64,000 nucleotides of DNA from Vampirovibrio chlorellavorus (GTDB lineage Bacteria > Cyanobacteriota > Vampirovibrionia > Vampirovibrionales > Vampirovibrionaceae): positions 62,001 through 126,000 of the forward strand of contig LAPX01000004.1 in the NCBI GenBank assembly GCA_001858525.1, written 5' to 3'. Under the pieces are notes generated by a model. That model saw only the letters and a list, made by a program, of their open reading frames with translations, was not told the origin of the DNA and made no database searches. The position numbers and the translations under genes are program-made. Of the stretch, positions 1-64,000 are shown piece by piece (the stretch's first letter is position 1; every line of letters begins with the position of its first letter).

Positions 1-951
1 ATCCGCCTGAGCCAAACCCAGAGACTTTAAATGTACAGGCTCGATCTGGGCCATTAAGGCGCTCAAATCCTCCCGGCGATCCAGGTGAAAGCGCAAGGCA
101 TCTTGATCCAGCACGGTGACCTGAGAAATAAAAGAGGCCAACTGCCGCTGATACTGCTCGGCCAAGGGCTCCGTCAGGGTCAACTCGTACATATTAGGCG
201 GCGAAATACGGGCCTTCAGCTCCTGCGGGGTGCCTATCATCATCACTTCCCCGTAGTTCAAAATCATGACCTGATCACTCAAGCGATCGGCCTCTTCCAT
301 GTAGTGTGTGGTTAAAATGACGGTGGTTTCCTGCTTCAGGGCCTGAATGGTTTCCCAAATTTCCAGCCGGGCCGCCGGATCGAGCCCGGTAGACGGTTCA
401 TCCAGAAACAACAACCGTGGCCGGTGAATCAGGGCCCGAATCAGGGCCACCCGCCGCTGCATCCCACCAGAGAAATGATCCAGATAATCGTTCCGCCGCT
501 CGTACAGGCCCACTTGCTCTAACAGGGCCTGAATACGCTTTTCATAAACCGGCTTTTCCATGCCGTGCAAGCGGGCATGCAGGGTCAAATTCTGCCACAC
601 GGAAAGATAGCGATCAAAGTGATTGTCCTGGGCCACGATGCCAATCAATTGACGAATCTGGGTGTTTTGTCGCCCCAGCTCAAAGCCTTCAATAAAAGCG
701 GTGCCACTGCTGGGCCGCATAATAGAGGTTAAAATACGCAACAGGGTTGTCTTGCCCGCGCCATTGGGCCCCAGAATGGCGAAAACCTTGTCTCGCGGCA
801 CCTCAAAAGTGACACCCTTCAGCGCGTGAACCACCCCTTGAGGGCTGTGAAAGCACTTGGCCAGATTCTCCACCCGAATGGCCACCGCCACCGCAGAATC
901 AGACGCTTCCGAAATGGAAGCAACAGGCTTTGCGTCTTGGGGACTGTCCAC
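1..951 (-). CDS. ABC transporter ATP-binding protein (ABC-2/drug-export type), 3' end outside window
   Basis: This is the nucleotide-binding subunit of an ABC exporter, which would hydrolyse ATP at the inner face of the membrane to drive a separate permease. About 317 codons are visible and the gene runs off the left edge. It shows Walker A GPNGAGKTT (about residues 61-69), a Q-loop (VAQDN), the signature FSGGMQRR (160-167), Walker B LLFLDEPSTGLDP (180-192) and the switch histidine in TTHYMEEADRLSD. The long tail after the ATPase core and the THYMEEAD stretch are typical of the DrrA/CcmA/NatA group that pairs with ABC-2 permeases. The permease is presumably downstream, beyond coordinate 1. 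I chose the GTG at 949-951 because a GAGAG ribosome site lies just upstream and no ATG is better placed. The substrate cannot be read from the sequence. Confidence 0.9.
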   Translation of the reverse strand, partial: MDSPQDAKPVASISEASDSAVAVAIRVENLAKCFHSPQGVVHALKGVTFEVPRDKVFAILGPNGAGKTTLLRILTSIMRPSSGTAFIEGFELGRQNTQIRQLIGIVAQDNHFDRYLSVWQNLTLHARLHGMEKPVYEKRIQALLEQVGLYERRNDYLDHFSGGMQRRVALIRALIHRPRLLFLDEPSTGLDPAARLEIWETIQALKQETTVILTTHYMEEADRLSDQVMILNYGEVMMIGTPQELKARISPPNMYELTLTEPLAEQYQRQLASFISQVTVLDQDALRFHLDRREDLSALMAQIEPVHLKSLGLAQAD

Positions 952-1672
952 GATTGAATGCTCTCTCTTATTCTGGCTTACGCCGCTCTCTCTAGCACTA
1001 GGGTATCCACTCCCCGGCCCCCTGACAAGCCCCGGATCTGGGGTGACTTCTGTCCGGAGCTCAAATATTTCAATTTCTTAACAATTAAAAATCAAGATCC
1101 CACATGATTCAGAGCATTCATTTTTTAAACAACTTATTATCACCTAACACAATTTCCCCAACGCAACCGTTAATGCAAATAAGCAAAGCGCTGAAACCAA
1201 TTTTTAGTTTGGGATAACAGTTTGAACAAGCCGGGGGACACCACCACTAACACCAAGACCATTTCTGTGAGCGAACATACGAACATCAAAAAAATAGTTA
1301 GTGAAGAATAGAATTAAAACAGGCTTATATATAAAGAAGAGAAGAACGGTTAGAGCGAAGCCAAAAATATTGAGTTTGTCAGGTAAGCAGCCCTTTATGT
1401 GGTCTGTTGATTGGATGCGAGACATTTAGCTTTTACTTGAGGGGTAAAATTAACAAGGCTCAGCCAACGGCTGGGCCTTTTCTTTTTCCCGATAGCGCCA
1501 GTCAATATGACCAAACTCCCTTCCTCCTCAAAAAATCGGTAAAATGTTGTAACCGACTCAAAAAATTTTCTAAAGAGTTGAGAGAAACCGCCGATAAGAA
1601 AGATACAGGAACAGAAACCCATCCCTTCCCGGTTTCACCTGAGCCGTTAAACCCGCCAGGAGAGCGAGCCCC
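952..1672. other. 721-bp gap with possible gene relics
   Basis: No convincing gene lies here. The part from 1080 to 1440 is much more AT-rich than its neighbours. On the minus strand a short open frame (stop at 1170-1172, ATGs at 1284-1286 and 1260-1262) encodes a 30-38 residue hydrophobic peptide with no ribosome site. A second minus frame (1204-1425) carries another hydrophobic run. Together they may be frameshifted remains of a small membrane protein. A plus-strand terminator follows at 1455-1487. The final 150 bp lead into the HD-GYP gene. Confidence 0.4.
1455..1487 (+). terminator. Rho-independent terminator
   Basis: An 11-bp stem (1455-1465 with 1469-1479, one G-T pair) has a 3-base loop and is followed by a T-rich run on the plus strand. 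No plus-strand gene is recognisable upstream, so it may end a small RNA or be left over from a decayed gene. It could also stop read-through into the following gene. Confidence 0.7.
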
Positions 1673-3052
1673 TTGGACAAACATACAGCCAAAACACAAC
1701 CGCACGACCCGCATTCCTCTCTGGATGAATCCGGGCGCGATCCCCTGGAGGCCATTTACGCCCTCAATATCGGCGACTTTGTGACGGAAAGTTTTATTTC
1801 CGATGATTTGCTGACTAAAATTAACGAACGCCTGGCCGACAACCCGGCCAAACTTAAAGCGCAACTGGAAGAGTTGATTCAGATTTACTCCATCGACAAG
1901 ACCCTGGGTGTGCTGGGGCTGGATGCCCAATCCGGCTTTTTGATTTACGACTCCATTGCCGCCACCCTGGCCCAAATGTTTCAAGTGGACGCTTGCCACT
2001 TGTTCCAGACAGCCACCAAGGATACCAGTGAGCAGTACCTGAGCCTGACGGGGACCTCTCTGGAGCTGGATCGCCAGCAACGGTGGGAGGTGACCATTCC
2101 GGCCAAGAGCAATAACCTGCTCAGTGATGTTTATCATGGCTACGAGACTGAAACCTTTGCCAACATAAAAACCGTGGCCAACTGGCTGCCCAATGACCGG
2201 CTGGCCCAGTCCAAAACCCAAAGCGTCATGATCACCCCCTTGCGAGAAGGGGGAAAAGCCATGGGCCTGTTGGTGTTTGAGAGCTACCAACCGGCCGAGT
2301 TCTCTGAAGAGATGATGGCGCTGGCCGATGTGGCCGCCGAAGTGTTTGTAACCGGCATGCGACTGCAACAACTGGTGGCCGAAGCGCAGGAACGGATCAA
2401 TCAATCCGACCACCAACCCGGTCAAGAGCTAAACAAACTGCTGAATATGCGGGCCCAGATTACGGAAAGCATTGCCGATTTGGGCATTCATCAGCAGGAA
2501 TTTGTGGAAGCCCTGTCCAAAGCGGTAGACGCCCGTCAGAATTTCACCAAAGGACACTCCAAACAGGTGGGGCTGCTGGCCAGGGCCATTGCCGAAGCGC
2601 TGGCCTTGAACGAAAAGACCGTAGACCTGACCTACCTGGCCGGATTATTGGGCTCGGTGGGCAAGGTGCACATTCCCGATGAAATTCTCCATAAAAAAGA
2701 GAGCCTGACCCCGCAAGAGTGGGATCACCTGCGGGATCACCCCAACGTGGGGGTCAGCTTGCTGGTGAAAATCAACTTCCTCTCGGAAGTGATTCCCTTT
2801 CTGCATTCTCAAAACGAACGCTGGGATGGGTCCGGTGGCCCGGAAAAATTAAAAGGACGCAGCATCCCGTTGGGCAGTCGTATTTTGGCCGTGGCCAACG
2901 CCTATTACGCCATGACCCAGGAACGCCCTTACCGGGGAGATCCCCTTTCCCACGATGAGGCCTTGCAAACCCTTCAGCGGGAAGCAGGCAGTAAGTGGGA
3001 CCCACTGGTAGTCGAGGCGCTCGCTAAAATTTCGCTGGACGCGTTGGCATAA
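1673..3052 (+). CDS. GAF domain protein with degenerate HD-GYP domain
   Basis: The protein has 459 aa. The N-terminal half (about 60-250) looks like a GAF sensor. The C-terminal half (about 285-455) aligns with HD-GYP cyclic-di-GMP phosphodiesterases: GHSKQV (H295), GKVHIPDEIL, LTPQEW, HPNVGVSLL, ERWDGSGGP, IPLGSRILAVANAYYAMTQERPYR. Key catalytic residues are gone. The HD pair is GS (327-328), the HH before ERWDG is absent, and GYP is GGP (388-390). It probably binds c-di-GMP or a protein partner rather than cutting c-di-GMP, which is inference. The start is TTG with an AGGAG ribosome site at 1658-1662. Its last 79 bp overlap the 3' end of the opposing lipoate gene. Confidence 0.85.
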   Translation: MDKHTAKTQPHDPHSSLDESGRDPLEAIYALNIGDFVTESFISDDLLTKINERLADNPAKLKAQLEELIQIYSIDKTLGVLGLDAQSGFLIYDSIAATLAQMFQVDACHLFQTATKDTSEQYLSLTGTSLELDRQQRWEVTIPAKSNNLLSDVYHGYETETFANIKTVANWLPNDRLAQSKTQSVMITPLREGGKAMGLLVFESYQPAEFSEEMMALADVAAEVFVTGMRLQQLVAEAQERINQSDHQPGQELNKLLNMRAQITESIADLGIHQQEFVEALSKAVDARQNFTKGHSKQVGLLARAIAEALALNEKTVDLTYLAGLLGSVGKVHIPDEILHKKESLTPQEWDHLRDHPNVGVSLLVKINFLSEVIPFLHSQNERWDGSGGPEKLKGRSIPLGSRILAVANAYYAMTQERPYRGDPLSHDEALQTLQREAGSKWDPLVVEALAKISLDALA

Positions 3053-3735
3053 ATAGCCAGCCAGTGCGGCCAATCAGTAATCAAGGCCTCAGCCTGCGCT
3101 TGCGATAGAACCCGCAAGTGTTCTCCAAACTTGGCCACACTGGCCTGACACAGGGCTTCAAAGAAGGCCTCTTCCTGAATAGCCGGCGCTAAAAAAGCCG
3201 CCCCATGTTGCAACAAGCCGCCAGCCCGACGCAATTGAGCGCTGCCTGAAAGTTTTCGTCCGTCCATGGCCAGCAGGTCAGAAGGGGTATGGGTCTGGAA
3301 ACAGACCGGGGAACGCAGATAATCCCGAGTGCCCGCATCGGCAGCCAACTGGGTTTGAAGTCCCAGTGTTTCCATAGCCTGCTGCACTATTCCCGAAAAA
3401 ATGGCATAAGCCTCCTTCAGGCCCTGTTTTAGAATTTGTGGCTGGTTGGTGATGAAGGCAAAGGAAATATCCTGCCCATGTAAAATGGCCCGCCCCCCGG
3501 TGGGACGACGCACCACCGCCTTGATCGCCTGACTTTGACCGTAATAACGCAACAGGAAATCAAGGTCCCGCACCTTTTGGTTCACCCCCAGAGACAAGGT
3601 GGGCACTTTCCAGCAGTAGGTGCGCACCAGCAAAACCGGCTCCTGCTGGACACGAACCCATTCCAGCAAGGCCTCATCCAGGGCCATATTATAAATCCCA
3701 CTCTGTGCGCCCGAGGGGAACGCCAAAAGCCGCAT
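2974..3735 (-). CDS. Lipoate/octanoyl-transferase family protein (LipM-like)
   Basis: A 253-aa member of the BPL/LplA/LipB fold that attaches octanoyl or lipoyl groups to lipoyl domains of 2-oxoacid dehydrogenases or GcvH. It has the acyl-binding motif RRPTGGRAILH (76-86), a conserved lysine in DGRKLSGSAQ (K161), and a cysteine in PVCF (C145) at the place of the acyl-cysteine of LipM octanoyltransferases. The cysteine makes LipM more likely than ATP-dependent LplA, but the two cannot be fully separated by eye. Motif changes such as TGGR for TGGG are mild. Its 3' end overlaps the convergent HD-GYP gene by 79 bp, so the C-terminal tail is unusual and may be a recent extension. Confidence 0.85.
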   Translation of the reverse strand: MRLLAFPSGAQSGIYNMALDEALLEWVRVQQEPVLLVRTYCWKVPTLSLGVNQKVRDLDFLLRYYGQSQAIKAVVRRPTGGRAILHGQDISFAFITNQPQILKQGLKEAYAIFSGIVQQAMETLGLQTQLAADAGTRDYLRSPVCFQTHTPSDLLAMDGRKLSGSAQLRRAGGLLQHGAAFLAPAIQEEAFFEALCQASVAKFGEHLRVLSQAQAEALITDWPHWLAIYANASSEILASASTTSGSHLLPASR

Positions 3736-3880
3736 GCGCTTTCCTTTAAAAGACGGTGTAGACTGCCGCTATTTTAACAGCAATCAACTCAGGCTCACAG
3801 AAAGCACCATTAGAAAGCAGAGCACAAGACCTCAGAGCAGACGCCCTACTTCAGTTTAAATGGGCGCATAGCCCCTGGCA

Positions 3881-4099
3881 CTACAAGGCAGAATTGAACA
3901 AGTGGGCCGCTTTTTGGTAGCCACTATCCAGCACCGATTCCAGTTTTTGAACCTGCATGGCGCTGGCCTTGCGACAGACAATCTCAAAAGCAGTCTGGGG
4001 AGTGTCCCCCCACTTCAAGACCCACCCATCATCAGAAAGTTCGGCCAGATGGGCGATATTTTTCTGAAGCTGGTTTAGTTGGACTTCGGTTTCCGTCAT
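3881..4099 (-). CDS. Small hypothetical protein, 72 aa
   Basis: A soluble, mostly helical 72-aa protein starting MTETEVQLNQLQKNIAHL, with a GWVLKWGDTPQTAFEIV middle that looks like a short beta hairpin. I do not recognise the family. It has no signal peptide, membrane segment or cysteine pair. The frame is closed, ends before a gene-free gap, and has a weak AAGG upstream of the ATG. It is divergent from the double-HTH gene, with about 380 bp between them. Confidence 0.55.
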   Translation of the reverse strand: MTETEVQLNQLQKNIAHLAELSDDGWVLKWGDTPQTAFEIVCRKASAMQVQKLESVLDSGYQKAAHLFNSAL

Positions 4100-4478
4100 G
4101 AATAAAACCTTAAGTTGCTACTGTCCAAGGATTTCACCTCAAGACGATCTTCAGTTTAGCCCATTGCTTGAAAAAACGCCCTCCTCCACCGGTATAATCT
4201 TTACATTCCTTTGCAAACTATAGACAAACATTTGCCTGCCAAAAGCACTCTCATGCAAAATGATTTGTATAAAAATCTTTCAACTTTGATATGACTATTA
4301 AAAGTTTTTGCTAGAATAGGTAGAAATTTTTATGATTAAGCCGAATGAGTTGAAGCATGTCCTCGCATCCGACACGCCCGATTGGCAAACACCCAGAAAT
4401 CAAACAACCTATAAAGAGTGATTACCGGTTTCACGGTTTGGTTAGAGTTGAATCAGTAGAGCAAGAGGGGAACATCAC
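4100..4478. other. 379-bp divergent intergenic region, AT-rich, probable promoters
   Basis: The region lies between a minus-strand small gene and the plus-strand HTH gene. It becomes strongly AT-rich at 4190-4330. A -10-like TAGAAT sits at 4312-4317, preceded by TG two bases upstream and by a TTGATA about 20 bp further up. That spacing is long, so the promoter call is weak. No hairpin or gene is visible. Confidence 0.35.
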
Positions 4479-5069
4479 ATGGTAACCACCACACTGGAGC
4501 TCCAGGAGCCCAAGCAGCCCGCCGCCGCTACCAATAGCAGCAGCCAGCGCCTCGTGGCATTTTTAGAAAAAGCCAACCTGCATAAAAAAGACTTTGCCGA
4601 AATGATCGGGGTGACGCTGTCATACGTCTACAGCCTGATTGATGAAAACATTGCCTTCTCCACCCGCACCACCACCTTGGAGCGGATTGCCGTGGTCATG
4701 GAAACCGAGCCGGAGACCTACCCGGAATACAAACGTCCGGAAGAACCTCGCCTGATTGATGCGGGCATTGAGTTTTTAAAGTCCGTTCAACGGCAACAAG
4801 GGCTCAGCAACGTGCAGTTCCTGAAGCGTTTTCCACGCAGCCAGCGCCTGGAAATTGTGGATATGTGGCGCGGCGCCTTGCCCATGCCTCTGGACTGGGC
4901 CAAATTGTTTGCCATTGCCACGGTACTGGAATTGGGCAAAGAGGATATTTACCCCTACTGGCAAGCCCGCTTGCAGCAGCACCTGACCACCGGCGGCATT
5001 GACGCCATGTCCAATATCGGCCTCTTGAACGCCATGTTCCAGGGCATTAAGGCGTATTTAAGGGTCTAA
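4479..5069 (+). CDS. Double helix-turn-helix (XRE-like) transcriptional regulator
   Basis: A 196-aa protein with a low-complexity N-terminus (about 1-22), then a XRE/Cro-type HTH (about 23-82: FLEKANLHKKDFAEMIGVTLSYVYSL, followed by STRTTTLERIAVVMETEP). A second, more divergent helical unit (about 105-175: FLKSVQRQQGLSNVQFL, then LAKLF-like helices and VLELGKEDIYPYW) has a similar layout. I infer that the protein arose by duplication of one HTH module. It is probably a DNA-binding regulator. It has its own terminator right after the stop and stands alone, so its targets cannot be read from context. Confidence 0.75.
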   Translation: MVTTTLELQEPKQPAAATNSSSQRLVAFLEKANLHKKDFAEMIGVTLSYVYSLIDENIAFSTRTTTLERIAVVMETEPETYPEYKRPEEPRLIDAGIEFLKSVQRQQGLSNVQFLKRFPRSQRLEIVDMWRGALPMPLDWAKLFAIATVLELGKEDIYPYWQARLQQHLTTGGIDAMSNIGLLNAMFQGIKAYLRV

Positions 5070-5115
5070 TTGACGCCTCAAACAGCTTGAACCCTTCACT
5101 TAACAGTTCCATCGA

Positions 5116-5150
5116 CCCCGGCCAACTTCCATTGCCGGGGTTTTGGTTTT
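5116..5150 (+). terminator. Rho-independent terminator after HTH regulator
   Basis: CCCCGGC at 5116-5122 pairs with GCCGGGG at 5134-5140, with an 11-base loop, followed by TTTTGGTTTT. It ends the HTH gene. Confidence 0.85.
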
Positions 5151-5158
5151 GAGAAACA

Positions 5159-5173
5159 GACCGCCGGGCGGTC
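5159..5173. repeat. Perfect inverted repeat GACCGCC-G-GGCGGTC
   Basis: A 7-bp perfect inverted repeat with a single central base lies just after the terminator and about 200 bp upstream of the M16 peptidase gene. It is too tight for a normal RNA loop, so an operator-like site is possible, but nothing proves it. Confidence 0.35.
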
Positions 5174-5368
5174 ATCCTCTCGCTGAAAGTGGGCTGGCGT
5201 ATTATAATCGCAAACAGGAGAGGTTTTGCTGAGACTTGGAGCATTTTGGTTGGTTCAACGTCAACAGCATGTATCGAGAGATTTAAAATAGCCTAGATTT
5301 TAATGCAGCCCAGATTTTACATACAGCGTGGTTATAAAACCATTTGCGGAAAGGGAATATCAACGCTT

Positions 5369-8134
5369 ATGACCCCAGTTTCTTTTGGCCCCATCCACCC
5401 TCGTCTTTTTTCCGGCCAGCAAATCAAGGCCTTGGCCTGTGCCCTGCTCGTTTCAGTACAAGGTGGCTGGTGGATCAATTTAGCCCAGGCCGATAGCGTC
5501 ATTCCCAAAGTGGAAACCTACACTTTGCCAACCGGGCAGACTTTATACATCAAGGAAGATCACAGCCAGCCCATTATTACCATTGATACTTGGGTCAAAA
5601 CAGGCTCGGTTAATGAAAACGATAAAATCAACGGGGTGTCTCACTTTTTAGAGCACTTACTGTTCAAGGGCACCAACCTCTACAAGCCGGGGGTCATCGA
5701 TCGCCTGCTGGAGTCCCGGGGTTCCCAGTTTAACGCCGCCACCAGCGACGACTTTACCCATTACTACATCACCACCGCCACCCCTTACTTTAAAGAAACC
5801 CTGAAGCTCCATGCAGACATGATGCTGAATGCGGCCATTCCGGCCAGCGAGCTGCCGCAGGAGCGCAAAGTGGTGCAGGAAGAGATCAACCGGGCCAACG
5901 ACAACCCGGATCGCCAACTCTACACCGAATTGGCCAAACTCATGTACGGCCAGCACGGCTACGCTTACGATACCCTGGGCCCCAAGGAAAACATCGCCAG
6001 CATCCCCCGGGACAGTATTTTGGAGTATTACCATTACTGGTACCAACCCCAAAACTTCAACACCATTATTGTGGGTGATGTGAACCCGGAAGAAGCCAAA
6101 AAGCTGGTCACTGAGGCATTCCCCAAGCCACCCTTTTTAGCCCCCAAAGACTATCAGGCCCCGCAGATTGGTTTGGTGCAGCCCCCCAGCGCCCCTCAGG
6201 CCAAAGTGCTGGAAAACCCCAGTATTACCCAATCTTATTTTGCCCTGGGCTTTTTAGGACCAGCGCAACAAAAGCCGAAAGATGTCTACGCCCTGGATAT
6301 TGCCCTGCTGGCACTGGGAAATGGCAAAAGCTCTCGCCTGTATCAGGCATTAAGAGAAGCAAAACCTCTGGCCAACAGTGTTTCCGCTGGAAATTACACC
6401 CAAAAATATTCAGGTCTAATCGTAATCAACGCCGAGGCCAAACCGGAAAACCGGGAAGTGGTCAAACAGGAAATCCTAAAACAGCTCAAGCAACTGAAAG
6501 CCAACGGCATCACCCAAGCAGAGCTGGACAAGGCCAAAAATCAGTACATCAAGGACTTTGTATTTGAAAACGAAACCACCGACGGCACCGCTTCCAGCAT
6601 TGGCTACAACGTCACCATTGGTAGCCTGCAGGATTATCTGGATCACGTCAGCAATGTGGACAAAGTAACCCTGGATCAGGTCAAGGATGCCCTGAACCGC
6701 TATCTGAATTTTAATCAGGCCGTCATGGTGGAGCTGCTGCCCAGCAGCCTGAAAGCCAATTTAAAAGCGGAAAGCAGTGCGGATTTGGCCTTATTGCAAA
6801 CCACCGAAAGTTTTCCCATTGTGCCCAGCGCCCTGAGCCCCAAGGCCCCGGAAGCAATTGAAGCCGCTGAAATCGACAGTGCCATTGACAAGAAAACGCT
6901 GTCCAACGGCATGACCCTGATTAGCAAGCCTCGCAAAAACTCGGCGACCGTGGCCGTTAAACTGTTTATCAAAGGCGGTCAGGGGGTAGAAACCATCCCC
7001 GGCACCGCCAGCCTGGTCAGCACCTTGATGATGCAAGGAACCCCTTCCCGCACCGCCGAGGCCATTAGCCGGGAGCTGGAAAGCAAAGGCATGAGTCTAA
7101 CCGTGTCCGCCGATGAAGACTTTATTGAGATCACCGGCAGCGCCATCCGGGAAGATCTGGGGGAACTGTTTGCCGTGCTGAAAGACGTGCTGCGCAATCC
7201 CGTTTTCGCCCAGGATGAAATCAGCAAAAAGAAAGAGCAGATTCATCAGGCCCTGGCTGCCAGCCGAGACAACCCCTCCTCCTTGGCGTTTGAAAACCTG
7301 ACCACCGCATTATACCCACACCACTCCTACGGCAACGAGGGCAAGCGGGTAGAAGCCAATCTGGATCTGATCTCCCGGCAGGATTTGCTGGACTATTACA
7401 ACTTGTACTTTGTGCCCCAAAACATGGTGGCCTCGGTGGTGGGCAATTTCGATGAAGCCACCCTGCAAAATTACCTCACTTCCCTGTATGACAGCTGCAC
7501 CAGTTGCCAGAGAAGCCTAATCAGCACGCCACCGGTTCCCGCGCTGACTGAAAGTAAAACCGTGACTGAAGAAAAACCACAACTCTCGGCCACCTGGCTG
7601 GCCCAGGGATGGCTGGTGCCTCCCATTCGTGAGCAAAAAGACTACGTGGCTCTAAAAGTGCTCAACTCCCTGTTGGGCACCGGCATGAGCTCCCGCTTGT
7701 TTGTGGATTTACGGGAAAAACAGGGACTGGCCTATGTGGTCGGCAGTATGTTACCCACCCGGGAAGAGAAAAGCCGGTTTGTGGCCTACATTGGAACCGA
7801 TCCGGCCAATTTGACCCGAGTACAAAACGGCTTTAACCACGAGATTACCCGCCTGCAAAACGAGCTGGTTCCGGACAAGGAACTGGCTGAAGCCAAAAGC
7901 AAGCTGCGGGGCAGTTTTTCTCTAGCCCACAACACCAACATCAATCAAGCCTACTATCTGGGCTTTTACGAAGTTGTCGGTGCCGGTTATGAGTTCGACA
8001 AGACTTATCCAGCGCTTATAGAACAAGTCACCCCCCAAGATATTCAGCGGGTGGCCAAACTGGTATTTTCAGGGCCCAGCGTATTATCGGTGGTAAAACC
8101 CACCGCCGTAACACCCAGTCCTGCACGCAAATAA
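5369..8134 (+). CDS. Exported two-repeat M16 zinc metallopeptidase
   Basis: A fused M16 peptidase of 921 aa with four M16-type lobes. The first half is active-type: inverted zinc motif HFLEH (92-96) and the third ligand in VVQEEINR (about 171-172). The second half (from about residue 510) keeps the fold but has lost HxxEH (GTASLVSTLMMQGTP at that place). It contains RLFVDLREKQGLAYVVGS, the R/Y substrate-binding element. The N-terminus has a basic stretch then a hydrophobic segment (IKALACALLVSV) and AQA, consistent with export. I prefer the ATG at 5369, since GGAAAGGGAA lies about 10 bp upstream. An in-frame ATG at 5303 would add 22 residues without a good ribosome site. Related proteins degrade peptides in the periplasm. 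Confidence 0.9.
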   Translation: MTPVSFGPIHPRLFSGQQIKALACALLVSVQGGWWINLAQADSVIPKVETYTLPTGQTLYIKEDHSQPIITIDTWVKTGSVNENDKINGVSHFLEHLLFKGTNLYKPGVIDRLLESRGSQFNAATSDDFTHYYITTATPYFKETLKLHADMMLNAAIPASELPQERKVVQEEINRANDNPDRQLYTELAKLMYGQHGYAYDTLGPKENIASIPRDSILEYYHYWYQPQNFNTIIVGDVNPEEAKKLVTEAFPKPPFLAPKDYQAPQIGLVQPPSAPQAKVLENPSITQSYFALGFLGPAQQKPKDVYALDIALLALGNGKSSRLYQALREAKPLANSVSAGNYTQKYSGLIVINAEAKPENREVVKQEILKQLKQLKANGITQAELDKAKNQYIKDFVFENETTDGTASSIGYNVTIGSLQDYLDHVSNVDKVTLDQVKDALNRYLNFNQAVMVELLPSSLKANLKAESSADLALLQTTESFPIVPSALSPKAPEAIEAAEIDSAIDKKTLSNGMTLISKPRKNSATVAVKLFIKGGQGVETIPGTASLVSTLMMQGTPSRTAEAISRELESKGMSLTVSADEDFIEITGSAIREDLGELFAVLKDVLRNPVFAQDEISKKKEQIHQALAASRDNPSSLAFENLTTALYPHHSYGNEGKRVEANLDLISRQDLLDYYNLYFVPQNMVASVVGNFDEATLQNYLTSLYDSCTSCQRSLISTPPVPALTESKTVTEEKPQLSATWLAQGWLVPPIREQKDYVALKVLNSLLGTGMSSRLFVDLREKQGLAYVVGSMLPTREEKSRFVAYIGTDPANLTRVQNGFNHEITRLQNELVPDKELAEAKSKLRGSFSLAHNTNINQAYYLGFYEVVGAGYEFDKTYPALIEQVTPQDIQRVAKLVFSGPSVLSVVKPTAVTPSPARK

Positions 8135-8342
8135 AGATAACCGCAAATGAATGTAACCAGGGTATAAACACCCTGACTCAATGCAAACCGTATCCTGTTT
8201 TCGCAAACCGCGAAAGCGTGATTGGTTATGACTGTTTGATGGCCTTACGCACAATCATTTGCGTAAAACACAGCAACACAAATTTGCTTCCAGCCTGTTT
8301 CTCAGCCTTCGTGAATGATGAACCGATTTAATCCAATTCGGA

Positions 8343-8672
8343 TTAACCGAAGGTCTTAAAGGTCGATTCGATGTTTTTGCCAATTACCTTACGAACTGCA
8401 TCGATCTCGGTCTGGACCGCTTCCCGTTGGGTATCAACCCGACGCAACTGCAATTCCAGGGATTTATCAATCGCCTGAATGGCAGATACACGTGCCTGGA
8501 TTTGTTGTGCTTCGGGTCCCTCTGGCTCCAGGTTGGAGCTGATGGTAAACAAAGCGCCAGTAACGTTGGCCAACTGCATTCTGGCCTGGTTGATAAATTG
8601 GCCCTGAAGCTCTAAGTCACTCTTTCGAGCGGTGAGCATCATATACCTTGCTTGACTTGCTGCAAACCCCAT
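8343..8672 (-). CDS. Small coiled-coil protein with MGFAASQAR N-terminus
   Basis: A 109-aa protein starting MGFAASQARYMMLTARKSDL and continuing as an almost unbroken helix to the end. The MGxxASQARxxxLTARKSDxExQ start recurs, as far as I recall, in uncharacterised proteins of gut and environmental Melainabacteria and a few other phyla. Its function is unknown to me. A coiled-coil assembly or secretion-related role is possible because the helix pattern and the N-terminal motif resemble small filament or needle subunits, but that is a guess. A very strong AGGAGGAGAG ribosome site precedes the ATG, which implies high expression. There are no cysteines or membrane segments. Confidence 0.7.
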   Translation of the reverse strand: MGFAASQARYMMLTARKSDLELQGQFINQARMQLANVTGALFTISSNLEPEGPEAQQIQARVSAIQAIDKSLELQLRRVDTQREAVQTEIDAVRKVIGKNIESTFKTFG

Positions 8673-8742
8673 TGATTCTCTCTCCTCCTGTTACCAGTAG
8701 AATGGTGGTATCTAGCTCAGGTCATCCTTTGCTAAACTGTCA

Positions 8743-8832
8743 GTGAATGTTTTTGATCTCTCTCACGTGAATTCTTCTATGGTTTTAGCCACATCCAAAA
8801 TGAAACATTCACCAACATAATAAAAACATTCA
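8743..8832. promoter_or_regulatory. Three AAACATTCA half-sites in the divergent promoter region
   Basis: GTGAATGTTT at 8743-8752 is the exact reverse complement of AAACATTCAC at 8803-8812, and AAAACATTCA recurs at 8823-8832. They sit in the 308-bp AT-rich gap between the MGFAASQAR gene (minus) and trmFO (plus). The arrangement fits binding of a dimeric regulator, but no known site matches. Nothing else in the gap 8673-8980 is recognisable. Confidence 0.35.
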
Positions 8833-8980
8833 TTTATTTCTGATTGCGTGCGATAACAGACGCATAACCATGGACTTCCACCCAATAACTGAAAAACGAC
8901 CACAAAAAATAGCTTCAATATATAGGGTTGATTGAACATCGAAATAAATACCAACCCGCACACTTACAATTCTTGATGCA

Positions 8981-10396
8981 ATGACATTAAAGTTTTTTAA
9001 CATCCTCCAGAAAGAAAGTGCCACCGTGTCACCCAGCAGACCCATCCACATCATCGGCGCCGGACTGGCAGGCTGCGAAGCCGCCCTGCAACTGGCCAAG
9101 CGCAACTTCCAAGTATTTCTGTATGACCATAAGCCCGAGCACTGCTCACCGGCCCATCACAGCAAAACCTTGGCGGAAATTGTCTGTAGCAACAGTTTTG
9201 GATCGGTGAACACCGAGGAAAGCGCCTCTGCCAGTGGGCTGCTAAAAGAAGAAATGAAATTGCTGGACTGTGAACTACTGAAAATAGCCCGTGCTGTGGC
9301 AGTCCCGGCAGGCAAGGCCCTGGCTGTGGATCGGGAAGCCTTTACCCAAAAAGTGACCGAAACCGTCAAAGCAAACCCCAACATTCACTTCATTTGCCAA
9401 AATGTGACTGACATTCCAGATGACGCCTGGGTACTGATTGCCACCGGCCCTATGACCTCGCCGGAACTGGCCGAATCCATTGCCAAGCGACTAAAACGCG
9501 ATCAGCTTTACTTCTTTGATGCCGCCGCACCCATTATCACCAAGGATTCGATCGACTTTAACATCGCCTTCTTTCAGGATCGCTACAACGCAGGGGCCGA
9601 GGGTAAAACTGAGGATATGGGAAGCTATATCAACTGCCCCCTGGAAAAACCGGATTATGAGGCGTTGGTCGAAATTCTGCTGAACGGCGAAAAAACAGAG
9701 TTGAAAACCTTTGAAAAAGAATCCGCCTGCTTTTTTGAAAGCTGTATGCCGGTGGAAGTAATGGCCGGTCGTGGCCCTCAAACCTTGCGCTTCGGCCCCA
9801 TGAAACCCGTGGGCATCACAAACCCAAAAACCGGGCGCTGGCCCTATGCCGTGGTGCAACTCCGGCAAGACAACGCCGAAGGCACCCTCTATAACATGGT
9901 GGGCTTCCAGACCAATTTGAAATGGGGCACCCAAAAGCAAATGATCCAGATGATTCCGGGGCTGGCCGAGGCCAACGTGGTCCGTTACGGGGTCATGCAT
10001 CGCAACACCTACATCCATAGCCCGGAAGTCCTCCAGCCCACGTTACAGCTTAAAGAGCACCCACATATTTTATTCGCCGGTCAGCTCACTGGCACAGAGG
10101 GGTACACGGAATCCGTGGCAACTGGCATGTTTGCCGCCCTGAACATTGCCAGACTCTGCCAAGGACAAGATGCGGTCATTCCCCCGGGAGAGAGCATGCT
10201 GGGCGCCCTGCTACGTTATATCACACGCCCCGAGGCCATCCACCACAGCTTTCAACCCATTAACAGTAACTGGGGTATCCTCCCGGAATTGCCAGAAGGT
10301 TCCTTTCCCCGGAAAAACAAAAAAGCCAGAAACCTACTGTATGTTCAGCGCAGTCTAGCAGCAGTCCAGCGCTGGCAAAGCGAAGTCCTGAAATAA
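8981..10396 (+). CDS. trmFO: TrmFO, folate/FAD-dependent tRNA (uracil-54-C5)-methyltransferase
   Basis: TrmFO makes ribothymidine-54 in the tRNA T-loop using methylene-tetrahydrofolate and FAD. The 471-aa protein has the FAD-binding GAGLAGCEAAL (about 26-36), the family hallmark EIVCSNSFGS near residue 70, FFESCMPVEVMAGRGPQTLRFGPMKPVG in the middle with the cysteine used in catalysis, and the second dinucleotide motif LFAGQLTGTEGYTESVATG near the end. Length fits the family, with some extra N-terminal residues. A GTG at 9026 would give a more typical start (VSPSRPIHIIGAG) with a weak GAAAGAAAG site. The ATG at 8981 lacks a clear ribosome site. It stands alone with a bidirectional terminator after it. 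Confidence 0.95.
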   Translation: MTLKFFNILQKESATVSPSRPIHIIGAGLAGCEAALQLAKRNFQVFLYDHKPEHCSPAHHSKTLAEIVCSNSFGSVNTEESASASGLLKEEMKLLDCELLKIARAVAVPAGKALAVDREAFTQKVTETVKANPNIHFICQNVTDIPDDAWVLIATGPMTSPELAESIAKRLKRDQLYFFDAAAPIITKDSIDFNIAFFQDRYNAGAEGKTEDMGSYINCPLEKPDYEALVEILLNGEKTELKTFEKESACFFESCMPVEVMAGRGPQTLRFGPMKPVGITNPKTGRWPYAVVQLRQDNAEGTLYNMVGFQTNLKWGTQKQMIQMIPGLAEANVVRYGVMHRNTYIHSPEVLQPTLQLKEHPHILFAGQLTGTEGYTESVATGMFAALNIARLCQGQDAVIPPGESMLGALLRYITRPEAIHHSFQPINSNWGILPELPEGSFPRKNKKARNLLYVQRSLAAVQRWQSEVLK

Positions 10397-10458
10397 AATC
10401 CTAGGACCAAACAGAAATAGCGATAGCCGAACGGCTTCGCAAAATCAGACGCAAGCAA

Positions 10459-10490
10459 AAAAGAAGTCGGCCCGAAAACCGACTTCTTTT
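10459..10490. terminator. Bidirectional terminator between trmFO and nuoN
   Basis: A perfect 12-bp stem (10459-10470 with 10479-10490, AAAAGAAGTCGG/CCGACTTCTTTT) with an 8-base loop has T-runs on both strands. It serves the convergent trmFO and the end of the nuo operon. Confidence 0.9.
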
Positions 10491-10517
10491 AATTTTAAGA
10501 ATGAGACCAGATGGGCC

Positions 10518-12116
10518 TTACTGACCACCGGAGCGAATCATCATGACTTTCACCGGTTTGGCCGGAACGTTGGCATTCATCTCAGTATTACCAGAGATCC
10601 CCTTAATGGCGATAGCAGAGAAAGCGATCATGGGTTCCGCGAAAATACCCAGTCCCAAAGTGGCTACCAAACAGAGGGCAAACACAAAAGAGACCTGATT
10701 AAAGGAACGCTTGTCTGCTTCCTCGGCGGGGAGTGCTTCCACCGCATCCGAGGGATCGGCAATAACCATCAGGCGAATCACATTCAGGTAGTAGTACAAG
10801 GAGATAGTGCTGGTTAGCAGGGCAACCACCACCAGCCACAGGTACTGACTGCCTGCGTTGGCCACGGCCTGAAACAGGAAAAACTTACCAAAAAATCCAG
10901 CGGTGATGGGAATACCAGCCAGTGATAACAACATGATGCTCAAGATAAACGCCATGGCAGGGCGCTTACGCACCAACCCGGCATAAGCAGCAGTGTCCAC
11001 CCGCCCCGTTTCGTTCTCGAAGTGGGTAACCACAGCAAAGGCACCCAGGTTCATGAACAAATACGTAATCAGGTAATAGAGAATACTTGATAAACCAGCG
11101 GGACTCATCACCACAAAGCCCAGTAACAGGTAACCCACGTGGGCGACCGTACTGTAAGCCAACAGGCGCTTGATGTTCTTTTGGGTGAGGGCCACCACAT
11201 TACCAATCACCATGGAGGTCACCGACAACACCACCATCAAGCCAGACAAACTGGGGGAGTGGGCAAACACGGTGGAAAAAAGTCGAATGGCAAACGCGAA
11301 AGCGGCAATTTTTGAAATGACCGACAAGAAAGCCACCACCGGCGTAGGAGCTCCTTCATAGGTATCGGGAGCCCACATATGGAAAGGGGCAGCAGACAGT
11401 TTAAAACTAATACCGCCCACAATGGTCACCATCATAATGGCAATCACAATAGGATGAACCTGACTGGCCGCAGCCGGGAAGTGGCTGGCAATGGCGTTGA
11501 AATCCAGGCTACCCGTCAAACCGTACAGAATGGAAAAACCGAACAGCAGGATAGCGGTAGCCATACCACCATAGAGCAAGTACTTCAAACCCGCTTCGGC
11601 GCTGAGCACGTTGCCGCGCAAATAGCCCACCAATATGTATGAGGAAATACTAAGGGTTTCCAGAGAAACAAAGACCATAATCAGATCCTTGGCTCCACTC
11701 AGCATCATCCCCCCCAGCAGGGCAGACAGCAACAGCACGTAGTATTCACCGGGAACCTCGGCTTTTTTGTCAACGTAAGTGCGGGTGAATAACAGAACCA
11801 TCAGCGTGCCCACAACCAGCATAGTTCGAATGAGAAGGCTGAACAAATCTCCGGTAAACAGACCACCAAACACATCAAAGCTCAGGTACCGGGGATCAGC
11901 CACATAGCCTAAATTCCAGTGGATACTCAGCATCACCAAGGTCATGATTAAACCCAGCAAGGCGTAACCCCAAATCTCCTGGCGCTCTCGCAAGGTATTA
12001 CTAACGGCCAACCGGTAAACGGAAGCCAGAATGAAAAACACCAAAATGATTTCAGGAGCGATTAAGGGCATGTTGTTTTCTTGCATAAATCGCATTAATT
12101 GATCGTTCAATAGCAT
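10518..12116 (-). CDS. nuoN: NADH-quinone oxidoreductase subunit N
   Basis: A proton-pumping, Mrp-antiporter-like membrane subunit of complex I, last gene of the nuo operon. It is about 532 aa with some 14 membrane segments. The proton channel signature is visible in FKLSAAPFHMWAPDTYEGAPTPVVAFLSVISKIAAFA, with the conserved lysine and proline, and in KNIKRLLAYSTVAHVGYLL. The C-terminus is a short polar tail. I place the start at the ATG 12114-12116, which follows the nuoM stop by 4 bp and has AGGAG about 12 bp upstream. A GTG 21 bp earlier would overlap nuoM. The gene is followed by the shared terminator. Confidence 0.96.
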   Translation of the reverse strand: MLLNDQLMRFMQENNMPLIAPEIILVFFILASVYRLAVSNTLRERQEIWGYALLGLIMTLVMLSIHWNLGYVADPRYLSFDVFGGLFTGDLFSLLIRTMLVVGTLMVLLFTRTYVDKKAEVPGEYYVLLLSALLGGMMLSGAKDLIMVFVSLETLSISSYILVGYLRGNVLSAEAGLKYLLYGGMATAILLFGFSILYGLTGSLDFNAIASHFPAAASQVHPIVIAIMMVTIVGGISFKLSAAPFHMWAPDTYEGAPTPVVAFLSVISKIAAFAFAIRLFSTVFAHSPSLSGLMVVLSVTSMVIGNVVALTQKNIKRLLAYSTVAHVGYLLLGFVVMSPAGLSSILYYLITYLFMNLGAFAVVTHFENETGRVDTAAYAGLVRKRPAMAFILSIMLLSLAGIPITAGFFGKFFLFQAVANAGSQYLWLVVVALLTSTISLYYYLNVIRLMVIADPSDAVEALPAEEADKRSFNQVSFVFALCLVATLGLGIFAEPMIAFSAIAIKGISGNTEMNANVPAKPVKVMMIRSGGQ

Positions 12117-12120
12117 GGGT

Positions 12121-13746
12121 CTAGTTTGCTCCTGCACTACGGGCGGTCAACAGGGATTTCAGCGCCGGTTTTTGCGCCGCGACGTGTTGCGCATCCAAAT
12201 CTGCATAATGTTGCGCGGCAATGGCGCTGACATCAGATTCAAACTCAATGGTAATCAGCTTTGGGTAAACACCGAAAGCAATGACCAATAAAGTCAGAGT
12301 CGCCAGAACGAATACTTCGCTGGAAGTGGCGTCTGGTAACTTAGTCCATCGTTCCTGAATCGGGCCGAAGAAAACCCGTTTCAGCATCCACAGCAAGTAC
12401 GCAGCCCCGATGATTACCCCAAGGCCTGCCACAAAGGTGAGCCCTTGAATGGAGAGATCAATCTGACTGCCAAAGAAGGGGATGGTCTGGAAGGCTTTCG
12501 AGACAAAGGCCCCGTAGAATACCAAAGTCTCACTGGCGAAACTGACCAACAACGGCAAGCCCAGGCTGGCCATAGACATAAACAGGAAAAAGTAGAAAAT
12601 AATGGGGGTTTGGGTAGCAAATCCGCCGTAATCGGAGATAGCGCGGGTATGCGTGCGGTTATAAAGGGTACCCACACACATAAACAAGGCCGCACTGACC
12701 AGACCATGAGCGAACATTACAAACACGGCACCGTTGAAACCAATGGCGTTGAGCGCCGACAAGCCGAGTAATACAAACCCCATGTGGCTGACACTACTGT
12801 AGGCAATCAACTTTTTGAGGTCGGTTTGCACCAAAGCAACCCCGGCTGTGTAGACAATGTTAATCACCGCCAATACGGTAATATAGGGAGCCAGCACACG
12901 GGCCGCATCGGGCAGGAACTCAAAGCAGAAGCGCAGCATCCCGTACGCACCCATTTTGAGGAGGATCCCAGCCAACATCATACTGATGGGCGTGGGCGCT
13001 TCCACGTGGGCATCCGGTAACCAGGTATGCACCGGCACCACCGGCAGCTTAACGGCAAAGGTAATAAACAGGGCGATGAAAATAAGAATTTGAGCCGTCA
13101 ATGGCAAATTCTGGCCGATGGCATGCTGAATGGTCTGGTACTGGAACAAGGTGGCCATGTCGGCGCCAGGCAGTGAGCGGGCATGGAAGTACAAGGCCAA
13201 CGTACCCGCCACCAAAAACACCGAACCAAACAAGGTGTACAAGACAAACTTAATAGAAGCGTAATCCCGACGGGGGCCGCCCCAGATGGCAATCAGCAAG
13301 TACATGGGAATGAGTTCCAACTCCCAGAAGAGGAAGTACAAGAACATATCCCGTGCCAGAAACACGCCCATAACCGAGGTGGTCAGGACAAACAACATGG
13401 AATAGTACAGCTTGAGACGCTTATGTATGGAGGAAAAGCTGGCGATGGAAGCCATCAAGAGCAAAAAGGTGGTCAGGTAAACCAGCGTCATGGTCAATCC
13501 GTCAGTACCCAAAGCATAAGTAATCCCCAGACTGGAAATCCAGGGAACGCTTTCCGCCATGGGCTTCACCCAGCCCAGCCAGGACAGGGAGGAGAACAGG
13601 AAAACGATTGCAGCGCTCACAATGCCCACTGTATGCGTGGTTCGACCTTCTTTACCCTCCGGCAGGATCAAAATGGGAGCGATCAACAGGATGGGGAGAA
13701 AGATCAGAATCGAAAAATAATGTTCTGTTAAAAAATTCACAGCCAT
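12121..13746 (-). CDS. nuoM: NADH-quinone oxidoreductase subunit M
   Basis: An antiporter-like proton-pumping subunit of complex I, about 541 aa. Recognisable blocks are FFLFWELELIPMYLLIAIWGG (conserved glutamate in helix 5), FAVKLPVVPVHTWLPDAHVEAPTPISMMLAGILLKMGAYG and DLKKLIAYSSVSHMGFVLLG. It lies between nuoL and nuoN with very short spacers. The start is uncertain by a few codons. The ATG at 13746 is 3-4 bp from a GGAG, while the GTG at 13740 has the ideal distance. The C-terminus has an Ala/His-rich tail after the last membrane helix. Confidence 0.96.
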   Translation of the reverse strand: MAVNFLTEHYFSILIFLPILLIAPILILPEGKEGRTTHTVGIVSAAIVFLFSSLSWLGWVKPMAESVPWISSLGITYALGTDGLTMTLVYLTTFLLLMASIASFSSIHKRLKLYYSMLFVLTTSVMGVFLARDMFLYFLFWELELIPMYLLIAIWGGPRRDYASIKFVLYTLFGSVFLVAGTLALYFHARSLPGADMATLFQYQTIQHAIGQNLPLTAQILIFIALFITFAVKLPVVPVHTWLPDAHVEAPTPISMMLAGILLKMGAYGMLRFCFEFLPDAARVLAPYITVLAVINIVYTAGVALVQTDLKKLIAYSSVSHMGFVLLGLSALNAIGFNGAVFVMFAHGLVSAALFMCVGTLYNRTHTRAISDYGGFATQTPIIFYFFLFMSMASLGLPLLVSFASETLVFYGAFVSKAFQTIPFFGSQIDLSIQGLTFVAGLGVIIGAAYLLWMLKRVFFGPIQERWTKLPDATSSEVFVLATLTLLVIAFGVYPKLITIEFESDVSAIAAQHYADLDAQHVAAQKPALKSLLTARSAGAN

Positions 13747-13764
13747 AAGCTCCTTCAAAGCGTC

Positions 13765-15741
13765 CTACATTAACCAGTAGAACAACAACAGGGAAAGACA
13801 AACCACCGCAAAAAACATCACGGCAATATATGTTTGCACCTTACCAGACTGCAACTGACGCAGGGCATAACCGGCCCCCATCACGCTGCGACCGGTAACA
13901 TTCACCACGCCATCGATCCCGCCCTTATCAAAAGTGGAAGATCCACGGGCAAAGGCCAGATAAACTCGGTCAACGAAAGTCTGATAAATGTCATCGAAGT
14001 ACCATTTATTCGAGAACAGACTGAACGCGGTAGCGGCAAACGGAGCCTTCTTGATGGCTTCAGGAATGGCAGGCGCCACCACATAGAAGAGCACAGCCAA
14101 GCCTGCCCCAATCAGCCCAATGACCAAAGACATCAAGCCCACTTCAGAGAAGGCCGCCTGAGCAAAGGTATGGGCATGTTCGCCAGCGTGATGTGCCCCG
14201 GCATGAATGTAGGCACCGAACGCAGGCAGCCAGTTCACATCTTTCAAGCCAGCCATGGCAAGCCCAATCAGGGCAGAAGGGACAGCCAGAACAGCCAGAG
14301 GCCATTTCATCGCAGTGTCTTCATGATGTACGTGGGCCTCGCCCCGGTACTTGCCCCAGAAGGTCAGGAAGTAAGTACGGAACATGTAAAAGGAGGTTAA
14401 ACCGGCCGTAATCGCCAAATTCCAGTAAATGCCCGGAGCATATTCTTTAGCGCCCAACAAGATTTCATCTTTAGACCAGAAACCACTGGTCCAGAACAAA
14501 CCAGAAATAGCCAGCGTCCCAATGAGGTAAGCCAGGTGAGTGATGGGCAATTTCTTGGCCAAACCACCCATTTTACGCATATCCTGCTCGTCTTCGCAGG
14601 CGTGAATCACGCTACCAGAACACAAGAACAACATGGCCTTAAAGAACGCGTGGGTAAACAGGTGAAACAATCCGGCGGTAAAAGCGCCCACGCCCATCCC
14701 GGCCATCATAAAGCCCAACTGGGACATGGTGGAGTAGGCCAAGGCCTTTTTGATATCGTATTGGGTCAAGGCGATTGTCGCCGCCACCACCGCAGACATC
14801 GTACCGATCAGGGTAATGAACAACATGGCGGTGTCTGAGGCCTGAAAAACGGGGTAAGCACGGCCCACCAGATAAACACCCGCAGCAACCATGGTCGCGG
14901 CGTGAATCAAGGCGCTAATGGGCGTAGGACCTTCCATAGCGTCCGGCAACCAGGTATGCAAAGGCAACTGGGCACTTTTGGCCATGGGCCCCATAAAGAG
15001 CAAAATGGCGATAACCGTAAATGTGGTCGGGCCAGCAAAGGCAGCAATTTGATTCACAAACGCAGGCAAAGCACTAAAGGACAGAAACGCCGCATGAGGA
15101 TGTACAGCCAAGTAGCTGCTCCACATCGGGAAGCTGAAATAAAGCAGACCCAAAATACCGAACAGGAAACCAAAGTCGCCCACCCGGTTCATTAAAAAAG
15201 CCTTCATACAAGCAGCGGCTGCGGAAGGCTTATGGAACCAGAAGCCGATTAGCAGATAACTGCTAACGCCCACCAATTCCCAGAAAATATAAATTTGGAA
15301 CAGGTTGGTACTGAGCACCAAGCCCAGCATGGAAAAGTTAAACAGGGCCAAATAGCCAAAGAACTTGGCGTAGCCTTTGTCATGACTCATATAACCGTGG
15401 GTGTAGCACTGAATCAGGATACTGATAAACGTGACCACAAACAGCATCATGACCGACATAGAATCTACCAAATATCCGAGAGACAGTTTGAAGTCTCCGG
15501 CCTGCAACCAGGCCACGTTACGCTCCAACGCCTTTACAGCATCGCCGGGCTGATGGAACAACCACTGCAAAGCACCGAAGGTATGCAACAGTCCCAAGAA
15601 AGTGGCAAAAATGGTTAAACCCGAACAAGTCTCTTTACGAGTGTTCGAGGCAAAGGTGCGAATCAGCACAATTAGAATAAAAGCAGCCAGCGGGTAGAGG
15701 GGAACCGCCCATATATTGTCAACGTTTGCAAACCAATCCAT
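13765..15741 (-). CDS. nuoL: NADH-quinone oxidoreductase subunit L
   Basis: The distal antiporter-like pump subunit of complex I, about 658 aa, with the long lateral helix at its C-terminus. Motifs: FWELVGVSSYLLIGFW, AKSAQLPLHTWLPDAMEGPTPISALIHAATMVAAGVYLVGR, and TQYDIKKALAYSTMSQLGFMMAGMGVGAFTAGLFHLFTHAFFKAMLFL. A His-rich loop (HAGAHHAGEHAHTFAQ) lies between the last core helices and the lateral helix. I chose the ATG at 15741 because GGAG lies 9 bp upstream. A TTG 15 bp earlier is possible. It sits 19 bp after nuoK in a continuous transcription unit. Confidence 0.96.
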   Translation of the reverse strand: MDWFANVDNIWAVPLYPLAAFILIVLIRTFASNTRKETCSGLTIFATFLGLLHTFGALQWLFHQPGDAVKALERNVAWLQAGDFKLSLGYLVDSMSVMMLFVVTFISILIQCYTHGYMSHDKGYAKFFGYLALFNFSMLGLVLSTNLFQIYIFWELVGVSSYLLIGFWFHKPSAAAACMKAFLMNRVGDFGFLFGILGLLYFSFPMWSSYLAVHPHAAFLSFSALPAFVNQIAAFAGPTTFTVIAILLFMGPMAKSAQLPLHTWLPDAMEGPTPISALIHAATMVAAGVYLVGRAYPVFQASDTAMLFITLIGTMSAVVAATIALTQYDIKKALAYSTMSQLGFMMAGMGVGAFTAGLFHLFTHAFFKAMLFLCSGSVIHACEDEQDMRKMGGLAKKLPITHLAYLIGTLAISGLFWTSGFWSKDEILLGAKEYAPGIYWNLAITAGLTSFYMFRTYFLTFWGKYRGEAHVHHEDTAMKWPLAVLAVPSALIGLAMAGLKDVNWLPAFGAYIHAGAHHAGEHAHTFAQAAFSEVGLMSLVIGLIGAGLAVLFYVVAPAIPEAIKKAPFAATAFSLFSNKWYFDDIYQTFVDRVYLAFARGSSTFDKGGIDGVVNVTGRSVMGAGYALRQLQSGKVQTYIAVMFFAVVCLSLLLFYWLM

Positions 15742-15760
15742 TGTTGTCAGCTCCAAACTC

Positions 15761-16090
15761 TTACCATTTCAACAGGTTAAAATCTTCCATATCCGCAGTG
15801 GCCCGAGCCCGGTACAGGGCAATGACAATGGCCAAGCCAACGCTCGCTTCAGCCGCAGATACAGTGAGTACAAAAATTGCAAAAACCTGGCCCAGCAAAG
15901 CATCACCGACGGGCGAAAAATTATTGAAGGCCACCAAATTAATATTCACCGCACTCAGCATCAGCTCAACGGCCATCAGCACGCGAACCACGTTGCGGCC
16001 AGTCAGGACACCCGCCAAACCAATCGTAAAGAGAATGGTGGCCATCACCACATAATGGGTCAATCCGATGTGGGTTATAAAATCAGGCAT
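15761..16090 (-). CDS. nuoK: NADH-quinone oxidoreductase subunit K
   Basis: A three-helix membrane subunit of complex I, 109 aa, of normal length. It shows LFTIGLAGVLTGRNVVRVLMAVELMLSAVNINLVAF with the conserved glutamate in MAVELM that belongs to the E-channel, and a second conserved acid in TVSAAEASVGLAIVIALYR. It lies between nuoJ and nuoL, with GGAG upstream at a somewhat long distance. Confidence 0.96.
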   Translation of the reverse strand: MPDFITHIGLTHYVVMATILFTIGLAGVLTGRNVVRVLMAVELMLSAVNINLVAFNNFSPVGDALLGQVFAIFVLTVSAAEASVGLAIVIALYRARATADMEDFNLLKW

Positions 16091-16111
16091 AGCTCAAATC
16101 AACTCCAAAAC

Positions 16112-16798
16112 TTACTGTTGGGACAGGCCACTTTTACCAGAGTCGGCATTTTTCAGAGCCGACTGGCGTTCGGCCAGCTCAAACTCTCGCTTTTGCCGTA
16201 AAGCCTCAATGGCGATTTCGGGTGGGGCGCTATTGGTATCGACCGGCAGGCGGACATCACCCAGCATGGTTTCATCCGACTCGTAGAACCGCTTTTTGGC
16301 AATCACGATGGCCCCAATCATGGCGGCCAGCAACAGGATGGAAGCCAGTTCGAAAGGCAATGCGTATTTACTGAAGAGCAATTCACCCAACATATTGGTA
16401 CTGCCTTCAATGGTGAAAGCTGCAGCCAATGCCGGATTCACCGTATTCAAGTCCGCACCGGGGCCAATTAGGGAGCCTCGCAGCAACAGGGCGAACACAT
16501 AAGCAATGATGATGCCGTAAGCCACTTTACCCGCTTGACTGGCTTTTTTGGCCTGCAACGGCTTATCGCCGGTGAACATAATGGCAAACAGCATAATAAT
16601 GGTTAGGCCCACCGCGTAAATAATAATCTGGGCGATGGCCAAAAAGTCGGCATTGTTAAGCAAATAAAAGCCGGCGATGGACATGAATACAGCAATGAGG
16701 CACAAGGCGGCGTAAATATTACTGCGATTCAAGACGGCACCCAATGCGGCAACCACCGAAACAACGGCAAATATCCAGAAGATGGCGCTATCTAGCAT
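16112..16798 (-). CDS. nuoJ: NADH-quinone oxidoreductase subunit J
   Basis: A five-helix membrane subunit of complex I, 228 aa. The conserved block AIAQIIIYAVGLTIIMLFAIMF is helix 3, with the pi-bulge region that gates proton transfer. After the last helix (LLAAMIGAIVIAKKRF) there is a polar tail of some 60 residues, longer than in many homologues, rich in Glu, Arg and Ala. AAGGAA precedes the ATG at a good distance. A 124-bp spacer with a hairpin separates it from nuoI, the longest spacer in the operon. Confidence 0.95.
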   Translation of the reverse strand: MLDSAIFWIFAVVSVVAALGAVLNRSNIYAALCLIAVFMSIAGFYLLNNADFLAIAQIIIYAVGLTIIMLFAIMFTGDKPLQAKKASQAGKVAYGIIIAYVFALLLRGSLIGPGADLNTVNPALAAAFTIEGSTNMLGELLFSKYALPFELASILLLAAMIGAIVIAKKRFYESDETMLGDVRLPVDTNSAPPEIAIEALRQKREFELAERQSALKNADSGKSGLSQQ

Positions 16799-16821
16799 TG
16801 ATCATTGATTCCTTCTACCCT

Positions 16822-16840
16822 GCCCAACCGTTGGTCGGGC
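16822..16840 (-). other. Hairpin in the nuoI-nuoJ spacer
   Basis: On the nuo mRNA strand, GCCCGACC and GGTTGGGC form an 8-bp stem (one G-U pair) around an AAC loop. No T-run follows, so it is not a standard terminator. It may modulate transcript stability or partial read-through between nuoI and nuoJ. Confidence 0.4.
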
Positions 16841-16922
16841 TGCTGATTCTTGCACTAACTACGATACTCAAACGGCTTCAAACAATCTTAAAGGAAAAAA
16901 GACTCCAGGTAAAAATTTGGGA

Positions 16923-17423
16923 CTACTGCACCAAAGGCTCCATCCCGTGAACCAGGCGCCAGTGATCAGAATCTTCACCCGATAACGTGAGATCCTTTTT
17001 ATCCAGCACCAACGCCTCACGGGAATAATCGGCCAATTCAAAATCCGGCAACATCTTGATGCAATCGACCGGACAAACTTCCGTGCAATTGCCGCAAAAA
17101 ATACAACGGCCCATATCAATGGTGAACATATCAATGACCGGCTTTTTATTCACGTCCCGATGCATTTCAATCTGAATCAAGTCGGTGCAGGGACAAACCC
17201 GGGCACAGGCCTGACAGCCCACGCACAAATCAGTCCCATCGGATTTACTGAGCAGGCACAGCCGACCGTGGAAACGGGTGCTGAGGTCTGGCATCACTTC
17301 GGGGTATTCCAAAGTAATGGGCGGACGGAAATAGTGGCTGAATACCGTAGCCATCCCTTGACCAATGGCCTTTAGACCATCGATGACCCGGTTCTGCTGA
17401 ATATCATTGTGTTTGGCACTCAT
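16923..17423 (-). CDS. nuoI: NADH-quinone oxidoreductase subunit I (2x[4Fe-4S])
   Basis: A ferredoxin-like subunit of the complex I Q-module carrying clusters N6a and N6b, 166 aa. Two Cys motifs are complete: CVGCQACARVCP (about 67-78) and CIFCGNCTEVCP (about 106-117). The N-terminal helix carries the conserved PPITLEYPEVMPDLSTRFHGRLCL block. The start codon overlaps the nuoH stop (ATGA, 17420-17423), which implies translational coupling. Confidence 0.96.
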   Translation of the reverse strand: MSAKHNDIQQNRVIDGLKAIGQGMATVFSHYFRPPITLEYPEVMPDLSTRFHGRLCLLSKSDGTDLCVGCQACARVCPCTDLIQIEMHRDVNKKPVIDMFTIDMGRCIFCGNCTEVCPVDCIKMLPDFELADYSREALVLDKKDLTLSGEDSDHWRLVHGMEPLVQ

Positions 17424-18730
17424 CGGCGGGCTAACCTCGCTTCTAATTTTTCACTCAGGAGACGGCTCATCAGGACAAAGAAGAGCCAGAAAACAACGCT
17501 GACAGCCACCAACCAGCCAGCCCAAGGCATAACCGTCTGAGCATTGAGGATGGGGAGGCTTTGCAGAACGGTTTTGCCGTTCGCAGGGGGCAGCATCACG
17601 TATTTTTCAATCGCAATGGAAAAGATATTGATCAAGGAAAGCGGAATCAGGAACTTCCAGCTAAAGCCCATCAACTGATCCGGCTTCAAGCGAGGCAAAG
17701 TACCCCGAATCCACATGGCCAGGAAGATGAAGGCATAAGTTTTAAGAATGAACCAGAACAACATCTCGATTTGCAGGGCCAACTGGGTCAACCCCGTCAT
17801 CTGGGCGGGCTCCTGACCAGAAATGAGGGACAGGACAAACGGACCAAACGGACTGTAGTAGCCACCCATGAAGAAGGCTGCCGTAAAGGCGCTCATGGCA
17901 AACAAAGAGGCGTACTCAGCCAGGAAGAACAAGGCGAACTTCATACCGGAGTATTCCGTGTTGTAACCACTGACCAACTCACTTTCAGCTTCCGGCAAGT
18001 CAAAGGGAATCCGGTTCACTTCAGCCAGGGCAGACACAAAGAAAATCACCAGACTGAGCGGCGTTAACAGAATGCCGTACCAGTTCCAGAATCCACCTTG
18101 CTGGGCCTGAACAATTTGACCGATGTTCATGGTTCCGGTAAACAAAACCACCGCCAACACAGCCATCACCAAGGGAATTTCGTAACTGATGGCCTGTGCC
18201 GCGCTCCGCATACCCCCCAACAGGGAGTATTTGTTGTTGGAGGCCCAACCGGCCAATACGATGCCTACCACCGAAATGGAAGAGATGGCAAAAACGAATA
18301 AAGCACCCGCAGGCAAGGCCACGGCCAACAACTGATCCGTAAAGGGAATCAGGCCGAAAAACACAAACGCCGGCAAAAAGAAGATGGCAGGGGCGATGGT
18401 AAACAGGAACTTATCCTGACCATCCACCATAATGTCTTCTTTAAACAACAGCTTAAAGGCGTCGGCAAAGGTTTGCAGGGTACCCCAGGGGCCAACCCGG
18501 TTGGGGCCTTTCCGCTGAGTCATCCAGGCCAGAACCTTACGTTCCATTAAAACCAGGAACGTTACAGAGGTGATACCAGCAGTGGCAATGAGGGTGAAGA
18601 TAATCACCGCCCATAAAATCAACAATACCGGGCCAAAATCATTCCAGTTCATCTGCAAGCCCAATAGGTTGGTGAGCTGGTTCAGAATCTGGGGCAGCCA
18701 GGCTGGATAATCGGGGGGAGTCTGGAACAT
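17420..18730 (-). CDS. nuoH: NADH-quinone oxidoreductase subunit H
   Basis: The membrane subunit that forms most of the quinone pocket of complex I, 436 aa, somewhat long because of an N-terminal extension and a long C-terminal helix with a basic end. Recognisable segments: ERKVLAWMTQRKGPNRVGPWGTLQTFADAFKLLFKED, WASNNKYSLLGGMRSAAQAISYEIPL, and EVNRIPFDLPEAESELVSGYNTEYSGMKFALFFLAEY. The start follows the nuoD stop directly (TAA then ATG) and a perfect GGAGG lies in the end of nuoD. Confidence 0.97.
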   Translation of the reverse strand: MFQTPPDYPAWLPQILNQLTNLLGLQMNWNDFGPVLLILWAVIIFTLIATAGITSVTFLVLMERKVLAWMTQRKGPNRVGPWGTLQTFADAFKLLFKEDIMVDGQDKFLFTIAPAIFFLPAFVFFGLIPFTDQLLAVALPAGALFVFAISSISVVGIVLAGWASNNKYSLLGGMRSAAQAISYEIPLVMAVLAVVLFTGTMNIGQIVQAQQGGFWNWYGILLTPLSLVIFFVSALAEVNRIPFDLPEAESELVSGYNTEYSGMKFALFFLAEYASLFAMSAFTAAFFMGGYYSPFGPFVLSLISGQEPAQMTGLTQLALQIEMLFWFILKTYAFIFLAMWIRGTLPRLKPDQLMGFSWKFLIPLSLINIFSIAIEKYVMLPPANGKTVLQSLPILNAQTVMPWAGWLVAVSVVFWLFFVLMSRLLSEKLEARLARR

Positions 18731-19981
18731 TTAGCGATCAACCTCCGGCAAAATTACATCCAGGCTACCAAAGATAGCCATCAAATCTGGGTACAGGTTA
18801 CCAATCATCAGCTCAGGCAGCACGGACAAGTTGGAAAAAGAAGCCCCACGCCACTTCATCCGATATGCCTTGGGCGTTCCGTCACTAATCATGTAGCAGG
18901 CCAGCATGCCCCGAGGAGACTCGCAAGCGCTAAAGGCTTCGCCAGCCACCGGCTTGTAAGTCATCAAGTTGATTTTCTGACCCTGGGTCTGCCAGTCAAA
19001 GTCAATGTCAGGAATAGCCTTGGGATCTTCGCCCTTTTCTTTGGCCGCCTGACGAGCCGCTTCGATCTCGGCCTGTTTGTTAATGATGTTCTGGGTATCG
19101 CCACCGGGGATTTTATCCAGACACTGCTCGATGATACGGCAAGATTCCCGCATCTCAGCCATACGCACCAGGTAACGATCGTAAACATCCCCGTGTTTGC
19201 CCAAGGGAACATCAAATTCCACTTCATCGTAGCAGGCATAGGGATTGGTTTTACGTAAATCCTGAGGGATACCGGCAGCCCGTATGCTTGGACCAGTCAC
19301 GCCGTACTTCAGGCAAGTTTCCATATCCATTTTGCCAATACCCACCGTTCTATCCAGAATAATGGGGTTTTGGGTCACGATGGACTCATACTCATCAATG
19401 ATAGAGGGCATTTTACGCACGAAATCCCGGCAATGGGCAATCCAGCCCGGGGGCAGATCGGCATTCACCCCGCCAAAGCGGTAGTAGTTGTACATCATAC
19501 GAGCACCGGTCAAATCTTCAAACAGCTTGAAGACTTCTTCCCGCTCCCGAAACGCGTAAAACAAGGGGCTGGTGGCACCCAAATCGAGCAAGAACGTACC
19601 AAACCACAGCAAGTGAGAAGTGATCCGGTTCAACTCCATCGTGATCATGCGGATATAGTGAACCCGCTTGGGCACCTTCAGGTTGGAAATGCGCTCAATG
19701 GCAGTTACAAATACAAAGTGGTCGTAGAAAGAAGAAAGGTACTCCACCCGATCCAGAGTCGGCTGATACTGGAAGTAGGAGCGCGATTCGGCCATTTTTT
19801 CTTTACTGCGGTGAAGGTAGCCAATGATGGGCTCCATATCCTTCACCACTTCACCGTTCAGCGTGGTAACCAAACGCAATACACCGTGAGTACTGGGATG
19901 CTGGGGGCCAATATTGATAACAAGGTCTTCAGTCTTTAGACCCTGCTCGGTATGCACCCCTGGAATTTCTGAAATTGTCAT
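18731..19981 (-). CDS. nuoD: NADH-quinone oxidoreductase subunit D
   Basis: The 49-kDa subunit of complex I, which shapes the quinone-binding site together with NuoB, 416 aa. The N-terminal NIGPQHPSTHGVLR with the quinone-facing histidines is present, followed by GYLHRSKEKMAESRSYFQYQPTLDRVEYL and the RTVGIGKMDMETCLKYGVTGPSIRAAG block. An insertion of about 39 residues (298-336), rich in Ala, Lys and Glu and including EIEAARQAAKEKGEDPKA, precedes the conserved EAFSACESPRGMLACYMISDG. This makes the protein longer than usual. It is separate from nuoC, unlike the fused nuoCD of enterobacteria. Confidence 0.97.
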   Translation of the reverse strand: MTISEIPGVHTEQGLKTEDLVINIGPQHPSTHGVLRLVTTLNGEVVKDMEPIIGYLHRSKEKMAESRSYFQYQPTLDRVEYLSSFYDHFVFVTAIERISNLKVPKRVHYIRMITMELNRITSHLLWFGTFLLDLGATSPLFYAFREREEVFKLFEDLTGARMMYNYYRFGGVNADLPPGWIAHCRDFVRKMPSIIDEYESIVTQNPIILDRTVGIGKMDMETCLKYGVTGPSIRAAGIPQDLRKTNPYACYDEVEFDVPLGKHGDVYDRYLVRMAEMRESCRIIEQCLDKIPGGDTQNIINKQAEIEAARQAAKEKGEDPKAIPDIDFDWQTQGQKINLMTYKPVAGEAFSACESPRGMLACYMISDGTPKAYRMKWRGASFSNLSVLPELMIGNLYPDLMAIFGSLDVILPEVDR

Positions 19982-19995
19982 ATCGTCAGCTGTCC

Positions 19996-20535
19996 TTACC
20001 GTTCATTCCAGACCAGACGGGGGTCATTCACTTTATAATCCTTGCGTAACGGATGCCCCAACCAGTCATTGGGCATTAAAATACGGGTCAGGTTGGTGTG
20101 CCCGTCGTAATGAATACCCAACAAATCGTAGGATTCGCGCTCGTGCCAGTCAGCGGCATGCCAGATCGGCATCAAACTGGGAGAATGCTCATTCTCGGCA
20201 GTGACCTTCAGGCACAAATACTGAAAAGTCTTGGTGGAGTAGAGGTGATACACAGACTCCAGACGGTCTTTCCAATCTACCCCGGTGCAAGACATGAGCA
20301 AATCAAATTGCCCTTGATCGCGAATCACTTCGGCTGCTTTCAGCAAATCCGCGCAAGACACATCAATCATCTCAGTACCCATGGCGTCGTTGCCCAGGTG
20401 CTTGACCGGAATCTTTAATTTTTCGAGGAGTTGACCAACTTTGCCCGCAGGAATGGGCGCAGGCTCTGCATCCGCGGGAGCGGCTGCCTTAGCGACCGGC
20501 TCTTTGCTGCTGTTCTCTTTCTGCTCTTCGCTCAT
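19996..20535 (-). CDS. nuoC: NADH-quinone oxidoreductase subunit C
   Basis: The 30-kDa subunit of the complex I peripheral arm, 179 aa. The family core is clear from about residue 35 on, ending with [42 protein letters not shown]. The first 30 residues are a low-complexity Ala/Pro/Glu stretch. The start overlaps the end of nuoB by 47 bp, a long overlap. I see no later start codon that keeps the domain, so the overlap is probably real. Confidence 0.95.
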
Positions 20536-21217
20536 GGCGGTACTTCACATTTCCTCTGACTAACGGTATTTTGCCTTCAGCTTGCAGCTCATCCACCGGA
20601 TAAGCATACTTCTGGACACCCCATTTGACATTGGGCTGACCCGACTTGGGCAACAAAACTTCTCCGGGACCGATTTCCACCCGAGGGGTGTGCTCGGCGG
20701 CCCGTTTTTTACGATCCACGATGGACTCGGTACGAATTTGCTTTTGCAGCTGAATCAGTGCATCCAGCAAGGCTTCCGGACGAGGGGGGCAACCCGGCAC
20801 GTACACATTGACCGGGATCAAGCGATCCACGCCACGCACCACCGAATAAGAGTCATTCTCGTACATCCCGCCAGTAACTGTGCAGGCACCCATGGCGATG
20901 ACATACTTGGGTTCTGGCATTTGCTCATACAAACGCACCAAAGCGGGCGCCATTTTGTGGGTAATGGTCCCTGCGGTAATAATCAGATCGGACTGCCGGG
21001 GGGTAGCCCGGAAAACTTCAGACCCGAAGCGAGAAATATCGTGCTTGGAAGCCCCTACGGTCATCATCTCAATGCCACAGCAGGAGGTGGCAAAGGTCAT
21101 GGGCCAGACCGAGTTAGAGCGTGCCCAGTTGTAGACCGTATCAATGGTCGTAACCATAATGCCAGAACTTTCCAGCAGGTCCTGAAGCCCAGTTACAACG
21201 GTTTCTGTTAAAGACAT
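20489..21217 (-). CDS. nuoB: NADH-quinone oxidoreductase subunit B (N2 cluster)
   Basis: Carries the terminal [4Fe-4S] cluster N2 that reduces quinone. It is 242 aa. All four ligands are visible: the tandem cysteines in SCCGIEMM, the one in [10 protein letters not shown] and the one in [11 protein letters not shown]. After the core there is a basic extension of about 70 residues ending in [16 protein letters not shown] start at the ATG 21217 because GGAGGT lies just upstream. An upstream TTG would overlap nuoA and lacks a ribosome site. The 3' end runs 47 bp into nuoC. Confidence 0.96.
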
Positions 21218-21239
21218 ACAGAAATAACCTCCGTCCTTC

Positions 21240-21611
21240 TTACTGCCACCTGAGGGCGTCACGCTTCCAGGCGTAAACCAGGCCCAGCATCAGGATTCCG
21301 ATAAAAATAAACATTTCAACAATAGGGAACAAGCCCATGGTCTGGGTCAAGCGCTCAAAAGCGACTGCCCAGGGAAACAAAAAGACGGTCTCGATGTCAA
21401 ACAAGATGAACAACAAGGCGTACATGTAGAATTTGACGTCGAACTGAACGTGAGAATCGCCAAAAGGGGTCATCCCGGACTCGTAAGTGGTGTACTTCAA
21501 GCGGGTGGGATATTTGACCTGAACAATCTGGGAGATTCCCATCATCAGGAAAGGGGTAATGGCCGCCAGTAACAGCAGCAAAAGCAACATGGAATAACCG
21601 GTTAAATGCAT
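21240..21611 (-). CDS. nuoA: NADH-quinone oxidoreductase subunit A
   Basis: First gene of the nuo operon, a three-helix subunit of 123 aa that joins the membrane and peripheral arms. The loop [44 protein letters not shown] contains the conserved YESG and the acidic FDIE. The operon promoter must lie in the gap before it, which is shared with the divergent TPR gene. I found no clear -35/-10 pair. Confidence 0.96.
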
Positions 21612-21855
21612 GGCCTTGTCTCGTTCGTCTCTTCTATATAAATACGGTCCAAACTATGGGCAAAGCGCTCAGTGAGAGGGGGTGGGGCTTGGCTCAGACA
21701 ATGACTGATAAGGAATTTGACTCACCCGGCTGATTTACAATCCATAAACCAGTATCATTTAAAAATAAACTGTGGAACAAGTCAAAGTTTAATGACAGAT
21801 TTTGGACACCTTGATGATACCACCATTTTTGGCCAAACGGGGAGGCCCATTTTCT

Positions 21856-23628
21856 TTGATCTCCGCCATGCCCAGCGCAACCCTTTTGATTTCCGGACTG
21901 AGCCTGAGTGCGCTGACGCTGCTTCCAGCCTATAGCGAGAGCGCTTTGGATAAAGCGGCACAGCTTTTGCAAGACGGGCGCTCCACGTCGGCGGCAGCCA
22001 TTTATCAGGAATACCTGAAAGCTCATCCCAGGGACTTGAACGCCCAGCTTGCCATGGCCAACATTGCCATTCGCCAGTTCGATTACCCCAAGGCCAAGTC
22101 CATACTGGAGCAAACGCTGGCCCAGCACCCGGGTTCCGCAGAAACAGCCGCCACGCTAGGCCATTTGTTTCAGCTTTGGCAAAACGCCCCCAACGGGAAA
22201 CTGGCCGACAATACCCGGGATTATCAAGCCCTGGCCGAAGAGCATTTTAAGCAGGCCCTGAGCCTGAACCCGCAAAGCCCCCTGGTGCTGAGTTATACAG
22301 CGGAATGGAGCCTGCAAAAAAACGATCTCATCACCGCAGAACAAAGTCTGCAAAAGGCCTTGCAACTTCGTCCCACGTTTATACCTGCCTTTCAGGGGTT
22401 GACCCGGTTTTACATTAAGGTCAGGGACATTCCCCGGGCCAAGGATACCGTTTTGCACGCCACGGAACTGGACCCATTGGATGCCATGAACTACTACTTA
22501 ACCGCCCAACTCCTCGCCATGGCCAACCGTCCGGCGGAAGCGGTGAAATACGCCACCAAATCGGAGCAACTGGATTACGGACGTATGCCAGAGCGGGATT
22601 ATTTGCTGGCCACCCAGTATGAAAAACTGGGAGAAACGCCCAATGCCGTGCAATACTACGAAACCTTGACCCGATACACTCCCCGGGACTCACAGGTCTG
22701 GCTCAAGCTGGGGGAACTCTATGAACTGACCAATCAGCAAAAACAAAGCCTGAATGCCTTTCAAAAAGCCCTGGGCCTCAAGCCGGATATTCTCAATGGC
22801 TTGTACGATGAAGCCCGACAAAATACCCGGCTGGAAAAAATCGAGGTGGCCTGCAAACAGTGGCGACGGCTGCTGAACATTCGGGTCAACGATGCGGCCA
22901 CCGTGGAAGAAGGGCTGAGTGCCCTGGCCGGTCTACATTACCTGAATTACTTTTACCGGCCCAATCAACCGGATACCAATGCCGAAAGCGATCTCCGACG
23001 AGTGGAAGAAGCGCTGGAGCAAAATCCGGATCAACCCAATCGCCAGCTGGATCGGTTGAAATTACTGATAGCCCGGCAAGGCACTCTCTCAGAGGACCGG
23101 CGTCAAGATCTGCTGGTGATGAGTAAAGTGAATGACGATGCCGTGGCCGGTGAAGCCGCCTTTTTAGTGGGCGATTTAAAAACTGCCCATGAACGGCTGG
23201 AAGGCGTGGATGGCTTATCAGAGCAAGAATACGCCCGCCTGGCCGATCGACTCTTTCTGGCCCAGGAGTTGCAATTCTCCAAGGTTTTCTATCAGCGGGC
23301 CAGCCAACTGAATGCAGACGCAGGTTACCAAACGGCCATCAAACGCATTCAGAGCAAACAGGCCTTGGCCGCCCAAAAAGCGGATGAAGGAACGTTGGCC
23401 TTCTCTGAAAAAAACTATGAAGCGGCCAGTTTGAAATACCAGGAGGCTGCCCGCATCTATCAGCAGTGGGACAACATTTACCTGAAACTGGGGGATACTT
23501 ACGAGAAACTGAAAAAATGGCCAGAGGCCAAAGCGGCCTATGATATGGCCATTCAACTCAGTCCCGGGCTTATGAGTTCTCAGGGGTTTGCCAAAAACTA
23601 TACCCGCATCGCAAAGAAAGTTCGGTAA
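21856..23628 (+). CDS. Exported tetratricopeptide-repeat protein
   Basis: A 590-aa protein with a probable signal peptide (MPSATLLISGLSLSALTLLPAYSES) and about ten or more TPR-like helical pairs, interrupted by a less regular middle (about 330-470). Typical repeats read AAAIYQEYLKAHPRDLNAQLAMA and KWPEAKAAYDMAIQLSPG. It probably acts as a scaffold in the periplasm or at the envelope. The start is a choice: TTG at 21856 has GGGGAGG 10 bp upstream, the ATG at 21868 has none well placed, and an upstream TTG at 21802 would put extra residues before the signal peptide. It is divergent from the nuo operon and has its own terminator. Confidence 0.8.
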   Translation: MISAMPSATLLISGLSLSALTLLPAYSESALDKAAQLLQDGRSTSAAAIYQEYLKAHPRDLNAQLAMANIAIRQFDYPKAKSILEQTLAQHPGSAETAATLGHLFQLWQNAPNGKLADNTRDYQALAEEHFKQALSLNPQSPLVLSYTAEWSLQKNDLITAEQSLQKALQLRPTFIPAFQGLTRFYIKVRDIPRAKDTVLHATELDPLDAMNYYLTAQLLAMANRPAEAVKYATKSEQLDYGRMPERDYLLATQYEKLGETPNAVQYYETLTRYTPRDSQVWLKLGELYELTNQQKQSLNAFQKALGLKPDILNGLYDEARQNTRLEKIEVACKQWRRLLNIRVNDAATVEEGLSALAGLHYLNYFYRPNQPDTNAESDLRRVEEALEQNPDQPNRQLDRLKLLIARQGTLSEDRRQDLLVMSKVNDDAVAGEAAFLVGDLKTAHERLEGVDGLSEQEYARLADRLFLAQELQFSKVFYQRASQLNADAGYQTAIKRIQSKQALAAQKADEGTLAFSEKNYEAASLKYQEAARIYQQWDNIYLKLGDTYEKLKKWPEAKAAYDMAIQLSPGLMSSQGFAKNYTRIAKKVR

Positions 23629-23724
23629 CCCCATCCTGCTAAAGTAGCGAAAGCAGCTATAGAGAAGACATCGAACGCTTTGCCCAGGGTTCTTCATTTC
23701 TATTTATAAACGTCGCTTTTACCA

Positions 23725-23758
23725 GCAAAAGGCCTGTCCTGCGGGTCTTTTGCCTTTG
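23725..23758 (+). terminator. Probable terminator after TPR gene
   Basis: GCAAAAG at 23725-23731 pairs with CTTTTGC at 23747-23753 around an imperfect inner stem, followed by CTTTG and a T-rich stretch. It lies about 100 bp after the TPR stop codon. Confidence 0.55.
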
Positions 23759-24105
23759 TAAATTCATTTTTACCATTCTGACAGACAATCTCGACCTTAA
23801 ATTTGTTTTTATTACTGTATAAGTTCTGAGTGTGGGCATTATCGAGCGATTGCCGTTAACAATGAGAGAGAGGAGTCTTCAACCGCATCAAGCACTGTTC
23901 CCTTGTGGAATACAGCCGCTTCAGCCCGAACGATGCCCAATGCCATCAATCGGTGAGTCCTCAGTCATTAAGTAATGAGAGAAAGGAGAGACGGGTAGAA
24001 CTGTAGATTAAAGAGAGAGAGGCAATTACCGAATACGCGCAAATTGAAACGGAGGAACGAAAGAAGAAAACTGATTTATATTGAATCGTCCCAATTATAA
24101 AATCG
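23759..24105. other. Gene-poor gap with repeated purine-rich elements
   Basis: The gap holds two near-copies of an AATGAGAGARAGGAG element, at 23861-23875 and 23973-23987, plus a third purine run (AAAGAGAGAGAGG) near 24012 and a GGAGGAACG near 24050. Each copy looks like a start codon fused to a ribosome site. The first opens a 37-codon frame (23862-23975) whose stop overlaps the ATG of the second copy, which stops after seven codons. No product is recognisable. Confidence 0.35.
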
Positions 24106-24150
24106 AAAAGCCTCTGATGAAGCCACCATGGCGCTCAGGGGCTTTTTGTT
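24106..24150. terminator. Bidirectional terminator before motB 3' end
   Basis: AAAAGCC-TCTGA and TCAG-GGGCTTTTT form an interrupted stem of about 11 bp with a 17-base loop, with T-rich flanks on both strands. It would end the motAB transcript on the minus strand and any plus-strand transcript from the gap. Confidence 0.65.
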
Positions 24151-24186
24151 CGTGCCTGAAATTCGCTAATTATTTTTACGTAATCG

Positions 24187-25410
24187 CTAATGAGAGGTTG
24201 AATGACTGCCCGGATCGGCCGAAGGCTTAACCACCTTACCGGGCGATGATTTCACATCCACCAGAACCGGGACAATTTTTACATCCCCCTGAACCGGCTT
24301 GGTCTTGGGCACCAGAATTTTCTCGGTACCATCGGGCTCCTTGATAATGATTTTAACCGGCCCTGAGGGCGGGGAGCCTGCCACTGGCGCGGGCAAAACA
24401 GGCAGCACAGTTTGGGGCTTTTCCGGGCCATCGGAAACACTTTTGACAATCTGTTGCTCGCCCATAAATTGAGTTCGGGGATTCAGGACATTACTCATCT
24501 TCTCGTTGTAGACAATAATATCCACCCGCCGGTTACGAGCCCGACCCTCTACGGTGGCGTTATTGGAAATGGGTTGCGTATCGCCGTAACCAACCGCCAC
24601 CATGGAGGAAGCGTTGAATTGATGCCTGCCAATAAAAAAACGAACCACGCTGCTGGAACGGGCGCAAGACAATTCCCAGTTCGAGGGGAACTGGGAACTG
24701 GCAATGGGCTGCTTATCCGTATGCCCTTCTATGTGGATGCGATGGGTATCGAATTTTTTAAGCCGAGCGGCCACCTTGTCCAGAAATTTGTAGGCAAAAG
24801 GCCGCAGGGTAGACTCCCCCGGACCAAACAGCAAACGGCTGTCAAAACTAATGCGAATGCCTCGCTCCTGAACCGAAACCTCAATTTGCCGCAGAGGAGC
24901 CTGGCTCTCTTCCGTGCCCGGTGGGCCTGCCTCCACGGGCTTTGAATTCTGGCCCTGTCCACCGGCCCCATTTTGTCCTTGTCCACCCGGCTCATTCTGA
25001 TTACCGCCCGCGCCCACCGTCAGGCTTTTTATTTCATGGTTGGCATCTTTCAAATCGCTGGTCAAATCATCCACCAGCTTTTGGGTGGAACGAACCTCGC
25101 CAGGCTGATAAGTCATGCTGTCAAATTTGCCGACCACCCCAGGACCTGCACCCTTTTCCTGACTGAGCGGATCCGGATTTTTATTGGGTGGGCTTTGACC
25201 TTGCAAAACACTTTTAATCCCACTCATGATGCTTTGCTCTTCAAAGCCTTCCCGAATGGCCGCGCTGATATCCTTGAGCTTGGCCGCGTCCGTCTGAGCC
25301 ATGGCGTACAAGGCCGTAAACGTGGCGAACAGCAGGGTCATGAAATCGGCGTAGGAAACCAGCCACCGCTCCAGGTTTTCATGCTCAGGATGCTTGTGCT
25401 TTTTTGCCAT
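24187..25410 (-). CDS. motB: MotB-like flagellar stator protein (OmpA family)
   Basis: The stator subunit that anchors the motor to peptidoglycan. It is 407 aa. Near the N-terminus ERWLVSYADFMTLLFATFTALYAMA is the single membrane helix with the ion-binding aspartate D22. A linker rich in Gly, Gln and Asn (about 130-165) leads to an OmpA/MotB peptidoglycan-binding domain (about 175-302: IHIEGHTDKQPI, NWELSCARSSSVVRFF, GYGDTQPISNN, RARNRRVDIIVYN). A further 105 residues (303-407), Pro/Val/Lys-rich, follow the domain and are not usual for MotB. It is downstream of motA. No other flagellar gene is in the window. Confidence 0.9.
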   Translation of the reverse strand: MAKKHKHPEHENLERWLVSYADFMTLLFATFTALYAMAQTDAAKLKDISAAIREGFEEQSIMSGIKSVLQGQSPPNKNPDPLSQEKGAGPGVVGKFDSMTYQPGEVRSTQKLVDDLTSDLKDANHEIKSLTVGAGGNQNEPGGQGQNGAGGQGQNSKPVEAGPPGTEESQAPLRQIEVSVQERGIRISFDSRLLFGPGESTLRPFAYKFLDKVAARLKKFDTHRIHIEGHTDKQPIASSQFPSNWELSCARSSSVVRFFIGRHQFNASSMVAVGYGDTQPISNNATVEGRARNRRVDIIVYNEKMSNVLNPRTQFMGEQQIVKSVSDGPEKPQTVLPVLPAPVAGSPPSGPVKIIIKEPDGTEKILVPKTKPVQGDVKIVPVLVDVKSSPGKVVKPSADPGSHSTSH

Positions 25411-25468
25411 GCCAACTTAAAAACCTATCTTTGCGCAGCCGGATAGTTCCTATCCTTCATGACCGGGC

Positions 25469-26266
25469 CTAACCTTCATGACCGGCGGCGTCTTTGTGGC
25501 CACCCTCATGCCCATGCATAAATACCTTCAGTTTCTCGGAGATAAAGCTGGGACTTTCCCCAGCCTGAATGGACAAAATGCCTTCCAGCATCATGGCCCG
25601 GGTCATAATGGTTTGCCGACGGTTGCCTTTTAATTTACCGCCCAAAGGGATAAACAGCAGGTTGGCTCCCGCTACGCCGTATACGGTTGCTACGAAGGCC
25701 ACGGCAATCCCACCGCCCAATTTACTGGGATCGTTCAGGTTCTGCATTACGTGAATCAAACCCAGCACCGCCCCGATAATCCCTACCGTGGGCGCATAAG
25801 CTCCACAACCTTCCCAGACCTTGGAGGCATGCCCCACCGATTCTTCATAGTGGTGCAACTCGGTTTCCAATAATTCCCGCAGCAATTGAGGGTCGGTGCC
25901 ATCAGTCATCAGCTCCAGGCCTTTTTTCAAAAAAGGATCTTCAATGGAGGCGATTTCATTTTGTAGGGCCAAAATACCTTCTTTACGGGCTTTCAAGGCC
26001 ATGTTCACGATCAACTCAGCCACTTCCCCCGGTTTTTCCTTCACCCCCAAAAAAATGATGGGCAAGTCTTTAACCGCATTCACCAAATCCACCTGGGGCG
26101 ATTGCAGCAAAATAGCCCCCAACATACCCCCAAACACAATAATAAAAGCAGTAGGCTGCACAATAGCGGAAAGAGGCAAACCTTCTAGTACAGCACCGCC
26201 GAATACAGCGGCCATGCCTAAGGCTAATCCAAGAATCGAAGTGATTTCCACAGGTCGCTGAACCAC
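25469..26266 (-). CDS. motA: MotA-like flagellar stator protein
   Basis: The four-helix channel subunit of the stator, 265 aa. It has SILGLALGMAAVFGGAVLEG and an inward helix pair, then the cytoplasmic loop (about 90-150), then the conserved block WEGCGAYAPTVGIIGAVLGLIHVMQNLNDPSKLGGGIAVAFVATVYGVAGANLLFIPLGGKLK, typical of MotA/PomA. The C-terminus is His-rich (HGHEGGHKDAAGHEG). The start is GTG without an obvious ribosome site. It is 58 bp upstream of motB and surely co-transcribed. Confidence 0.92.
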   Translation of the reverse strand: MVQRPVEITSILGLALGMAAVFGGAVLEGLPLSAIVQPTAFIIVFGGMLGAILLQSPQVDLVNAVKDLPIIFLGVKEKPGEVAELIVNMALKARKEGILALQNEIASIEDPFLKKGLELMTDGTDPQLLRELLETELHHYEESVGHASKVWEGCGAYAPTVGIIGAVLGLIHVMQNLNDPSKLGGGIAVAFVATVYGVAGANLLFIPLGGKLKGNRRQTIMTRAMMLEGILSIQAGESPSFISEKLKVFMHGHEGGHKDAAGHEG

Positions 26267-26408
26267 CGATGATTTGTTGCACTACCAGGTTATTATATGT
26301 TTTTGAATATCTTTAAACAAACAAAAGGCACTAATATCATGTGCTTGTAGGAGATTTTGAGCCCGTTACCTTCCAGTAAATCCCCTCAACAATGACTTGG
26401 ATAGTCTC

Positions 26409-27749
26409 CTAGAAAATCCATTGCTGAAGCAACCGAGGCAAGCGGCTCCAGCCACCCTTCCAACCCTGAGCACTGGCAAGACATTGATCACAGCGTTCAC
26501 AGGGGCCAATTTTGATCTGCGTGGTGCTCTGAAGATAGGCAATCAGGCTCAACAATCGGCATCCTTTGGAAAGTACCCACCGACGATACTGCTTCAGCGA
26601 TTGTGTCTTGGCGTAAACTTCCTCTGCGGACAGGCTATGGCTAAACTGCAAACGCTTCAACCCGGCCAGATAATCCTCTTTGGTGTGGTAAACCAAACCC
26701 TGCATGGACCAGCGAGCGCCATGCTGGGAACTGTCCGTGCGTCCCCAGGCCGGGTGCCGAAACACCTGCATCAAAATTTCATCCACACTCACAGGCGGCG
26801 TCCAGAACACCAAGCGAGGCTTCAACGCCAGATCAGGCGTCCAATAGCGGAGATCCGACCCGGCGCTGACCACGACTGTATTCGCGGACGTATTGGCCAT
26901 CTCTAAAATCCGGGCCTGTTCTCGGGGTGTTTTTTTGTAATGGGTAATCCCCACCGACTCAAACCCATAATCCAGCAAAGAAGCACCCAGTTTTTCCGCC
27001 TGCGCGGGATAGGCGGTTTGAATCCAGCTCACGCCCGGTTCGTGCAATCGGCCCAGCTTGCCTTTGCCCGGCGCCCCGGACAACTGACTGACCAAATGGG
27101 AGAATTTTTGATGCTCTGTAAACATCGGTGCCACTCGGACGGTGGCCGCCTCCAAGACGGGTAGGCCTTGAATCACTTCATAATCCGCCCAGCCCAAACG
27201 ATCAGCCAGCTCCTGCAATCGAGGCCTGGGCAAGGGCGGCACCACCAAGGCCAATGGCGGTAGTTGGGCCAGTTGCTGCAAACCCTCCTGAAAAAATCGC
27301 CGATAGGCCGCATGGCCTGTTATTTGGGGCAGCAGCCGATCGCCTTCCTCTACCACCATAAAATTCACCGTGGCATGCACCAGCACTTCCAGAAAGGTCA
27401 GGCTCACAAAGCGTTCCGGGGTAATGTACAACAACTTGACCCGATTGCGGTTGATCTCCGCATGAACCGATCGCTCCTCGTGGGGCATTTGGGTGCCATC
27501 CAGAAAAGCAACATCCGGAAAACGCAACTCGGCTTGCTTAAAATGCTCCAAATTCCGCCGAATTTGCCGACTTCCGGGACAAACAGCCACCACCAGGCCA
27601 TTGCCCATCATACTGGCTAAGGCATACAGGGAAACCGGCGAATAGCCCAGCGGAAAAGTGGCGATCACATTGCGACGCTGGGTCATCGCCTCTAAAAAGC
27701 GCCGCTGCTCGGTATCTAACGGGGGTGCATGTCTGAAAAAGTTGGACAT
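26409..27749 (-). CDS. RecQ-like protein lacking helicase ATPase motifs
   Basis: A 446-aa protein that aligns along its length with RecQ helicases. In the first domain, DTEQRRFLEAMTQRRNVIATFPLG matches the RecQ Q-motif and motif I region, and KLLYITPERF matches motif Ib. The Walker A GxGKS is replaced (FPLGYSPVSL, 32-41) and DEAH is replaced (VVEEGD, 132-137). The motif VI arginine block (QxxGRAGRD) is FRHPAWGRT. The C-terminal zinc site is intact: C397-x19-C417-x2-C420-x2-C423, as in RecQ (C-x16-C-x2-C-x2-C). It cannot be a normal ATP-driven helicase. A DNA-binding or structural role is likely. It is divergent from plsC. Confidence 0.75.
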   Translation of the reverse strand: MSNFFRHAPPLDTEQRRFLEAMTQRRNVIATFPLGYSPVSLYALASMMGNGLVVAVCPGSRQIRRNLEHFKQAELRFPDVAFLDGTQMPHEERSVHAEINRNRVKLLYITPERFVSLTFLEVLVHATVNFMVVEEGDRLLPQITGHAAYRRFFQEGLQQLAQLPPLALVVPPLPRPRLQELADRLGWADYEVIQGLPVLEAATVRVAPMFTEHQKFSHLVSQLSGAPGKGKLGRLHEPGVSWIQTAYPAQAEKLGASLLDYGFESVGITHYKKTPREQARILEMANTSANTVVVSAGSDLRYWTPDLALKPRLVFWTPPVSVDEILMQVFRHPAWGRTDSSQHGARWSMQGLVYHTKEDYLAGLKRLQFSHSLSAEEVYAKTQSLKQYRRWVLSKGCRLLSLIAYLQSTTQIKIGPCERCDQCLASAQGWKGGWSRLPRLLQQWIF

Positions 27750-27905
27750 CGTTCCATTATCATACCGTTTGTCATTGGGAAAAAAACCCCCTTTGTCCGT
27801 GGTATCATCCCCTTGATGAAACTGGCCTGTGGTGAAACTGGCTGGCCGCTCAATGGCGCCAGTACAGGCCTACCTTGTTTGAATTGGGCTTTTGAGAATC
27901 GTTGT

Positions 27906-28556
27906 ATGTTCAAATTTGACCCCCAGTGGAATTACACCCAACTTCAGGATAGCCAGCTAAAATGGCCCCACATGCTGTATCAATGGCTTTGCATTCACCT
28001 TATTGAGTTGTACATTTTAACCAAATACAAAATGCGCATTCGAGGGAAAGAAAACAAACCCAAAGGCTTCCATAGCTACGTGGTGGCCAGCAACCACATT
28101 TCCTCGCTGGATCCCCCACTGGTTTCCCTGGCCCTGAACTACCAGCCCATCTCCTTTTTGGCCAAAATTGAGCTTTACGATCATTTCTGGATGCGCCTGT
28201 ACAACTGGGGCATGTCCTCCATTGCCGTAAACCGGACCAAAATGGATTTATCCACGGTCAAGTCCGCCATTAAAATACTTAAAACCGGCACTTGGGCTCT
28301 GGGTATTTTTCCAGAAGGAACCCGGGCCAAAGAGGGCGAAGAAAAGCAATCCAAACGCGGGGTGGCCTTTTTTGCCTGTCAGGCCAAAGTGCCTATTTTA
28401 CCGATAGGCATTGCCCAAGTGGAACGGAATGGCAAAATACACATGGAAGTTCGGGTTGGCAAAATGATTCCCTGTGACGGGGATATGGATAGCATGGCCC
28501 AAAAGACCGAAACTGCCATTGCCGAACTGGTCGAACTGGCCAAAACCGAGCCCTAG
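27906..28556 (+). CDS. plsC: 1-acyl-glycerol-3-phosphate acyltransferase family protein
   Basis: Transfers an acyl chain to lysophosphatidic acid in phospholipid synthesis. It is 216 aa. Motif I is SNHISSLDP (the NHxxxxD catalytic dyad), motif III is FPEGTRAKEG, and the intermediate region SIAVNRTKMD fits motif II. An N-terminal hydrophobic stretch (MLYQWLCIHLIELYIL) suggests membrane association. Earlier ATGs exist at 27816 and about 27729, but they would overlap the divergent RecQ-like gene or lack ribosome sites. The ATG at 27906 has GAGAAT upstream and gives a normal family length. Confidence 0.9.
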   Translation: MFKFDPQWNYTQLQDSQLKWPHMLYQWLCIHLIELYILTKYKMRIRGKENKPKGFHSYVVASNHISSLDPPLVSLALNYQPISFLAKIELYDHFWMRLYNWGMSSIAVNRTKMDLSTVKSAIKILKTGTWALGIFPEGTRAKEGEEKQSKRGVAFFACQAKVPILPIGIAQVERNGKIHMEVRVGKMIPCDGDMDSMAQKTETAIAELVELAKTEP

Positions 28557-28691
28557 CCTCCTCAAACAGGCTGGCTTGCCCTGCTAACAACATTCCGGGT
28601 TGAGTGGTTTTAATAGGTCAACAAGCCGGTTATATAAACGAATACCCGGCATGGTTCCCACTCCCTTTCTTTCGCAGGCAACCCACTGGCA

Positions 28692-30413
28692 ATGAGCATT
28701 CCAATCTCTTCATACCCATTTGCATACGGCACCACAGCCCCCCGAACCATCGGGCAACCGGCTGCCGCCCTGAATGCCCCTGCCACCATCTCCATGGCCC
28801 CGACCCTCCAGCCCCCTCAGGATTCCTTCCGGGCCATGGCCAACCTACTGAACCTGGGCTGCAAACCGCAACTGGTTGAAACGCCACAGGATCGCCTCAA
28901 CGCCTTCACCCTGAACCCCAGCCTTTACCAACGATTCGCCCAACTGCAAATTCCAGAAGGCCCCGTACTGGGCGTCAAAATGTTCAGCCAGTTGAACAAA
29001 GCCCTGGGCCCAAGCAGTCAGCAACAATTACAAACGCTGCTGCAACAAGGCGTTTTAACCCAACAAAAAGCCGACGATGGCCACTCTGCCTTGTACCAGT
29101 TGTACGGCATTTTAACCACCCCTCGTGCCCAAGGGTACGATAACCGCACCCTTCTGCAAGAAACCATTCAGGTGCTGGCCAAGCCCTACAGTATTTCCCA
29201 GCGCTTTGCCCCCATTACCCCACACGCCGCCCAAGCCTTGCTTGGCGCGCATCAATCCTCCGTAATGTATGGCGGCATCAATGCCCCGGCCATCAAGCCT
29301 CAGGATCTGCATGTGGAAAACAGCGCCACCTGTGTGGCCTCTAGCGTCATGTACTATATGGCCGACAAGGAACCGGCTGACCTGGCCCGGCATATCAACG
29401 AATTGACCAGCCCTCTGAACGCCTTTTTCGAAAAGGCCCGCTTCGATGAGATTTCACCGGACAACCCGGCAGACGCCCTGAATATTTTAAACAGTCACCA
29501 AATCAGCTACAGCCACTCTGGCCCGGGAGAAGTGCTGGTCAAGGTAGAAAATCCGCCCACTGGTGTGGTTCGGGCCATCACCAGCCAAGGAAACCCAAGC
29601 CATAAAAACTATCGGAACGCCATTGGCGCCGCCTACCAGTCTGCCATAACCTATCTGGCCACGCACTCTTATAATCCGGCCACCGACCTGCGGGATTCTG
29701 ACGTGCCCGGGGAAACCAGCAAAGGCTTAACCGAAGCGGAAAAAACCCTGATGGAAGCCATCGTAAAAAACAACGGCAGCTTTCAATCGGTGACCTATCA
29801 GGCCGTGAGCAGTAAAGCCAACCCGGCACCGGGCGAAGAGAACAATTCCTACCTGTTTGGCTACAACCGCCCCTTTGAAAAAACCACTCAGGACATTTTA
29901 CAAGCCTTGCAATTAAACGAACCGGTGATTATCGGCACCACGGACACCGATGAAACCGGAGCCATCGTAGCGGGTCACGAAATTACCATCACCGGCGCCT
30001 ATACCGATCCCAAGGATCACCAGCTCAAGTTCGTGGTGGCCGACAGCGACGACGATGTGGCTGGCCCCGTGGTGAAAAGCGCCCGTGAGCTAATTCCCAC
30101 CATCCACCATGCCGGCCTGCCCGTGGCCTTAGCCCGCCAGGTTAACCGGGAAATACAGACCAACGCCGGTTATCTGGTCCCCGATCAACGGGATCAGATG
30201 AACTTCAAGCTGCTGGCCCGGGAAACGGGCCCCATGCCGCAGGAACAGCCAGAAACGCCACCAGCTAATGCCGCCGCCTTCAATCCATTTCAGCCAGTCC
30301 AGTCAATTCAGCCAGCGCCTTTCCCAGCGCAAGCCTTGGCTCCCAACTACCCCAATCCGTTTCAGCAGATTCAGGGTACACTGCCCGGACTGCGGGTGGC
30401 ACCGGCAGCCTGA
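28692..30413 (+). CDS. Putative papain-like cysteine-peptidase-fold protein
   Basis: A 573-aa protein that I do not recognise as a named family. An alpha-helical N-terminal part (about 40-190) is followed by a region with a possible Cys-His-Asp triad: C214 in SATCVASSVMYYM at a helix start, H429 in AGHEITITGAY on a strand, and D451 in KFVVADSDDD about 20 residues later. This order and spacing is the pattern of papain/C39/transglutaminase-like enzymes. The tail (about 510-573) is Pro/Gln/Ala-rich with repeated FNPFQPVQ-like elements. There is no signal peptide, so export would need another route. It stands alone between plsC and a convergent exported protein. Confidence 0.6.
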   Translation: MSIPISSYPFAYGTTAPRTIGQPAAALNAPATISMAPTLQPPQDSFRAMANLLNLGCKPQLVETPQDRLNAFTLNPSLYQRFAQLQIPEGPVLGVKMFSQLNKALGPSSQQQLQTLLQQGVLTQQKADDGHSALYQLYGILTTPRAQGYDNRTLLQETIQVLAKPYSISQRFAPITPHAAQALLGAHQSSVMYGGINAPAIKPQDLHVENSATCVASSVMYYMADKEPADLARHINELTSPLNAFFEKARFDEISPDNPADALNILNSHQISYSHSGPGEVLVKVENPPTGVVRAITSQGNPSHKNYRNAIGAAYQSAITYLATHSYNPATDLRDSDVPGETSKGLTEAEKTLMEAIVKNNGSFQSVTYQAVSSKANPAPGEENNSYLFGYNRPFEKTTQDILQALQLNEPVIIGTTDTDETGAIVAGHEITITGAYTDPKDHQLKFVVADSDDDVAGPVVKSARELIPTIHHAGLPVALARQVNREIQTNAGYLVPDQRDQMNFKLLARETGPMPQEQPETPPANAAAFNPFQPVQSIQPAPFPAQALAPNYPNPFQQIQGTLPGLRVAPAA

Positions 30414-30442
30414 AGTGGGCTTTAACAGGGACAAATCAGGTT

Positions 30443-31147
30443 TTAACGACCACCAATGCCTTGCTGCATACCACGGTTGATAAAGGGGTTCCGGTCGATA
30501 TCCCGATCCCGGTTGATGGTGCCATCATCCAGCAGTTTTTTCTTTTCGGTGTCCCCGCCGGAATAAATACCGCCCATGGTGGTCAACTGGTTAAACATTT
30601 GCGGGGATAAACCGGGCATCGAGGGCATCACCATAGCCCCACCGCCGCCATCCACCTGCTTCATCATGGGAATGGCGTTCTGCTCGGTACGCCGCCCGGT
30701 GGGGTCCACCAAATCGATGGGCACCAGGGTATCTTCCGAAGAACCGGCCACAGCGTCCACGTAAACCAGACGCCCATCCAGCTCCGGGTCAGCGGGCACA
30801 GCCATCTTCAGCTCCAGCACGCCCGTATCAGGGACTGTGCCAGTCAATTCCTGAGCATCCGCTCCCACCCGCAGAGCAACATCATTGGATAACACCTTGC
30901 CTTCGGCCTCAGTGGAAATAAAAACCTTAATCAAACTGCCCGGCTGGGCCTTAACCACAAAGCGAGCCTCCTGCCCCAGCAGCAACCGGGTAGGCAGATA
31001 CACATCATTCTTGCGCAGCAGTAAGCTGTTTAAGCGACTTTGATACGGTTCCGCATGGGCGGACTGCCAAGCAGACCCCATCCCGAACAACAAACTCAGC
31101 GATAAAAATGTAACTGTGGCGGTTAAACGTAAAACCAGGCTGCGCAT
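30443..31147 (-). CDS. Exported protein of unknown function
   Basis: A 234-aa protein with a clear signal peptide (RLTATVTFLSLSLLFGMGSAWQSAHA, cleaved about residue 32). The mature part begins with YLPTRLLLGQEARFVVKAQPGSLIKVFIS, which reads like a beta-sandwich domain (about 45-145). A flexible Met/Gly/Asp-rich tail ends in NRDRDIDRNPFINRG. No catalytic motif is visible. A GAGGAAA ribosome site precedes the ATG. It faces the papain-like gene (29-bp gap) and is divergent from secG. Its function is unknown to me. Confidence 0.65.
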   Translation of the reverse strand: MRSLVLRLTATVTFLSLSLLFGMGSAWQSAHAEPYQSRLNSLLLRKNDVYLPTRLLLGQEARFVVKAQPGSLIKVFISTEAEGKVLSNDVALRVGADAQELTGTVPDTGVLELKMAVPADPELDGRLVYVDAVAGSSEDTLVPIDLVDPTGRRTEQNAIPMMKQVDGGGGAMVMPSMPGLSPQMFNQLTTMGGIYSGGDTEKKKLLDDGTINRDRDIDRNPFINRGMQQGIGGR

Positions 31148-31265
31148 CAGGGGATTTTCCTCGTTTCGGTTACTTGTATTGTACAGAAAGCCTTCACATC
31201 CGCAAAGGGATATGGTTCAATGACTGAAATCTATAACCAATGAATTGGAAACGAGTATTCAGGCC

Positions 31266-31511
31266 ATGGAAAGCTTAATTCCCTTTATTCGTATGTTGTT
31301 GCAAGGCTGCCAGATTATTTCCGCTGTATTGCTGATTGTGCTGGTCTTGATTCACTCTCCCAAAGGGGATGGCATTGGCGGCATGGGTGGAACAGCCCAG
31401 ATTTTTTCCAGCCAAAAAGGCGCTGAAGCGGCCCTCAATAAAATTACCGCCTACACGGCTGGCGTATTCTATGTGGTCTCCTTTGTGTTGGGCCACTACT
31501 TCGGTTTTTAA
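31266..31511 (+). CDS. secG: Protein-export membrane protein SecG
   Basis: An accessory subunit of the SecYEG translocon. The protein is 81 aa from the ATG at 31266, with two membrane helices (LQGCQIISAVLLIVLVLIHSP and ITAYTAGVFYVVSFVLGHYF). Between them is the signature SPKGDGIGGMGGTAQIFSSQKGAEAALNKIT, typical of bacterial SecG. I start at 31266 because GGAAACGAG lies about 10 bp upstream. A TTG at 31245 would add seven residues. It is followed directly by its own terminator. Confidence 0.92.
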   Translation: MESLIPFIRMLLQGCQIISAVLLIVLVLIHSPKGDGIGGMGGTAQIFSSQKGAEAALNKITAYTAGVFYVVSFVLGHYFGF

Positions 31512-31522
31512 TCGATTTTTTT

Positions 31523-31548
31523 AAGGTAAGGCAGCCTTACCCTTTTAA
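31523..31548 (+). terminator. Terminator after secG
   Basis: AAGGTAAGG at 31523-31531 pairs with CCTTACC(C)TT starting at 31535, with a 3-base loop, followed by TTTTAATT. Confidence 0.75.
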
Positions 31549-31576
31549 TTTGGGGAATGATCGCGCTGAGAAGCGT

Positions 31577-31630
31577 TGATTGATGTTGTGCATAATCAAC
31601 GAGGTTCTACCGGTCAGCAGAACCCCGTTA
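31577..31630. repeat. Two adjacent hairpins
   Basis: CGTTGATT...AATCAACG (about 31576-31602) and AACGaGGTTCT...AGAACCcCGTT (about 31599-31630) are inverted repeats that overlap slightly. They lie between the secG terminator and the 3' end of yceI. They could end the yceI transcript or compete as alternative structures. No T-run marks them clearly. Confidence 0.35.
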
Positions 31631-31673
31631 AATCGACCATAGCGCCTGCTCTGCAAATCGCTGATGTTCCCGC

Positions 31674-32306
31674 TTACTGAGGGATGGCCTTTCCGGTTAC
31701 ATCCACCGAAACGTAAACGGTTTCAGCCAACTTCACAAAAATGGCCTCGGGGCGTTTGATTTTGTGCTGGGCCAAAGTGACCGGGAACTTACCGCGCACC
31801 CGCACCGTGCCGGGTTGTTTTGATTTACCCGGGGTATAATCCACGGTCAAAGGGATGGTCTTGCGCACCGTCACCCCATGCACGGTCAAATCTCCAATGG
31901 CATCCAGCTTTAGGCTTTGCGGCTTGGACAAGTCCGGCTTCTGGCTGAACTGAACCCGCTGGGTGACAAATTTGGCCTGCGGATACTGTTTGGTCTCCAA
32001 AAAATTATCCCGCATGTGCTCATTTCGCAAAGGAATCCCCGTATCAATACTGGCCAAATCCACATTGAAGGTAATGGCAAAAGGGTGCTTGGCATCCAAT
32101 TTAAAACTGTCATCCAGCTTGATGTCCCCCTGAACCCCATGTGTATTGCCGGTAATAACCTCCACCGGGGCATCCGAATTAAAGGAGATCTGATCCTTGC
32201 TGTCCCCTTGTACCTTGAAGTGCAATGGCTTGGCCAAACTGGCAGAGGTGCAGAGCCCAACAGCCATGACTGCAGACACCAGACGGACTCCGAAACGATT
32301 GAACAT
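31674..32306 (-). CDS. YceI family periplasmic lipid-binding protein
   Basis: An exported beta-barrel (lipocalin-like) protein of 210 aa. The signal peptide (VRLVSAVMAVGLCTSASLAKP) is followed by the family pattern: FNSDAPVEVITGNTHGVQG, ASIDTGIPLRNEHMRDNFLETKQYPQAKFV, IGDLTVHGVTVRKTIPLTVDY. This family binds polyisoprenoids in its barrel. It starts 55 bp after the DUF2063 gene on the same strand and I see no terminator between them, so it is probably the fourth gene of the bufferin-like operon. That link is inference from spacing. Confidence 0.88.
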   Translation of the reverse strand: MFNRFGVRLVSAVMAVGLCTSASLAKPLHFKVQGDSKDQISFNSDAPVEVITGNTHGVQGDIKLDDSFKLDAKHPFAITFNVDLASIDTGIPLRNEHMRDNFLETKQYPQAKFVTQRVQFSQKPDLSKPQSLKLDAIGDLTVHGVTVRKTIPLTVDYTPGKSKQPGTVRVRGKFPVTLAQHKIKRPEAIFVKLAETVYVSVDVTGKAIPQ

Positions 32307-32361
32307 GAATTTACGCTCCCTATAACAATGATTTTTTTATACTGAGTTCACCGATAGAAAC

Positions 32362-33186
32362 TTAGATTGAACCAGACAAAGACCCCATCAAAATGCCTTT
32401 CCCCAGACAATCTTCAAACAATCCTTGGGCCTGACGCTTTAAAACTGCTCCTGATAATTGAACCAAGGCGGGGATCTCGGATTGCAAAGCCGTTAAGGTC
32501 GCCTCGTAAGAAGCACCCTTACCGCTCAGACGTAAAAGAGTGGCGGTTAGTTCATTCACCACAAAGAATCGAGCGTCCAAAGTGCGCGGGTCGCGATAAA
32601 TCAATAAATCCTGTGGAACGCTGAACCGTGCGGGGTTCTCCAGCACGGACTGGGGCGACGCCTTCCAGGCATCCAGCAGCACCGGAATGTTATAAGAGAA
32701 GGTATACAACCGTCGAATCGGATTCCAAACGGGCTGATACTGGTCAAATAAAGCAACATCCGGAACCATCGACGCCAGCCCCTCATGCAAAGCGGGTTCA
32801 GGGTCATTCAAAACGGCCATTTCCAGCCATTCGTAACGGGCCAGATCGGCGATAAACGGAAACTCGGCCATCAAGGCAGACTGTTTCCCCAGAAACTGGG
32901 AGAAATCGCAAATGGCCCCTATCAAACTGTAAGAGCGATTGGGACAAGCGCGCCGGTATGCCTCCACCAATCCCCGCCATTGGTTTTCCTCTCCCTGATG
33001 GTGCGTTAACACCTGATGGGTAAAGGGGTAAATATTTTCCACGGTGCCACACACCGTGTTAAACAGCAATTCCTCATACAAAGCCAAGACACGGACTTTC
33101 GGGTCTGCCACACGGCCAACCTGCGCTTCCTGTGATGGCTTCAACAGCAAGGTGCCCACCTGATCTTGCCACTCACGCAGGGACAT
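32362..33186 (-). CDS. bufC: DUF2063 protein, bufferin-maturation partner (HvfC/BufC-like)
   Basis: A 274-aa protein matching the DUF2063 family. The N-terminal helical domain (about 1-110) begins with LREWQDQVGTLLLKP and VRVLALYEELLFNTVCGTVENIYPFTHQVL, ending with FPFIADLARYEWLEMAV. The C-terminal part (about 150-260) has an RRLYTFSYNIPVLLDAW element. HvfC-type proteins bind the precursor's leader and pass it to the DUF692 oxidase; this is known of the family, not shown here. The start overlaps the DUF692 gene by 14 bp, so the two are translationally coupled. Confidence 0.88.
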   Translation of the reverse strand: MSLREWQDQVGTLLLKPSQEAQVGRVADPKVRVLALYEELLFNTVCGTVENIYPFTHQVLTHHQGEENQWRGLVEAYRRACPNRSYSLIGAICDFSQFLGKQSALMAEFPFIADLARYEWLEMAVLNDPEPALHEGLASMVPDVALFDQYQPVWNPIRRLYTFSYNIPVLLDAWKASPQSVLENPARFSVPQDLLIYRDPRTLDARFFVVNELTATLLRLSGKGASYEATLTALQSEIPALVQLSGAVLKRQAQGLFEDCLGKGILMGSLSGSI

Positions 33187-34123
33187 GCGCCAGCGCCCCC
33201 TTCAGATGAACCATTTGATTGACCACAGGCTGACCGGTTTGCTCCCACAACTGCCGAATTTTTTGCAATTCAGGCACCAAGGTAGCAAACGGGGGCAAAT
33301 GGGTGTCCCGCTCCAGCATAACCCCACAAGGACGGGTTCGTTGCAAGACCCATTCCAGCAAATCCCACACCGGGCCAATCACAGGCGCGCCATGTGTATC
33401 CACCAAGCCTTCCGGGAACTGATGATGCCCGGCCACATGAATCTGCACCACCCGCTCCAGCGGAATATTTTCCAGGAAAGTCAGCGGGTCAAAGCCATGA
33501 TTGACCGAATTAACGTAGACGTTGTTCACATCCAGCAGCAGGCCACAATCGGCCTCCGTCACAATTTCGCTGATAAAATCGGCATCCGCCATATCATCAA
33601 AGGGCGTATTCAAATACTGCGAGATATTTTCAATCAGGAAGACCCGCTGAATGCGGTCCTGAACCTGATGAATTCGGGACACCACGTGCCTCACAGTCTC
33701 CCGAGTTCGAGGCAATGGCATCAGATCGTTAAAATAAAGACCGTCCACACTGCTAAAACAGAGATGATCGCTAAACCAGGCCGGTTGTGCCCAGTCAAAC
33801 AGCGCCGCCAAGTCCCGCAGATAGACCTCCGAGACAGGATCAACGCTTCCCAGAGACAGACTGACCCCGTGGCTCACCAGCGGAAAGTGCGCCTGAGCCC
33901 GCTGCAAAATGCGAATCGATTTGCCCCCACGGCCCATATAGTTTTCCGGGGTAAATTCCAGCCAGTCAATGACGTCCGTGGCGGCCAAGGTTGATTCCAG
34001 GAGAGGTCTGCGAAGTCCTAAGCCAACGCCCAGTACCGGGCACTGCTGAAAACCCACCAAAGCCCCATTCGGCTCCGGCGTGTTCAACACTGCGCTACCC
34101 TCTCCTGAATTCAACACTTGCAT
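33173..34123 (-). CDS. bufB: DUF692 multinuclear non-haem iron oxidase (HvfB/BufB/MbnB type)
   Basis: A TIM-barrel oxidase of 316 aa. Metal-site motifs are all present in order: SHGVSLSLGS, SDHLCF, IENISQYL, LLLDVNNVYVN, IHVAGH, DTHGAPV, and LERDTHLPPF. In the family these bind two or three irons and oxidise cysteines in a peptide precursor to oxazolone/thioamide or thiooxazole groups that bind copper. The gene lies 16 bp after the small His/Cys-rich precursor and overlaps the DUF2063 gene, the classic order of bufferin clusters. The ATG has only a weak ribosome site, so coupling to the precursor is likely. Confidence 0.93.
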   Translation of the reverse strand: MQVLNSGEGSAVLNTPEPNGALVGFQQCPVLGVGLGLRRPLLESTLAATDVIDWLEFTPENYMGRGGKSIRILQRAQAHFPLVSHGVSLSLGSVDPVSEVYLRDLAALFDWAQPAWFSDHLCFSSVDGLYFNDLMPLPRTRETVRHVVSRIHQVQDRIQRVFLIENISQYLNTPFDDMADADFISEIVTEADCGLLLDVNNVYVNSVNHGFDPLTFLENIPLERVVQIHVAGHHQFPEGLVDTHGAPVIGPVWDLLEWVLQRTRPCGVMLERDTHLPPFATLVPELQKIRQLWEQTGQPVVNQMVHLKGALAHVPA

Positions 34124-34139
34124 TAAGGATTACCGATAA

Positions 34140-34448
34140 TTACTTGTGAGCCCCGCAGGCACCCGCGGCGCATTTGTGATCCGCGTCTTTGCCGTGATCT
34201 TTGTCAGCACCACAATGATGTTCGCCGTCTTTATGGTGATCGGCATCTTCATGATGCTCCCCGTCCTTGTGTTCACAGGCTTTGTGCTCGTCGGCCTTGG
34301 CCCCGTCATGGTGCTCCGCTTCGGCGATCAAAGTACCCTGACTGGAGACTTCGCTTAACTGAAACAGGGATTCCGCCTGAGCGGCAGTAATAGAGGCGGC
34401 CAAACCCACCGTCAAGGCAACGGCAGGAACAATTTTCTTGTAATTCAT
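34140..34448 (-). CDS. bufA: Bufferin-like exported precursor peptide, His/Cys-rich
   Basis: A 102-aa precursor. The signal peptide (KKIVPAVALTVGLAASITAAQA, cut near residue 25) is followed by SLFQLSEVSSQGTLIAEAE, which resembles the F-x4-S-S-G-x2-LA segment after the signal peptide in HvfA/bufferin precursors. Residues 46-102 contain 13 His and 4 Cys (58, 79, 93, 98) plus many Asp, Glu and Lys, with DGEHH repeats. The usual EGKCG repeats are missing; the closest match is KCAAGACGAHK at the end. It probably sequesters copper or another metal in the periplasm after modification. A strong AAGGAG site precedes the ATG, fitting high expression. Confidence 0.8.
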   Translation of the reverse strand: MNYKKIVPAVALTVGLAASITAAQAESLFQLSEVSSQGTLIAEAEHHDGAKADEHKACEHKDGEHHEDADHHKDGEHHCGADKDHGKDADHKCAAGACGAHK

Positions 34449-34510
34449 CGAATCTCCTTCATTTTCAAATCACTCGTTTTTAACAGACAAAAAATTCCAA
34501 CGCATAAAAT

Positions 34511-34544
34511 GGAATCTCTTCCATATTACACAGGAATACCTTCC
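34511..34544 (-). promoter_or_regulatory. Candidate operator: two GGAATNYCTTCC palindromes around a -10-like element
   Basis: GGAATCTCTTCC (34511-34522) and GGAATACCTTCC (34533-34544) share 10 of 12 bases and are centred 22 bp apart, two DNA turns. Between them on the minus strand is TGTAATAT, an extended -10-like element (34523-34530). They lie 60-100 bp upstream of the precursor gene. This layout suits repression by a dimeric regulator, perhaps metal-responsive. No known metal box matches, and the -35 is poor. Confidence 0.5.
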
Positions 34545-34607
34545 GTGAATTATGTTCCTCACAAAAGGCACCTTTGAAACAGATTGATCCGAAAAATTAA
34601 TGGAAGG

Positions 34608-37553
34608 CTATTCAACCGCCTGGTGACAGCGTTCACAGATTTCCGGGTGGCCGGGCATTTTACCCACCGCCGCATCGGACTTCCAGCAACGCACACATTT
34701 AGCATGGATAGCGGGCATGGCGTAAACGGCCACCTCATTTCCAGCCACACGGGTATGCCAGTCAAAGGGGGTTACATCCGGCGGAGCCGTGGCCACTGAA
34801 ACAGCGGAAACATTGAACAGAACTTCCTGCTCGCTGGGCGTCAACTGCCCGAGCAGGTCAGAAACCGCCACGGCTTCAGGGAGCAGAATCACCTGCGCCT
34901 CCAGCGATTTCCCAATCTTTCCTTCGGAGCGAGGGCCTTCCAAGGCCTGATTGACTGCTTCTTTCACACTCAGCAAGGTTTCAAACTGTTGGGCCAACTC
35001 GGCATTCACGTATTGTGCATTGGGCTGAGGCCAGGGCAGCAAGGTGGCACTGACCGGAGCCACGCCATCCACTTTGGTTTTCTGAGCTTCCGGCAGGCTT
35101 AGCCAAATGTCCTCGGCCAAGTGGGGGGTCACCGGCACCAGCACCGGCAGAATGGTTTGCAGCAACGCGTACAACACGGTTTGCACGGCCCGACGACGGG
35201 GGGCATTGGCCGCATCGCAGTACAAAATATCCTTGGTCACATCGAAGTACAACGCCGATAAATCGGCCATGCACAGGTACTGAATCTCGTGGCAGTAGCG
35301 GTTGAACTCCCACTGTTCAAAGGCATCCGTAATGTTGCCCAAAATATGCTGCAAGCGGTGCAGGGTATAGCGATCCAGCATGGACAACTCAGCGTAAGGC
35401 ACGCTGTGCTGGGCTGGATCAAAGTCGTACAGGTTCCCCAGAATAAAGCGCACCGTATTGCGCACTTTTTTGTAGACTTCCGCCATTTGGTGCAAGGTAT
35501 TTTTCCCAATGCGTACGTCATTGGTGTAGTCCACGCTGGCCACCCACAGACGCAGCACATCAGCGCCGTACTCTTTAATGACCGAATTGGGGTCTACCAC
35601 GTTGCCCAGCGATTTACTCATCTTGCGCCCGGATTCATCCAGCACAAAGCCGTGAGTGAGCACGCTTTTGTACGGGGCTTTGTTATAGAGCATCACGCTG
35701 GTCAGCAAAGACGACTGGAACCAGCCCCGGTGCTGATCAGAGCCTTCCAGATACAATTCCACCGGTAGTTCGCCCAGTTCATCCTTACGGGCATCCACCA
35801 CGGCGGTGTGGGTGATACCGCTGTCGAACCACACGTCCATAATGTCCATTTCCTTGATCAACTTGCGTTGACCCAGACCGTATTGGACCTTGAGATTCTC
35901 TGGCAAACCGGCCAGCAATTCCTCGGCAGATTGAGCCCACCAGATGTCGGAACTGTGGACTTTAAACAGTTCATACAAATGCGCAATAATTTCGGGGGTG
36001 ATCAGCACCTCCCGGTTGTCTTCATAGTAGAAAATGGGAATGGGTACGCCCCACACCCGTTGACGACTGAGGCACCAGTCGCCCCGGCCTTCCACCATGT
36101 TAAAAATGCGGTTACGGCCTCGTTCCGGCAGCCACTGCACCGTATCAATGGCCTTCAGAGAATCGGGCCGAAATTGCTCGATATCAATAAACCACTGCTC
36201 GGTGGCCCGATAAATCACCGGCTTGTGGCAACGCCAGCAATGCGGGTAACTGTGGGTAAACTTGCTATCGTGCAACAGGGCCTGCTGCGCCCGTAAAATC
36301 TCCAGCACCATGGGGTTCCCCAAGTGATAGGGAACGCCCAAGAGCTCCGGCACCAACGCTTCTTCGGTAAATTTACCGCTGTTATCCAGTGGCGACAAAA
36401 TGGGCAGGGGATTATCCTTGAACTGCTCCCGGTTGTATTGCTGCACCACCAGATAGTCTTCCATCCCGTGACCGGGGGCGGTGTGTACGATGCCGGTACC
36501 GGCATCCAAGGTCACATGCTCGCCCATCAGGACCGGACTTTCCCGATCAATAAACGGATGGCGGGTAATCAGGCCTTCCAGCTCCCGGCCTTCAAATTCG
36601 GCAATGGCCTCAAAATCATCGGTGGAGCCGATCAACTCATATTCGGCCAGCTCTTCCGGGGTCATCACCACCTTGGCAAATGCAGGCAGCAGTTTTTCCG
36701 CCACCAGCAGCTTGCCCCAGCGGCTTTTCACCAAATGGTAGGTAAATTCGGGATTAATGGCCAAAGCCAGGTTGGCAGGCAAGGTCCATGGGGTGGTGGT
36801 CCAGATAACCAGTGAGGCATCCGTCAGCAGGGTTTTGAACTGAGCCTCTAAAGGGGTTTTATCCACGTTTTTCACGGGGAATTTCACGTAAATACTGTGA
36901 CTGGCGTGATCCCCGTACTCCACTTCGGCGTCCGCCAATGCGGTTTCGCAAGTGGGACACCAGTAGACCGGTTTTAAGCCTTTGTAGACAAAGCCTTTTT
37001 CATAGAGTTTACCGAACACCTTGATTTGGGTGGCCTCAAACTCAGCATCGATGGTGATATAAGGTTTTTCCCAGTGGCCCCAAACGCCCAAGCGCTTGAA
37101 GTTGGTTTCCTGACCCTTCAGGTTAGCCAAGGCAAATTCCCGGCAGCGTTTACGCAGTTCCACTTCCGAAATGGCATGCCGTCCGCCCTTGATGTTTTTG
37201 ACCACGGCGTTTTCAATGGGCAAGCCATGACCGTCGTATCCGGGCACATAGGGGGTATAAAACCCTTGCTGGGACTTGTAACGAGTCACAACGTCCTTCA
37301 AAATCTTGTTCAGGGCCGTGCCAATGTGGATTTTATCGGAGCTGAGGTAAGGCGGACCATCGTGCAGCACAAACTTCTGCGCCTTGTTCCGGCTGGTCAT
37401 CAAGGTTTCATAAACTTTGGCCTCGTCCCAGTGCGTCTCAATTTCCACTTCACGAGTGGCGGCCCCGGCTTTCATCTTGAAAGCGGTCTGAGGCAAGTTT
37501 AAAGTCTCTTTGTAGTTGATGACGCTGGCTTCCTGCACGGACGGTTCCTGCAT
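34608..37553 (-). CDS. ileS: Isoleucyl-tRNA synthetase
   Basis: Charges tRNA-Ile. It is 981 aa, a class I synthetase of bacterial type. The HIGH-equivalent is KIHIGTALNK (about 75-84), the editing domain (CP1) runs from about 180 to 400, and KMSKSLGNVVDP is the second ATP motif. The C-terminal zinc finger is complete (CVRCWKSD...CERCHQ, last 25 residues), typical of the non-mupirocin-resistant form. The gene is preceded by a 289-bp gap (37554-37842) in which I see no T-box or other regulatory structure. It is followed, after 160 bp, by the bufferin operon with its own promoter signals. Confidence 0.97.
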   Translation of the reverse strand: MQEPSVQEASVINYKETLNLPQTAFKMKAGAATREVEIETHWDEAKVYETLMTSRNKAQKFVLHDGPPYLSSDKIHIGTALNKILKDVVTRYKSQQGFYTPYVPGYDGHGLPIENAVVKNIKGGRHAISEVELRKRCREFALANLKGQETNFKRLGVWGHWEKPYITIDAEFEATQIKVFGKLYEKGFVYKGLKPVYWCPTCETALADAEVEYGDHASHSIYVKFPVKNVDKTPLEAQFKTLLTDASLVIWTTTPWTLPANLALAINPEFTYHLVKSRWGKLLVAEKLLPAFAKVVMTPEELAEYELIGSTDDFEAIAEFEGRELEGLITRHPFIDRESPVLMGEHVTLDAGTGIVHTAPGHGMEDYLVVQQYNREQFKDNPLPILSPLDNSGKFTEEALVPELLGVPYHLGNPMVLEILRAQQALLHDSKFTHSYPHCWRCHKPVIYRATEQWFIDIEQFRPDSLKAIDTVQWLPERGRNRIFNMVEGRGDWCLSRQRVWGVPIPIFYYEDNREVLITPEIIAHLYELFKVHSSDIWWAQSAEELLAGLPENLKVQYGLGQRKLIKEMDIMDVWFDSGITHTAVVDARKDELGELPVELYLEGSDQHRGWFQSSLLTSVMLYNKAPYKSVLTHGFVLDESGRKMSKSLGNVVDPNSVIKEYGADVLRLWVASVDYTNDVRIGKNTLHQMAEVYKKVRNTVRFILGNLYDFDPAQHSVPYAELSMLDRYTLHRLQHILGNITDAFEQWEFNRYCHEIQYLCMADLSALYFDVTKDILYCDAANAPRRRAVQTVLYALLQTILPVLVPVTPHLAEDIWLSLPEAQKTKVDGVAPVSATLLPWPQPNAQYVNAELAQQFETLLSVKEAVNQALEGPRSEGKIGKSLEAQVILLPEAVAVSDLLGQLTPSEQEVLFNVSAVSVATAPPDVTPFDWHTRVAGNEVAVYAMPAIHAKCVRCWKSDAAVGKMPGHPEICERCHQAVE

Positions 37554-37842
37554 GGGGCGAACCTTTCATTGGTTAGATTGAAGGGGTGATAACGATTGAC
37601 AGGGCTGGTGCTGGAAAAGCCAAGGAGACTCAAGTTTCCAGAACGGGCCTTTTAAAATGCAAACCTGTCTGCTGATTCAAACATCAATTTTAGGCCTGAA
37701 TTCTAGATTCTAACACAGTCCCAACGGCCCTTGGCCGCCCAAACCCACCGTAAAACCAAATGATCAAACCACACGATTCAATCACACGGTCAAATCAAAG
37801 CTCCCAAGGATGCCGTTCCATTCACCCGATTTACAAGGATCT

Positions 37843-40518
37843 CTAATTGCTTGATGCCAGGGTCAGTTGCGTCAAAGCCGGGTCCAGCAAACGCTTGCCC
37901 ACGGCTTCAAAGGTAATGTTTAAAATCATGGATTGCTCCACCGGAATGACCTTTTGCACAATCCCCATACCATATTGGGCGTGACGCACCTTGTCTCCCA
38001 CCTGAAAAGGGCGGGATGCCATCGACGGGGACTCAACCGCTCTGGCTGCGATAGGAAGCATCTCAGCAGTCGGGGTGACCTCATTTGGTGCCACCGGCAA
38101 AGCCGGCACTTCCTCATAGCCATAACTGGATTCTTTGAATTCTGAGGCCTCAAAGCTGAATTCTTCGGCAGCTTGCCCCTCGTCCTGTGTCATGGGTGGG
38201 TACAACAGGTCCAGATTCTCTTTCAAGGCTTGCTGCTGAAGACTTTGCGCCACCGGCATAGGCTCTGGCAAGCTGACAGATGCGGATGTGGCCTCTGCCA
38301 CGGGGGCTTGCGGACGGGTCAGGGTTTCAACCGCAGACACCGAAGATCCTGATACAGTGGGCACTACTGGTTCCTCAAACCGATCCAGACTTTTAGCGAT
38401 TCGGGAACCCAAACTCGACCCAGAGGCGGGTGCATGGGCAGGCAAGACTGGCTCGAACAACTGTTCCACTTTTTGATCCAGATTCAAATCAAAGTCAAAC
38501 TCGTCCCGGGTATAGGCTTCCGGCTCTGGAAAGGTCGGCAGGACCGACTCAGTGACCTCCAGCATGGGGGCCACGGCTGGGGTATGCGGCAATGCCAAGG
38601 CATCGTCGGGAAGCGCTGGTGTCGGAAAATTAGAAGAATCACCCATGGCCTCGGGAATCGCCCCCTCTTCCGCATCCGGGTAATCCAGCGGATCTGCGGC
38701 CTGTTCAACCACTTTGACTGGAGGCTCTGGGGCGTTCAACAGTTCACTCAACTGCTCCAAACTCAAAAAGCCGGGACTCTCTTCCAATACCGTCTCAGAT
38801 AAATCGACCACAGACATTTCAGAGAAAAATCCCGAGGGGGCAGGCACGGACGCACTGGAGAGAATCATAGACGGGGCCGCAGAAACCGCCTCGACCGGGA
38901 TGCTTACCTCTGCGGCAGGCTGAATTTCCGTAGGCGCATCCTCTGGCAAGACCAGTTCCAAAAGGTCTTCTTGTTGCCAGGAATTAAACAGTCCATCCAC
39001 AGGCGCTTCATTCAATTCCGCGGCAAGGGTAACAGCATCAGACTCAGCATCCGGCCTCGTCTCCACCGAATGAACCGGGATGACCTCAGCCAGCTCTGCT
39101 GGAGAAGAAATTGGCAAAGCGCTGGGCAGAGACTCCGCTGTGGGATAGGGTTGGGGCGACTCGAACTCAGTAGTAACAGAGGTCATCACCCCGGGTTCCG
39201 CCGGAACCAGTACTTCCTGAGGCAGACTGATCTCAGGCGTCGTTTCAACGGCGACTTCAGCCACGAGAGGCATGGAATATTGGGCATGTTCTACCGGCGA
39301 CGATACCGAAACGGGTTGCGGCACCGGTAAGGGTTCCAACCAATCGTCCGGCTCGCCAAAAGCCACTGGCAAGCCCAGGGTCAAATCTCCCCGAATGGCT
39401 GGCAACTGGGAAGCCCGAACGCTGACCAGATTGCTGGCCCATTGCCTTACGGTGGCAGAACCGTAATTGGAGGCCACCGCCAACATATGCCGATCGGTTT
39501 CATCGGCCCGTTGTATCCACTCTGGCAAATCGGGCAAATAATTTTCGGGATAAATCAAAATAGGGGTCAGCCCCAGTTCCGGTACGGCAAACACCTGCGC
39601 CAGAACCTCCTGATAGAAAAAGCTTTTCCACGGCTCTTGCAACAGGGATAAGTCCAACACGGACACATGATTTTGGGCCAACACTTTCAGGTCCAAAACC
39701 TGAGCCGGGGCTTCCGCGAACAACTTATTGCGGATGACGTGGGCGCAATTCTGCAAAATAATATTTTTCAGCAACGATTCGGTGATCATGCCGCTGACCA
39801 ATAGGGGACTGAATCCACTAAAAGTGCCACTTTCCGGCCAGTGAGAGGCCACCGCCTCAGTGACCGGTTTGCGCACCCCTTCCGGAAATAAAGAGCCAAA
39901 GGCATCCAGAAAACGGCGAATACTGACCTGCTGCAAGCTCAAGCGCACCGTCTCTCCGGCCTGATAGCAGGCGATATCGCCCACCGATTCAAACACGCCC
40001 ACCGGATCGAGAATCAGCATTTTCTGATAAGGCCGCACCGCTTCCATCATGGCCAGCAAGGCCTGGTACTTCAGCAGAAAATTCGGTCCTTCCACCAGCG
40101 TAAAAGGCCCCAAGCGCAAATAATCGGAGCGAAAGGTCCCGAAATCCACCGGATACTCTGGACTGGGCAACAACTGAACGACTTCTGCCACCATGTCTTG
40201 GGCGCTCAAAGGCGTCACGCAGGTCGGCTTCAGGGAAGGCGTCCCTCTCAGGAGCGTGATTTTGACATCATGACCCTCTGGCAAACCCGCCACGGTATCG
40301 GGCAGGGCTTGCACCTCACTGACTTCGCCAAACGTAAAGGGCAGTTCATCAAAGCGCAGCAACTGACCCGGCAAAACGGTCTCACTGGTTGCCAATCGGG
40401 CCTCTAAAGCCCCTTGTGTCAGCTTGTAAGGAAAAATCTGAATGGACAAAAGCGCCCCAGCCTCTTCCATATATCGAAATCGCTCTGGACTCAGGAACCA
40501 AAAGCGACTACTTCTCAT
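37843..40518 (-). CDS. Degenerate HerA-like P-loop protein with PcrA/UvrD-type Tudor-like C-terminus
   Basis: An 891-aa protein in three parts. Residues 1-110 resemble a small beta-barrel as found in front of HerA ATPases. Residues 130-385 follow the HerA/VirB4 ATPase layout: LVEGPNFLLKYQAL (142-155) at the Walker A place, MLILDPVGVF, a Walker-B-like ILIYPENYLP (320-329), and AVASNYGSATVRQWASNLVSVRA. The GKT lysine context and the EE pair are lost. A disordered Pro/Glu/Ala/Val linker follows (about 390-830). The last 54 residues (838-891: FQVGDKVRHAQYGMGIVQKV...ITFEAVGKRLL) match the Tudor-like tail with which PcrA/UvrD bind RNA polymerase. I infer a non-catalytic scaffold linking DNA processing to transcription. 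Confidence 0.65.
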   Translation of the reverse strand: MRSSRFWFLSPERFRYMEEAGALLSIQIFPYKLTQGALEARLATSETVLPGQLLRFDELPFTFGEVSEVQALPDTVAGLPEGHDVKITLLRGTPSLKPTCVTPLSAQDMVAEVVQLLPSPEYPVDFGTFRSDYLRLGPFTLVEGPNFLLKYQALLAMMEAVRPYQKMLILDPVGVFESVGDIACYQAGETVRLSLQQVSIRRFLDAFGSLFPEGVRKPVTEAVASHWPESGTFSGFSPLLVSGMITESLLKNIILQNCAHVIRNKLFAEAPAQVLDLKVLAQNHVSVLDLSLLQEPWKSFFYQEVLAQVFAVPELGLTPILIYPENYLPDLPEWIQRADETDRHMLAVASNYGSATVRQWASNLVSVRASQLPAIRGDLTLGLPVAFGEPDDWLEPLPVPQPVSVSSPVEHAQYSMPLVAEVAVETTPEISLPQEVLVPAEPGVMTSVTTEFESPQPYPTAESLPSALPISSPAELAEVIPVHSVETRPDAESDAVTLAAELNEAPVDGLFNSWQQEDLLELVLPEDAPTEIQPAAEVSIPVEAVSAAPSMILSSASVPAPSGFFSEMSVVDLSETVLEESPGFLSLEQLSELLNAPEPPVKVVEQAADPLDYPDAEEGAIPEAMGDSSNFPTPALPDDALALPHTPAVAPMLEVTESVLPTFPEPEAYTRDEFDFDLNLDQKVEQLFEPVLPAHAPASGSSLGSRIAKSLDRFEEPVVPTVSGSSVSAVETLTRPQAPVAEATSASVSLPEPMPVAQSLQQQALKENLDLLYPPMTQDEGQAAEEFSFEASEFKESSYGYEEVPALPVAPNEVTPTAEMLPIAARAVESPSMASRPFQVGDKVRHAQYGMGIVQKVIPVEQSMILNITFEAVGKRLLDPALTQLTLASSN

Positions 40519-40605
40519 TCTATCTTTCTTATTTTACCTGTCTTTGGCTTAAAATGAAGCCATTCGCTACACAACACGCAACAAATACCCTTTTGAGCAG
40601 CGCCC

Positions 40606-41922
40606 ATGCATAGCAACAACCTCTTGAATTTACTGGCGGAGCAGAATCGGCAAACGCCCCTGCCCGAACTAATGCGTCCCAAAACGCTGGATGACTATCT
40701 GGGGCAGGAAGAAGTGCTGGGCATGGGCACCCCCCTGCGCAACCTGATTGAAACCCGCCAACTCATCTCTTTAATCTTCTGGGGATTGCCTGGTGTGGGC
40801 AAAACCACGCTGGCCCGCATTATCGCCAAAGGATCTGCCGCTGAATTTATCGAACTCAGCGCGGTCAACTCCGGCATTAAAGAGTTGCGGGAAGCGGTGG
40901 CTCAAGCCGAAGAGACCCTGAAACTCTCCGGCGCGGCGACCGTGGTGTTCATCGATGAAATTCACCGGTACAGCAAGACCCAGCAAGACGCCATTTTGCC
41001 CTTTGTGGAAAACGGCACCATTATTTTAATGGGGGCCACCACGGAAAACCCCTCCTTTCAGGTCATTCCGGCGCTTTTGTCCAGAGTGCTGATTGTGCGC
41101 CTGAACGCCTTAAACCGGGAGCACATGAAGACGCTCATCAAGCGAGGGGTGGTATTTTTGGGTAAAATCCGCCAAAAACTCACTATTTCGCTGGAGGCCA
41201 TGGGTTTTATTGCCGACTACGCCAACGGCGACGGACGCAGCGCCCTGAATTTGCTGGAAACGGCCTTTAAGTGCGCTCCCATTTGGAAAGACGAAAAAGG
41301 CGATGACACCCGCCTGATTGAAATGACCCTGCTGGAGCAACTGGCCCAACAAAACCGGCTGAACTACGACCGACAAGGGGATGAGCATTTCGATCACGCT
41401 TCCGCCTACCAGAAAAGTATGCGGGGCGGTGATGCGGACGCGGCCATTTACTGGCTGGGCAAAATGCTGGTTGGCGGAGAAGATCCGCGTTTTATCGCCC
41501 GCCGGTTGATGATTACAGCCAGTGAGGACGTGGGTCTGGCTGACCCGAAAGCGTTCCAGTTGGCCGTGGCCGCCGCCCAAGCCGTGGAAAGGCTGGGCTT
41601 GCCGGAAGGGCGCATTCCGTTGGCAATGGCCACCATTTACACCGCCAACGCCCCCAAAAGCAACGCGGCCATTGGGGCCATTGATGCCGCCATGGCCGAT
41701 ATTACCCGCAATGGGCACAATTACCCGGTGCCTGCCCATCTCAGAGATGCCCATTACAGTGGGGCTAAAGCCTACGGACATGGGGTGGGCTATGTGTACA
41801 CCCATAATCATCCCGAAACCCCACAAACGTTTTTACCGGCAGAATTGGCTGAAAAACGCTATGTAAAGCCCCAACCGGGTCAACGGGTGGGAAAAGCACG
41901 CAGCCAAGTCCAAGATTCCTGA
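40606..41922 (+). CDS. rarA: Replication-associated recombination protein A (RarA/MgsA)
   Basis: A clamp-loader-like AAA+ ATPase of 438 aa that acts at stalled replication forks. Walker A is GLPGVGKTT (60-68), Walker B is [16 protein letters not shown] (113 onward), and sensor 1 is [18 protein letters not shown]. The C-terminal tetramerisation part has [25 protein letters not shown]-like text and SEDVGLADP, with [12 protein letters not shown] near the end, all typical of the family. It is divergent from the HerA-like gene (87-bp gap) and 37 bp upstream of maf. Confidence 0.96.
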
Positions 41923-41959
41923 GCCCTCAATACACACCCGCCCATAGGATTGAACCCTC

Positions 41960-42622
41960 ATGCTGGAAACTCAAACCACCACAAACAACCGTATCACCCT
42001 CAGCCACCCGGTCATTCTGGCCTCCGGTTCCCCCCGGCGACGAGAGCTACTGGAATCGTTGGGGCTGGCCTTTCAAATCATCGTGCCCAACGTGGATGAA
42101 GAGGGCTTTCATCTGGATCACCTTTCCCCAGCAGAAGTGGTAAAGTTTTTAGCCCGTACCAAGGCCCAGGAAGTGTATAAGCACCACAATCAGTCTTATG
42201 TGATTGGCTCCGATACACTCGTGGCCATTCAGGGCGAAATTTTTGGCAAGCCCAAAAGCAAGGAAGACGCCTTCCGCATGCTGAAAGCCCTGCAAGGCAA
42301 CGCCCATCAGGTGCATACCGGCATTGCCATCTTTAGCCCCGACGCCCAGCCAGAAAGCACCCCCCCCGCCGAAACGCGCCCTCCCATGGTTTGTGAGGCC
42401 CTGACCACCACCGTGTACATGCGCCCGCTAAGTGATGCGGAAATCCACGCCTACATTGAAACCGGAGAGCCCATGGACAAAGCCGGGGCCTATGCCATTC
42501 AAGGCTACGGCAGCACCCTGATTGAACGGGTAGATGGTTGCTACTTCAACGTGGTGGGCCTTTCCCTCTACCTGTTAGACCGTCTGTTTGGACAATTGGG
42601 GCAATCGTTACTGCGGCCTTAA
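41960..42622 (+). CDS. maf: Maf-like nucleoside triphosphate pyrophosphatase
   Basis: A house-cleaning pyrophosphatase that hydrolyses non-canonical or modified NTPs (dTTP/UTP class). It is 220 aa. Signatures: ILASGSPRRRELLESLGL (18-35), VIGSDTLVAIQGEIFGKPKS with the catalytic aspartate, and YIETGEPMDKAGAYAIQGYGSTLIERVDGCYFNVVGLSLY. An insert of about 15 Pro/Glu residues (around 130-145, DAQPESTPPAETRPP) lies in a loop. It is probably co-transcribed with rarA. AGGATTG precedes the ATG. Confidence 0.93.
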   Translation: MLETQTTTNNRITLSHPVILASGSPRRRELLESLGLAFQIIVPNVDEEGFHLDHLSPAEVVKFLARTKAQEVYKHHNQSYVIGSDTLVAIQGEIFGKPKSKEDAFRMLKALQGNAHQVHTGIAIFSPDAQPESTPPAETRPPMVCEALTTTVYMRPLSDAEIHAYIETGEPMDKAGAYAIQGYGSTLIERVDGCYFNVVGLSLYLLDRLFGQLGQSLLRP

Positions 42623-42672
42623 AATCAGGTGAAGCATTCCCTCCCAACACCTTTAGACTAACAAGCTTAGAG

Positions 42673-43317
42673 CTAGCGGGACGTGGACCACAAGCCCCGT
42701 TGCGAAATGCGGGCTTGCCCTTCTGCCGCTTCAAATTCCGGTTGATAGCGCCGGTTTTTACCCAAAAACAGCACCGTGGCGTACCCCTGCCCCAATAACT
42801 GCTGATTCAGCGATTGCTGGGCCTTGGCAGTGGCAAACACGTAGGCCAAGGTGCGTTCGTACTTATCGTGGGTCAGCACATCAAAAGCCAGATACACCGT
42901 TTTGCCTTGGGCCTGCTGAGTTAACCAGCGACTGGCCTCCTTGGCGAATGGCTCATCTTCGGGCTGAGCGCTGCCATAGGTCGGATTTTTCCGGGAATAG
43001 TGCATCTCTGGAGAATCCACACCCAGCAAGCGCACCTGTTCCCGTGGTTTTTGCAAACGCCCGTCGCCATTCAAATCGCAACCCAGCGTGTCCCCATCAA
43101 ACACTGTCAGCACACGACAAGGGGTTCGGGGTTCCGCAGGCTGGCCTACAGCATCAAAAGCTGAAGCCGCCGAGGCTCTGGTTTCCGGAGAATGCGCCAG
43201 CGAATTGGCCGAAGTCGGCTCATCCAGGAATAAGGCCCGCCCCAAGCCAGCCAAACCCAAGACGGCTAGCAACAGGCCAATGAGCTTCTCGTTGATTTTA
43301 AAGCCAATGCGTTTCAT
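42673..43317 (-). CDS. Membrane-anchored or exported thermonuclease (SNase) domain protein
   Basis: A 214-aa protein with an N-terminal hydrophobic segment (LIGLLLAVLGLAGLGRALFL) and a staphylococcal-nuclease domain (67-212). Catalytic residues are in place: DGDT (74-77), VRLLGVDSPE with R96 and D101, and KYERTLAYV with E154 and R155. Between DGDT and the arginine lies DLNGDGRLQK (81-90), which has the spacing of a calcium-binding EF-hand loop. It would cut DNA or RNA outside the cytoplasm. Its ATG is near the end of the convergent maf (50-bp gap). It is 3 bp after the hydroxyacyl-CoA dehydrogenase gene and co-directional with it. Confidence 0.9.
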   Translation of the reverse strand: MKRIGFKINEKLIGLLLAVLGLAGLGRALFLDEPTSANSLAHSPETRASAASAFDAVGQPAEPRTPCRVLTVFDGDTLGCDLNGDGRLQKPREQVRLLGVDSPEMHYSRKNPTYGSAQPEDEPFAKEASRWLTQQAQGKTVYLAFDVLTHDKYERTLAYVFATAKAQQSLNQQLLGQGYATVLFLGKNRRYQPEFEAAEGQARISQRGLWSTSR

Positions 43318-43320
43318 GAG

Positions 43321-44226
43321 TTAACTATACGTAAAAAAGCCACGACCACTCTTGCGTCCCAGATACCCGGCATCCACATACTGCTTCAGCAAGGGGCACG
43401 GGCGGAAGCGAGGGTCCTGAAAGCCATCGTGCAGAACATTCATAATAGCCAGACACGTATCCAACCCAATGAAATCGGCCAAGGTCAGTGGCCCCATGGG
43501 GTGATTCATGCCCAGTTTAAGCACCGTATCAATGTCTTCGGCGGAACCAATGCCCTCATACAAGGTAAAAATGGCCTCATTAATCAGTGGCATCAACACC
43601 CGGTTGGAGATAAAACCCGGGAAATCCCGGCTAACCACCCCGGTTTTGTTGAGGCGAGCGGTTAAGTCAGCAACTACGGCATAGGTGGCATCACTGGTTT
43701 GGGCCCCCCGAATGATTTCCACCAGCTTCATCAGCGGCACCGGATTCATAAAGTGCATGCCAATCACTTGCCCTGGGCGCTGGGTGGCAGCAGCCAAGCG
43801 AGTAATGGAGATGCTGGAGGTATTACTGGCCAGAATGGCGGCGGGTTTCAGCAAGGCATCCAGCGTTTGAAAGACATCTTTCTTGACAGCCTCGTTCTCC
43901 ACGATGGCTTCCACCACTAAGTCGGCGTCTTTCAAAGCCTCCAGTTCAGTTTCATACTGAATGCGGGCCAAAATATGGGCCTTTTGCTCATGAGTAATCT
44001 GGGACTTTTCCACGAATTTGGACAGGCTTTTTTCAACCGTAGCCGCTGCCTTGGACAAGCCCTGAGGGTTCACATCCTGCACCACCACCTTGAGGCTGGC
44101 ATGATGGGCCATGACTTGAGCGATGCCGCTGCCCATTTGTCCGGCGCCCACCACCCCCACGGTTTGAATGACCGCAGACTTTCCAATGAAATGAGTGGGC
44201 TGCGCAATGCTAATACTGTCTGCCAT
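43321..44226 (-). CDS. 3-hydroxyacyl-CoA (3-hydroxybutyryl-CoA) dehydrogenase
   Basis: Interconverts 3-hydroxyacyl-CoA and 3-oxoacyl-CoA with NAD(H). It is 301 aa. The Rossmann motif is [17 protein letters not shown] (24-40), followed by the signature [19 protein letters not shown] with the catalytic histidine, and the C-terminal dimer domain ([49 protein letters not shown]). It sits just downstream of thiolase with a 15-bp gap, so it likely acts in a butyryl-CoA or short-chain fatty acid path. It is single-function, not fused to a hydratase. No crotonase is nearby. Confidence 0.94.
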
Positions 44227-44241
44227 GGCAATCGACCCTCT

Positions 44242-45420
44242 CTAAAGTAATTCTATAATCATGGCCGTGGCTTCGCCGCCGCCAATGCACAGGGAGGCCA
44301 TACCCCGCTTTTTGCCCTGCTGCTGCAAGGCGTGAATGAGGGTAACCAGAATCCGGGCCCCACTGGCCCCGATGGGATGCCCCAAAGCCACCGCCCCGCC
44401 ATGAATATTCAGGCGATCCGCCGGGATGTTCAATTCCTGCTGGGCCACCATGGCCACAGCGGCAAAGGCCTCATTCACTTCAAATAAATCAATATCGGCC
44501 ACCGACAAGTTGGCCTTTTTAAGGGCCTTTTGCATGGCCCCCACCGGCGCGGTGGTAAACCAGACCGGCTCTTGGCTGTGGGTGGCGGAAGCCACGATTT
44601 TAGCCACTGGCTTGAGTTGATGCGTTTTCACGCCCTCCTCAGAAGCCAATAACAACACCGCTGCCCCATCGTTCAGGGTAGAGGCATTACCAGCGGTAAT
44701 AGCCCCACTCTTGTCAAACGCCGGACGCAAACCCGCCAGCTTCTCCGGATCGCCTTTGAAAGGCTCCTCATCGGAAGCAACCACTTTGGGGTCGCCTTTG
44801 CGCTGGGGAATACTGACCGGCTCAATTTCCGCCTTGAAGACCCCACTTTGAACCGCCTGTTGGGCCTTCAGATAGCTCTGCTTGGCAAATTCATCCTGGG
44901 CCTCGCGGGTGAGCTGGTATTTGCTGACGCACTGCTCGGCACAATTGCCCATGTGCAAATTGTTGTAAGGGTCCCACAAACCATCATGGATCATGCCATC
45001 AATCATCTGCTGATGGCCCATTTTAACCCCGTTACGCAGGCCGTTCAGGTAGTGAGGGGTGTTGGACATGGATTCCATACCGCCAGCGATCACCAACTGG
45101 ACATCCCCGGCTTTGATGGCAGCAGCGGCCAACATGACGGCTTTCATCCCGGAACCGCACACTTTGTTGATGGTCAGAGCACCCACGGAATCAGGCAATC
45201 CAGCCTTGCGCAGGGCTTGTCTGGCTGGGGCCTGGCCCACCCCGGCGGATAGCACACAACCCAAAACCACTTCCTCAATGGCTTCTGCGGGCACACCACT
45301 GCGCTTAAGGACGCCCTGAATGGCCACACTACCCAAGTCCGGCGCAGGCAAGGAGGACAAAGCCCCTAAAAAACTACCAATCGGCGTTCTGGCACCCTGT
45401 ACGATAAAAACGTCTGTCAC
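44242..45420 (-). CDS. Acetyl-CoA acetyltransferase (thiolase)
   Basis: Condenses or cleaves acetyl-CoA units. It is 392 aa from the GTG at 45418-45420, the normal length for a biosynthetic-type thiolase. The nucleophilic cysteine lies in TINKVCGSGMKAVML, and the acid/base histidine in GGAVALGHPIGASGARIL. The second cysteine is in ASLCIGGGEATAMIIELL at the end. I reject the upstream in-frame extension of 71 codons because it has no thiolase similarity and GGGGGA lies right before the GTG. It is followed by the hydroxyacyl-CoA dehydrogenase gene. Confidence 0.95.
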   Translation of the reverse strand: MTDVFIVQGARTPIGSFLGALSSLPAPDLGSVAIQGVLKRSGVPAEAIEEVVLGCVLSAGVGQAPARQALRKAGLPDSVGALTINKVCGSGMKAVMLAAAAIKAGDVQLVIAGGMESMSNTPHYLNGLRNGVKMGHQQMIDGMIHDGLWDPYNNLHMGNCAEQCVSKYQLTREAQDEFAKQSYLKAQQAVQSGVFKAEIEPVSIPQRKGDPKVVASDEEPFKGDPEKLAGLRPAFDKSGAITAGNASTLNDGAAVLLLASEEGVKTHQLKPVAKIVASATHSQEPVWFTTAPVGAMQKALKKANLSVADIDLFEVNEAFAAVAMVAQQELNIPADRLNIHGGAVALGHPIGASGARILVTLIHALQQQGKKRGMASLCIGGGEATAMIIELL

Positions 45421-45536
45421 AATTTCCCCCAGTTCTATTGTTTCATTGATTAAACCAGTTTGCTTGTAGTTGTATCGCAGTTTCACCCGCAATGAAAGCG
45501 GCTTTCCCAGAGAGCAGTGAAATCCCGGCGCCCGCC

Positions 45537-45824
45537 TTAGCGTGTCGGTTTCCGGGTATCCCCGGATAGCAACGGATCGAAGTTGGGGCAGGCAAAGGTG
45601 TCCTTGCCCACGGGAACCTGATGTAGCAGACACAAACCGTTTTCAGTGTTTGAAGCGTCCTGAAAGTGCAAACAGTGCATACAGCGGTTACGCCGACGAT
45701 CGTATTTGCCTTGCCGTTCGGCGGAACGTCGATCCTGCTCCTTGCGCCGCTCTCCCTCAATGGGTGGCAGCTGGCAAAACGGGGCGTTCAATTGACTGGG
45801 ATCCGCTGGGTCCTGTTCCCACAT
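45537..45824 (-). CDS. Small Cys4 zinc-ribbon-like protein
   Basis: A 95-aa protein with a charged Arg/Glu segment (about 24-46) followed by four cysteines: RCMHC (48, 51), GLC (65) and FACPNF (79), the spacing of a zinc ribbon. I do not recognise the family. It starts 39 bp after the tgt stop on the same strand, so it may be co-transcribed with tgt. The upstream GAAGGAG is rather far from the ATG. A competing frame on the other strand has no coding character. Confidence 0.6.
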   Translation of the reverse strand: MWEQDPADPSQLNAPFCQLPPIEGERRKEQDRRSAERQGKYDRRRNRCMHCLHFQDASNTENGLCLLHQVPVGKDTFACPNFDPLLSGDTRKPTR

Positions 45825-45863
45825 GGCTCTGTTCGGGTTGCTCCTTCGGGTGTTTCTATTATA

Positions 45864-46994
45864 TCAAGGAGCTGACAGCAAGCTGGGTGTCAACCCCATC
45901 AAAGCCATCCGCTGCTGATAAAAATCCTCAAACGTACCGGCAATAATATGCGCTCGGGCATCTTTGGCCAACTGCACCAGGGTGTAAATATTGTGGATAC
46001 TGAGCAAAGTGGCCGCCGTGGTTTCTCCCATTCTGAAAATATGGCGCAAATAGGCCCGGGTATGATTCTGACAGGTATAGCAAGCACAATCATCCACCAA
46101 AGGGCTAAAAGCTTCTTTATGTTCGGCATTGCGAATAATTTTTTTACCGGTTGGCGTAAAGTAAGACCCATGACGGGCCACCCGCGTGGGCATGACGCAA
46201 TCAAACATATCAATGCCGTGGCGAATGCCTTCCAGCAGATCCTCTGGCGTGCCCACCCCCATCAGATAACGCGGTTTGTTGGCTGGCATTAATGGCGCCG
46301 TGAAAGAAACCACCTGATTCATCTGCATTTTGGTTTCGCCCACGCTGACCCCACCAATGGCAAAGCCCACCGCATCAAATTGAGAGACAAAATCCACGCT
46401 TTTAACCCGCAAATCCTCGTAAACCGAGCCCTGCACAATGGGAAAGAGTGCTTGATCCTGGCGAGCATGATGCGCAAAGCAAATTTCCAGCCAGCGGTGG
46501 GTCATCTCCAGTGACTTTTTGGCGTAATCGTAATCCACAGCACCAGGCGGGCACTCGTCAAAGGCCATAATAATATCGGCACCCAGGGCATTTTGAATGC
46601 GCATGGATTCCTTAGGGCCCATAAAGTGCTTCTTCCCATCCACCACGTCCTTAAAATAGACGCCTTCCGGGGTAATGTCCCGATGCTTGGCCAGACTGAA
46701 CACCTGAAACCCACCAGAATCGGTCAAGATGGGCTTATGCCAGTTCATCCAGTGGTGCAGGCCACCTGCTTTTTCCACCAGTTCATGCCCCGGGCGCAAG
46801 TACAAATGGTAGGAGTTGGACAGTACAATCTCCGCCCCGGTGTCGGACACTTGGGGCCAGGTCAGGGTTCGCACGGCAGAGTGGGTGCCCACCGGCATAA
46901 ACACGGGTGTGTGTACCGGCCCGTGCGGGGTTTGCAGCAAACCAGCCCGGGCATTATTTTGAGTGGCTTGTAATTGATAGGAGAATGCGGTCAT
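45864..46994 (-). CDS. tgt: Queuine tRNA-ribosyltransferase (Tgt)
   Basis: Exchanges the wobble guanine of tRNA-Asp/Asn/His/Tyr for preQ1. It is 376 aa. The base-recognition aspartate is in LTDSGGFQVFSLA, DECPP is present, and the nucleophile is in FDCVMPTRVARHG. The zinc site CACYTCQNHTRAYLRHI...LLSIHN is complete (C-x1-C-x2-C and H). No queuosine biosynthesis genes are in the window. It is followed by the Cys4 gene. Confidence 0.97.
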   Translation of the reverse strand: MTAFSYQLQATQNNARAGLLQTPHGPVHTPVFMPVGTHSAVRTLTWPQVSDTGAEIVLSNSYHLYLRPGHELVEKAGGLHHWMNWHKPILTDSGGFQVFSLAKHRDITPEGVYFKDVVDGKKHFMGPKESMRIQNALGADIIMAFDECPPGAVDYDYAKKSLEMTHRWLEICFAHHARQDQALFPIVQGSVYEDLRVKSVDFVSQFDAVGFAIGGVSVGETKMQMNQVVSFTAPLMPANKPRYLMGVGTPEDLLEGIRHGIDMFDCVMPTRVARHGSYFTPTGKKIIRNAEHKEAFSPLVDDCACYTCQNHTRAYLRHIFRMGETTAATLLSIHNIYTLVQLAKDARAHIIAGTFEDFYQQRMALMGLTPSLLSAP

Positions 46995-47192
46995 TCGACA
47001 AGCTTAGCAAAAACCAGACAGGGCAAAAACAAGAATGACAACCAGAGGCAAAGCTACTGCCTTCCAAGCCCCTGTATTATTACAATTCCATTACAAAATA
47101 GCGCCAAACCCGTTTAAAAATCACTTTATGCATTTACGGGAACCTTCTGCGGGACCTACTGCCTGACAGAACGAGAGGAAGTGGACACGGCC

Positions 47193-47426
47193 ATGAGTGA
47201 ATCGTCAGAACATCTCACCGAAAAGATTACCCTGCCCAGTGACCGACGCTATCGCACCAGCCGGTACTTTTTGCAGGATCAACTGCGTTGCTCGGAAGCA
47301 GCAGCCGATTTTCGCAGTGTCAAAGAACTGGTCTCCAAGGCGACAGGCTTTAACCTGCAGCAGGCATTTCAATTTCAGGCCGTCTCGGTGCCGGTCACCA
47401 TTCAACCGTCTGAACAGTCCTTCTAA
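47193..47426 (+). CDS. Small hypothetical protein
   Basis: A 77-aa protein (MSESSEHLTEKITLPSDRRY...) with a helical middle (YFLQDQLRCSEAAADFRSVKELVSKATGFNLQQAF) and a short strand-rich end. I do not recognise it. I chose the ATG at 47193, since GAGAGGAAG lies about 11 bp upstream. A GTG at 47181 would be too close to that site. It ends 8 bp before the 3' end of pheT on the other strand. It is divergent from tgt. Confidence 0.5.
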   Translation: MSESSEHLTEKITLPSDRRYRTSRYFLQDQLRCSEAAADFRSVKELVSKATGFNLQQAFQFQAVSVPVTIQPSEQSF

Positions 47427-47434
47427 AGGAACAT

Positions 47435-49900
47435 TTAACGGAATTGGACGGGCAACTGCTGACTGAGCAACTCTTTCAAGTGATTCAAGCGCTGATCAAT
47501 CTCGGCATCGGTCATGGTGGCTTCATTGGACTGGAAGATCAAGCGATAAGCCAAACTGCGGTTCTCCGCACCCAATTGCTCAGAGCGATACTCATCAAAC
47601 AGCTCTACCTGACGCAGCAACGGCTCTTGGGCTCCGCGTAATACCGATAAAATCTGCTGATGACTCAGCGTATTCGGGGCCAGGAAAGCCATATCCCGCT
47701 TCATGGCCGGGAAATGGGAAATTTCGGTGGCTTTGGTCACTTGCTGGGTTTGCTTCAAAGCCTTGTAAATGGCCTCCACGTTGAGCTCAAATACGTATAC
47801 GGGGTGGCGGAACTTCAGCGTTTTGCGTACTTCCGGGTGTAGTTCTCCAATCAGGCCAATTTCCTTGGGCTTTTCACCCAGCAAAATGCTGGCCGACTTA
47901 CCGGGATGCAGATAGCGAACAACTTGCGCTGGCGCAAAACTGAGTAAGGGGCTCAAGTTCAAATTGCCGAACAGATTCTCCAAAATGCCTTTCAGCAAGT
48001 AGAAATCAGCGGGCTCCTTGCGATGCCATTCACCCACAGCGGCGGAACCAGTCACCAGCCCACCCAGGCACAAGCGCTCAGAGACCCCGGCGTTTTTCTG
48101 ATTGGCTTTACCCAGCTTGAAGTAGGTGCGGCCCAACTCGTAGATCCACACGTCCTCATTGCCCTGAGCCTGATTGAACTTGGCCACTTCCAGAATATTG
48201 GGCAAGAGGGACTGCCGCATCATGGTGTGATCAGACGAATGCGAATTCAGCACAGAGACCAGTTGATCGGCATTCACGCTGAAGCCGGTTTTATCCAGCA
48301 GGCTTTGACCAATCAAAGAGGTGGTCATGACCTCCTGCAAGCCTTGCCCTCGCAGGGAATCAGCGACCTGCTTAAGCGTACGAGCCCTTAAAGTGGGCGT
48401 GGCCGTCCCTGTTTTTTGAGGCAAGGTGTAAGGCACCTTGTCGTAGCCGTAAATCCGCACGATTTCTTCGATTAGATCAATCTCACGGGTCACATCGGCC
48501 TGACGAAAAGAAGGCACCAAAACCTGAACACTGGCAGCCGATTCACCGGGTTCAAAGCCAAAGCCCAGTTTTTCCAGAATAGTATGCACCCCATCAACAG
48601 GGATCGTCAGTCCCAAGATCGTTTCAATACGCTCATAATGCAGCAAAATTTTCTGCTCCTGCGGCGCTGGCAGGGGAGATTCGGTGAGGGCGACCCATGT
48701 GGCACCGGCATGCTGTTGCAGCAGTTCAATGGCCCGCAACATGGCGTTTCGGCAATTCTCAATGTCCACACCCCGCTCAAAACGCGCGGAGGCCTCCGAG
48801 CGTAAGCCCACCGATTTGGCGCTTTTACGCACCGCCGCAGGCTCAAACCAGGCCGACTCCAGAAACAGGCTGGTGGACTGATCATCCATTTCCGTGCTGG
48901 CTCCGCCCATTAAGCCCGCCATGGCCACCGGCTGATCGTTAAAGGCAATCAACAGGGACTCCGTGGTCAACGTGCGCGACACGTCATCCAGCGTGGTCAG
49001 GGTTTCGCCCACTTTGGCCCGACGCACATCCACAACACCCTGGCTACCCAGTTTCTGCTGATCAAAGGCGTGCAAGGGCTGGCCCATTTCCAGCATGACG
49101 TAGTTGGTAATATCCACCACGTTGCTAATGGAACGCACGCCAGCAGCCATCAAACGACGGGCCATCCAGTCGGGGGAAGGCCCCACTTTGACATTGGCCA
49201 GTAGGGCGCCGGCGTAATACTGACAAACCGCCGGATCACTTAATTGAACCGAGAGGTCGGTTTGCCCACTAGGTTGCAGCCCACTCACCGAGGGGAAGCA
49301 CAAGGCCCGATCGAACAGGGCGGCCACTTCACGGGCCACACCCATCATAGACATTTGATCGCCCCGGTTGGCCGTGGGGGCAATCTCCAGAATGGCATCG
49401 CCTTGCAAGCCCAAGACCTGCTTTAAATCCTGACCCAACTGGGCTTCAGTGGCAATGCCGTCTAACGGCCAAATGCCATCTTCGGTCTTGGGGTACTGGG
49501 TCTCTAAGCCCAACTCATCAAGAGAGCAGACCATCCCGGCCGATTCCACGCCCCGAATTTTAGCCCGTCCCAGCGTAAACAAGGTGTTATCCTTGCGGCT
49601 GAGCACGATGGCCCCTTCTTGAGCAAAGGCAATTAAAATGCCTTCCCGCACGTTGGGCGCCCCGCAGACTACCTGGGTTTGAGACGCTCCCAAATCCACG
49701 GTGACCAGGCGCAATTTATCCGCATTGGGGTGTGGAGCCAGAGCCAATACTTTGCCCACCACGACTCCGTTAAACTTGGGGCCGCTGTACTCAATGCCTT
49801 CCACTTCCAGGCCAGAATTGGTCAGGGCGCTGGCAATGACTTCCGGGGCAAGCCCGCTGATATCCACATAATCTTTCAACCATTCCAGAGAAATACGCAT
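47435..49900 (-). CDS. pheT: Phenylalanyl-tRNA synthetase beta subunit
   Basis: The larger subunit of the heterotetrameric PheRS, 821 aa. Domain order is normal: tRNA-binding OB fold (about 40-150: GVVVGKVLALAPHPNADKLRLVTVDLG), B3/B4 editing and B5 domains (ANRGDQMSMMGVAREVAALF; LRSEASARFERGVD), the catalytic-like core, and the C-terminal ferredoxin-fold anticodon domain (ISHFPAMKRDMAFL). It lies 2 bp after pheS and is co-transcribed. Confidence 0.97.
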   Translation of the reverse strand: MRISLEWLKDYVDISGLAPEVIASALTNSGLEVEGIEYSGPKFNGVVVGKVLALAPHPNADKLRLVTVDLGASQTQVVCGAPNVREGILIAFAQEGAIVLSRKDNTLFTLGRAKIRGVESAGMVCSLDELGLETQYPKTEDGIWPLDGIATEAQLGQDLKQVLGLQGDAILEIAPTANRGDQMSMMGVAREVAALFDRALCFPSVSGLQPSGQTDLSVQLSDPAVCQYYAGALLANVKVGPSPDWMARRLMAAGVRSISNVVDITNYVMLEMGQPLHAFDQQKLGSQGVVDVRRAKVGETLTTLDDVSRTLTTESLLIAFNDQPVAMAGLMGGASTEMDDQSTSLFLESAWFEPAAVRKSAKSVGLRSEASARFERGVDIENCRNAMLRAIELLQQHAGATWVALTESPLPAPQEQKILLHYERIETILGLTIPVDGVHTILEKLGFGFEPGESAASVQVLVPSFRQADVTREIDLIEEIVRIYGYDKVPYTLPQKTGTATPTLRARTLKQVADSLRGQGLQEVMTTSLIGQSLLDKTGFSVNADQLVSVLNSHSSDHTMMRQSLLPNILEVAKFNQAQGNEDVWIYELGRTYFKLGKANQKNAGVSERLCLGGLVTGSAAVGEWHRKEPADFYLLKGILENLFGNLNLSPLLSFAPAQVVRYLHPGKSASILLGEKPKEIGLIGELHPEVRKTLKFRHPVYVFELNVEAIYKALKQTQQVTKATEISHFPAMKRDMAFLAPNTLSHQQILSVLRGAQEPLLRQVELFDEYRSEQLGAENRSLAYRLIFQSNEATMTDAEIDQRLNHLKELLSQQLPVQFR

Positions 49901-49902
49901 GA

Positions 49903-50967
49903 TTAAAGCCCTTTAAACTGGTTCAGAAACCGCAGGTCGTTGTTGAAGAACAAGCGGATATCGTTGATGGAATACTTGAGCATGGCCAGCCGCTCGATGC
50001 CCATGCCAAAGGCAAAGCCGTTGTACTTTTCGGGATCGATATTCACGTTGCGCAGCACGTTGGGGTCCACCATGCCCGCACCCAGAATTTCCAGCCAACC
50101 CGCCTGACTGCACACATGGCAGCCATGGCCTTCGCAGAAGATGCACTGCACATCCACCTCGGCGCTGGGCTCGGTGAAGGGGAAAAAACTGGCCCGAAAG
50201 CGAGTGGGACGCTCTGCCCCAAAGAACTGGCGGGTAAATTCGTGCAAAATGCCTTTCAGGTCCGAAAAGCGCACGTTGTCATCCACCAGCAAGCCTTCCA
50301 ACTGGTGAAACAGAACAAATTTTCGGCTGTTGACCTCTTCATTCCGGTACACCCGCCCCGGGGATACCACCCGAATCGGCAAGGGATGATTTTCCATATA
50401 GCGAATCTGGGCGTTGGAGGTTTGAGAACGCAGCAGCACGTGATTGGCCACATCGGTGTAATAGGTGTCCTGCATATCCCGGGCCGGGTGGTTTTCCGGG
50501 AAGTTCAGGGCGTCAAAGTTATAGAAATCGGTCTCGATTTCCGGGCAAAAGTCATCGTCGATGGTCTCAAAACCCATGCCCGCAAAAATCTGACAAATCT
50601 CCTCAATGGTACGGGTCAGGGGGTGCTGACTGCCGGAAGGGCGATAAGTCCCCGGCATGGTCACATCAATGGTTTCAGCCTTCAGCTTCTCCGCGATTTC
50701 CGCCTGCAGGTAGGTATTCAGCTTGGCATCCAAAGCCTGCCCCAGCACTTCCTGAATCTCGTTGGCCAAAGCACCTACCAAGGGGCGCTCTTCCGGGGAA
50801 ACATCCTTCAGGCCCCGCATCATCCCGGTGATGCGGCCCTTCCGTCCCAAATACTCCACCCGAACCGCCTCCAGGGCATCCTTGGTGTTGGCGACTTCCA
50901 AAGCAGCCTGGGCCTCTTGACGAACCGTTTCCAGTTCTTGCCGGAGATGACTTTGAGTGGTTTCCAC
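49903..50967 (-). CDS. pheS: Phenylalanyl-tRNA synthetase alpha subunit
   Basis: The catalytic subunit of PheRS, a class II synthetase, 354 aa. An N-terminal coiled coil (1-90) is followed by HPLTRTIEEICQIFAGMGFE, MQDTYYT, RNEEVNSRKFVLFHQLEGLLVD (motif 2) and GMGIERLAMLKYSINDIRLFFNNDLRFL (motif 3). CIFCEGHGCHVCSQAGWLEILGAGMVDPNVL carries the characteristic cysteines. The upstream gap of 56 bp has no attenuator-like structure that I can see. Confidence 0.97.
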   Translation of the reverse strand: METTQSHLRQELETVRQEAQAALEVANTKDALEAVRVEYLGRKGRITGMMRGLKDVSPEERPLVGALANEIQEVLGQALDAKLNTYLQAEIAEKLKAETIDVTMPGTYRPSGSQHPLTRTIEEICQIFAGMGFETIDDDFCPEIETDFYNFDALNFPENHPARDMQDTYYTDVANHVLLRSQTSNAQIRYMENHPLPIRVVSPGRVYRNEEVNSRKFVLFHQLEGLLVDDNVRFSDLKGILHEFTRQFFGAERPTRFRASFFPFTEPSAEVDVQCIFCEGHGCHVCSQAGWLEILGAGMVDPNVLRNVNIDPEKYNGFAFGMGIERLAMLKYSINDIRLFFNNDLRFLNQFKGL

Positions 50968-51023
50968 GTATATAATCCTTGTGTTGGGTTGAGGGGCAAT
51001 GGACCTAGGCGAACAAAAAGCAG

Positions 51024-52163
51024 CTAGGCCAGTAAATGTTTGGCGATAATGGTGCGCTGAATCTCGCTGGTGCCTTCAAACAGCGACATCACCCGAGCGT
51101 CCCGGAAATAGCGCTCCACCGGAAAATCCTTGGTGTAACCGTACCCGCCGAAAATCTGAACCGCTTCACTGGCGCACTGGTTACAAATTTCAGAAGCATA
51201 CAACTTGGCCATGGAAGCCTCTAGGGCAAAGTCCTTCCCAGCTTCCTTCAGCCGAGCCGCATTGTACACCAGATTTCGGGCCGCTTCAATCTTGAGGGCC
51301 ATGTCGGCCAGCTTGAACTGGATGGCCTGAAAGTCGGCAATGGGCTTGCCAAACTGCTGGCGCTCCTTGGCGTATTGCAGGGAGGCATCCAGACAGGCCT
51401 GAGCCAGGCCCAAGGAGATAGCCCCAATGCTGATGCGCCCAATATTCAGGCTGCGCATAAACAGCTTGAAACCCTGCCCCTCATCGGACAACCGTTGCGA
51501 GGCCGCCACCCGGCAGTTATCAAAGTGCAATTCGCCCCAATCGCCGCCCAATAGACCCATTTTCTCATCGCCTTTGGTAATGGTTAGCCCAGGGGTGTCC
51601 CGATCAATCAGAAAAGCCGACAAGCCCTTGGGTCCAGCGGTTTTGGCATCGGTGCGGGCCGTGGCGATGAACACATGCCCAATGAGGGCGTTGGTAATAA
51701 ACAACTTGGAGCCGTTGAGGATATAAGCATCCCCGTCCTTGTCCGCCGTGGTCAGGCCCGCCCCGGCGTCGCTGCCCGCGTTAGGTTCGGTCAGGGCAAA
51801 GGCCCCAATTTTTTGTCCACTGACGAGATCCGGCAAATACTGCTCTTTTTGAGCCGCCGTGCCGTAATACTGAATGGGCAAGCCTGCCAAAGAGACATGC
51901 ACCGATAAAGACGTGGCCAGCGCCGCAGAGACCTTGGCGATTTCCTCCAGCACCAAAAAGTAGGAAAGGCTATCCACGGCTGCCCCACCAAATTCCTCGG
52001 CAAAGGGCAGGCTGGTTAAGCCGGTTTCGGCCATTTTGGCCCATAAATCCTTTAAAATTTGCAGATCGCCGGTTTCCAGTTGCTTGACCACCGGCTTTAA
52101 CTCACGCTCTACAAAGTCGCGGGCCAAATCCCGAATGCTGAGTTGCTCCTCGCTCAAAAACAT
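51024..52163 (-). CDS. Acyl-CoA dehydrogenase (short-chain type)
   Basis: A flavoenzyme that oxidises acyl-CoA to enoyl-CoA, passing electrons to ETF. It is 379 aa. Visible are FALTEPNAGSDAGAG, FITNALIGHVFIATART, and the C-terminal QIFGGYGYTKDFPVERYFRDARVMSLFEGTSEIQR with the catalytic glutamate in EGTSEIQ, the short/medium-chain pattern. The ATG at 52163 gives the family's usual length and has GGAAG upstream. The frame is open for 79 more codons, which I consider non-coding. It may act with the thiolase and hydroxyacyl-CoA dehydrogenase further left. Confidence 0.95.
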   Translation of the reverse strand: MFLSEEQLSIRDLARDFVERELKPVVKQLETGDLQILKDLWAKMAETGLTSLPFAEEFGGAAVDSLSYFLVLEEIAKVSAALATSLSVHVSLAGLPIQYYGTAAQKEQYLPDLVSGQKIGAFALTEPNAGSDAGAGLTTADKDGDAYILNGSKLFITNALIGHVFIATARTDAKTAGPKGLSAFLIDRDTPGLTITKGDEKMGLLGGDWGELHFDNCRVAASQRLSDEGQGFKLFMRSLNIGRISIGAISLGLAQACLDASLQYAKERQQFGKPIADFQAIQFKLADMALKIEAARNLVYNAARLKEAGKDFALEASMAKLYASEICNQCASEAVQIFGGYGYTKDFPVERYFRDARVMSLFEGTSEIQRTIIAKHLLA

Positions 52164-52226
52164 AGCGCTTCCACTTTCCCAATGATTGGCTGGTAAAACA
52201 AACGACTTCTCTATGATAATGGAAAG

Positions 52227-52766
52227 ATGCCTAAAACTGGACATCCACCCAAAGACATTGGGCAATACGAGATTATCGCCATCTCCGGAAAGCAATATTC
52301 CGGCAAGGATACTCTGGCCAAACGGTTGCTGGCCCGTCTGCCAGAATTCCGGCAAATTCCCATCGCTCAGGCCATTAAAATGGCCTTTGCCCAACAACAC
52401 GGTTTAACGGCGGAAGAAGTCGAGGCCCACAAGGCCCAGTACCGACCGGGCCTGATTGAGCTGGGCAACTGGGGCCGGGCGCAGGATCCCGATTACTGGT
52501 TGAAGCAGGTGTTAAACCAACCCGGCAAAAAATTGATTTCTGATGTGCGCTTAAAACGGGAGTATGAGTTGCTGAAAGCCCACGGTGCTTTTCTGATTCG
52601 ATTAGAAGCCAGCCGGGAGACCCGAGCCCAACGGGGGCACATTGTCAGTGAGGACGATCCCACGGAAAATGAGCTGGATGCAATCACGGATTGGGATTGG
52701 GTGCTGGTCAACAATAGTTCCGTAGCTGATTTGGAAAGAACGTTACAAGCACGACTGCCAATTTAA
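52227..52766 (+). CDS. P-loop kinase resembling animal-type phosphomevalonate kinase
   Basis: A 179-aa NMP-kinase-fold protein. The P-loop ISGKQYSGKDTL (20-30) has the GKxxSGKD form of the phosphomevalonate kinase family seen in animals. Further similar blocks are IAQAIKMAFAQQHGLTAEEV, ELGNWGRAQDPDYWLKQVL, KLISDVRLKREYELLKAHGAFLIRLEASRETRAQRGHIVSEDDPTENELD and DWDWVLVNNS. The order and length match the family. The substrate in this organism is unknown. A deoxynucleotide kinase is the other option. The ATG directly follows GGAAAG, so initiation may be atypical. It is divergent from the acyl-CoA dehydrogenase gene. Confidence 0.7.
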   Translation: MPKTGHPPKDIGQYEIIAISGKQYSGKDTLAKRLLARLPEFRQIPIAQAIKMAFAQQHGLTAEEVEAHKAQYRPGLIELGNWGRAQDPDYWLKQVLNQPGKKLISDVRLKREYELLKAHGAFLIRLEASRETRAQRGHIVSEDDPTENELDAITDWDWVLVNNSSVADLERTLQARLPI

Positions 52767-52795
52767 AAAGCACTTCTAAAAAAGCGCTTCAAGGC

Positions 52796-52828
52796 AAAAG
52801 CCCGGCGAATCATCTCCACCGGGCTTTT
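52796..52828. terminator. Bidirectional terminator
   Basis: AAAAGCCCGG and CCGGGCTTTT form a 10-bp stem with T-runs on both strands, between the convergent kinase gene and the 391-aa unknown gene. Confidence 0.85.
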
Positions 52829-52862
52829 AGCGCTAGTCATCAAGAGCCTCTTGAGGACTAAA

Positions 52863-54038
52863 TTAGCCACCTACATATTCATGTAAATCTTGAAAGAAAT
52901 TTTTGATTCCAGCCCGACTCGGCAAACTGTTATAAAAGCGACTCAACAACCTAGGGGCCTGACGGTTAGCCTGAGCCTGCTGAAACAACTGATTGGCCCG
53001 GGCCACGTCTTGAAGCAACTTTGCCTTGATTGTTTTATCAAGACGCGTCTGCTGCTCGCGGTATGCATTTACTACATTTTGCTTTTCCTGAGCTAAATTG
53101 AGTTCAGCAGCCCCACGGCTGGGAGAGCGCTGGGCTAACTGAGTGAGCTGGTCAAACTCCCGGTTCAGATACTTAAACTGTTTTTGACGCTGAACAAGGG
53201 TTCTGGTTTTGTCCTTTGCCTTTTTGAAAGACTCACCGATTTTTTGTAAACGCAGTGTATCTTCATCAATGCTGCGAGAGGGATTATTAATTAAACCCTT
53301 TACTTGCTGCTGCGTTTTAACCCAGGTTTTTTTCAAACTCTGCACCGTGGTTTGTACATGAACCCGTCCAACCTCTTGTGCCTCTTGCTTAATTTGGCGC
53401 GCCGACCATAAACCGTGGGGATTAACGGCATTTTCAAAAACCAAATTGGCATGCTCCAAAGCCTCATTCACAAACTGAGGTATTTGAGCACCTCTGGGCT
53501 TTTTAAGAACTTGCTGAAGAGAACCCGTCACAGCACCTTCTTCATTGAAAGTCGGTACTGAAATTTTAGCCACTTTACGTCCCGTCAGGAATGAGCGCTG
53601 AAATTTAACACTGGCATTTTCTGGTAAATTGTTAACCAGCTGTCCGCTCTGGGTCAACGCAGATCGATATGCCTGATAATTTTTACTGTGGGCCATACCC
53701 CGTCTAATCTCATTTGCATTGAATCCTTTGGCCTGCTCCACGGCGTTCGTCAAATAATCACTGACGGAGACACCCCTTCTTGCATCACGAGGCTGCAATG
53801 CGAGTTTTTGCACTTTTCCCGCAGCGTCCTGATAAGCCAGCTGGATATAATCCTGGGCAGTGCCTCCAGGGAAGCCATTTTTGGCTTTCAACTTTAACTC
53901 AGCTTCCAGGCCGTTAAGTACACCCGAACGTTTTAACTGGCGGACTGCTTGCGAATATTCCTGATATAAAGCAGTACTAATTTGTTTGCGCACTGAACCA
54001 CTCAGGGCAACTTGACCAAATAAACGAGAGATAACCAT
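52863..54038 (-). CDS. Unknown 391-aa helical, Lys/Gln-rich protein
   Basis: I do not recognise this protein. It is 391 aa, basic, and almost entirely predicted helical, with heptad-like stretches at about 20-80 and 225-345 (for example LVQRQKQFKYLNREFDQLTQLAQR). There is no signal peptide, membrane segment or cysteine. It is more AT-rich and uses more AAA/TTT-type codons than its neighbours, which may point to recent acquisition or to fast evolution. It stands alone, with a terminator behind it and a 303-bp gap in front. AAGGAG sits upstream of the ATG. Confidence 0.6.
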   Translation of the reverse strand: MVISRLFGQVALSGSVRKQISTALYQEYSQAVRQLKRSGVLNGLEAELKLKAKNGFPGGTAQDYIQLAYQDAAGKVQKLALQPRDARRGVSVSDYLTNAVEQAKGFNANEIRRGMAHSKNYQAYRSALTQSGQLVNNLPENASVKFQRSFLTGRKVAKISVPTFNEEGAVTGSLQQVLKKPRGAQIPQFVNEALEHANLVFENAVNPHGLWSARQIKQEAQEVGRVHVQTTVQSLKKTWVKTQQQVKGLINNPSRSIDEDTLRLQKIGESFKKAKDKTRTLVQRQKQFKYLNREFDQLTQLAQRSPSRGAAELNLAQEKQNVVNAYREQQTRLDKTIKAKLLQDVARANQLFQQAQANRQAPRLLSRFYNSLPSRAGIKNFFQDLHEYVGG

Positions 54039-54341
54039 TGGTTAGGAACTCCTTACAAGCTGGATTAACGCCTTAAATTCTCAGAAAAAAGCTCAAACAC
54101 TGAATCAAAGGCAATGGGGAACATAAAAACTCTTGGCTTTGTTCTTAAGAACGGTAAATTCAAAAAATTGTTATCCTCTTTGCCCAATGTGTAGTTTCAT
54201 TAAGGCTTATAACCTTTGCGAAATGCGATTGATGCAAGAATGCACACCCTCAAATATGAACGAGTGACAACTACCACATCTCCCGTCTTTGACCTATCAT
54301 GTTGGCGCAAAGCCCAATTAACCCAGTAGGTTCAAGAGCCC
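54039..54341. other. 303-bp divergent gap between the unknown 391-aa gene and purD
   Basis: The gap is AT-rich around 54060-54200. It must contain promoters for both flanking genes, but I see no convincing -35/-10 pair, hairpin or riboswitch. In particular I do not see a purine riboswitch core. Confidence 0.4.
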
Positions 54342-55616
54342 ATGAAAATTCTCCTCATCGGCAACGGCGGCCGAGAACACGCCATCGCCTGGACCCTGTC
54401 CCAAAGCAAGCACCAACCGCAACTGTATTTTGCCCAGGGCAACCCCGGCATGCAGGAATTGGGCCAACGCCTGGACATTGAACCCACCGATATTCAGGGC
54501 CTGCTGATTTTTGCTGAGCGGGAAGCCATCGATCTCACCATTGTGGGCCCGGAATTGCCGCTTTCCTTGGGTATTGTGGATCGCTTTCAGGAAAAAGGGC
54601 TGGCCATTTTTGGCCCCACCCAGGCCGGTGCCCAACTGGAATCCAGCAAAGCCTTTGCCAAAGCCCTGATGGCCAAGGCTGGCATCCCCACCGCCGGGTA
54701 TCGCTTTTGCCAGACTCAAGCAGAGGCACTGCAAGCCTTGCAGGACTTTACCGCGCCTTACGTGATTAAAGAAGACGGTTTGGCGGCCGGTAAAGGGGTG
54801 ACCATCGCCCAAACCATGGCTGAAGCTGAGCAGGCCATTGCCAACGCTTTCCAGAAACAAATGCCGGTGGTCATCGAGGAGTTCATGCAGGGCCAGGAGC
54901 TCTCTATACTGGCCTTTTGCGACGGACAAACCATTTTGCCCTGTGTAGCCGCCCAGGATTACAAAAAAGTGGGCGAAAACAACACCGGCCCCAACACCGG
55001 GGGCATGGGCGCTTACGCCCCGGTACCGCTGGCCACCCCTGAGCTGATCGCCACGGTTCAGCAAACCGTGTTAGAACCGGCTCTAAAAGCCCTGCAGGCG
55101 GAAGGCATCAATTATCAGGGCATTTTGTACGCCGGACTCATGATCACCCCTAACTGGGAAGCAAAGGTCGTAGAATTCAACGCCCGCTTTGGTGATCCGG
55201 AAACCCAAGTAGTGCTTCCCCTGCTGGAAGATGACCTGGTGGATCTGATGCTGGCTACCGTGCAAGGCGAACTCCACCGCTACGCGGCCACCGGTATTCG
55301 CTTTAAGCCCAATCAGTACGCCATGACCGTGGTTCTCACCGCAGAGGGCTACCCCGGCCACTACCCCACCGGCACCCCTATTTTCTTTCCCCAGTACCTG
55401 AGCAACGATGTGCATATCTTCCACGCCGGTACCAAGGTCCTGCCAGATCAAAGCAAGGTCACCGCAGGGGGGCGGGTGCTGAACGTGACCGGAGTCGCTG
55501 AAAATTTAACAGAAGCCCGCCGCAAAACCTACGAAATTGCCGGACAAATCCGTTTTGACGGCAAGTACTACCGCCGAGACATTGCCGCAGAACCCGCCAT
55601 GGCCCTAAGCCGGTAA
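54342..55616 (+). CDS. purD: Phosphoribosylamine-glycine ligase
   Basis: Second step of purine synthesis, making GAR from phosphoribosylamine and glycine with ATP. It is 424 aa. The ATP-grasp domains are clear: ILLIGNGGREHAIAWTL at the start, VIKEDGLAAGKGVTIAQT, QDYKKVGENNTGPNTGGMGAYAPVP and VVEFNARFGDPETQVVLPLL. No other pur gene is present. Its last 12 bp overlap the convergent amidase gene. Confidence 0.97.
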   Translation: MKILLIGNGGREHAIAWTLSQSKHQPQLYFAQGNPGMQELGQRLDIEPTDIQGLLIFAEREAIDLTIVGPELPLSLGIVDRFQEKGLAIFGPTQAGAQLESSKAFAKALMAKAGIPTAGYRFCQTQAEALQALQDFTAPYVIKEDGLAAGKGVTIAQTMAEAEQAIANAFQKQMPVVIEEFMQGQELSILAFCDGQTILPCVAAQDYKKVGENNTGPNTGGMGAYAPVPLATPELIATVQQTVLEPALKALQAEGINYQGILYAGLMITPNWEAKVVEFNARFGDPETQVVLPLLEDDLVDLMLATVQGELHRYAATGIRFKPNQYAMTVVLTAEGYPGHYPTGTPIFFPQYLSNDVHIFHAGTKVLPDQSKVTAGGRVLNVTGVAENLTEARRKTYEIAGQIRFDGKYYRRDIAAEPAMALSR

Positions 55617-57419
55617 ACAGTACGCTCTCAGCGCCGAGACCAGCCGAGCCACCACCTGCTTCTGAAAGGCCGGGTCGATTAAGCGTTCAAATTCGGTGGG
55701 GTTGGTAAAAAAGCCCACTTCAATTAGCACGGCCAAAGCCTGATGAATGCGGGGCATATACAGGCTGTCATCAAACAATCCGTAATTGGGGATAGACCGA
55801 TAACCGGTCACCGGCTGGGTCAAGCCCTGTAGCAGTTTTTCCGCCAAGGGCTTGGAAAAGGCATGGTAGTAAAAGCAGCAGGCCCCTTCTGCTTTCAACG
55901 GATCACGTCCATCGGGCAGGGCATTATGATGCACACTCAACACCATATGCGGCTGCGTTTGGCTCACCTGATCGCCACGGCCTTGCAAAGAGAGCGCTTG
56001 ATCGCTATTGCGGGTGAGTGAGACCTGAAAGCCCTCTTTCAGCAAAGCGTCCCGCAACAAGCGGCTCACGGTCAGGTTCAACTGTTTCTCCGGCAGGCCA
56101 TTGAGCCCGGTAGAGCCCCATTCCGCCCCGCCATGGCCGGGGTCAATCAGAATTTTCACGTCCGCAATGCGATTGGGAAGCGTGCGCACCTGAATGTGCC
56201 ATTCCCCATCCTGCCAAGCGTAATCGTACCCTGCCAGGGGGCGCTTCAGGTCAATCCACAACTCCAACACGGTGTCGGCCACCGAACGCCAGTGAATCTG
56301 GCGCACCACCGCATCATCGGGCGGATACTGGATAAAATCGCACGGCCCGCACACCCCATACAGCCTTACTTGCAAGCGATCCATACGCTCAGAAGGGATG
56401 CTTTCCAGTTGAATGGGACAGGCCTGAGCCGGATGGTTCTGGAACCGCAAGCGCACCCGAGAATCAGTGGGACCCAAAGCCTCAGATTGAATACTGGCCA
56501 AGGCCATCGGAGTCGGCTTAGTCACTGTGGGCAGAAAGGTCAAGGACTCCAATGGCACATAACAGTGCTCTTCCCAGCTCAAGGCCACCCGAGCCCACTC
56601 CGTTTGCAAGCCATCCACCCATACTGCGGTGTTGGTTCGCTGCGGGGTCAGGCGATCGCCGTTGGGCGGGGCCTTGCGGGTGACGACCCGATCCGTTTTC
56701 AAGACAGCAGCTTTAGCAGCAGTCAACACCGTCAGGCGGCCCGGTACTGTTTTTTGCAGAGTCTGTTGTCCAGCGTGGACCTTAAGGACAATAGTCGCCT
56801 GCTGTGGAAGCACATCAGGACGGGCCTTTAGCAGGTCTGCCACCGGCACCTGCGCCTGATAATAGCCACGGGTGGGAATGCGCGGGGCGGTCCAGTGCTT
56901 TTGAGAAAAAATGACTTCTCGGGTATCTAAATACGCCTGCTCACCGGAATCAGATAAATAGGGCAGCACGGGGATGGGGGTATCCACCCAGCCGGGGATG
57001 GTAAAACTCACTTGGGCACCTTCGCTGGCCAGGCAAGCCACGGTGAGGGTGTCCGTGGGCATCAGCCAAAGATCATTCGCCGGTTGCAGGGTCTCCTCAT
57101 TCACGGCCAAAGGCGACTTGGGCAAGACTGGCAGCGATGGCTCCCCCCTTAAGGCAAAGATGGCCTGAGCCACGGGCGGGGTGGCGGTATTGGTGCGCAC
57201 TTCCAGCTGAATGGGATTCATACCAGCGTGAATGGGGATTTTCCAGGCGAAAAATCCCTTGGGCGACAGTGGCACCGGCTGGCCGTTAAAGTACAGTTTT
57301 GCCCCAGCAGGCGCTTGACGCACCGACCCCATCAGGAAGGTGCTGTCCTCGTAAACCACATGCTCCGGGTGGGGGTAGACCACCTGAATCTGGGTTGCGT
57401 TGCCGGGTCTGGAGGTCAC
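55605..57419 (-). CDS. N-acetylmuramoyl-L-alanine amidase (Amidase_3) with long N-terminal region
   Basis: A 604-aa protein. The last 180 residues are a zinc amidase domain: ILIDPGHGGAEWGSTG (first His), LPEKQLNL (Glu), LSVHHNAL (second His) and VLIEVGFFTNPTEF (catalytic Glu). The rest (about 1-400) is beta-rich with an AMIN-like region (around 340-400, QLEVRT- and YDYAWQDGEWHIQV-like text) that would target the enzyme to the wall. The frame has no obvious signal peptide, so the true start may be different or another export route is used. The start overlaps the pyrF stop by 4 bp, implying coupling. Confidence 0.88.
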   Translation of the reverse strand: MTSRPGNATQIQVVYPHPEHVVYEDSTFLMGSVRQAPAGAKLYFNGQPVPLSPKGFFAWKIPIHAGMNPIQLEVRTNTATPPVAQAIFALRGEPSLPVLPKSPLAVNEETLQPANDLWLMPTDTLTVACLASEGAQVSFTIPGWVDTPIPVLPYLSDSGEQAYLDTREVIFSQKHWTAPRIPTRGYYQAQVPVADLLKARPDVLPQQATIVLKVHAGQQTLQKTVPGRLTVLTAAKAAVLKTDRVVTRKAPPNGDRLTPQRTNTAVWVDGLQTEWARVALSWEEHCYVPLESLTFLPTVTKPTPMALASIQSEALGPTDSRVRLRFQNHPAQACPIQLESIPSERMDRLQVRLYGVCGPCDFIQYPPDDAVVRQIHWRSVADTVLELWIDLKRPLAGYDYAWQDGEWHIQVRTLPNRIADVKILIDPGHGGAEWGSTGLNGLPEKQLNLTVSRLLRDALLKEGFQVSLTRNSDQALSLQGRGDQVSQTQPHMVLSVHHNALPDGRDPLKAEGACCFYYHAFSKPLAEKLLQGLTQPVTGYRSIPNYGLFDDSLYMPRIHQALAVLIEVGFFTNPTEFERLIDPAFQKQVVARLVSALRAYCLPA

Positions 57420-58204
57420 ACCAAGGCCCCGCGCATTTCATCCAGAATGGACTGGGTAGCGGCCACCGGATCGCTGGCCCCGGTAATGGGACGGCCAATG
57501 ACCAGATAATCTGAACCGTTTTGAAGGGCCTGAGCCGGGGTAATCACCCGGGCCTGATCTTGCTCGCCCGCACCGGCCGGACGAATCCCAGGTGTCACCA
57601 GCAAAAAGTCGGGGCCGCAAGCCGCCCGAATCAAGGGTGCCTCTTGGGCGGAACAGACCACCCCATCCAGACCGGCCTTTTTGGCCTGCATGGCCAGATG
57701 CTGAACGTACTCGCCCACGGACACCCCTTCCACAAAAAGAAATTCATTCAAGGCCTGCTCGGATAAGCTGGTCAAGAGGGTTACACCAATCAGCTTGGGG
57801 GGCGTTTGTCCCAAGCGGCTGGCCGCCTGCTGAGCGGAAACCACCGCAGCCCGCATCATCTCCGGGCCACCCTGGGTGTGCAGGTTTAAAAAGTCCACCC
57901 CCTGGATCACCAGAGAATCCACCGCCCCGGCCACTGTATTGGGAATGTCGTGCAGTTTGAGATCCACAAACACCGTTTTGCCAAACTGCCGCAGTTGATG
58001 CACCACGGCCATCCCTTCGGCGTAAAACAGTTGCAGGCCAATTTTGTAACTGACGCCCAGAGGGGCCAATCGCTCGGCCAAGGCTAAAGCAGTGGCCGCA
58101 TCCGGATAATCGAGGGCCACAAACAACCGTTCTTCCACGGATAAAGCAGCCTTTGCCCCTTCTGACCCTGTTTTTGACAAGCTGGAAACTGGCAAACTGG
58201 ACAT
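57416..58204 (-). CDS. pyrF: Orotidine 5'-phosphate decarboxylase
   Basis: Last step of UMP synthesis. It is 262 aa from the ATG at 58204, which has GGAGG 9 bp upstream; an ATG 11 codons earlier is less likely. The catalytic network is in VFVDLKLHDIPNTV (D-x-K-x-x-D). LLVTPGIRPAG and YLVIGRPITGASDPVAA are the phosphate-binding segments. The N-terminus before VEERLFVALDYPDA (about 1-22) is an extra tail rich in Ser. It precedes and overlaps the amidase gene. Confidence 0.95.
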   Translation of the reverse strand: MSSLPVSSLSKTGSEGAKAALSVEERLFVALDYPDAATALALAERLAPLGVSYKIGLQLFYAEGMAVVHQLRQFGKTVFVDLKLHDIPNTVAGAVDSLVIQGVDFLNLHTQGGPEMMRAAVVSAQQAASRLGQTPPKLIGVTLLTSLSEQALNEFLFVEGVSVGEYVQHLAMQAKKAGLDGVVCSAQEAPLIRAACGPDFLLVTPGIRPAGAGEQDQARVITPAQALQNGSDYLVIGRPITGASDPVAATQSILDEMRGALV

Positions 58205-58515
58205 GAATAAAACCCTCCGATTGAACGCCTGCAACAACCCACCCCAGCCATTCGCCCATCAAAAACACCAAACAGTTGCCGGGCCATCGCTGTAGTATAG
58301 ATAGTTCTGTTTTATTTTACCCCGTCCAACTTTGCAGGGATATTCCGCACTGATTGCCAACCAGATTGCCCACCAGAATCAGACGCAACAAAATCGGCGC
58401 AGCGGGTTTTCTCCCATAGTTCGGTATTATTTAATGCCGTATTTAATCCCGTATTGATTAATCCCATGGTCTTGGCCTACTTTTACGTCTTCAAACTTGA
58501 ACGCGGCTTGTCATT
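58205..58515. other. 311-bp gap upstream of duplicated membrane protein gene
   Basis: Contains the pyrF ribosome site and a divergent promoter region. From 58422 to 58464 three related 13-15 bp units follow each other: CGGTATTATTTAATG, CCGTATTTAATCC, and CGTATTGATTAATCCC. They end about 50 bp before the plus-strand start. They may bind a regulator. Nothing else is visible. Confidence 0.4.
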
Positions 58516-59253
58516 ATGAGTATTGCAACGCACAACCCAGCCCGCCCCCCGCGCGTTTTCTCGCCCGCACAAACGCGCCCATCATCCCGGACAGCTGAAC
58601 CCGCCCGGCCCCAACAGCCCTTCGATGCCGTTCACTTCGCCGGAAATCCACCAAAAAGAAAATCTGATACTACTAACCAAGTCGAAGCGGGCTTTTTCAG
58701 CGGAGAGCGCTTCACCGGGGCCTGGCGCTCCCTGAAACAGGATTTAACCAGCAAGAACTGGTGGCTAAAAAACGGCGGAATAGCCGCTGCGGTCACACTG
58801 GCCACCTGCTGGCTGCCGGGCTCTCAACTGTTTACCATTCCCTTGTGGCTGGGCATTGATGCCATGTTCTCCGCCATGCGCGGACACCAAAACTATCAGA
58901 ACTTTCTGGACAAGCCTGCTGCCAACGTCCCCAAAAAACCTGCCACCCACACACCAGAACAAAAACAGTGGAGCGGCAAAGACAAGCGCAGCGCCGCCTG
59001 GAAGGGACTCAAACAAGGGGTCATATCAGGATTTCGCGATAACTTTAAGCTCAAGGCACTGGTCAGCGGGGCCATCTGTCTGGCCACTTGCTGGCTGCCT
59101 GGCTCTCAACTGATTCTCATTCCCAGCCTGTTTTGCAGCTTCGCAGCCTGGGAGGGTGTCACTAAAGCAATCGAAGGCTACCAGAATCCGGGAAAGGATC
59201 TCAACGCCTCCGAGACACCCTCACAACAAGCCGGGAAAACACAGGCAAAGTAG
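58516..59253 (+). CDS. Hypothetical protein with internal duplication, hydrophobic repeats
   Basis: A 245-aa protein with a disordered, Pro/Arg-rich N-terminus (1-55) and two copies of a 65-residue unit, at about 69-131 and 161-226. Each unit reads AW(R/K)xLKQ..., then a hydrophobic segment containing the exact LATCWLPGSQL (95-105 and 189-199), then an amphipathic end with GxxNYQNF or GYQNPGK. Each hydrophobic part could form a membrane hairpin. PFDAVHFAG at 35-43 resembles short VxFxG motifs that I have seen near the N-termini of Melainabacterial proteins. Its function is unknown. Its 3' end overlaps the convergent NUDIX gene by 33 bp. Confidence 0.6.
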   Translation: MSIATHNPARPPRVFSPAQTRPSSRTAEPARPQQPFDAVHFAGNPPKRKSDTTNQVEAGFFSGERFTGAWRSLKQDLTSKNWWLKNGGIAAAVTLATCWLPGSQLFTIPLWLGIDAMFSAMRGHQNYQNFLDKPAANVPKKPATHTPEQKQWSGKDKRSAAWKGLKQGVISGFRDNFKLKALVSGAICLATCWLPGSQLILIPSLFCSFAAWEGVTKAIEGYQNPGKDLNASETPSQQAGKTQAK

Positions 59254-59826
59254 AGAGACCGTCTTGGCGTCCACAATTTCCCGGGTGCGTATTTTTTGAA
59301 TGGCCTCTTGCGGGGTCAGCAAAATCACGTCCAGCCACTCATGCTCGCTGGGCTGATGGGCTTTGTGACCGTTGTACAAACCGGTGGCTTTATACAGCCA
59401 CAGTTTTTCATCGCAAAAGCCGGGGGCGGTATACAAATAGGTCAGCTCTTCCCACTGGTGGGCCTGATAACCCGTCTCTTCCCATAGTTCCCGCTTGATG
59501 GCCTCCGCCGGATCTTCTGGCACCCCATCGTGCCAATCCAGCTTACCCGCAGGCAATTCCAGTAACGTCCGGCCCAAGGGGTAGCGCCATTGTTCTACAA
59601 ACACCAGACGGCCATCGTCCAGAATGGGGCAAACCACCACCCCACCGGGATGCTCCACCACTTCCCGCTCCACGGTGGCCCCACTGGGATGCAAAGCCTG
59701 ATCAATCCGCAACTTGGCCACCCGGCCGGTGTGAATGACCTGGGAGCTCAGGGTTTTCTCCTCAAAGTGAGAACCGCCTTGGGTAGATTCAGGACTGTCG
59801 ATAGATTCAGAAAGGCTCATGGGCAA
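59221..59826 (-). CDS. NUDIX hydrolase, ADP-ribose pyrophosphatase type
   Basis: Cleaves ADP-ribose or related nucleoside diphosphate derivatives. It is 201 aa. The Nudix box is GVPEDPAEAIKRELWEETGYQ, with the leading PAGKLD, and WRYPLGRTLLELPAGK is the ADP-ribose pyrophosphatase pattern. The N-terminus (1-25) is a Ser/Glu-rich tail. It overlaps the M20 peptidase gene by 20 bp at its start and is translated from the same mRNA. Confidence 0.93.
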   Translation of the reverse strand: MPMSLSESIDSPESTQGGSHFEEKTLSSQVIHTGRVAKLRIDQALHPSGATVEREVVEHPGGVVVCPILDDGRLVFVEQWRYPLGRTLLELPAGKLDWHDGVPEDPAEAIKRELWEETGYQAHQWEELTYLYTAPGFCDEKLWLYKATGLYNGHKAHQPSEHEWLDVILLTPQEAIQKIRTREIVDAKTVSLLCLCFPGLL

Positions 59827-60940
59827 AGGTTTCCAATATGTTTTGTAAAAACTGGCAACACAGGGTCATTTCACTCAGACGCACCCGCTCCTTCAGGGAG
59901 TGCGGCTCCATATACCCGGCACTGAGTACCACGCCGGGCAGGCCGCGCTTCACAAACACGTTGTTATCGCTGCCCCCGTTGGTACGGATAAATTGGGGTT
60001 CCAGACCGGTTTTGCGGGCGGCGCTTAAAAGGTTTTGCACCCCGGGATGCTGCTCATCCAGGTGATACCCTTCAAACTGGGTGAAGTGGGTAAACGCATA
60101 GCTGGTGCCGGGCATGATTGCGGAAACCTCGGCCAGTGTTTGCTCAATGTGGGCCAACTCCGCTTGCAAGGTCTGAGGATTGTGGCCCCGCAGCTCCCCT
60201 CTAATGGTCGCTAAATCCGGCACAATGTTGGTGGCCTTTCCACCGGTCAAAAAACCAATGTTGCAGGTGGTTTGCTCATCCACTCGGCCCAGATGCAAGC
60301 CTTCAATAACTTGACTGGCAAATACAATGGCATTCACCCCTTGCTCTGGCATAATGCCTGCATGCACGCTTTTGCCCCGGCAAGTAATCTCAAACTCAAT
60401 GTAGGTCGGGGCTTGGTTGATAATGACCCCCTGCCGCCCGGTGTGATCCAGGGTAATGGCAAACTGAGCCTGCAGGCTCTCATCAGACAACTCCTTGGCC
60501 CCACCCAACGAAGTCTCCTCACGGGTGGTGAAGATCAGGCGCAGCCGGGGCATGGGCAACTGGTGTTGCAGGCATAAAAACACCGTTTCCAGGATGGGAG
60601 CTAATCCGGCTTTGTCATCGGCCCCCAACACGGTGGTGTTATCGGAAGTAATAATACGATCGCCGTCCACGTCCTGCACGATGGGCTGAATGTTATGGCA
60701 CGGCGGCACCACGTCCATGTGACCAGAAAAGACCAAAATGGCATCGTGGGCACAATGCTGGGCGGGCAAATCCACAATGAGATTTCCCCCGGCATCGATG
60801 ACACCGCTCAAGCCCTCAGCAGTCAAGCGTTCCATGAGATAAGCCCGAAAAGCGGCTTCGTCCCCACTGGGGCTATCAATGCGCACCATCTCCAAAAAGG
60901 TTTGAAGCAGCCGCTCACCATCAACTCGCACAGTACTCAT
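59807..60940 (-). CDS. M20 family metallopeptidase, PepT-like
   Basis: A cytosolic zinc peptidase of the M20 family, about 377 aa. The metal site is visible: VFSGHMDVVPP (His and Asp), VLGADDKAGLAPILE (bridging Asp), FTTREETSLGGAKEL (catalytic Glu-Glu), and a late PHSLKERV histidine. The closest type is tripeptidase T/PepV-like. I chose the ATG at 60940; the TTG 39 bp upstream has no ribosome site. It is upstream of the NUDIX gene and overlaps it. Confidence 0.92.
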   Translation of the reverse strand: MSTVRVDGERLLQTFLEMVRIDSPSGDEAAFRAYLMERLTAEGLSGVIDAGGNLIVDLPAQHCAHDAILVFSGHMDVVPPCHNIQPIVQDVDGDRIITSDNTTVLGADDKAGLAPILETVFLCLQHQLPMPRLRLIFTTREETSLGGAKELSDESLQAQFAITLDHTGRQGVIINQAPTYIEFEITCRGKSVHAGIMPEQGVNAIVFASQVIEGLHLGRVDEQTTCNIGFLTGGKATNIVPDLATIRGELRGHNPQTLQAELAHIEQTLAEVSAIMPGTSYAFTHFTQFEGYHLDEQHPGVQNLLSAARKTGLEPQFIRTNGGSDNNVFVKRGLPGVVLSAGYMEPHSLKERVRLSEMTLCCQFLQNILETFAHEPF

Positions 60941-61070
60941 GGTATGAATCTTAGCAAAAATCGCCCTACTTGTCCCCAATTTAAGCAGAGAGCGGCTTTT
61001 GTGGTTCCCCCGGCGGTTGTGTTAGCATACCAACATCGAGGCTTTTTAGTTTTTTTCAAGGAGACACCGT

Positions 61071-62012
61071 ATGCTTCATAAAATCTCCGTTATTGGGGCC
61101 GGTAACGTTGGCGCCACGCTGGTTCAACGTTTGGCTGAAGCCGAATTATCCAAACACGTGGCTGTGGTGGATATTCTGGAAGGCATTCCCCAAGGCAAAG
61201 CGTTGGACATTCTGGAATCTTCCCCCGTTTATGGCTACGACACCCGCGTGGTGGGCAGCAACACCTATGATGTGATCGCCGATTCCGATATCGTGGTAGT
61301 CACCGCCGGTATCGCTCGCAAACCCGGCATGAGCCGTGATGATTTGCTGACCACCAACGCCAAAATCGTCACCGATGTGTGCAACAACATCAAAAAATTC
61401 GCCCCCAATGCTTTGGTCATTGTGGTTTCCAACCCCTTAGATGTGATGTGCCACGTGGCCCTCAAAGCCTGCGGATTCCCCTCCAACCGGGTCTTCGGTA
61501 TGGCGGGCGTTCTGGATTCTGCCCGCTACAAAACCTTTATCGCCGAAGCGCTGGATGTGTCCGTGGAAGATGTGCAAGGTTTTGTACTCGGTGGTCACGG
61601 AGATACCATGGTGCCCCTACCTCGCTACACCACCGTGGCTGGCATTCCGTTGTCGGATTTCCTGGACGCCGCTGCCATCGATAAAATCGTGGATCGAGCC
61701 CGCAACGGTGGCGCCGAAATCGTGGGCTACCTGAAAACCGGCTCCGCTTTCTACGCCCCCAGCGCCTCGGTGTTGGAAATGATTGAATCCATCGCCAAGG
61801 ACAAAAAGAAAATTCTGCCTTGCGCCGTGTATTTAACCGGCCAATACGGCATTAAAGACCTGTACGTGGGTGTACCGGTCAAATTGGGCAAAAACGGCAT
61901 TGAGCAAGTGGTCGAGCTGAAACTCAGCGACGCTGAACTGCAAGAGCTACGCAAGTCCGCCAACGCCGTGCAAGAGCTGGTAGACTCCTTGAAAGCCCTG
62001 GTTCCCGCCTAG
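61071..62012 (+). CDS. mdh: Malate dehydrogenase
   Basis: Interconverts malate and oxaloacetate with NAD(H), 313 aa. The NAD motif is [15 protein letters not shown], the substrate loop is [12 protein letters not shown] (Arg, then Met at the position that favours malate over pyruvate), and the active site is [13 protein letters not shown] with the catalytic His. It resembles the LDH-like MDH of Chloroflexi, Bacillota and cyanobacteria-related groups. AAGGAG precedes the ATG and a perfect terminator follows. Confidence 0.96.
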
Positions 62013-62034
62013 CTTTTTAAACTCTCATTAAACG

Positions 62035-62069
62035 AATAAGCCCCGTGTCCAATGGCCGGGGCTTATTTG
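62035..62069 (+). terminator. Terminator after mdh
   Basis: AATAAGCCCCG at 62035-62045 pairs with CGGGGCTTATT at 62057-62067, an 11-bp perfect stem with an 11-base loop. T-rich sequence follows. Confidence 0.88.
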
Positions 62070-62094
62070 ATGAAAGCAGCTCAATTGGGTGGTA

Positions 62095-62262
62095 CTAAGT
62101 GCCCACGTTAGTCTTGGATGCCAGCTTTTCACGCAAGGTATTCACCAAGGCGTTGATGGTTTCCAGGTTACGATAGCCCACACCCGGGTTTTCCGGACGG
62201 ACACTCAATTTTTCCAATCGATCTATAATTTGCAAAATATCGTCGTTTTCAGTCCGTTTCAT
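62095..62262 (-). CDS. Small hypothetical protein, 55 aa
   Basis: A short helical protein (MKRTENDDILQIIDRLEKLSV..., ETINALVNTLREKLASK at the end) without cysteines or membrane segments. I do not recognise it. The ATG at 62262 has AAGGAAAA upstream. A further ATG 13 codons earlier has none. The gap 62263-62576 beyond it holds nothing that I can name. Confidence 0.5.
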   Translation of the reverse strand: MKRTENDDILQIIDRLEKLSVRPENPGVGYRNLETINALVNTLREKLASKTNVGT

Positions 62263-62576
62263 GGAGACAGTTTTCCTTTCAAGGATGGACAGATAGCTCA
62301 TAGATCAATGACTCCTGAATGTAATTCCCTAACTCACGTTTTTTAAAACTTTCCGGTTCACACTCTATTAAAGACAATCCATCCAAAAAGTTGCGGTTCC
62401 TCAAACAGTGCAGCTTTACATTTGAAAACTCACCTTCTCATCATAACCGAGAACGGCCCGCTTGTGGGGAGCCTCCCTGAAAAATGAAAGGCGAGTTTAT
62501 TCAAATTCGGTGAGGCTGGCCTCAGCTTCAATGTTCAACGGGGCCTGAATTTCAGCCCAGTATAAAATTCCAAGGC

Positions 62577-63563
62577 CTAAAATTTCAAGCGGGCTCGCAG
62601 ATCCCGATGGGTTCTTTCAATCAAATGCTGCTCATCCTGAAGCAAGGCCTGCTGAATACGAGGCTTGCCCTGGGCAAATTCCGTCTGCATGGCCTGACTG
62701 AACCGACCAGCCACAATATCATCCAGCACCTGACGCATGGTTTCCCGCACGTGAGCGTCAATAACCCGCTCCCCTTGACTAATATCCCCATACAGGGCCG
62801 TGGAGCTGATGCCCTGACGCATGCCAGTGATGCCCCGCTCGTGCAGCAAATCGGCGATTAGCTTCACCTCGTACAAGCACTCAAAATAGGCCACTTCCGG
62901 AGAAAAGCCCCGCTCCACCAGCGTATCAAAAGCCGCTTTAATCAAGCCTGTCAGCCCGCCACACAATACGGCCTGCTCGGAAAACAAATCGCAAATGGCC
63001 TCTTCAGCAAAGGTGGTTTCCATCACCCCCACCCGAGCGCAGCCAATGGCTTTAGCGTAAGCCAGGGCAATGGCTTGGGCCTTACCCGTGGCGTTTTGAT
63101 GCACCGCGTACAAACCGGGCACACCGCCACCGGCCACATACTTATTACGAACCCCCAGACCCTGAGCCTTGGGAGCCACCATAAACACGTCTAAATCCGC
63201 GTTCGGCTTCAGCCATTGCTCATGAATGACCAGCCCGTGCACAAAGCCCAGGGCTTTTCCCGCGGACAGATACGGCGCAAGCCTTTGGGGATAAACCGAG
63301 CCCATCACCTCATCCGGCAAAGCCAGCATGACCACATCGGCCCAAGTCAGCGCTTCCGGCAACGGCAAAGCCTCAAAACCATCTTGCAGAGCCACGGTTC
63401 GCTTTTGGCTCTCCGGACGAACCCCGATTTTCACGGACACCCCAGAGTCCCGTAAATTCAAGGCGTGAGGCCGCCCCTGATTTCCATAGCCTACAATGAC
63501 CACTCGCCGATCCAGAATCGGCTGAAGATCGATGTCATTCTCTTGTAAAATGGGTTTTGACAT
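62577..63563 (-). CDS. ilvC: Ketol-acid reductoisomerase-like protein (IlvC)
   Basis: Class I KARI, a branched-chain amino acid enzyme, 328 aa from the ATG at 63563. The core is present: VIVGYGNQGRPHALNLRDSG, the catalytic FVHGLVIH, the metal ligands in EEAICDLFSEQAVLCGG (Asp and Glu) and AYFECLYEVKLIADLL (Glu), and SSTALYGD. Several signature positions differ. NQGR replaces SQGH in the NAD(P) loop, the coenzyme loop reads RPESQK, and GLGVRNKY replaces the usual GHTVRREY. It stands alone, without ilvB, ilvN, ilvD or leu genes nearby. It may be a divergent paralogue with an altered substrate or cofactor. Confidence 0.85.
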   Translation of the reverse strand: MSKPILQENDIDLQPILDRRVVIVGYGNQGRPHALNLRDSGVSVKIGVRPESQKRTVALQDGFEALPLPEALTWADVVMLALPDEVMGSVYPQRLAPYLSAGKALGFVHGLVIHEQWLKPNADLDVFMVAPKAQGLGVRNKYVAGGGVPGLYAVHQNATGKAQAIALAYAKAIGCARVGVMETTFAEEAICDLFSEQAVLCGGLTGLIKAAFDTLVERGFSPEVAYFECLYEVKLIADLLHERGITGMRQGISSTALYGDISQGERVIDAHVRETMRQVLDDIVAGRFSQAMQTEFAQGKPRIQQALLQDEQHLIERTHRDLRARLKF

Positions 63564-63659
63564 AATTGACCCCACGACGGACAAACCTTTTCGGTTATTA
63601 TAGAGTCTCCAAAATCAAAAAAATCAAAATAAAATATGATTAAAAGAGATCAATCCCCG

Positions 63660-64000
63660 ATGAGCAAAACGCCAGCCGCCCAATCCACCACTCCAGCGGA
63701 GAACACACCGCATACCAGCGAACATGCCGCCCAAATTCGCCAGGGCCGTATTGATAAGCTGGAGGCTTGGCGCAAACTGGGGCAAAATCCCTTTCCTTAC
63801 CATTTTGAAAAAACCAGTGACAACGCCACCCTGCAAGCCAAATATGCAGATCTGGAAAATGGCGTGGAAACCGAAGACGTGGTCTCCGTGGCCGGTCGGG
63901 TGATGGCCTTGCGCAACAGCGGCCTGTTTATAGACCTGCAAGACCCCAGCGGCAAAATTCAAGTGTTTTGCCACAAGGAAAATTTATCGGCAGAGATGAT
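63660..64000 (+). CDS. lysS: Lysyl-tRNA synthetase, 5' part
   Basis: The first 113 codons of a class II LysRS; the gene runs off the right edge. A disordered Thr/Pro/Ser-rich start (1-25) precedes the anticodon-binding OB fold: RIDKLEAWRKLGQNPFPYHFEKT, VSVAGRVMALRNSGLFIDLQDPSGKIQVFCHKENL. The ATG at 63660 has AAGAGAT about 10 bp upstream. An in-frame ATG at 63636 lacks a site. It is divergent from ilvC. Confidence 0.93.
   Translation, partial: MSKTPAAQSTTPAENTPHTSEHAAQIRQGRIDKLEAWRKLGQNPFPYHFEKTSDNATLQAKYADLENGVETEDVVSVAGRVMALRNSGLFIDLQDPSGKIQVFCHKENLSAEM

What the first reader, a model, noticed from the sequence alone, without database searches (positions are those of the whole stretch)
32362..34448. 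Bufferin-type operon with a His-rich precursor lacking EGKCG repeats
The order precursor, DUF692 oxidase, DUF2063 partner, with 16-bp and overlapping junctions, is the known bufferin/HvfABC arrangement. All DUF692 metal motifs are intact. The precursor keeps the signal peptide and the F-x4-S-S-G-x2-LA-like segment, but its core has 13 His and only 4 spread cysteines, with DGEHH repeats and no EGKCG. This suggests a different core peptide: either a modified site at KCAAGACG and HHCG, or a mixed His/thiooxazole metal binder. I know of no description of such a precursor from this lineage, but cannot check the literature or databases.
Basis: partly seen in the sequence, partly recalled or inferred. 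Interest (0 to 1): 0.78.

Follow-up and report, generated by a model that had tools for sequence, protein, structure and literature searches.

The report
Copper-buffer peptide operon, His-rich precursor
This is a three-gene operon in an uncultured Vampirovibrio relative that very probably makes an exported peptide whose cysteines are oxidised to bind copper, a known and widespread kind, but here several cysteine repeats have turned into histidine/aspartate repeats.

Summary
A minus-strand operon encodes a 102-aa Sec-type precursor (13 His, 4 Cys), an MNIO/DUF692 enzyme with all motifs intact, and a DUF2063 partner whose predicted fold matches the solved MNIO partners NGO1945 and TglI. Relatives show it is a vertically inherited cassette of Vampirovibrionia, under purifying selection, although one congener has lost it.

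The precursor belongs to the class's own [DE]HKCG-type family: a profile trained without its genus finds it at E = 6e-15. It is therefore a bufferin/oxazolin ("captophorin") type cassette, not a new kind. The apparent lack of EGKCG has a simple history. Relatives carry 5-11 Cys; this lineage lost one Cys by substitution (EHHCG to EHHDG) and one within a 33-residue deletion. The "DGEHH repeats" are pentads with Asp in place of Cys.

What remains is one conserved C-terminal tandem pentad (DHKCA-AGACG) plus EHHCG. These three Cys fit published substrate rules for thiooxazole formation; the fourth (HKACE) does not. YceI follows as a fourth gene in 19 loci of the class and is not mentioned in the mining papers read.

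New variant of a known kind. The chemistry, the metal bound and any role for the His residues are untested.

The parts
34140..34448 (-). Precursor (BufA/HvfA-type), 102 aa, 4 Cys, 13 His
   Evidence: Leader and full profiles built from relatives outside the genus hit only this ORF in the window; dN/dS 0.11-0.12
34374..34448 (-). Predicted Sec signal peptide, residues 1-25 (...TAAQA/ES); also the probable recognition sequence
   Evidence: Read from the sequence; no lipobox. Full-length HvfA including its signal peptide is preferred by HvfBC (PMC13419390)
34323..34364 (-). Conserved leader segment FQLSEVSSQGTLIA, residues 29-42
   Evidence: Aligned with LFQ[LM][NS]EVSN-GALIAE of relatives
34302..34316 (-). 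Pentad EHHDG (residues 45-49); Cys replaced by Asp relative to EHHCG of congeners
   Evidence: Pairwise alignment
34260..34274 (-). Pentad EHKDG (residues 59-63), an EHKCG-like repeat with Asp at the Cys position
   Evidence: DHKDG also occurs in L007
34209..34223 (-). Pentad EHHCG (residues 76-80), probable modification site C79
   Evidence: Congeners have KHQCG here; Cys followed by Gly fits FonBC rules (PMC13097082)
34152..34181 (-). C-terminal tandem pentad DHKCA-AGACG (residues 90-99), probable main modification site C93 and C98
   Evidence: Cys-Cys spacing of 5; the last Cys pair is spaced 5 in 13 of 14 class precursors, 6 in the other
33173..34123 (-). MNIO (DUF692, PF05114) peptide oxidase, 316 aa
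   Evidence: PF05114 6e-101; NCBIfam BufB 315 bits, cut-off 310; 14 motif residues including the expected ligands intact, substrate-side R38-R39 kept, T274 at the FonB Phe250 position
32362..33186 (-). PME type 1 partner: DUF2063 domain plus RRE-type domain
   Evidence: PF09836 2e-8; AlphaFold2 model pLDDT 90.6; best PDB folds 3DEE (NGO1945) and 8HCI/8HI7 (TglI)
31674..32306 (-). YceI-family exported lipocalin, downstream fourth gene
   Evidence: PF04264 1.6e-21; same position after the partner gene in 19 distinct Vampirovibrionia loci; retained alone in congener G001

Best explanation
A captophorin-type (bufferin/oxazolin-type) RiPP cassette. The precursor is made with a Sec signal peptide. 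The DUF2063-RRE partner and the MNIO enzyme bind it in the cytoplasm, partly through the signal/leader region, and oxidise selected Cys (loss of 4 H each, 5-thiooxazole), most likely C93 and C98 in the tandem pentad DHKCA-AGACG and C79 in EHHCG. C58 (HKACE, followed by Glu) is predicted to stay unmodified. The peptide is then exported and buffers copper in the periplasm. The remaining pentads have changed from [DE]HKCG-like to His/Asp repeats (EHHDG, EHKDG), which may add weaker metal ligands. Shown here: gene order, family membership, intact motifs, partner fold, selection, history of the Cys losses. Inferred: modification, site choice, export timing, copper, role of His.
For: Family matches and intact MNIO motifs with the R-R pair of Lys-Cys MNIOs. 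Partner fold matches 3DEE and TglI. Same gene order across Vampirovibrionales and an MNIO tree consistent with descent. Precursor family membership, E = 5.9e-15. Strong purifying selection on precursor and enzyme. C-terminal Cys pair kept across the order. NCBIfam HvfA model aligns along most of the length of several relatives' precursors, sub-threshold. Substrate rules from the Fontimonas enzyme: Ala tolerated at pentad positions 3 and 5, charged residue after Cys not, two repeats needed (PMC13097082).
Against: The NCBIfam HvfA cut-off is missed by far (16.8 against 95). The FonB Phe250 position is Thr here, so Fontimonas rules may not transfer. The second tandem pentad starts with Ala, and the corresponding E6A change impaired turnover in FonA. 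No metal-responsive operator was found upstream. A 97%-complete congener lives without the cassette.
Confidence: 0.78

Rival explanations
1. Mixed-ligand metal binder: His/Asp pentads and a few thiooxazoles act together, shifting preference or capacity towards Cu(II), Zn or Ni compared with Cys-only captophorins.
For: 13 His in a 58-residue core, highest His/Cys ratio (3.25) of 14 class precursors. [DE]H[KHQ][CD][GA] pentads occur 4 times against 0.09 in shuffled cores. The core stays under purifying selection. A DHKDG pentad also occurs in L007.
Against: His precedes Lys-Cys in many relatives (DHKCG), so the His may be an inherited spacer. No metal data. Most other class precursors are not His-rich.
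Confidence: 0.3
2. A relaxed, partly decaying captophorin: Cys sites are being lost and only the terminal pair still matters.
For: Two of six Cys sites of the nearest congeners are gone, and one congener lacks the whole cassette.
Against: Purifying selection on all three genes (dN/dS 0.11-0.24) and no frameshift or stop.
Confidence: 0.12
3. The MNIO performs a different reaction on this core (for example at Asp or His), not thiooxazole formation at Cys.
For: MNIOs are chemically diverse and some modify non-Cys residues (PMC12452194). The FonB Phe250 position is Thr.
Against: The enzyme groups with bufferin/oxazolin MNIOs (BufB model over cut-off), has a type 1 partner, and relatives' cores are KCG repeats.
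Confidence: 0.07

Closest known systems
Captophorins of the Lys-Cys (EGKCG) group: oxazolin/HvfABC, fontiphorin, gonophorin
   Same: Gene order, Sec precursor, MNIO with R-R pair, DUF2063-RRE partner, pentad repeats with Cys at position 4, leader segment of the same type
   Different: No EGKCG; pentads are [DE]H[KH]C[GA] with several Asp in place of Cys; few Cys; Thr instead of Phe next to the catalytic Asp; YceI rather than DoxX alongside
Bufferin 1 (DUF2282) and bufferin 2 (6/12 Cys) of Caulobacter
   Same: bufABC order; the MNIO just passes the NCBIfam BufB cut-off
   Different: Precursor has no DUF2282 match and no six-Cys CKG pattern
[DE]HKCG precursors of other Vampirovibrionales (L005-L008, L018, L019, L021)
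   Same: Same leader, same C-terminal Cys pair, same operon, often the same YceI neighbour
   Different: 5-11 Cys and lower His/Cys ratio
Methanobactin (MbnABC) and 3-thiaglutamate/pearlin (TglHI) systems
   Same: MNIO family and conserved motif residues
   Different: Distant MNIO (PDB 7DZ9 4.7e-10, 8HCI 1.8e-19), no Sec signal in their precursors, other partner types

Membership tests
Captophorin (MNIO-PME1) cassette | MNIO enzyme with intact metal-site motifs | tested here: met
   PF05114 6e-101; 14 motif residues intact, aligned with 3BWW
Captophorin (MNIO-PME1) cassette | Partner with DUF2063 and RRE-type domains (PME type 1) | tested here: met
   PF09836 over cut-off; model matches 3DEE at 8.9e-8
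Captophorin (MNIO-PME1) cassette | Cys-containing precursor with Sec signal directly upstream | tested here: met
   Sequence, and family profile E = 5.9e-15; the signal peptide is judged from sequence only
Captophorin (MNIO-PME1) cassette | 5-Thiooxazole installed at Cys | not testable with these tools
   Needs mass spectrometry and NMR
Captophorin (MNIO-PME1) cassette | Product binds copper / protects from copper | not testable with these tools
   Needs biochemistry and genetics
Oxazolin/HvfA (Buf_EGKCG) | EGKCG repeats; NCBIfam NF050188 and NF050137 cut-offs | tested here: not met
   NF050188 16.8 bits against 95; no NF050137 match. Relative L030 passes NF050137
Bufferin 1 | DUF2282 precursor | tested here: not met
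   No DUF2282 match at E <= 0.1
Bufferin 2 | Six (or twelve) conserved Cys with CK motifs | tested here: not met
   4 Cys, none followed by Lys
Bufferin maturase BufB (NF050167) | Score over curated cut-off 310 | tested here: met
   315.1 bits, but close congener L004 (305.3) and other relatives fall just below, so it does not discriminate
HvfB maturase (PRK05409) | Score over curated cut-off 360 | tested here: not met
   289.3 bits

The most novel reading that the evidence does not exclude
In Vampirovibrio the captophorin core has been remodelled from Cys-pentads to His/Asp-pentads, giving an exported peptide that binds metal through both thiooxazoles and His/Asp clusters, with a metal preference different from copper-only captophorins, and works with a dedicated YceI lipocalin.
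Probability: 0.22. Interest if true: 0.55.

Novelty: new variant of a known kind. Interest (0 to 1): 0.36.

Why it matters
The two large mining papers describe captophorins mostly from Pseudomonadota and by EGKCG, CK or DUF2282 motifs. This case shows a class of non-photosynthetic Cyanobacteriota carrying the cassette by descent, with lineage-specific pentads, and a natural series in which modifiable Cys are replaced by Asp while a C-terminal pair is kept. That gives a natural test of the minimal substrate and of whether neighbouring His contribute to metal binding. The conserved YceI neighbour suggests a possible link between metal buffering and protection from lipid peroxidation.

Tried and rejected
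An ATGGAA-GAGA-TTCCAT inverted repeat upstream of the precursor looked like an operator, but congeners do not keep it and no operator is shared with other genera. One sigma-70-like promoter match upstream is a weak consensus match and proves nothing. The Pfam DUF3245 hit to the precursor (E = 0.001, below cut-off) and the zinc-protein hits (ZrgA, ZnuA) look like His/Asp-rich composition matches. There is no second copy of the precursor elsewhere in the genome. Sequence search of the partner against the PDB found nothing; the fold search did. The FonB Phe250 position varies (T, L, Q, S, F, D, N) roughly with core type, but this is confounded by phylogeny and not strict, so it is descriptive only.

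Full report
What is there. On the minus strand lie a 102-aa precursor (34140-34448), an MNIO/DUF692 enzyme (33173-34123), a DUF2063 protein (32362-33186) and, 55 bp further, a YceI protein (31674-32306). Upstream is ileS.

Lineage. The window is part of a 3.0-Mb genome. Its closest MNIO relatives are records named Vampirovibrio sp. and Vampirovibrionales, i.e. non-photosynthetic Cyanobacteriota. In 58 relatives searched, 34 carry an MNIO match; in the order, 12 of 18. A tree of 91 MNIOs places the window's enzyme with its congeners inside a Vampirovibrionia group, which fits descent rather than recent transfer.

Enzyme. The MNIO scores 315 bits against the NCBIfam BufB model (cut-off 310) and 289 against HvfB (cut-off 360). 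Relatives fall just short of both cut-offs, some nearer BufB and some nearer HvfB, so these models do not settle the subtype. The conserved motif residues H85, D119, H120, E165, N166, D198, N201, H209, H229, H233, D242, H244, E271 and D273 are all present and match 3BWW. Which of them bind iron rests on general knowledge of the family and on PMC13419390. Of the substrate-side residues described for FonB (Arg15, Arg16, Phe250; PMC13097082), the two Arg are kept (R38, R39), while the Phe position is Thr274. That position is Thr in the genus, Leu in nearby genera, Gln in Obscuribacterales, Ser or Phe in other families.

Partner. The DUF2063 protein was modelled at mean pLDDT 90.6. Its only strong PDB fold matches are NGO1945 (3DEE, 8.9e-8) and TglI (8HCI, 8HI7), the known MNIO partners.

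Precursor family. Upstream of the MNIO in most relatives is a small exported, Cys-containing ORF. Vampirovibrionales precursors share a leader (LFQLSEVS..G.LIAE) and cores built of [DE]HKCG-like pentads. A profile of eight such precursors from outside the genus finds the window ORF at 5.9e-15, and a leader-only profile at 5.5e-14; no other window ORF and none of 200 shuffled-core controls reached E = 0.5. NCBIfam's HvfA model aligns along most of the length of several relatives (for example L008, 31.9 bits) but below its cut-off of 95. L030, with DHKCG and EGKCG repeats, passes the KCGExKCG_twice domain. The window precursor is therefore the His-rich end of a series that starts at ordinary EGKCG-like precursors.

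How the His-rich core arose. Congeners G002 and G004 have six Cys. Aligned with them, the window precursor has EHHDG where they have EHHCG and lacks a 33-residue stretch with another Cys. The EHKDG pentad, with Asp at the Cys position, is already shared with the congeners, and DHKDG occurs in L007. Four [DE]H[KHQ][CD][GA] pentads occur in the window core against 0.09 expected in shuffled cores, none of 20,000 shuffles reaching four. The pattern was chosen after looking at the sequences, so this number is descriptive. The His/Cys ratio of 3.25 is the highest of 14 class precursors. The last two Cys are spaced by 5 residues in 13 of these 14 and by 6 in the other, the same period as EGKCG-EGKCG. 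This C-terminal pair is what the window keeps.

Selection. Window versus G002 and G004: dN/dS 0.11-0.12 (precursor), 0.12-0.13 (MNIO), 0.23-0.24 (partner), 0.05-0.06 (YceI). The cassette is maintained. One congener (G001, 97% complete) has no MNIO and no DUF2063 match and shows ileS directly followed by yceI, without the three genes; since related genera carry the cassette, often at the same place, this is most simply a loss.

Mechanism. Work on fontiphorin, oxazolin, gonophorin and bufferin shows that MNIO-PME1 pairs turn Cys into 5-thiooxazole and that the products bind copper. For the Fontimonas enzyme a substrate with two pentads was modified and one with a single pentad was not, Ala was tolerated before and after Cys, and a charged residue after Cys was not (PMC13097082). 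HvfBC prefers precursor with its signal peptide (PMC13419390). By these rules C93 and C98 (DHKCA-AGACG) and C79 (EHHCG) are likely sites and C58 (HKACE) is not. This is inference from another lineage's enzyme, whose Phe250 is Thr here.

YceI. It follows the partner gene in 19 distinct Vampirovibrionia loci (Vampirovibrionales and Obscuribacterales), is single-copy in this genome, and scores lower against PF04264 (74-88 bits) than most unlinked copies in Obscuribacterales (above 160 bits), so it may be a separate subfamily. YceI is not mentioned in the main text of PMC12452194, in PMC12538549, or, by the search index, in PMC12668002, the preprint of the captophorin paper; supplements were not read. 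A YceI protein of Burkholderia limits lipid peroxidation (PMC9113575); a copper-related antioxidant role here is speculation.

Verdict. It is a variant of a known kind: PMC12452194 already reports hundreds of small signal-peptide ORFs with 1-18 Cys next to MNIOs of this cluster. The His-rich core is a lineage-specific remodelling whose effect on metal binding is an open, testable question.

Noticed in passing
31674-32306; also L003-L008, L014, L040-L043, L046, L049-L053, L067: YceI lipocalin gene as a conserved fourth gene after the MNIO partner gene in Vampirovibrionia; possibly a separate YceI subfamily.
   Followed up: partly
L113 (G001:C2:52000-66000): A congener has ileS directly followed by yceI, with the precursor, MNIO and partner genes absent.
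   Followed up: yes
L014, L040, L042 (upstream of the MNIO gene): Second exported small ORF with an ACGKGSCGTDEKG motif before the CKGKEG-type precursor: tandem precursor genes in Obscuribacterales.
   Followed up: no
L020, L022, L024-L026 (family f8): MNIO and partner genes without a clear Sec-type precursor; L022 and L024 have very short ORFs with KCGEGQCGGDG or NCGEDECGGDG next to the MNIO start.
   Followed up: no
L018, 1130-1312 of the reverse complement: A second small exported peptide ending in HCGTGKKGGEKK lies between the ten-Cys precursor and the MNIO gene.
   Followed up: no
L009/L037, L019/L075: DoxX gene upstream of the precursor in loci where no YceI was seen after the partner gene; the L009 precursor has a lipobox-like LLAGC.
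   Followed up: partly
Obscuribacterales loci such as L011, L015, L038: Precursors made of SCKGKEG repeats (Cys-Lys type) with Gln at the FonB Phe250 position of their MNIO.
   Followed up: partly
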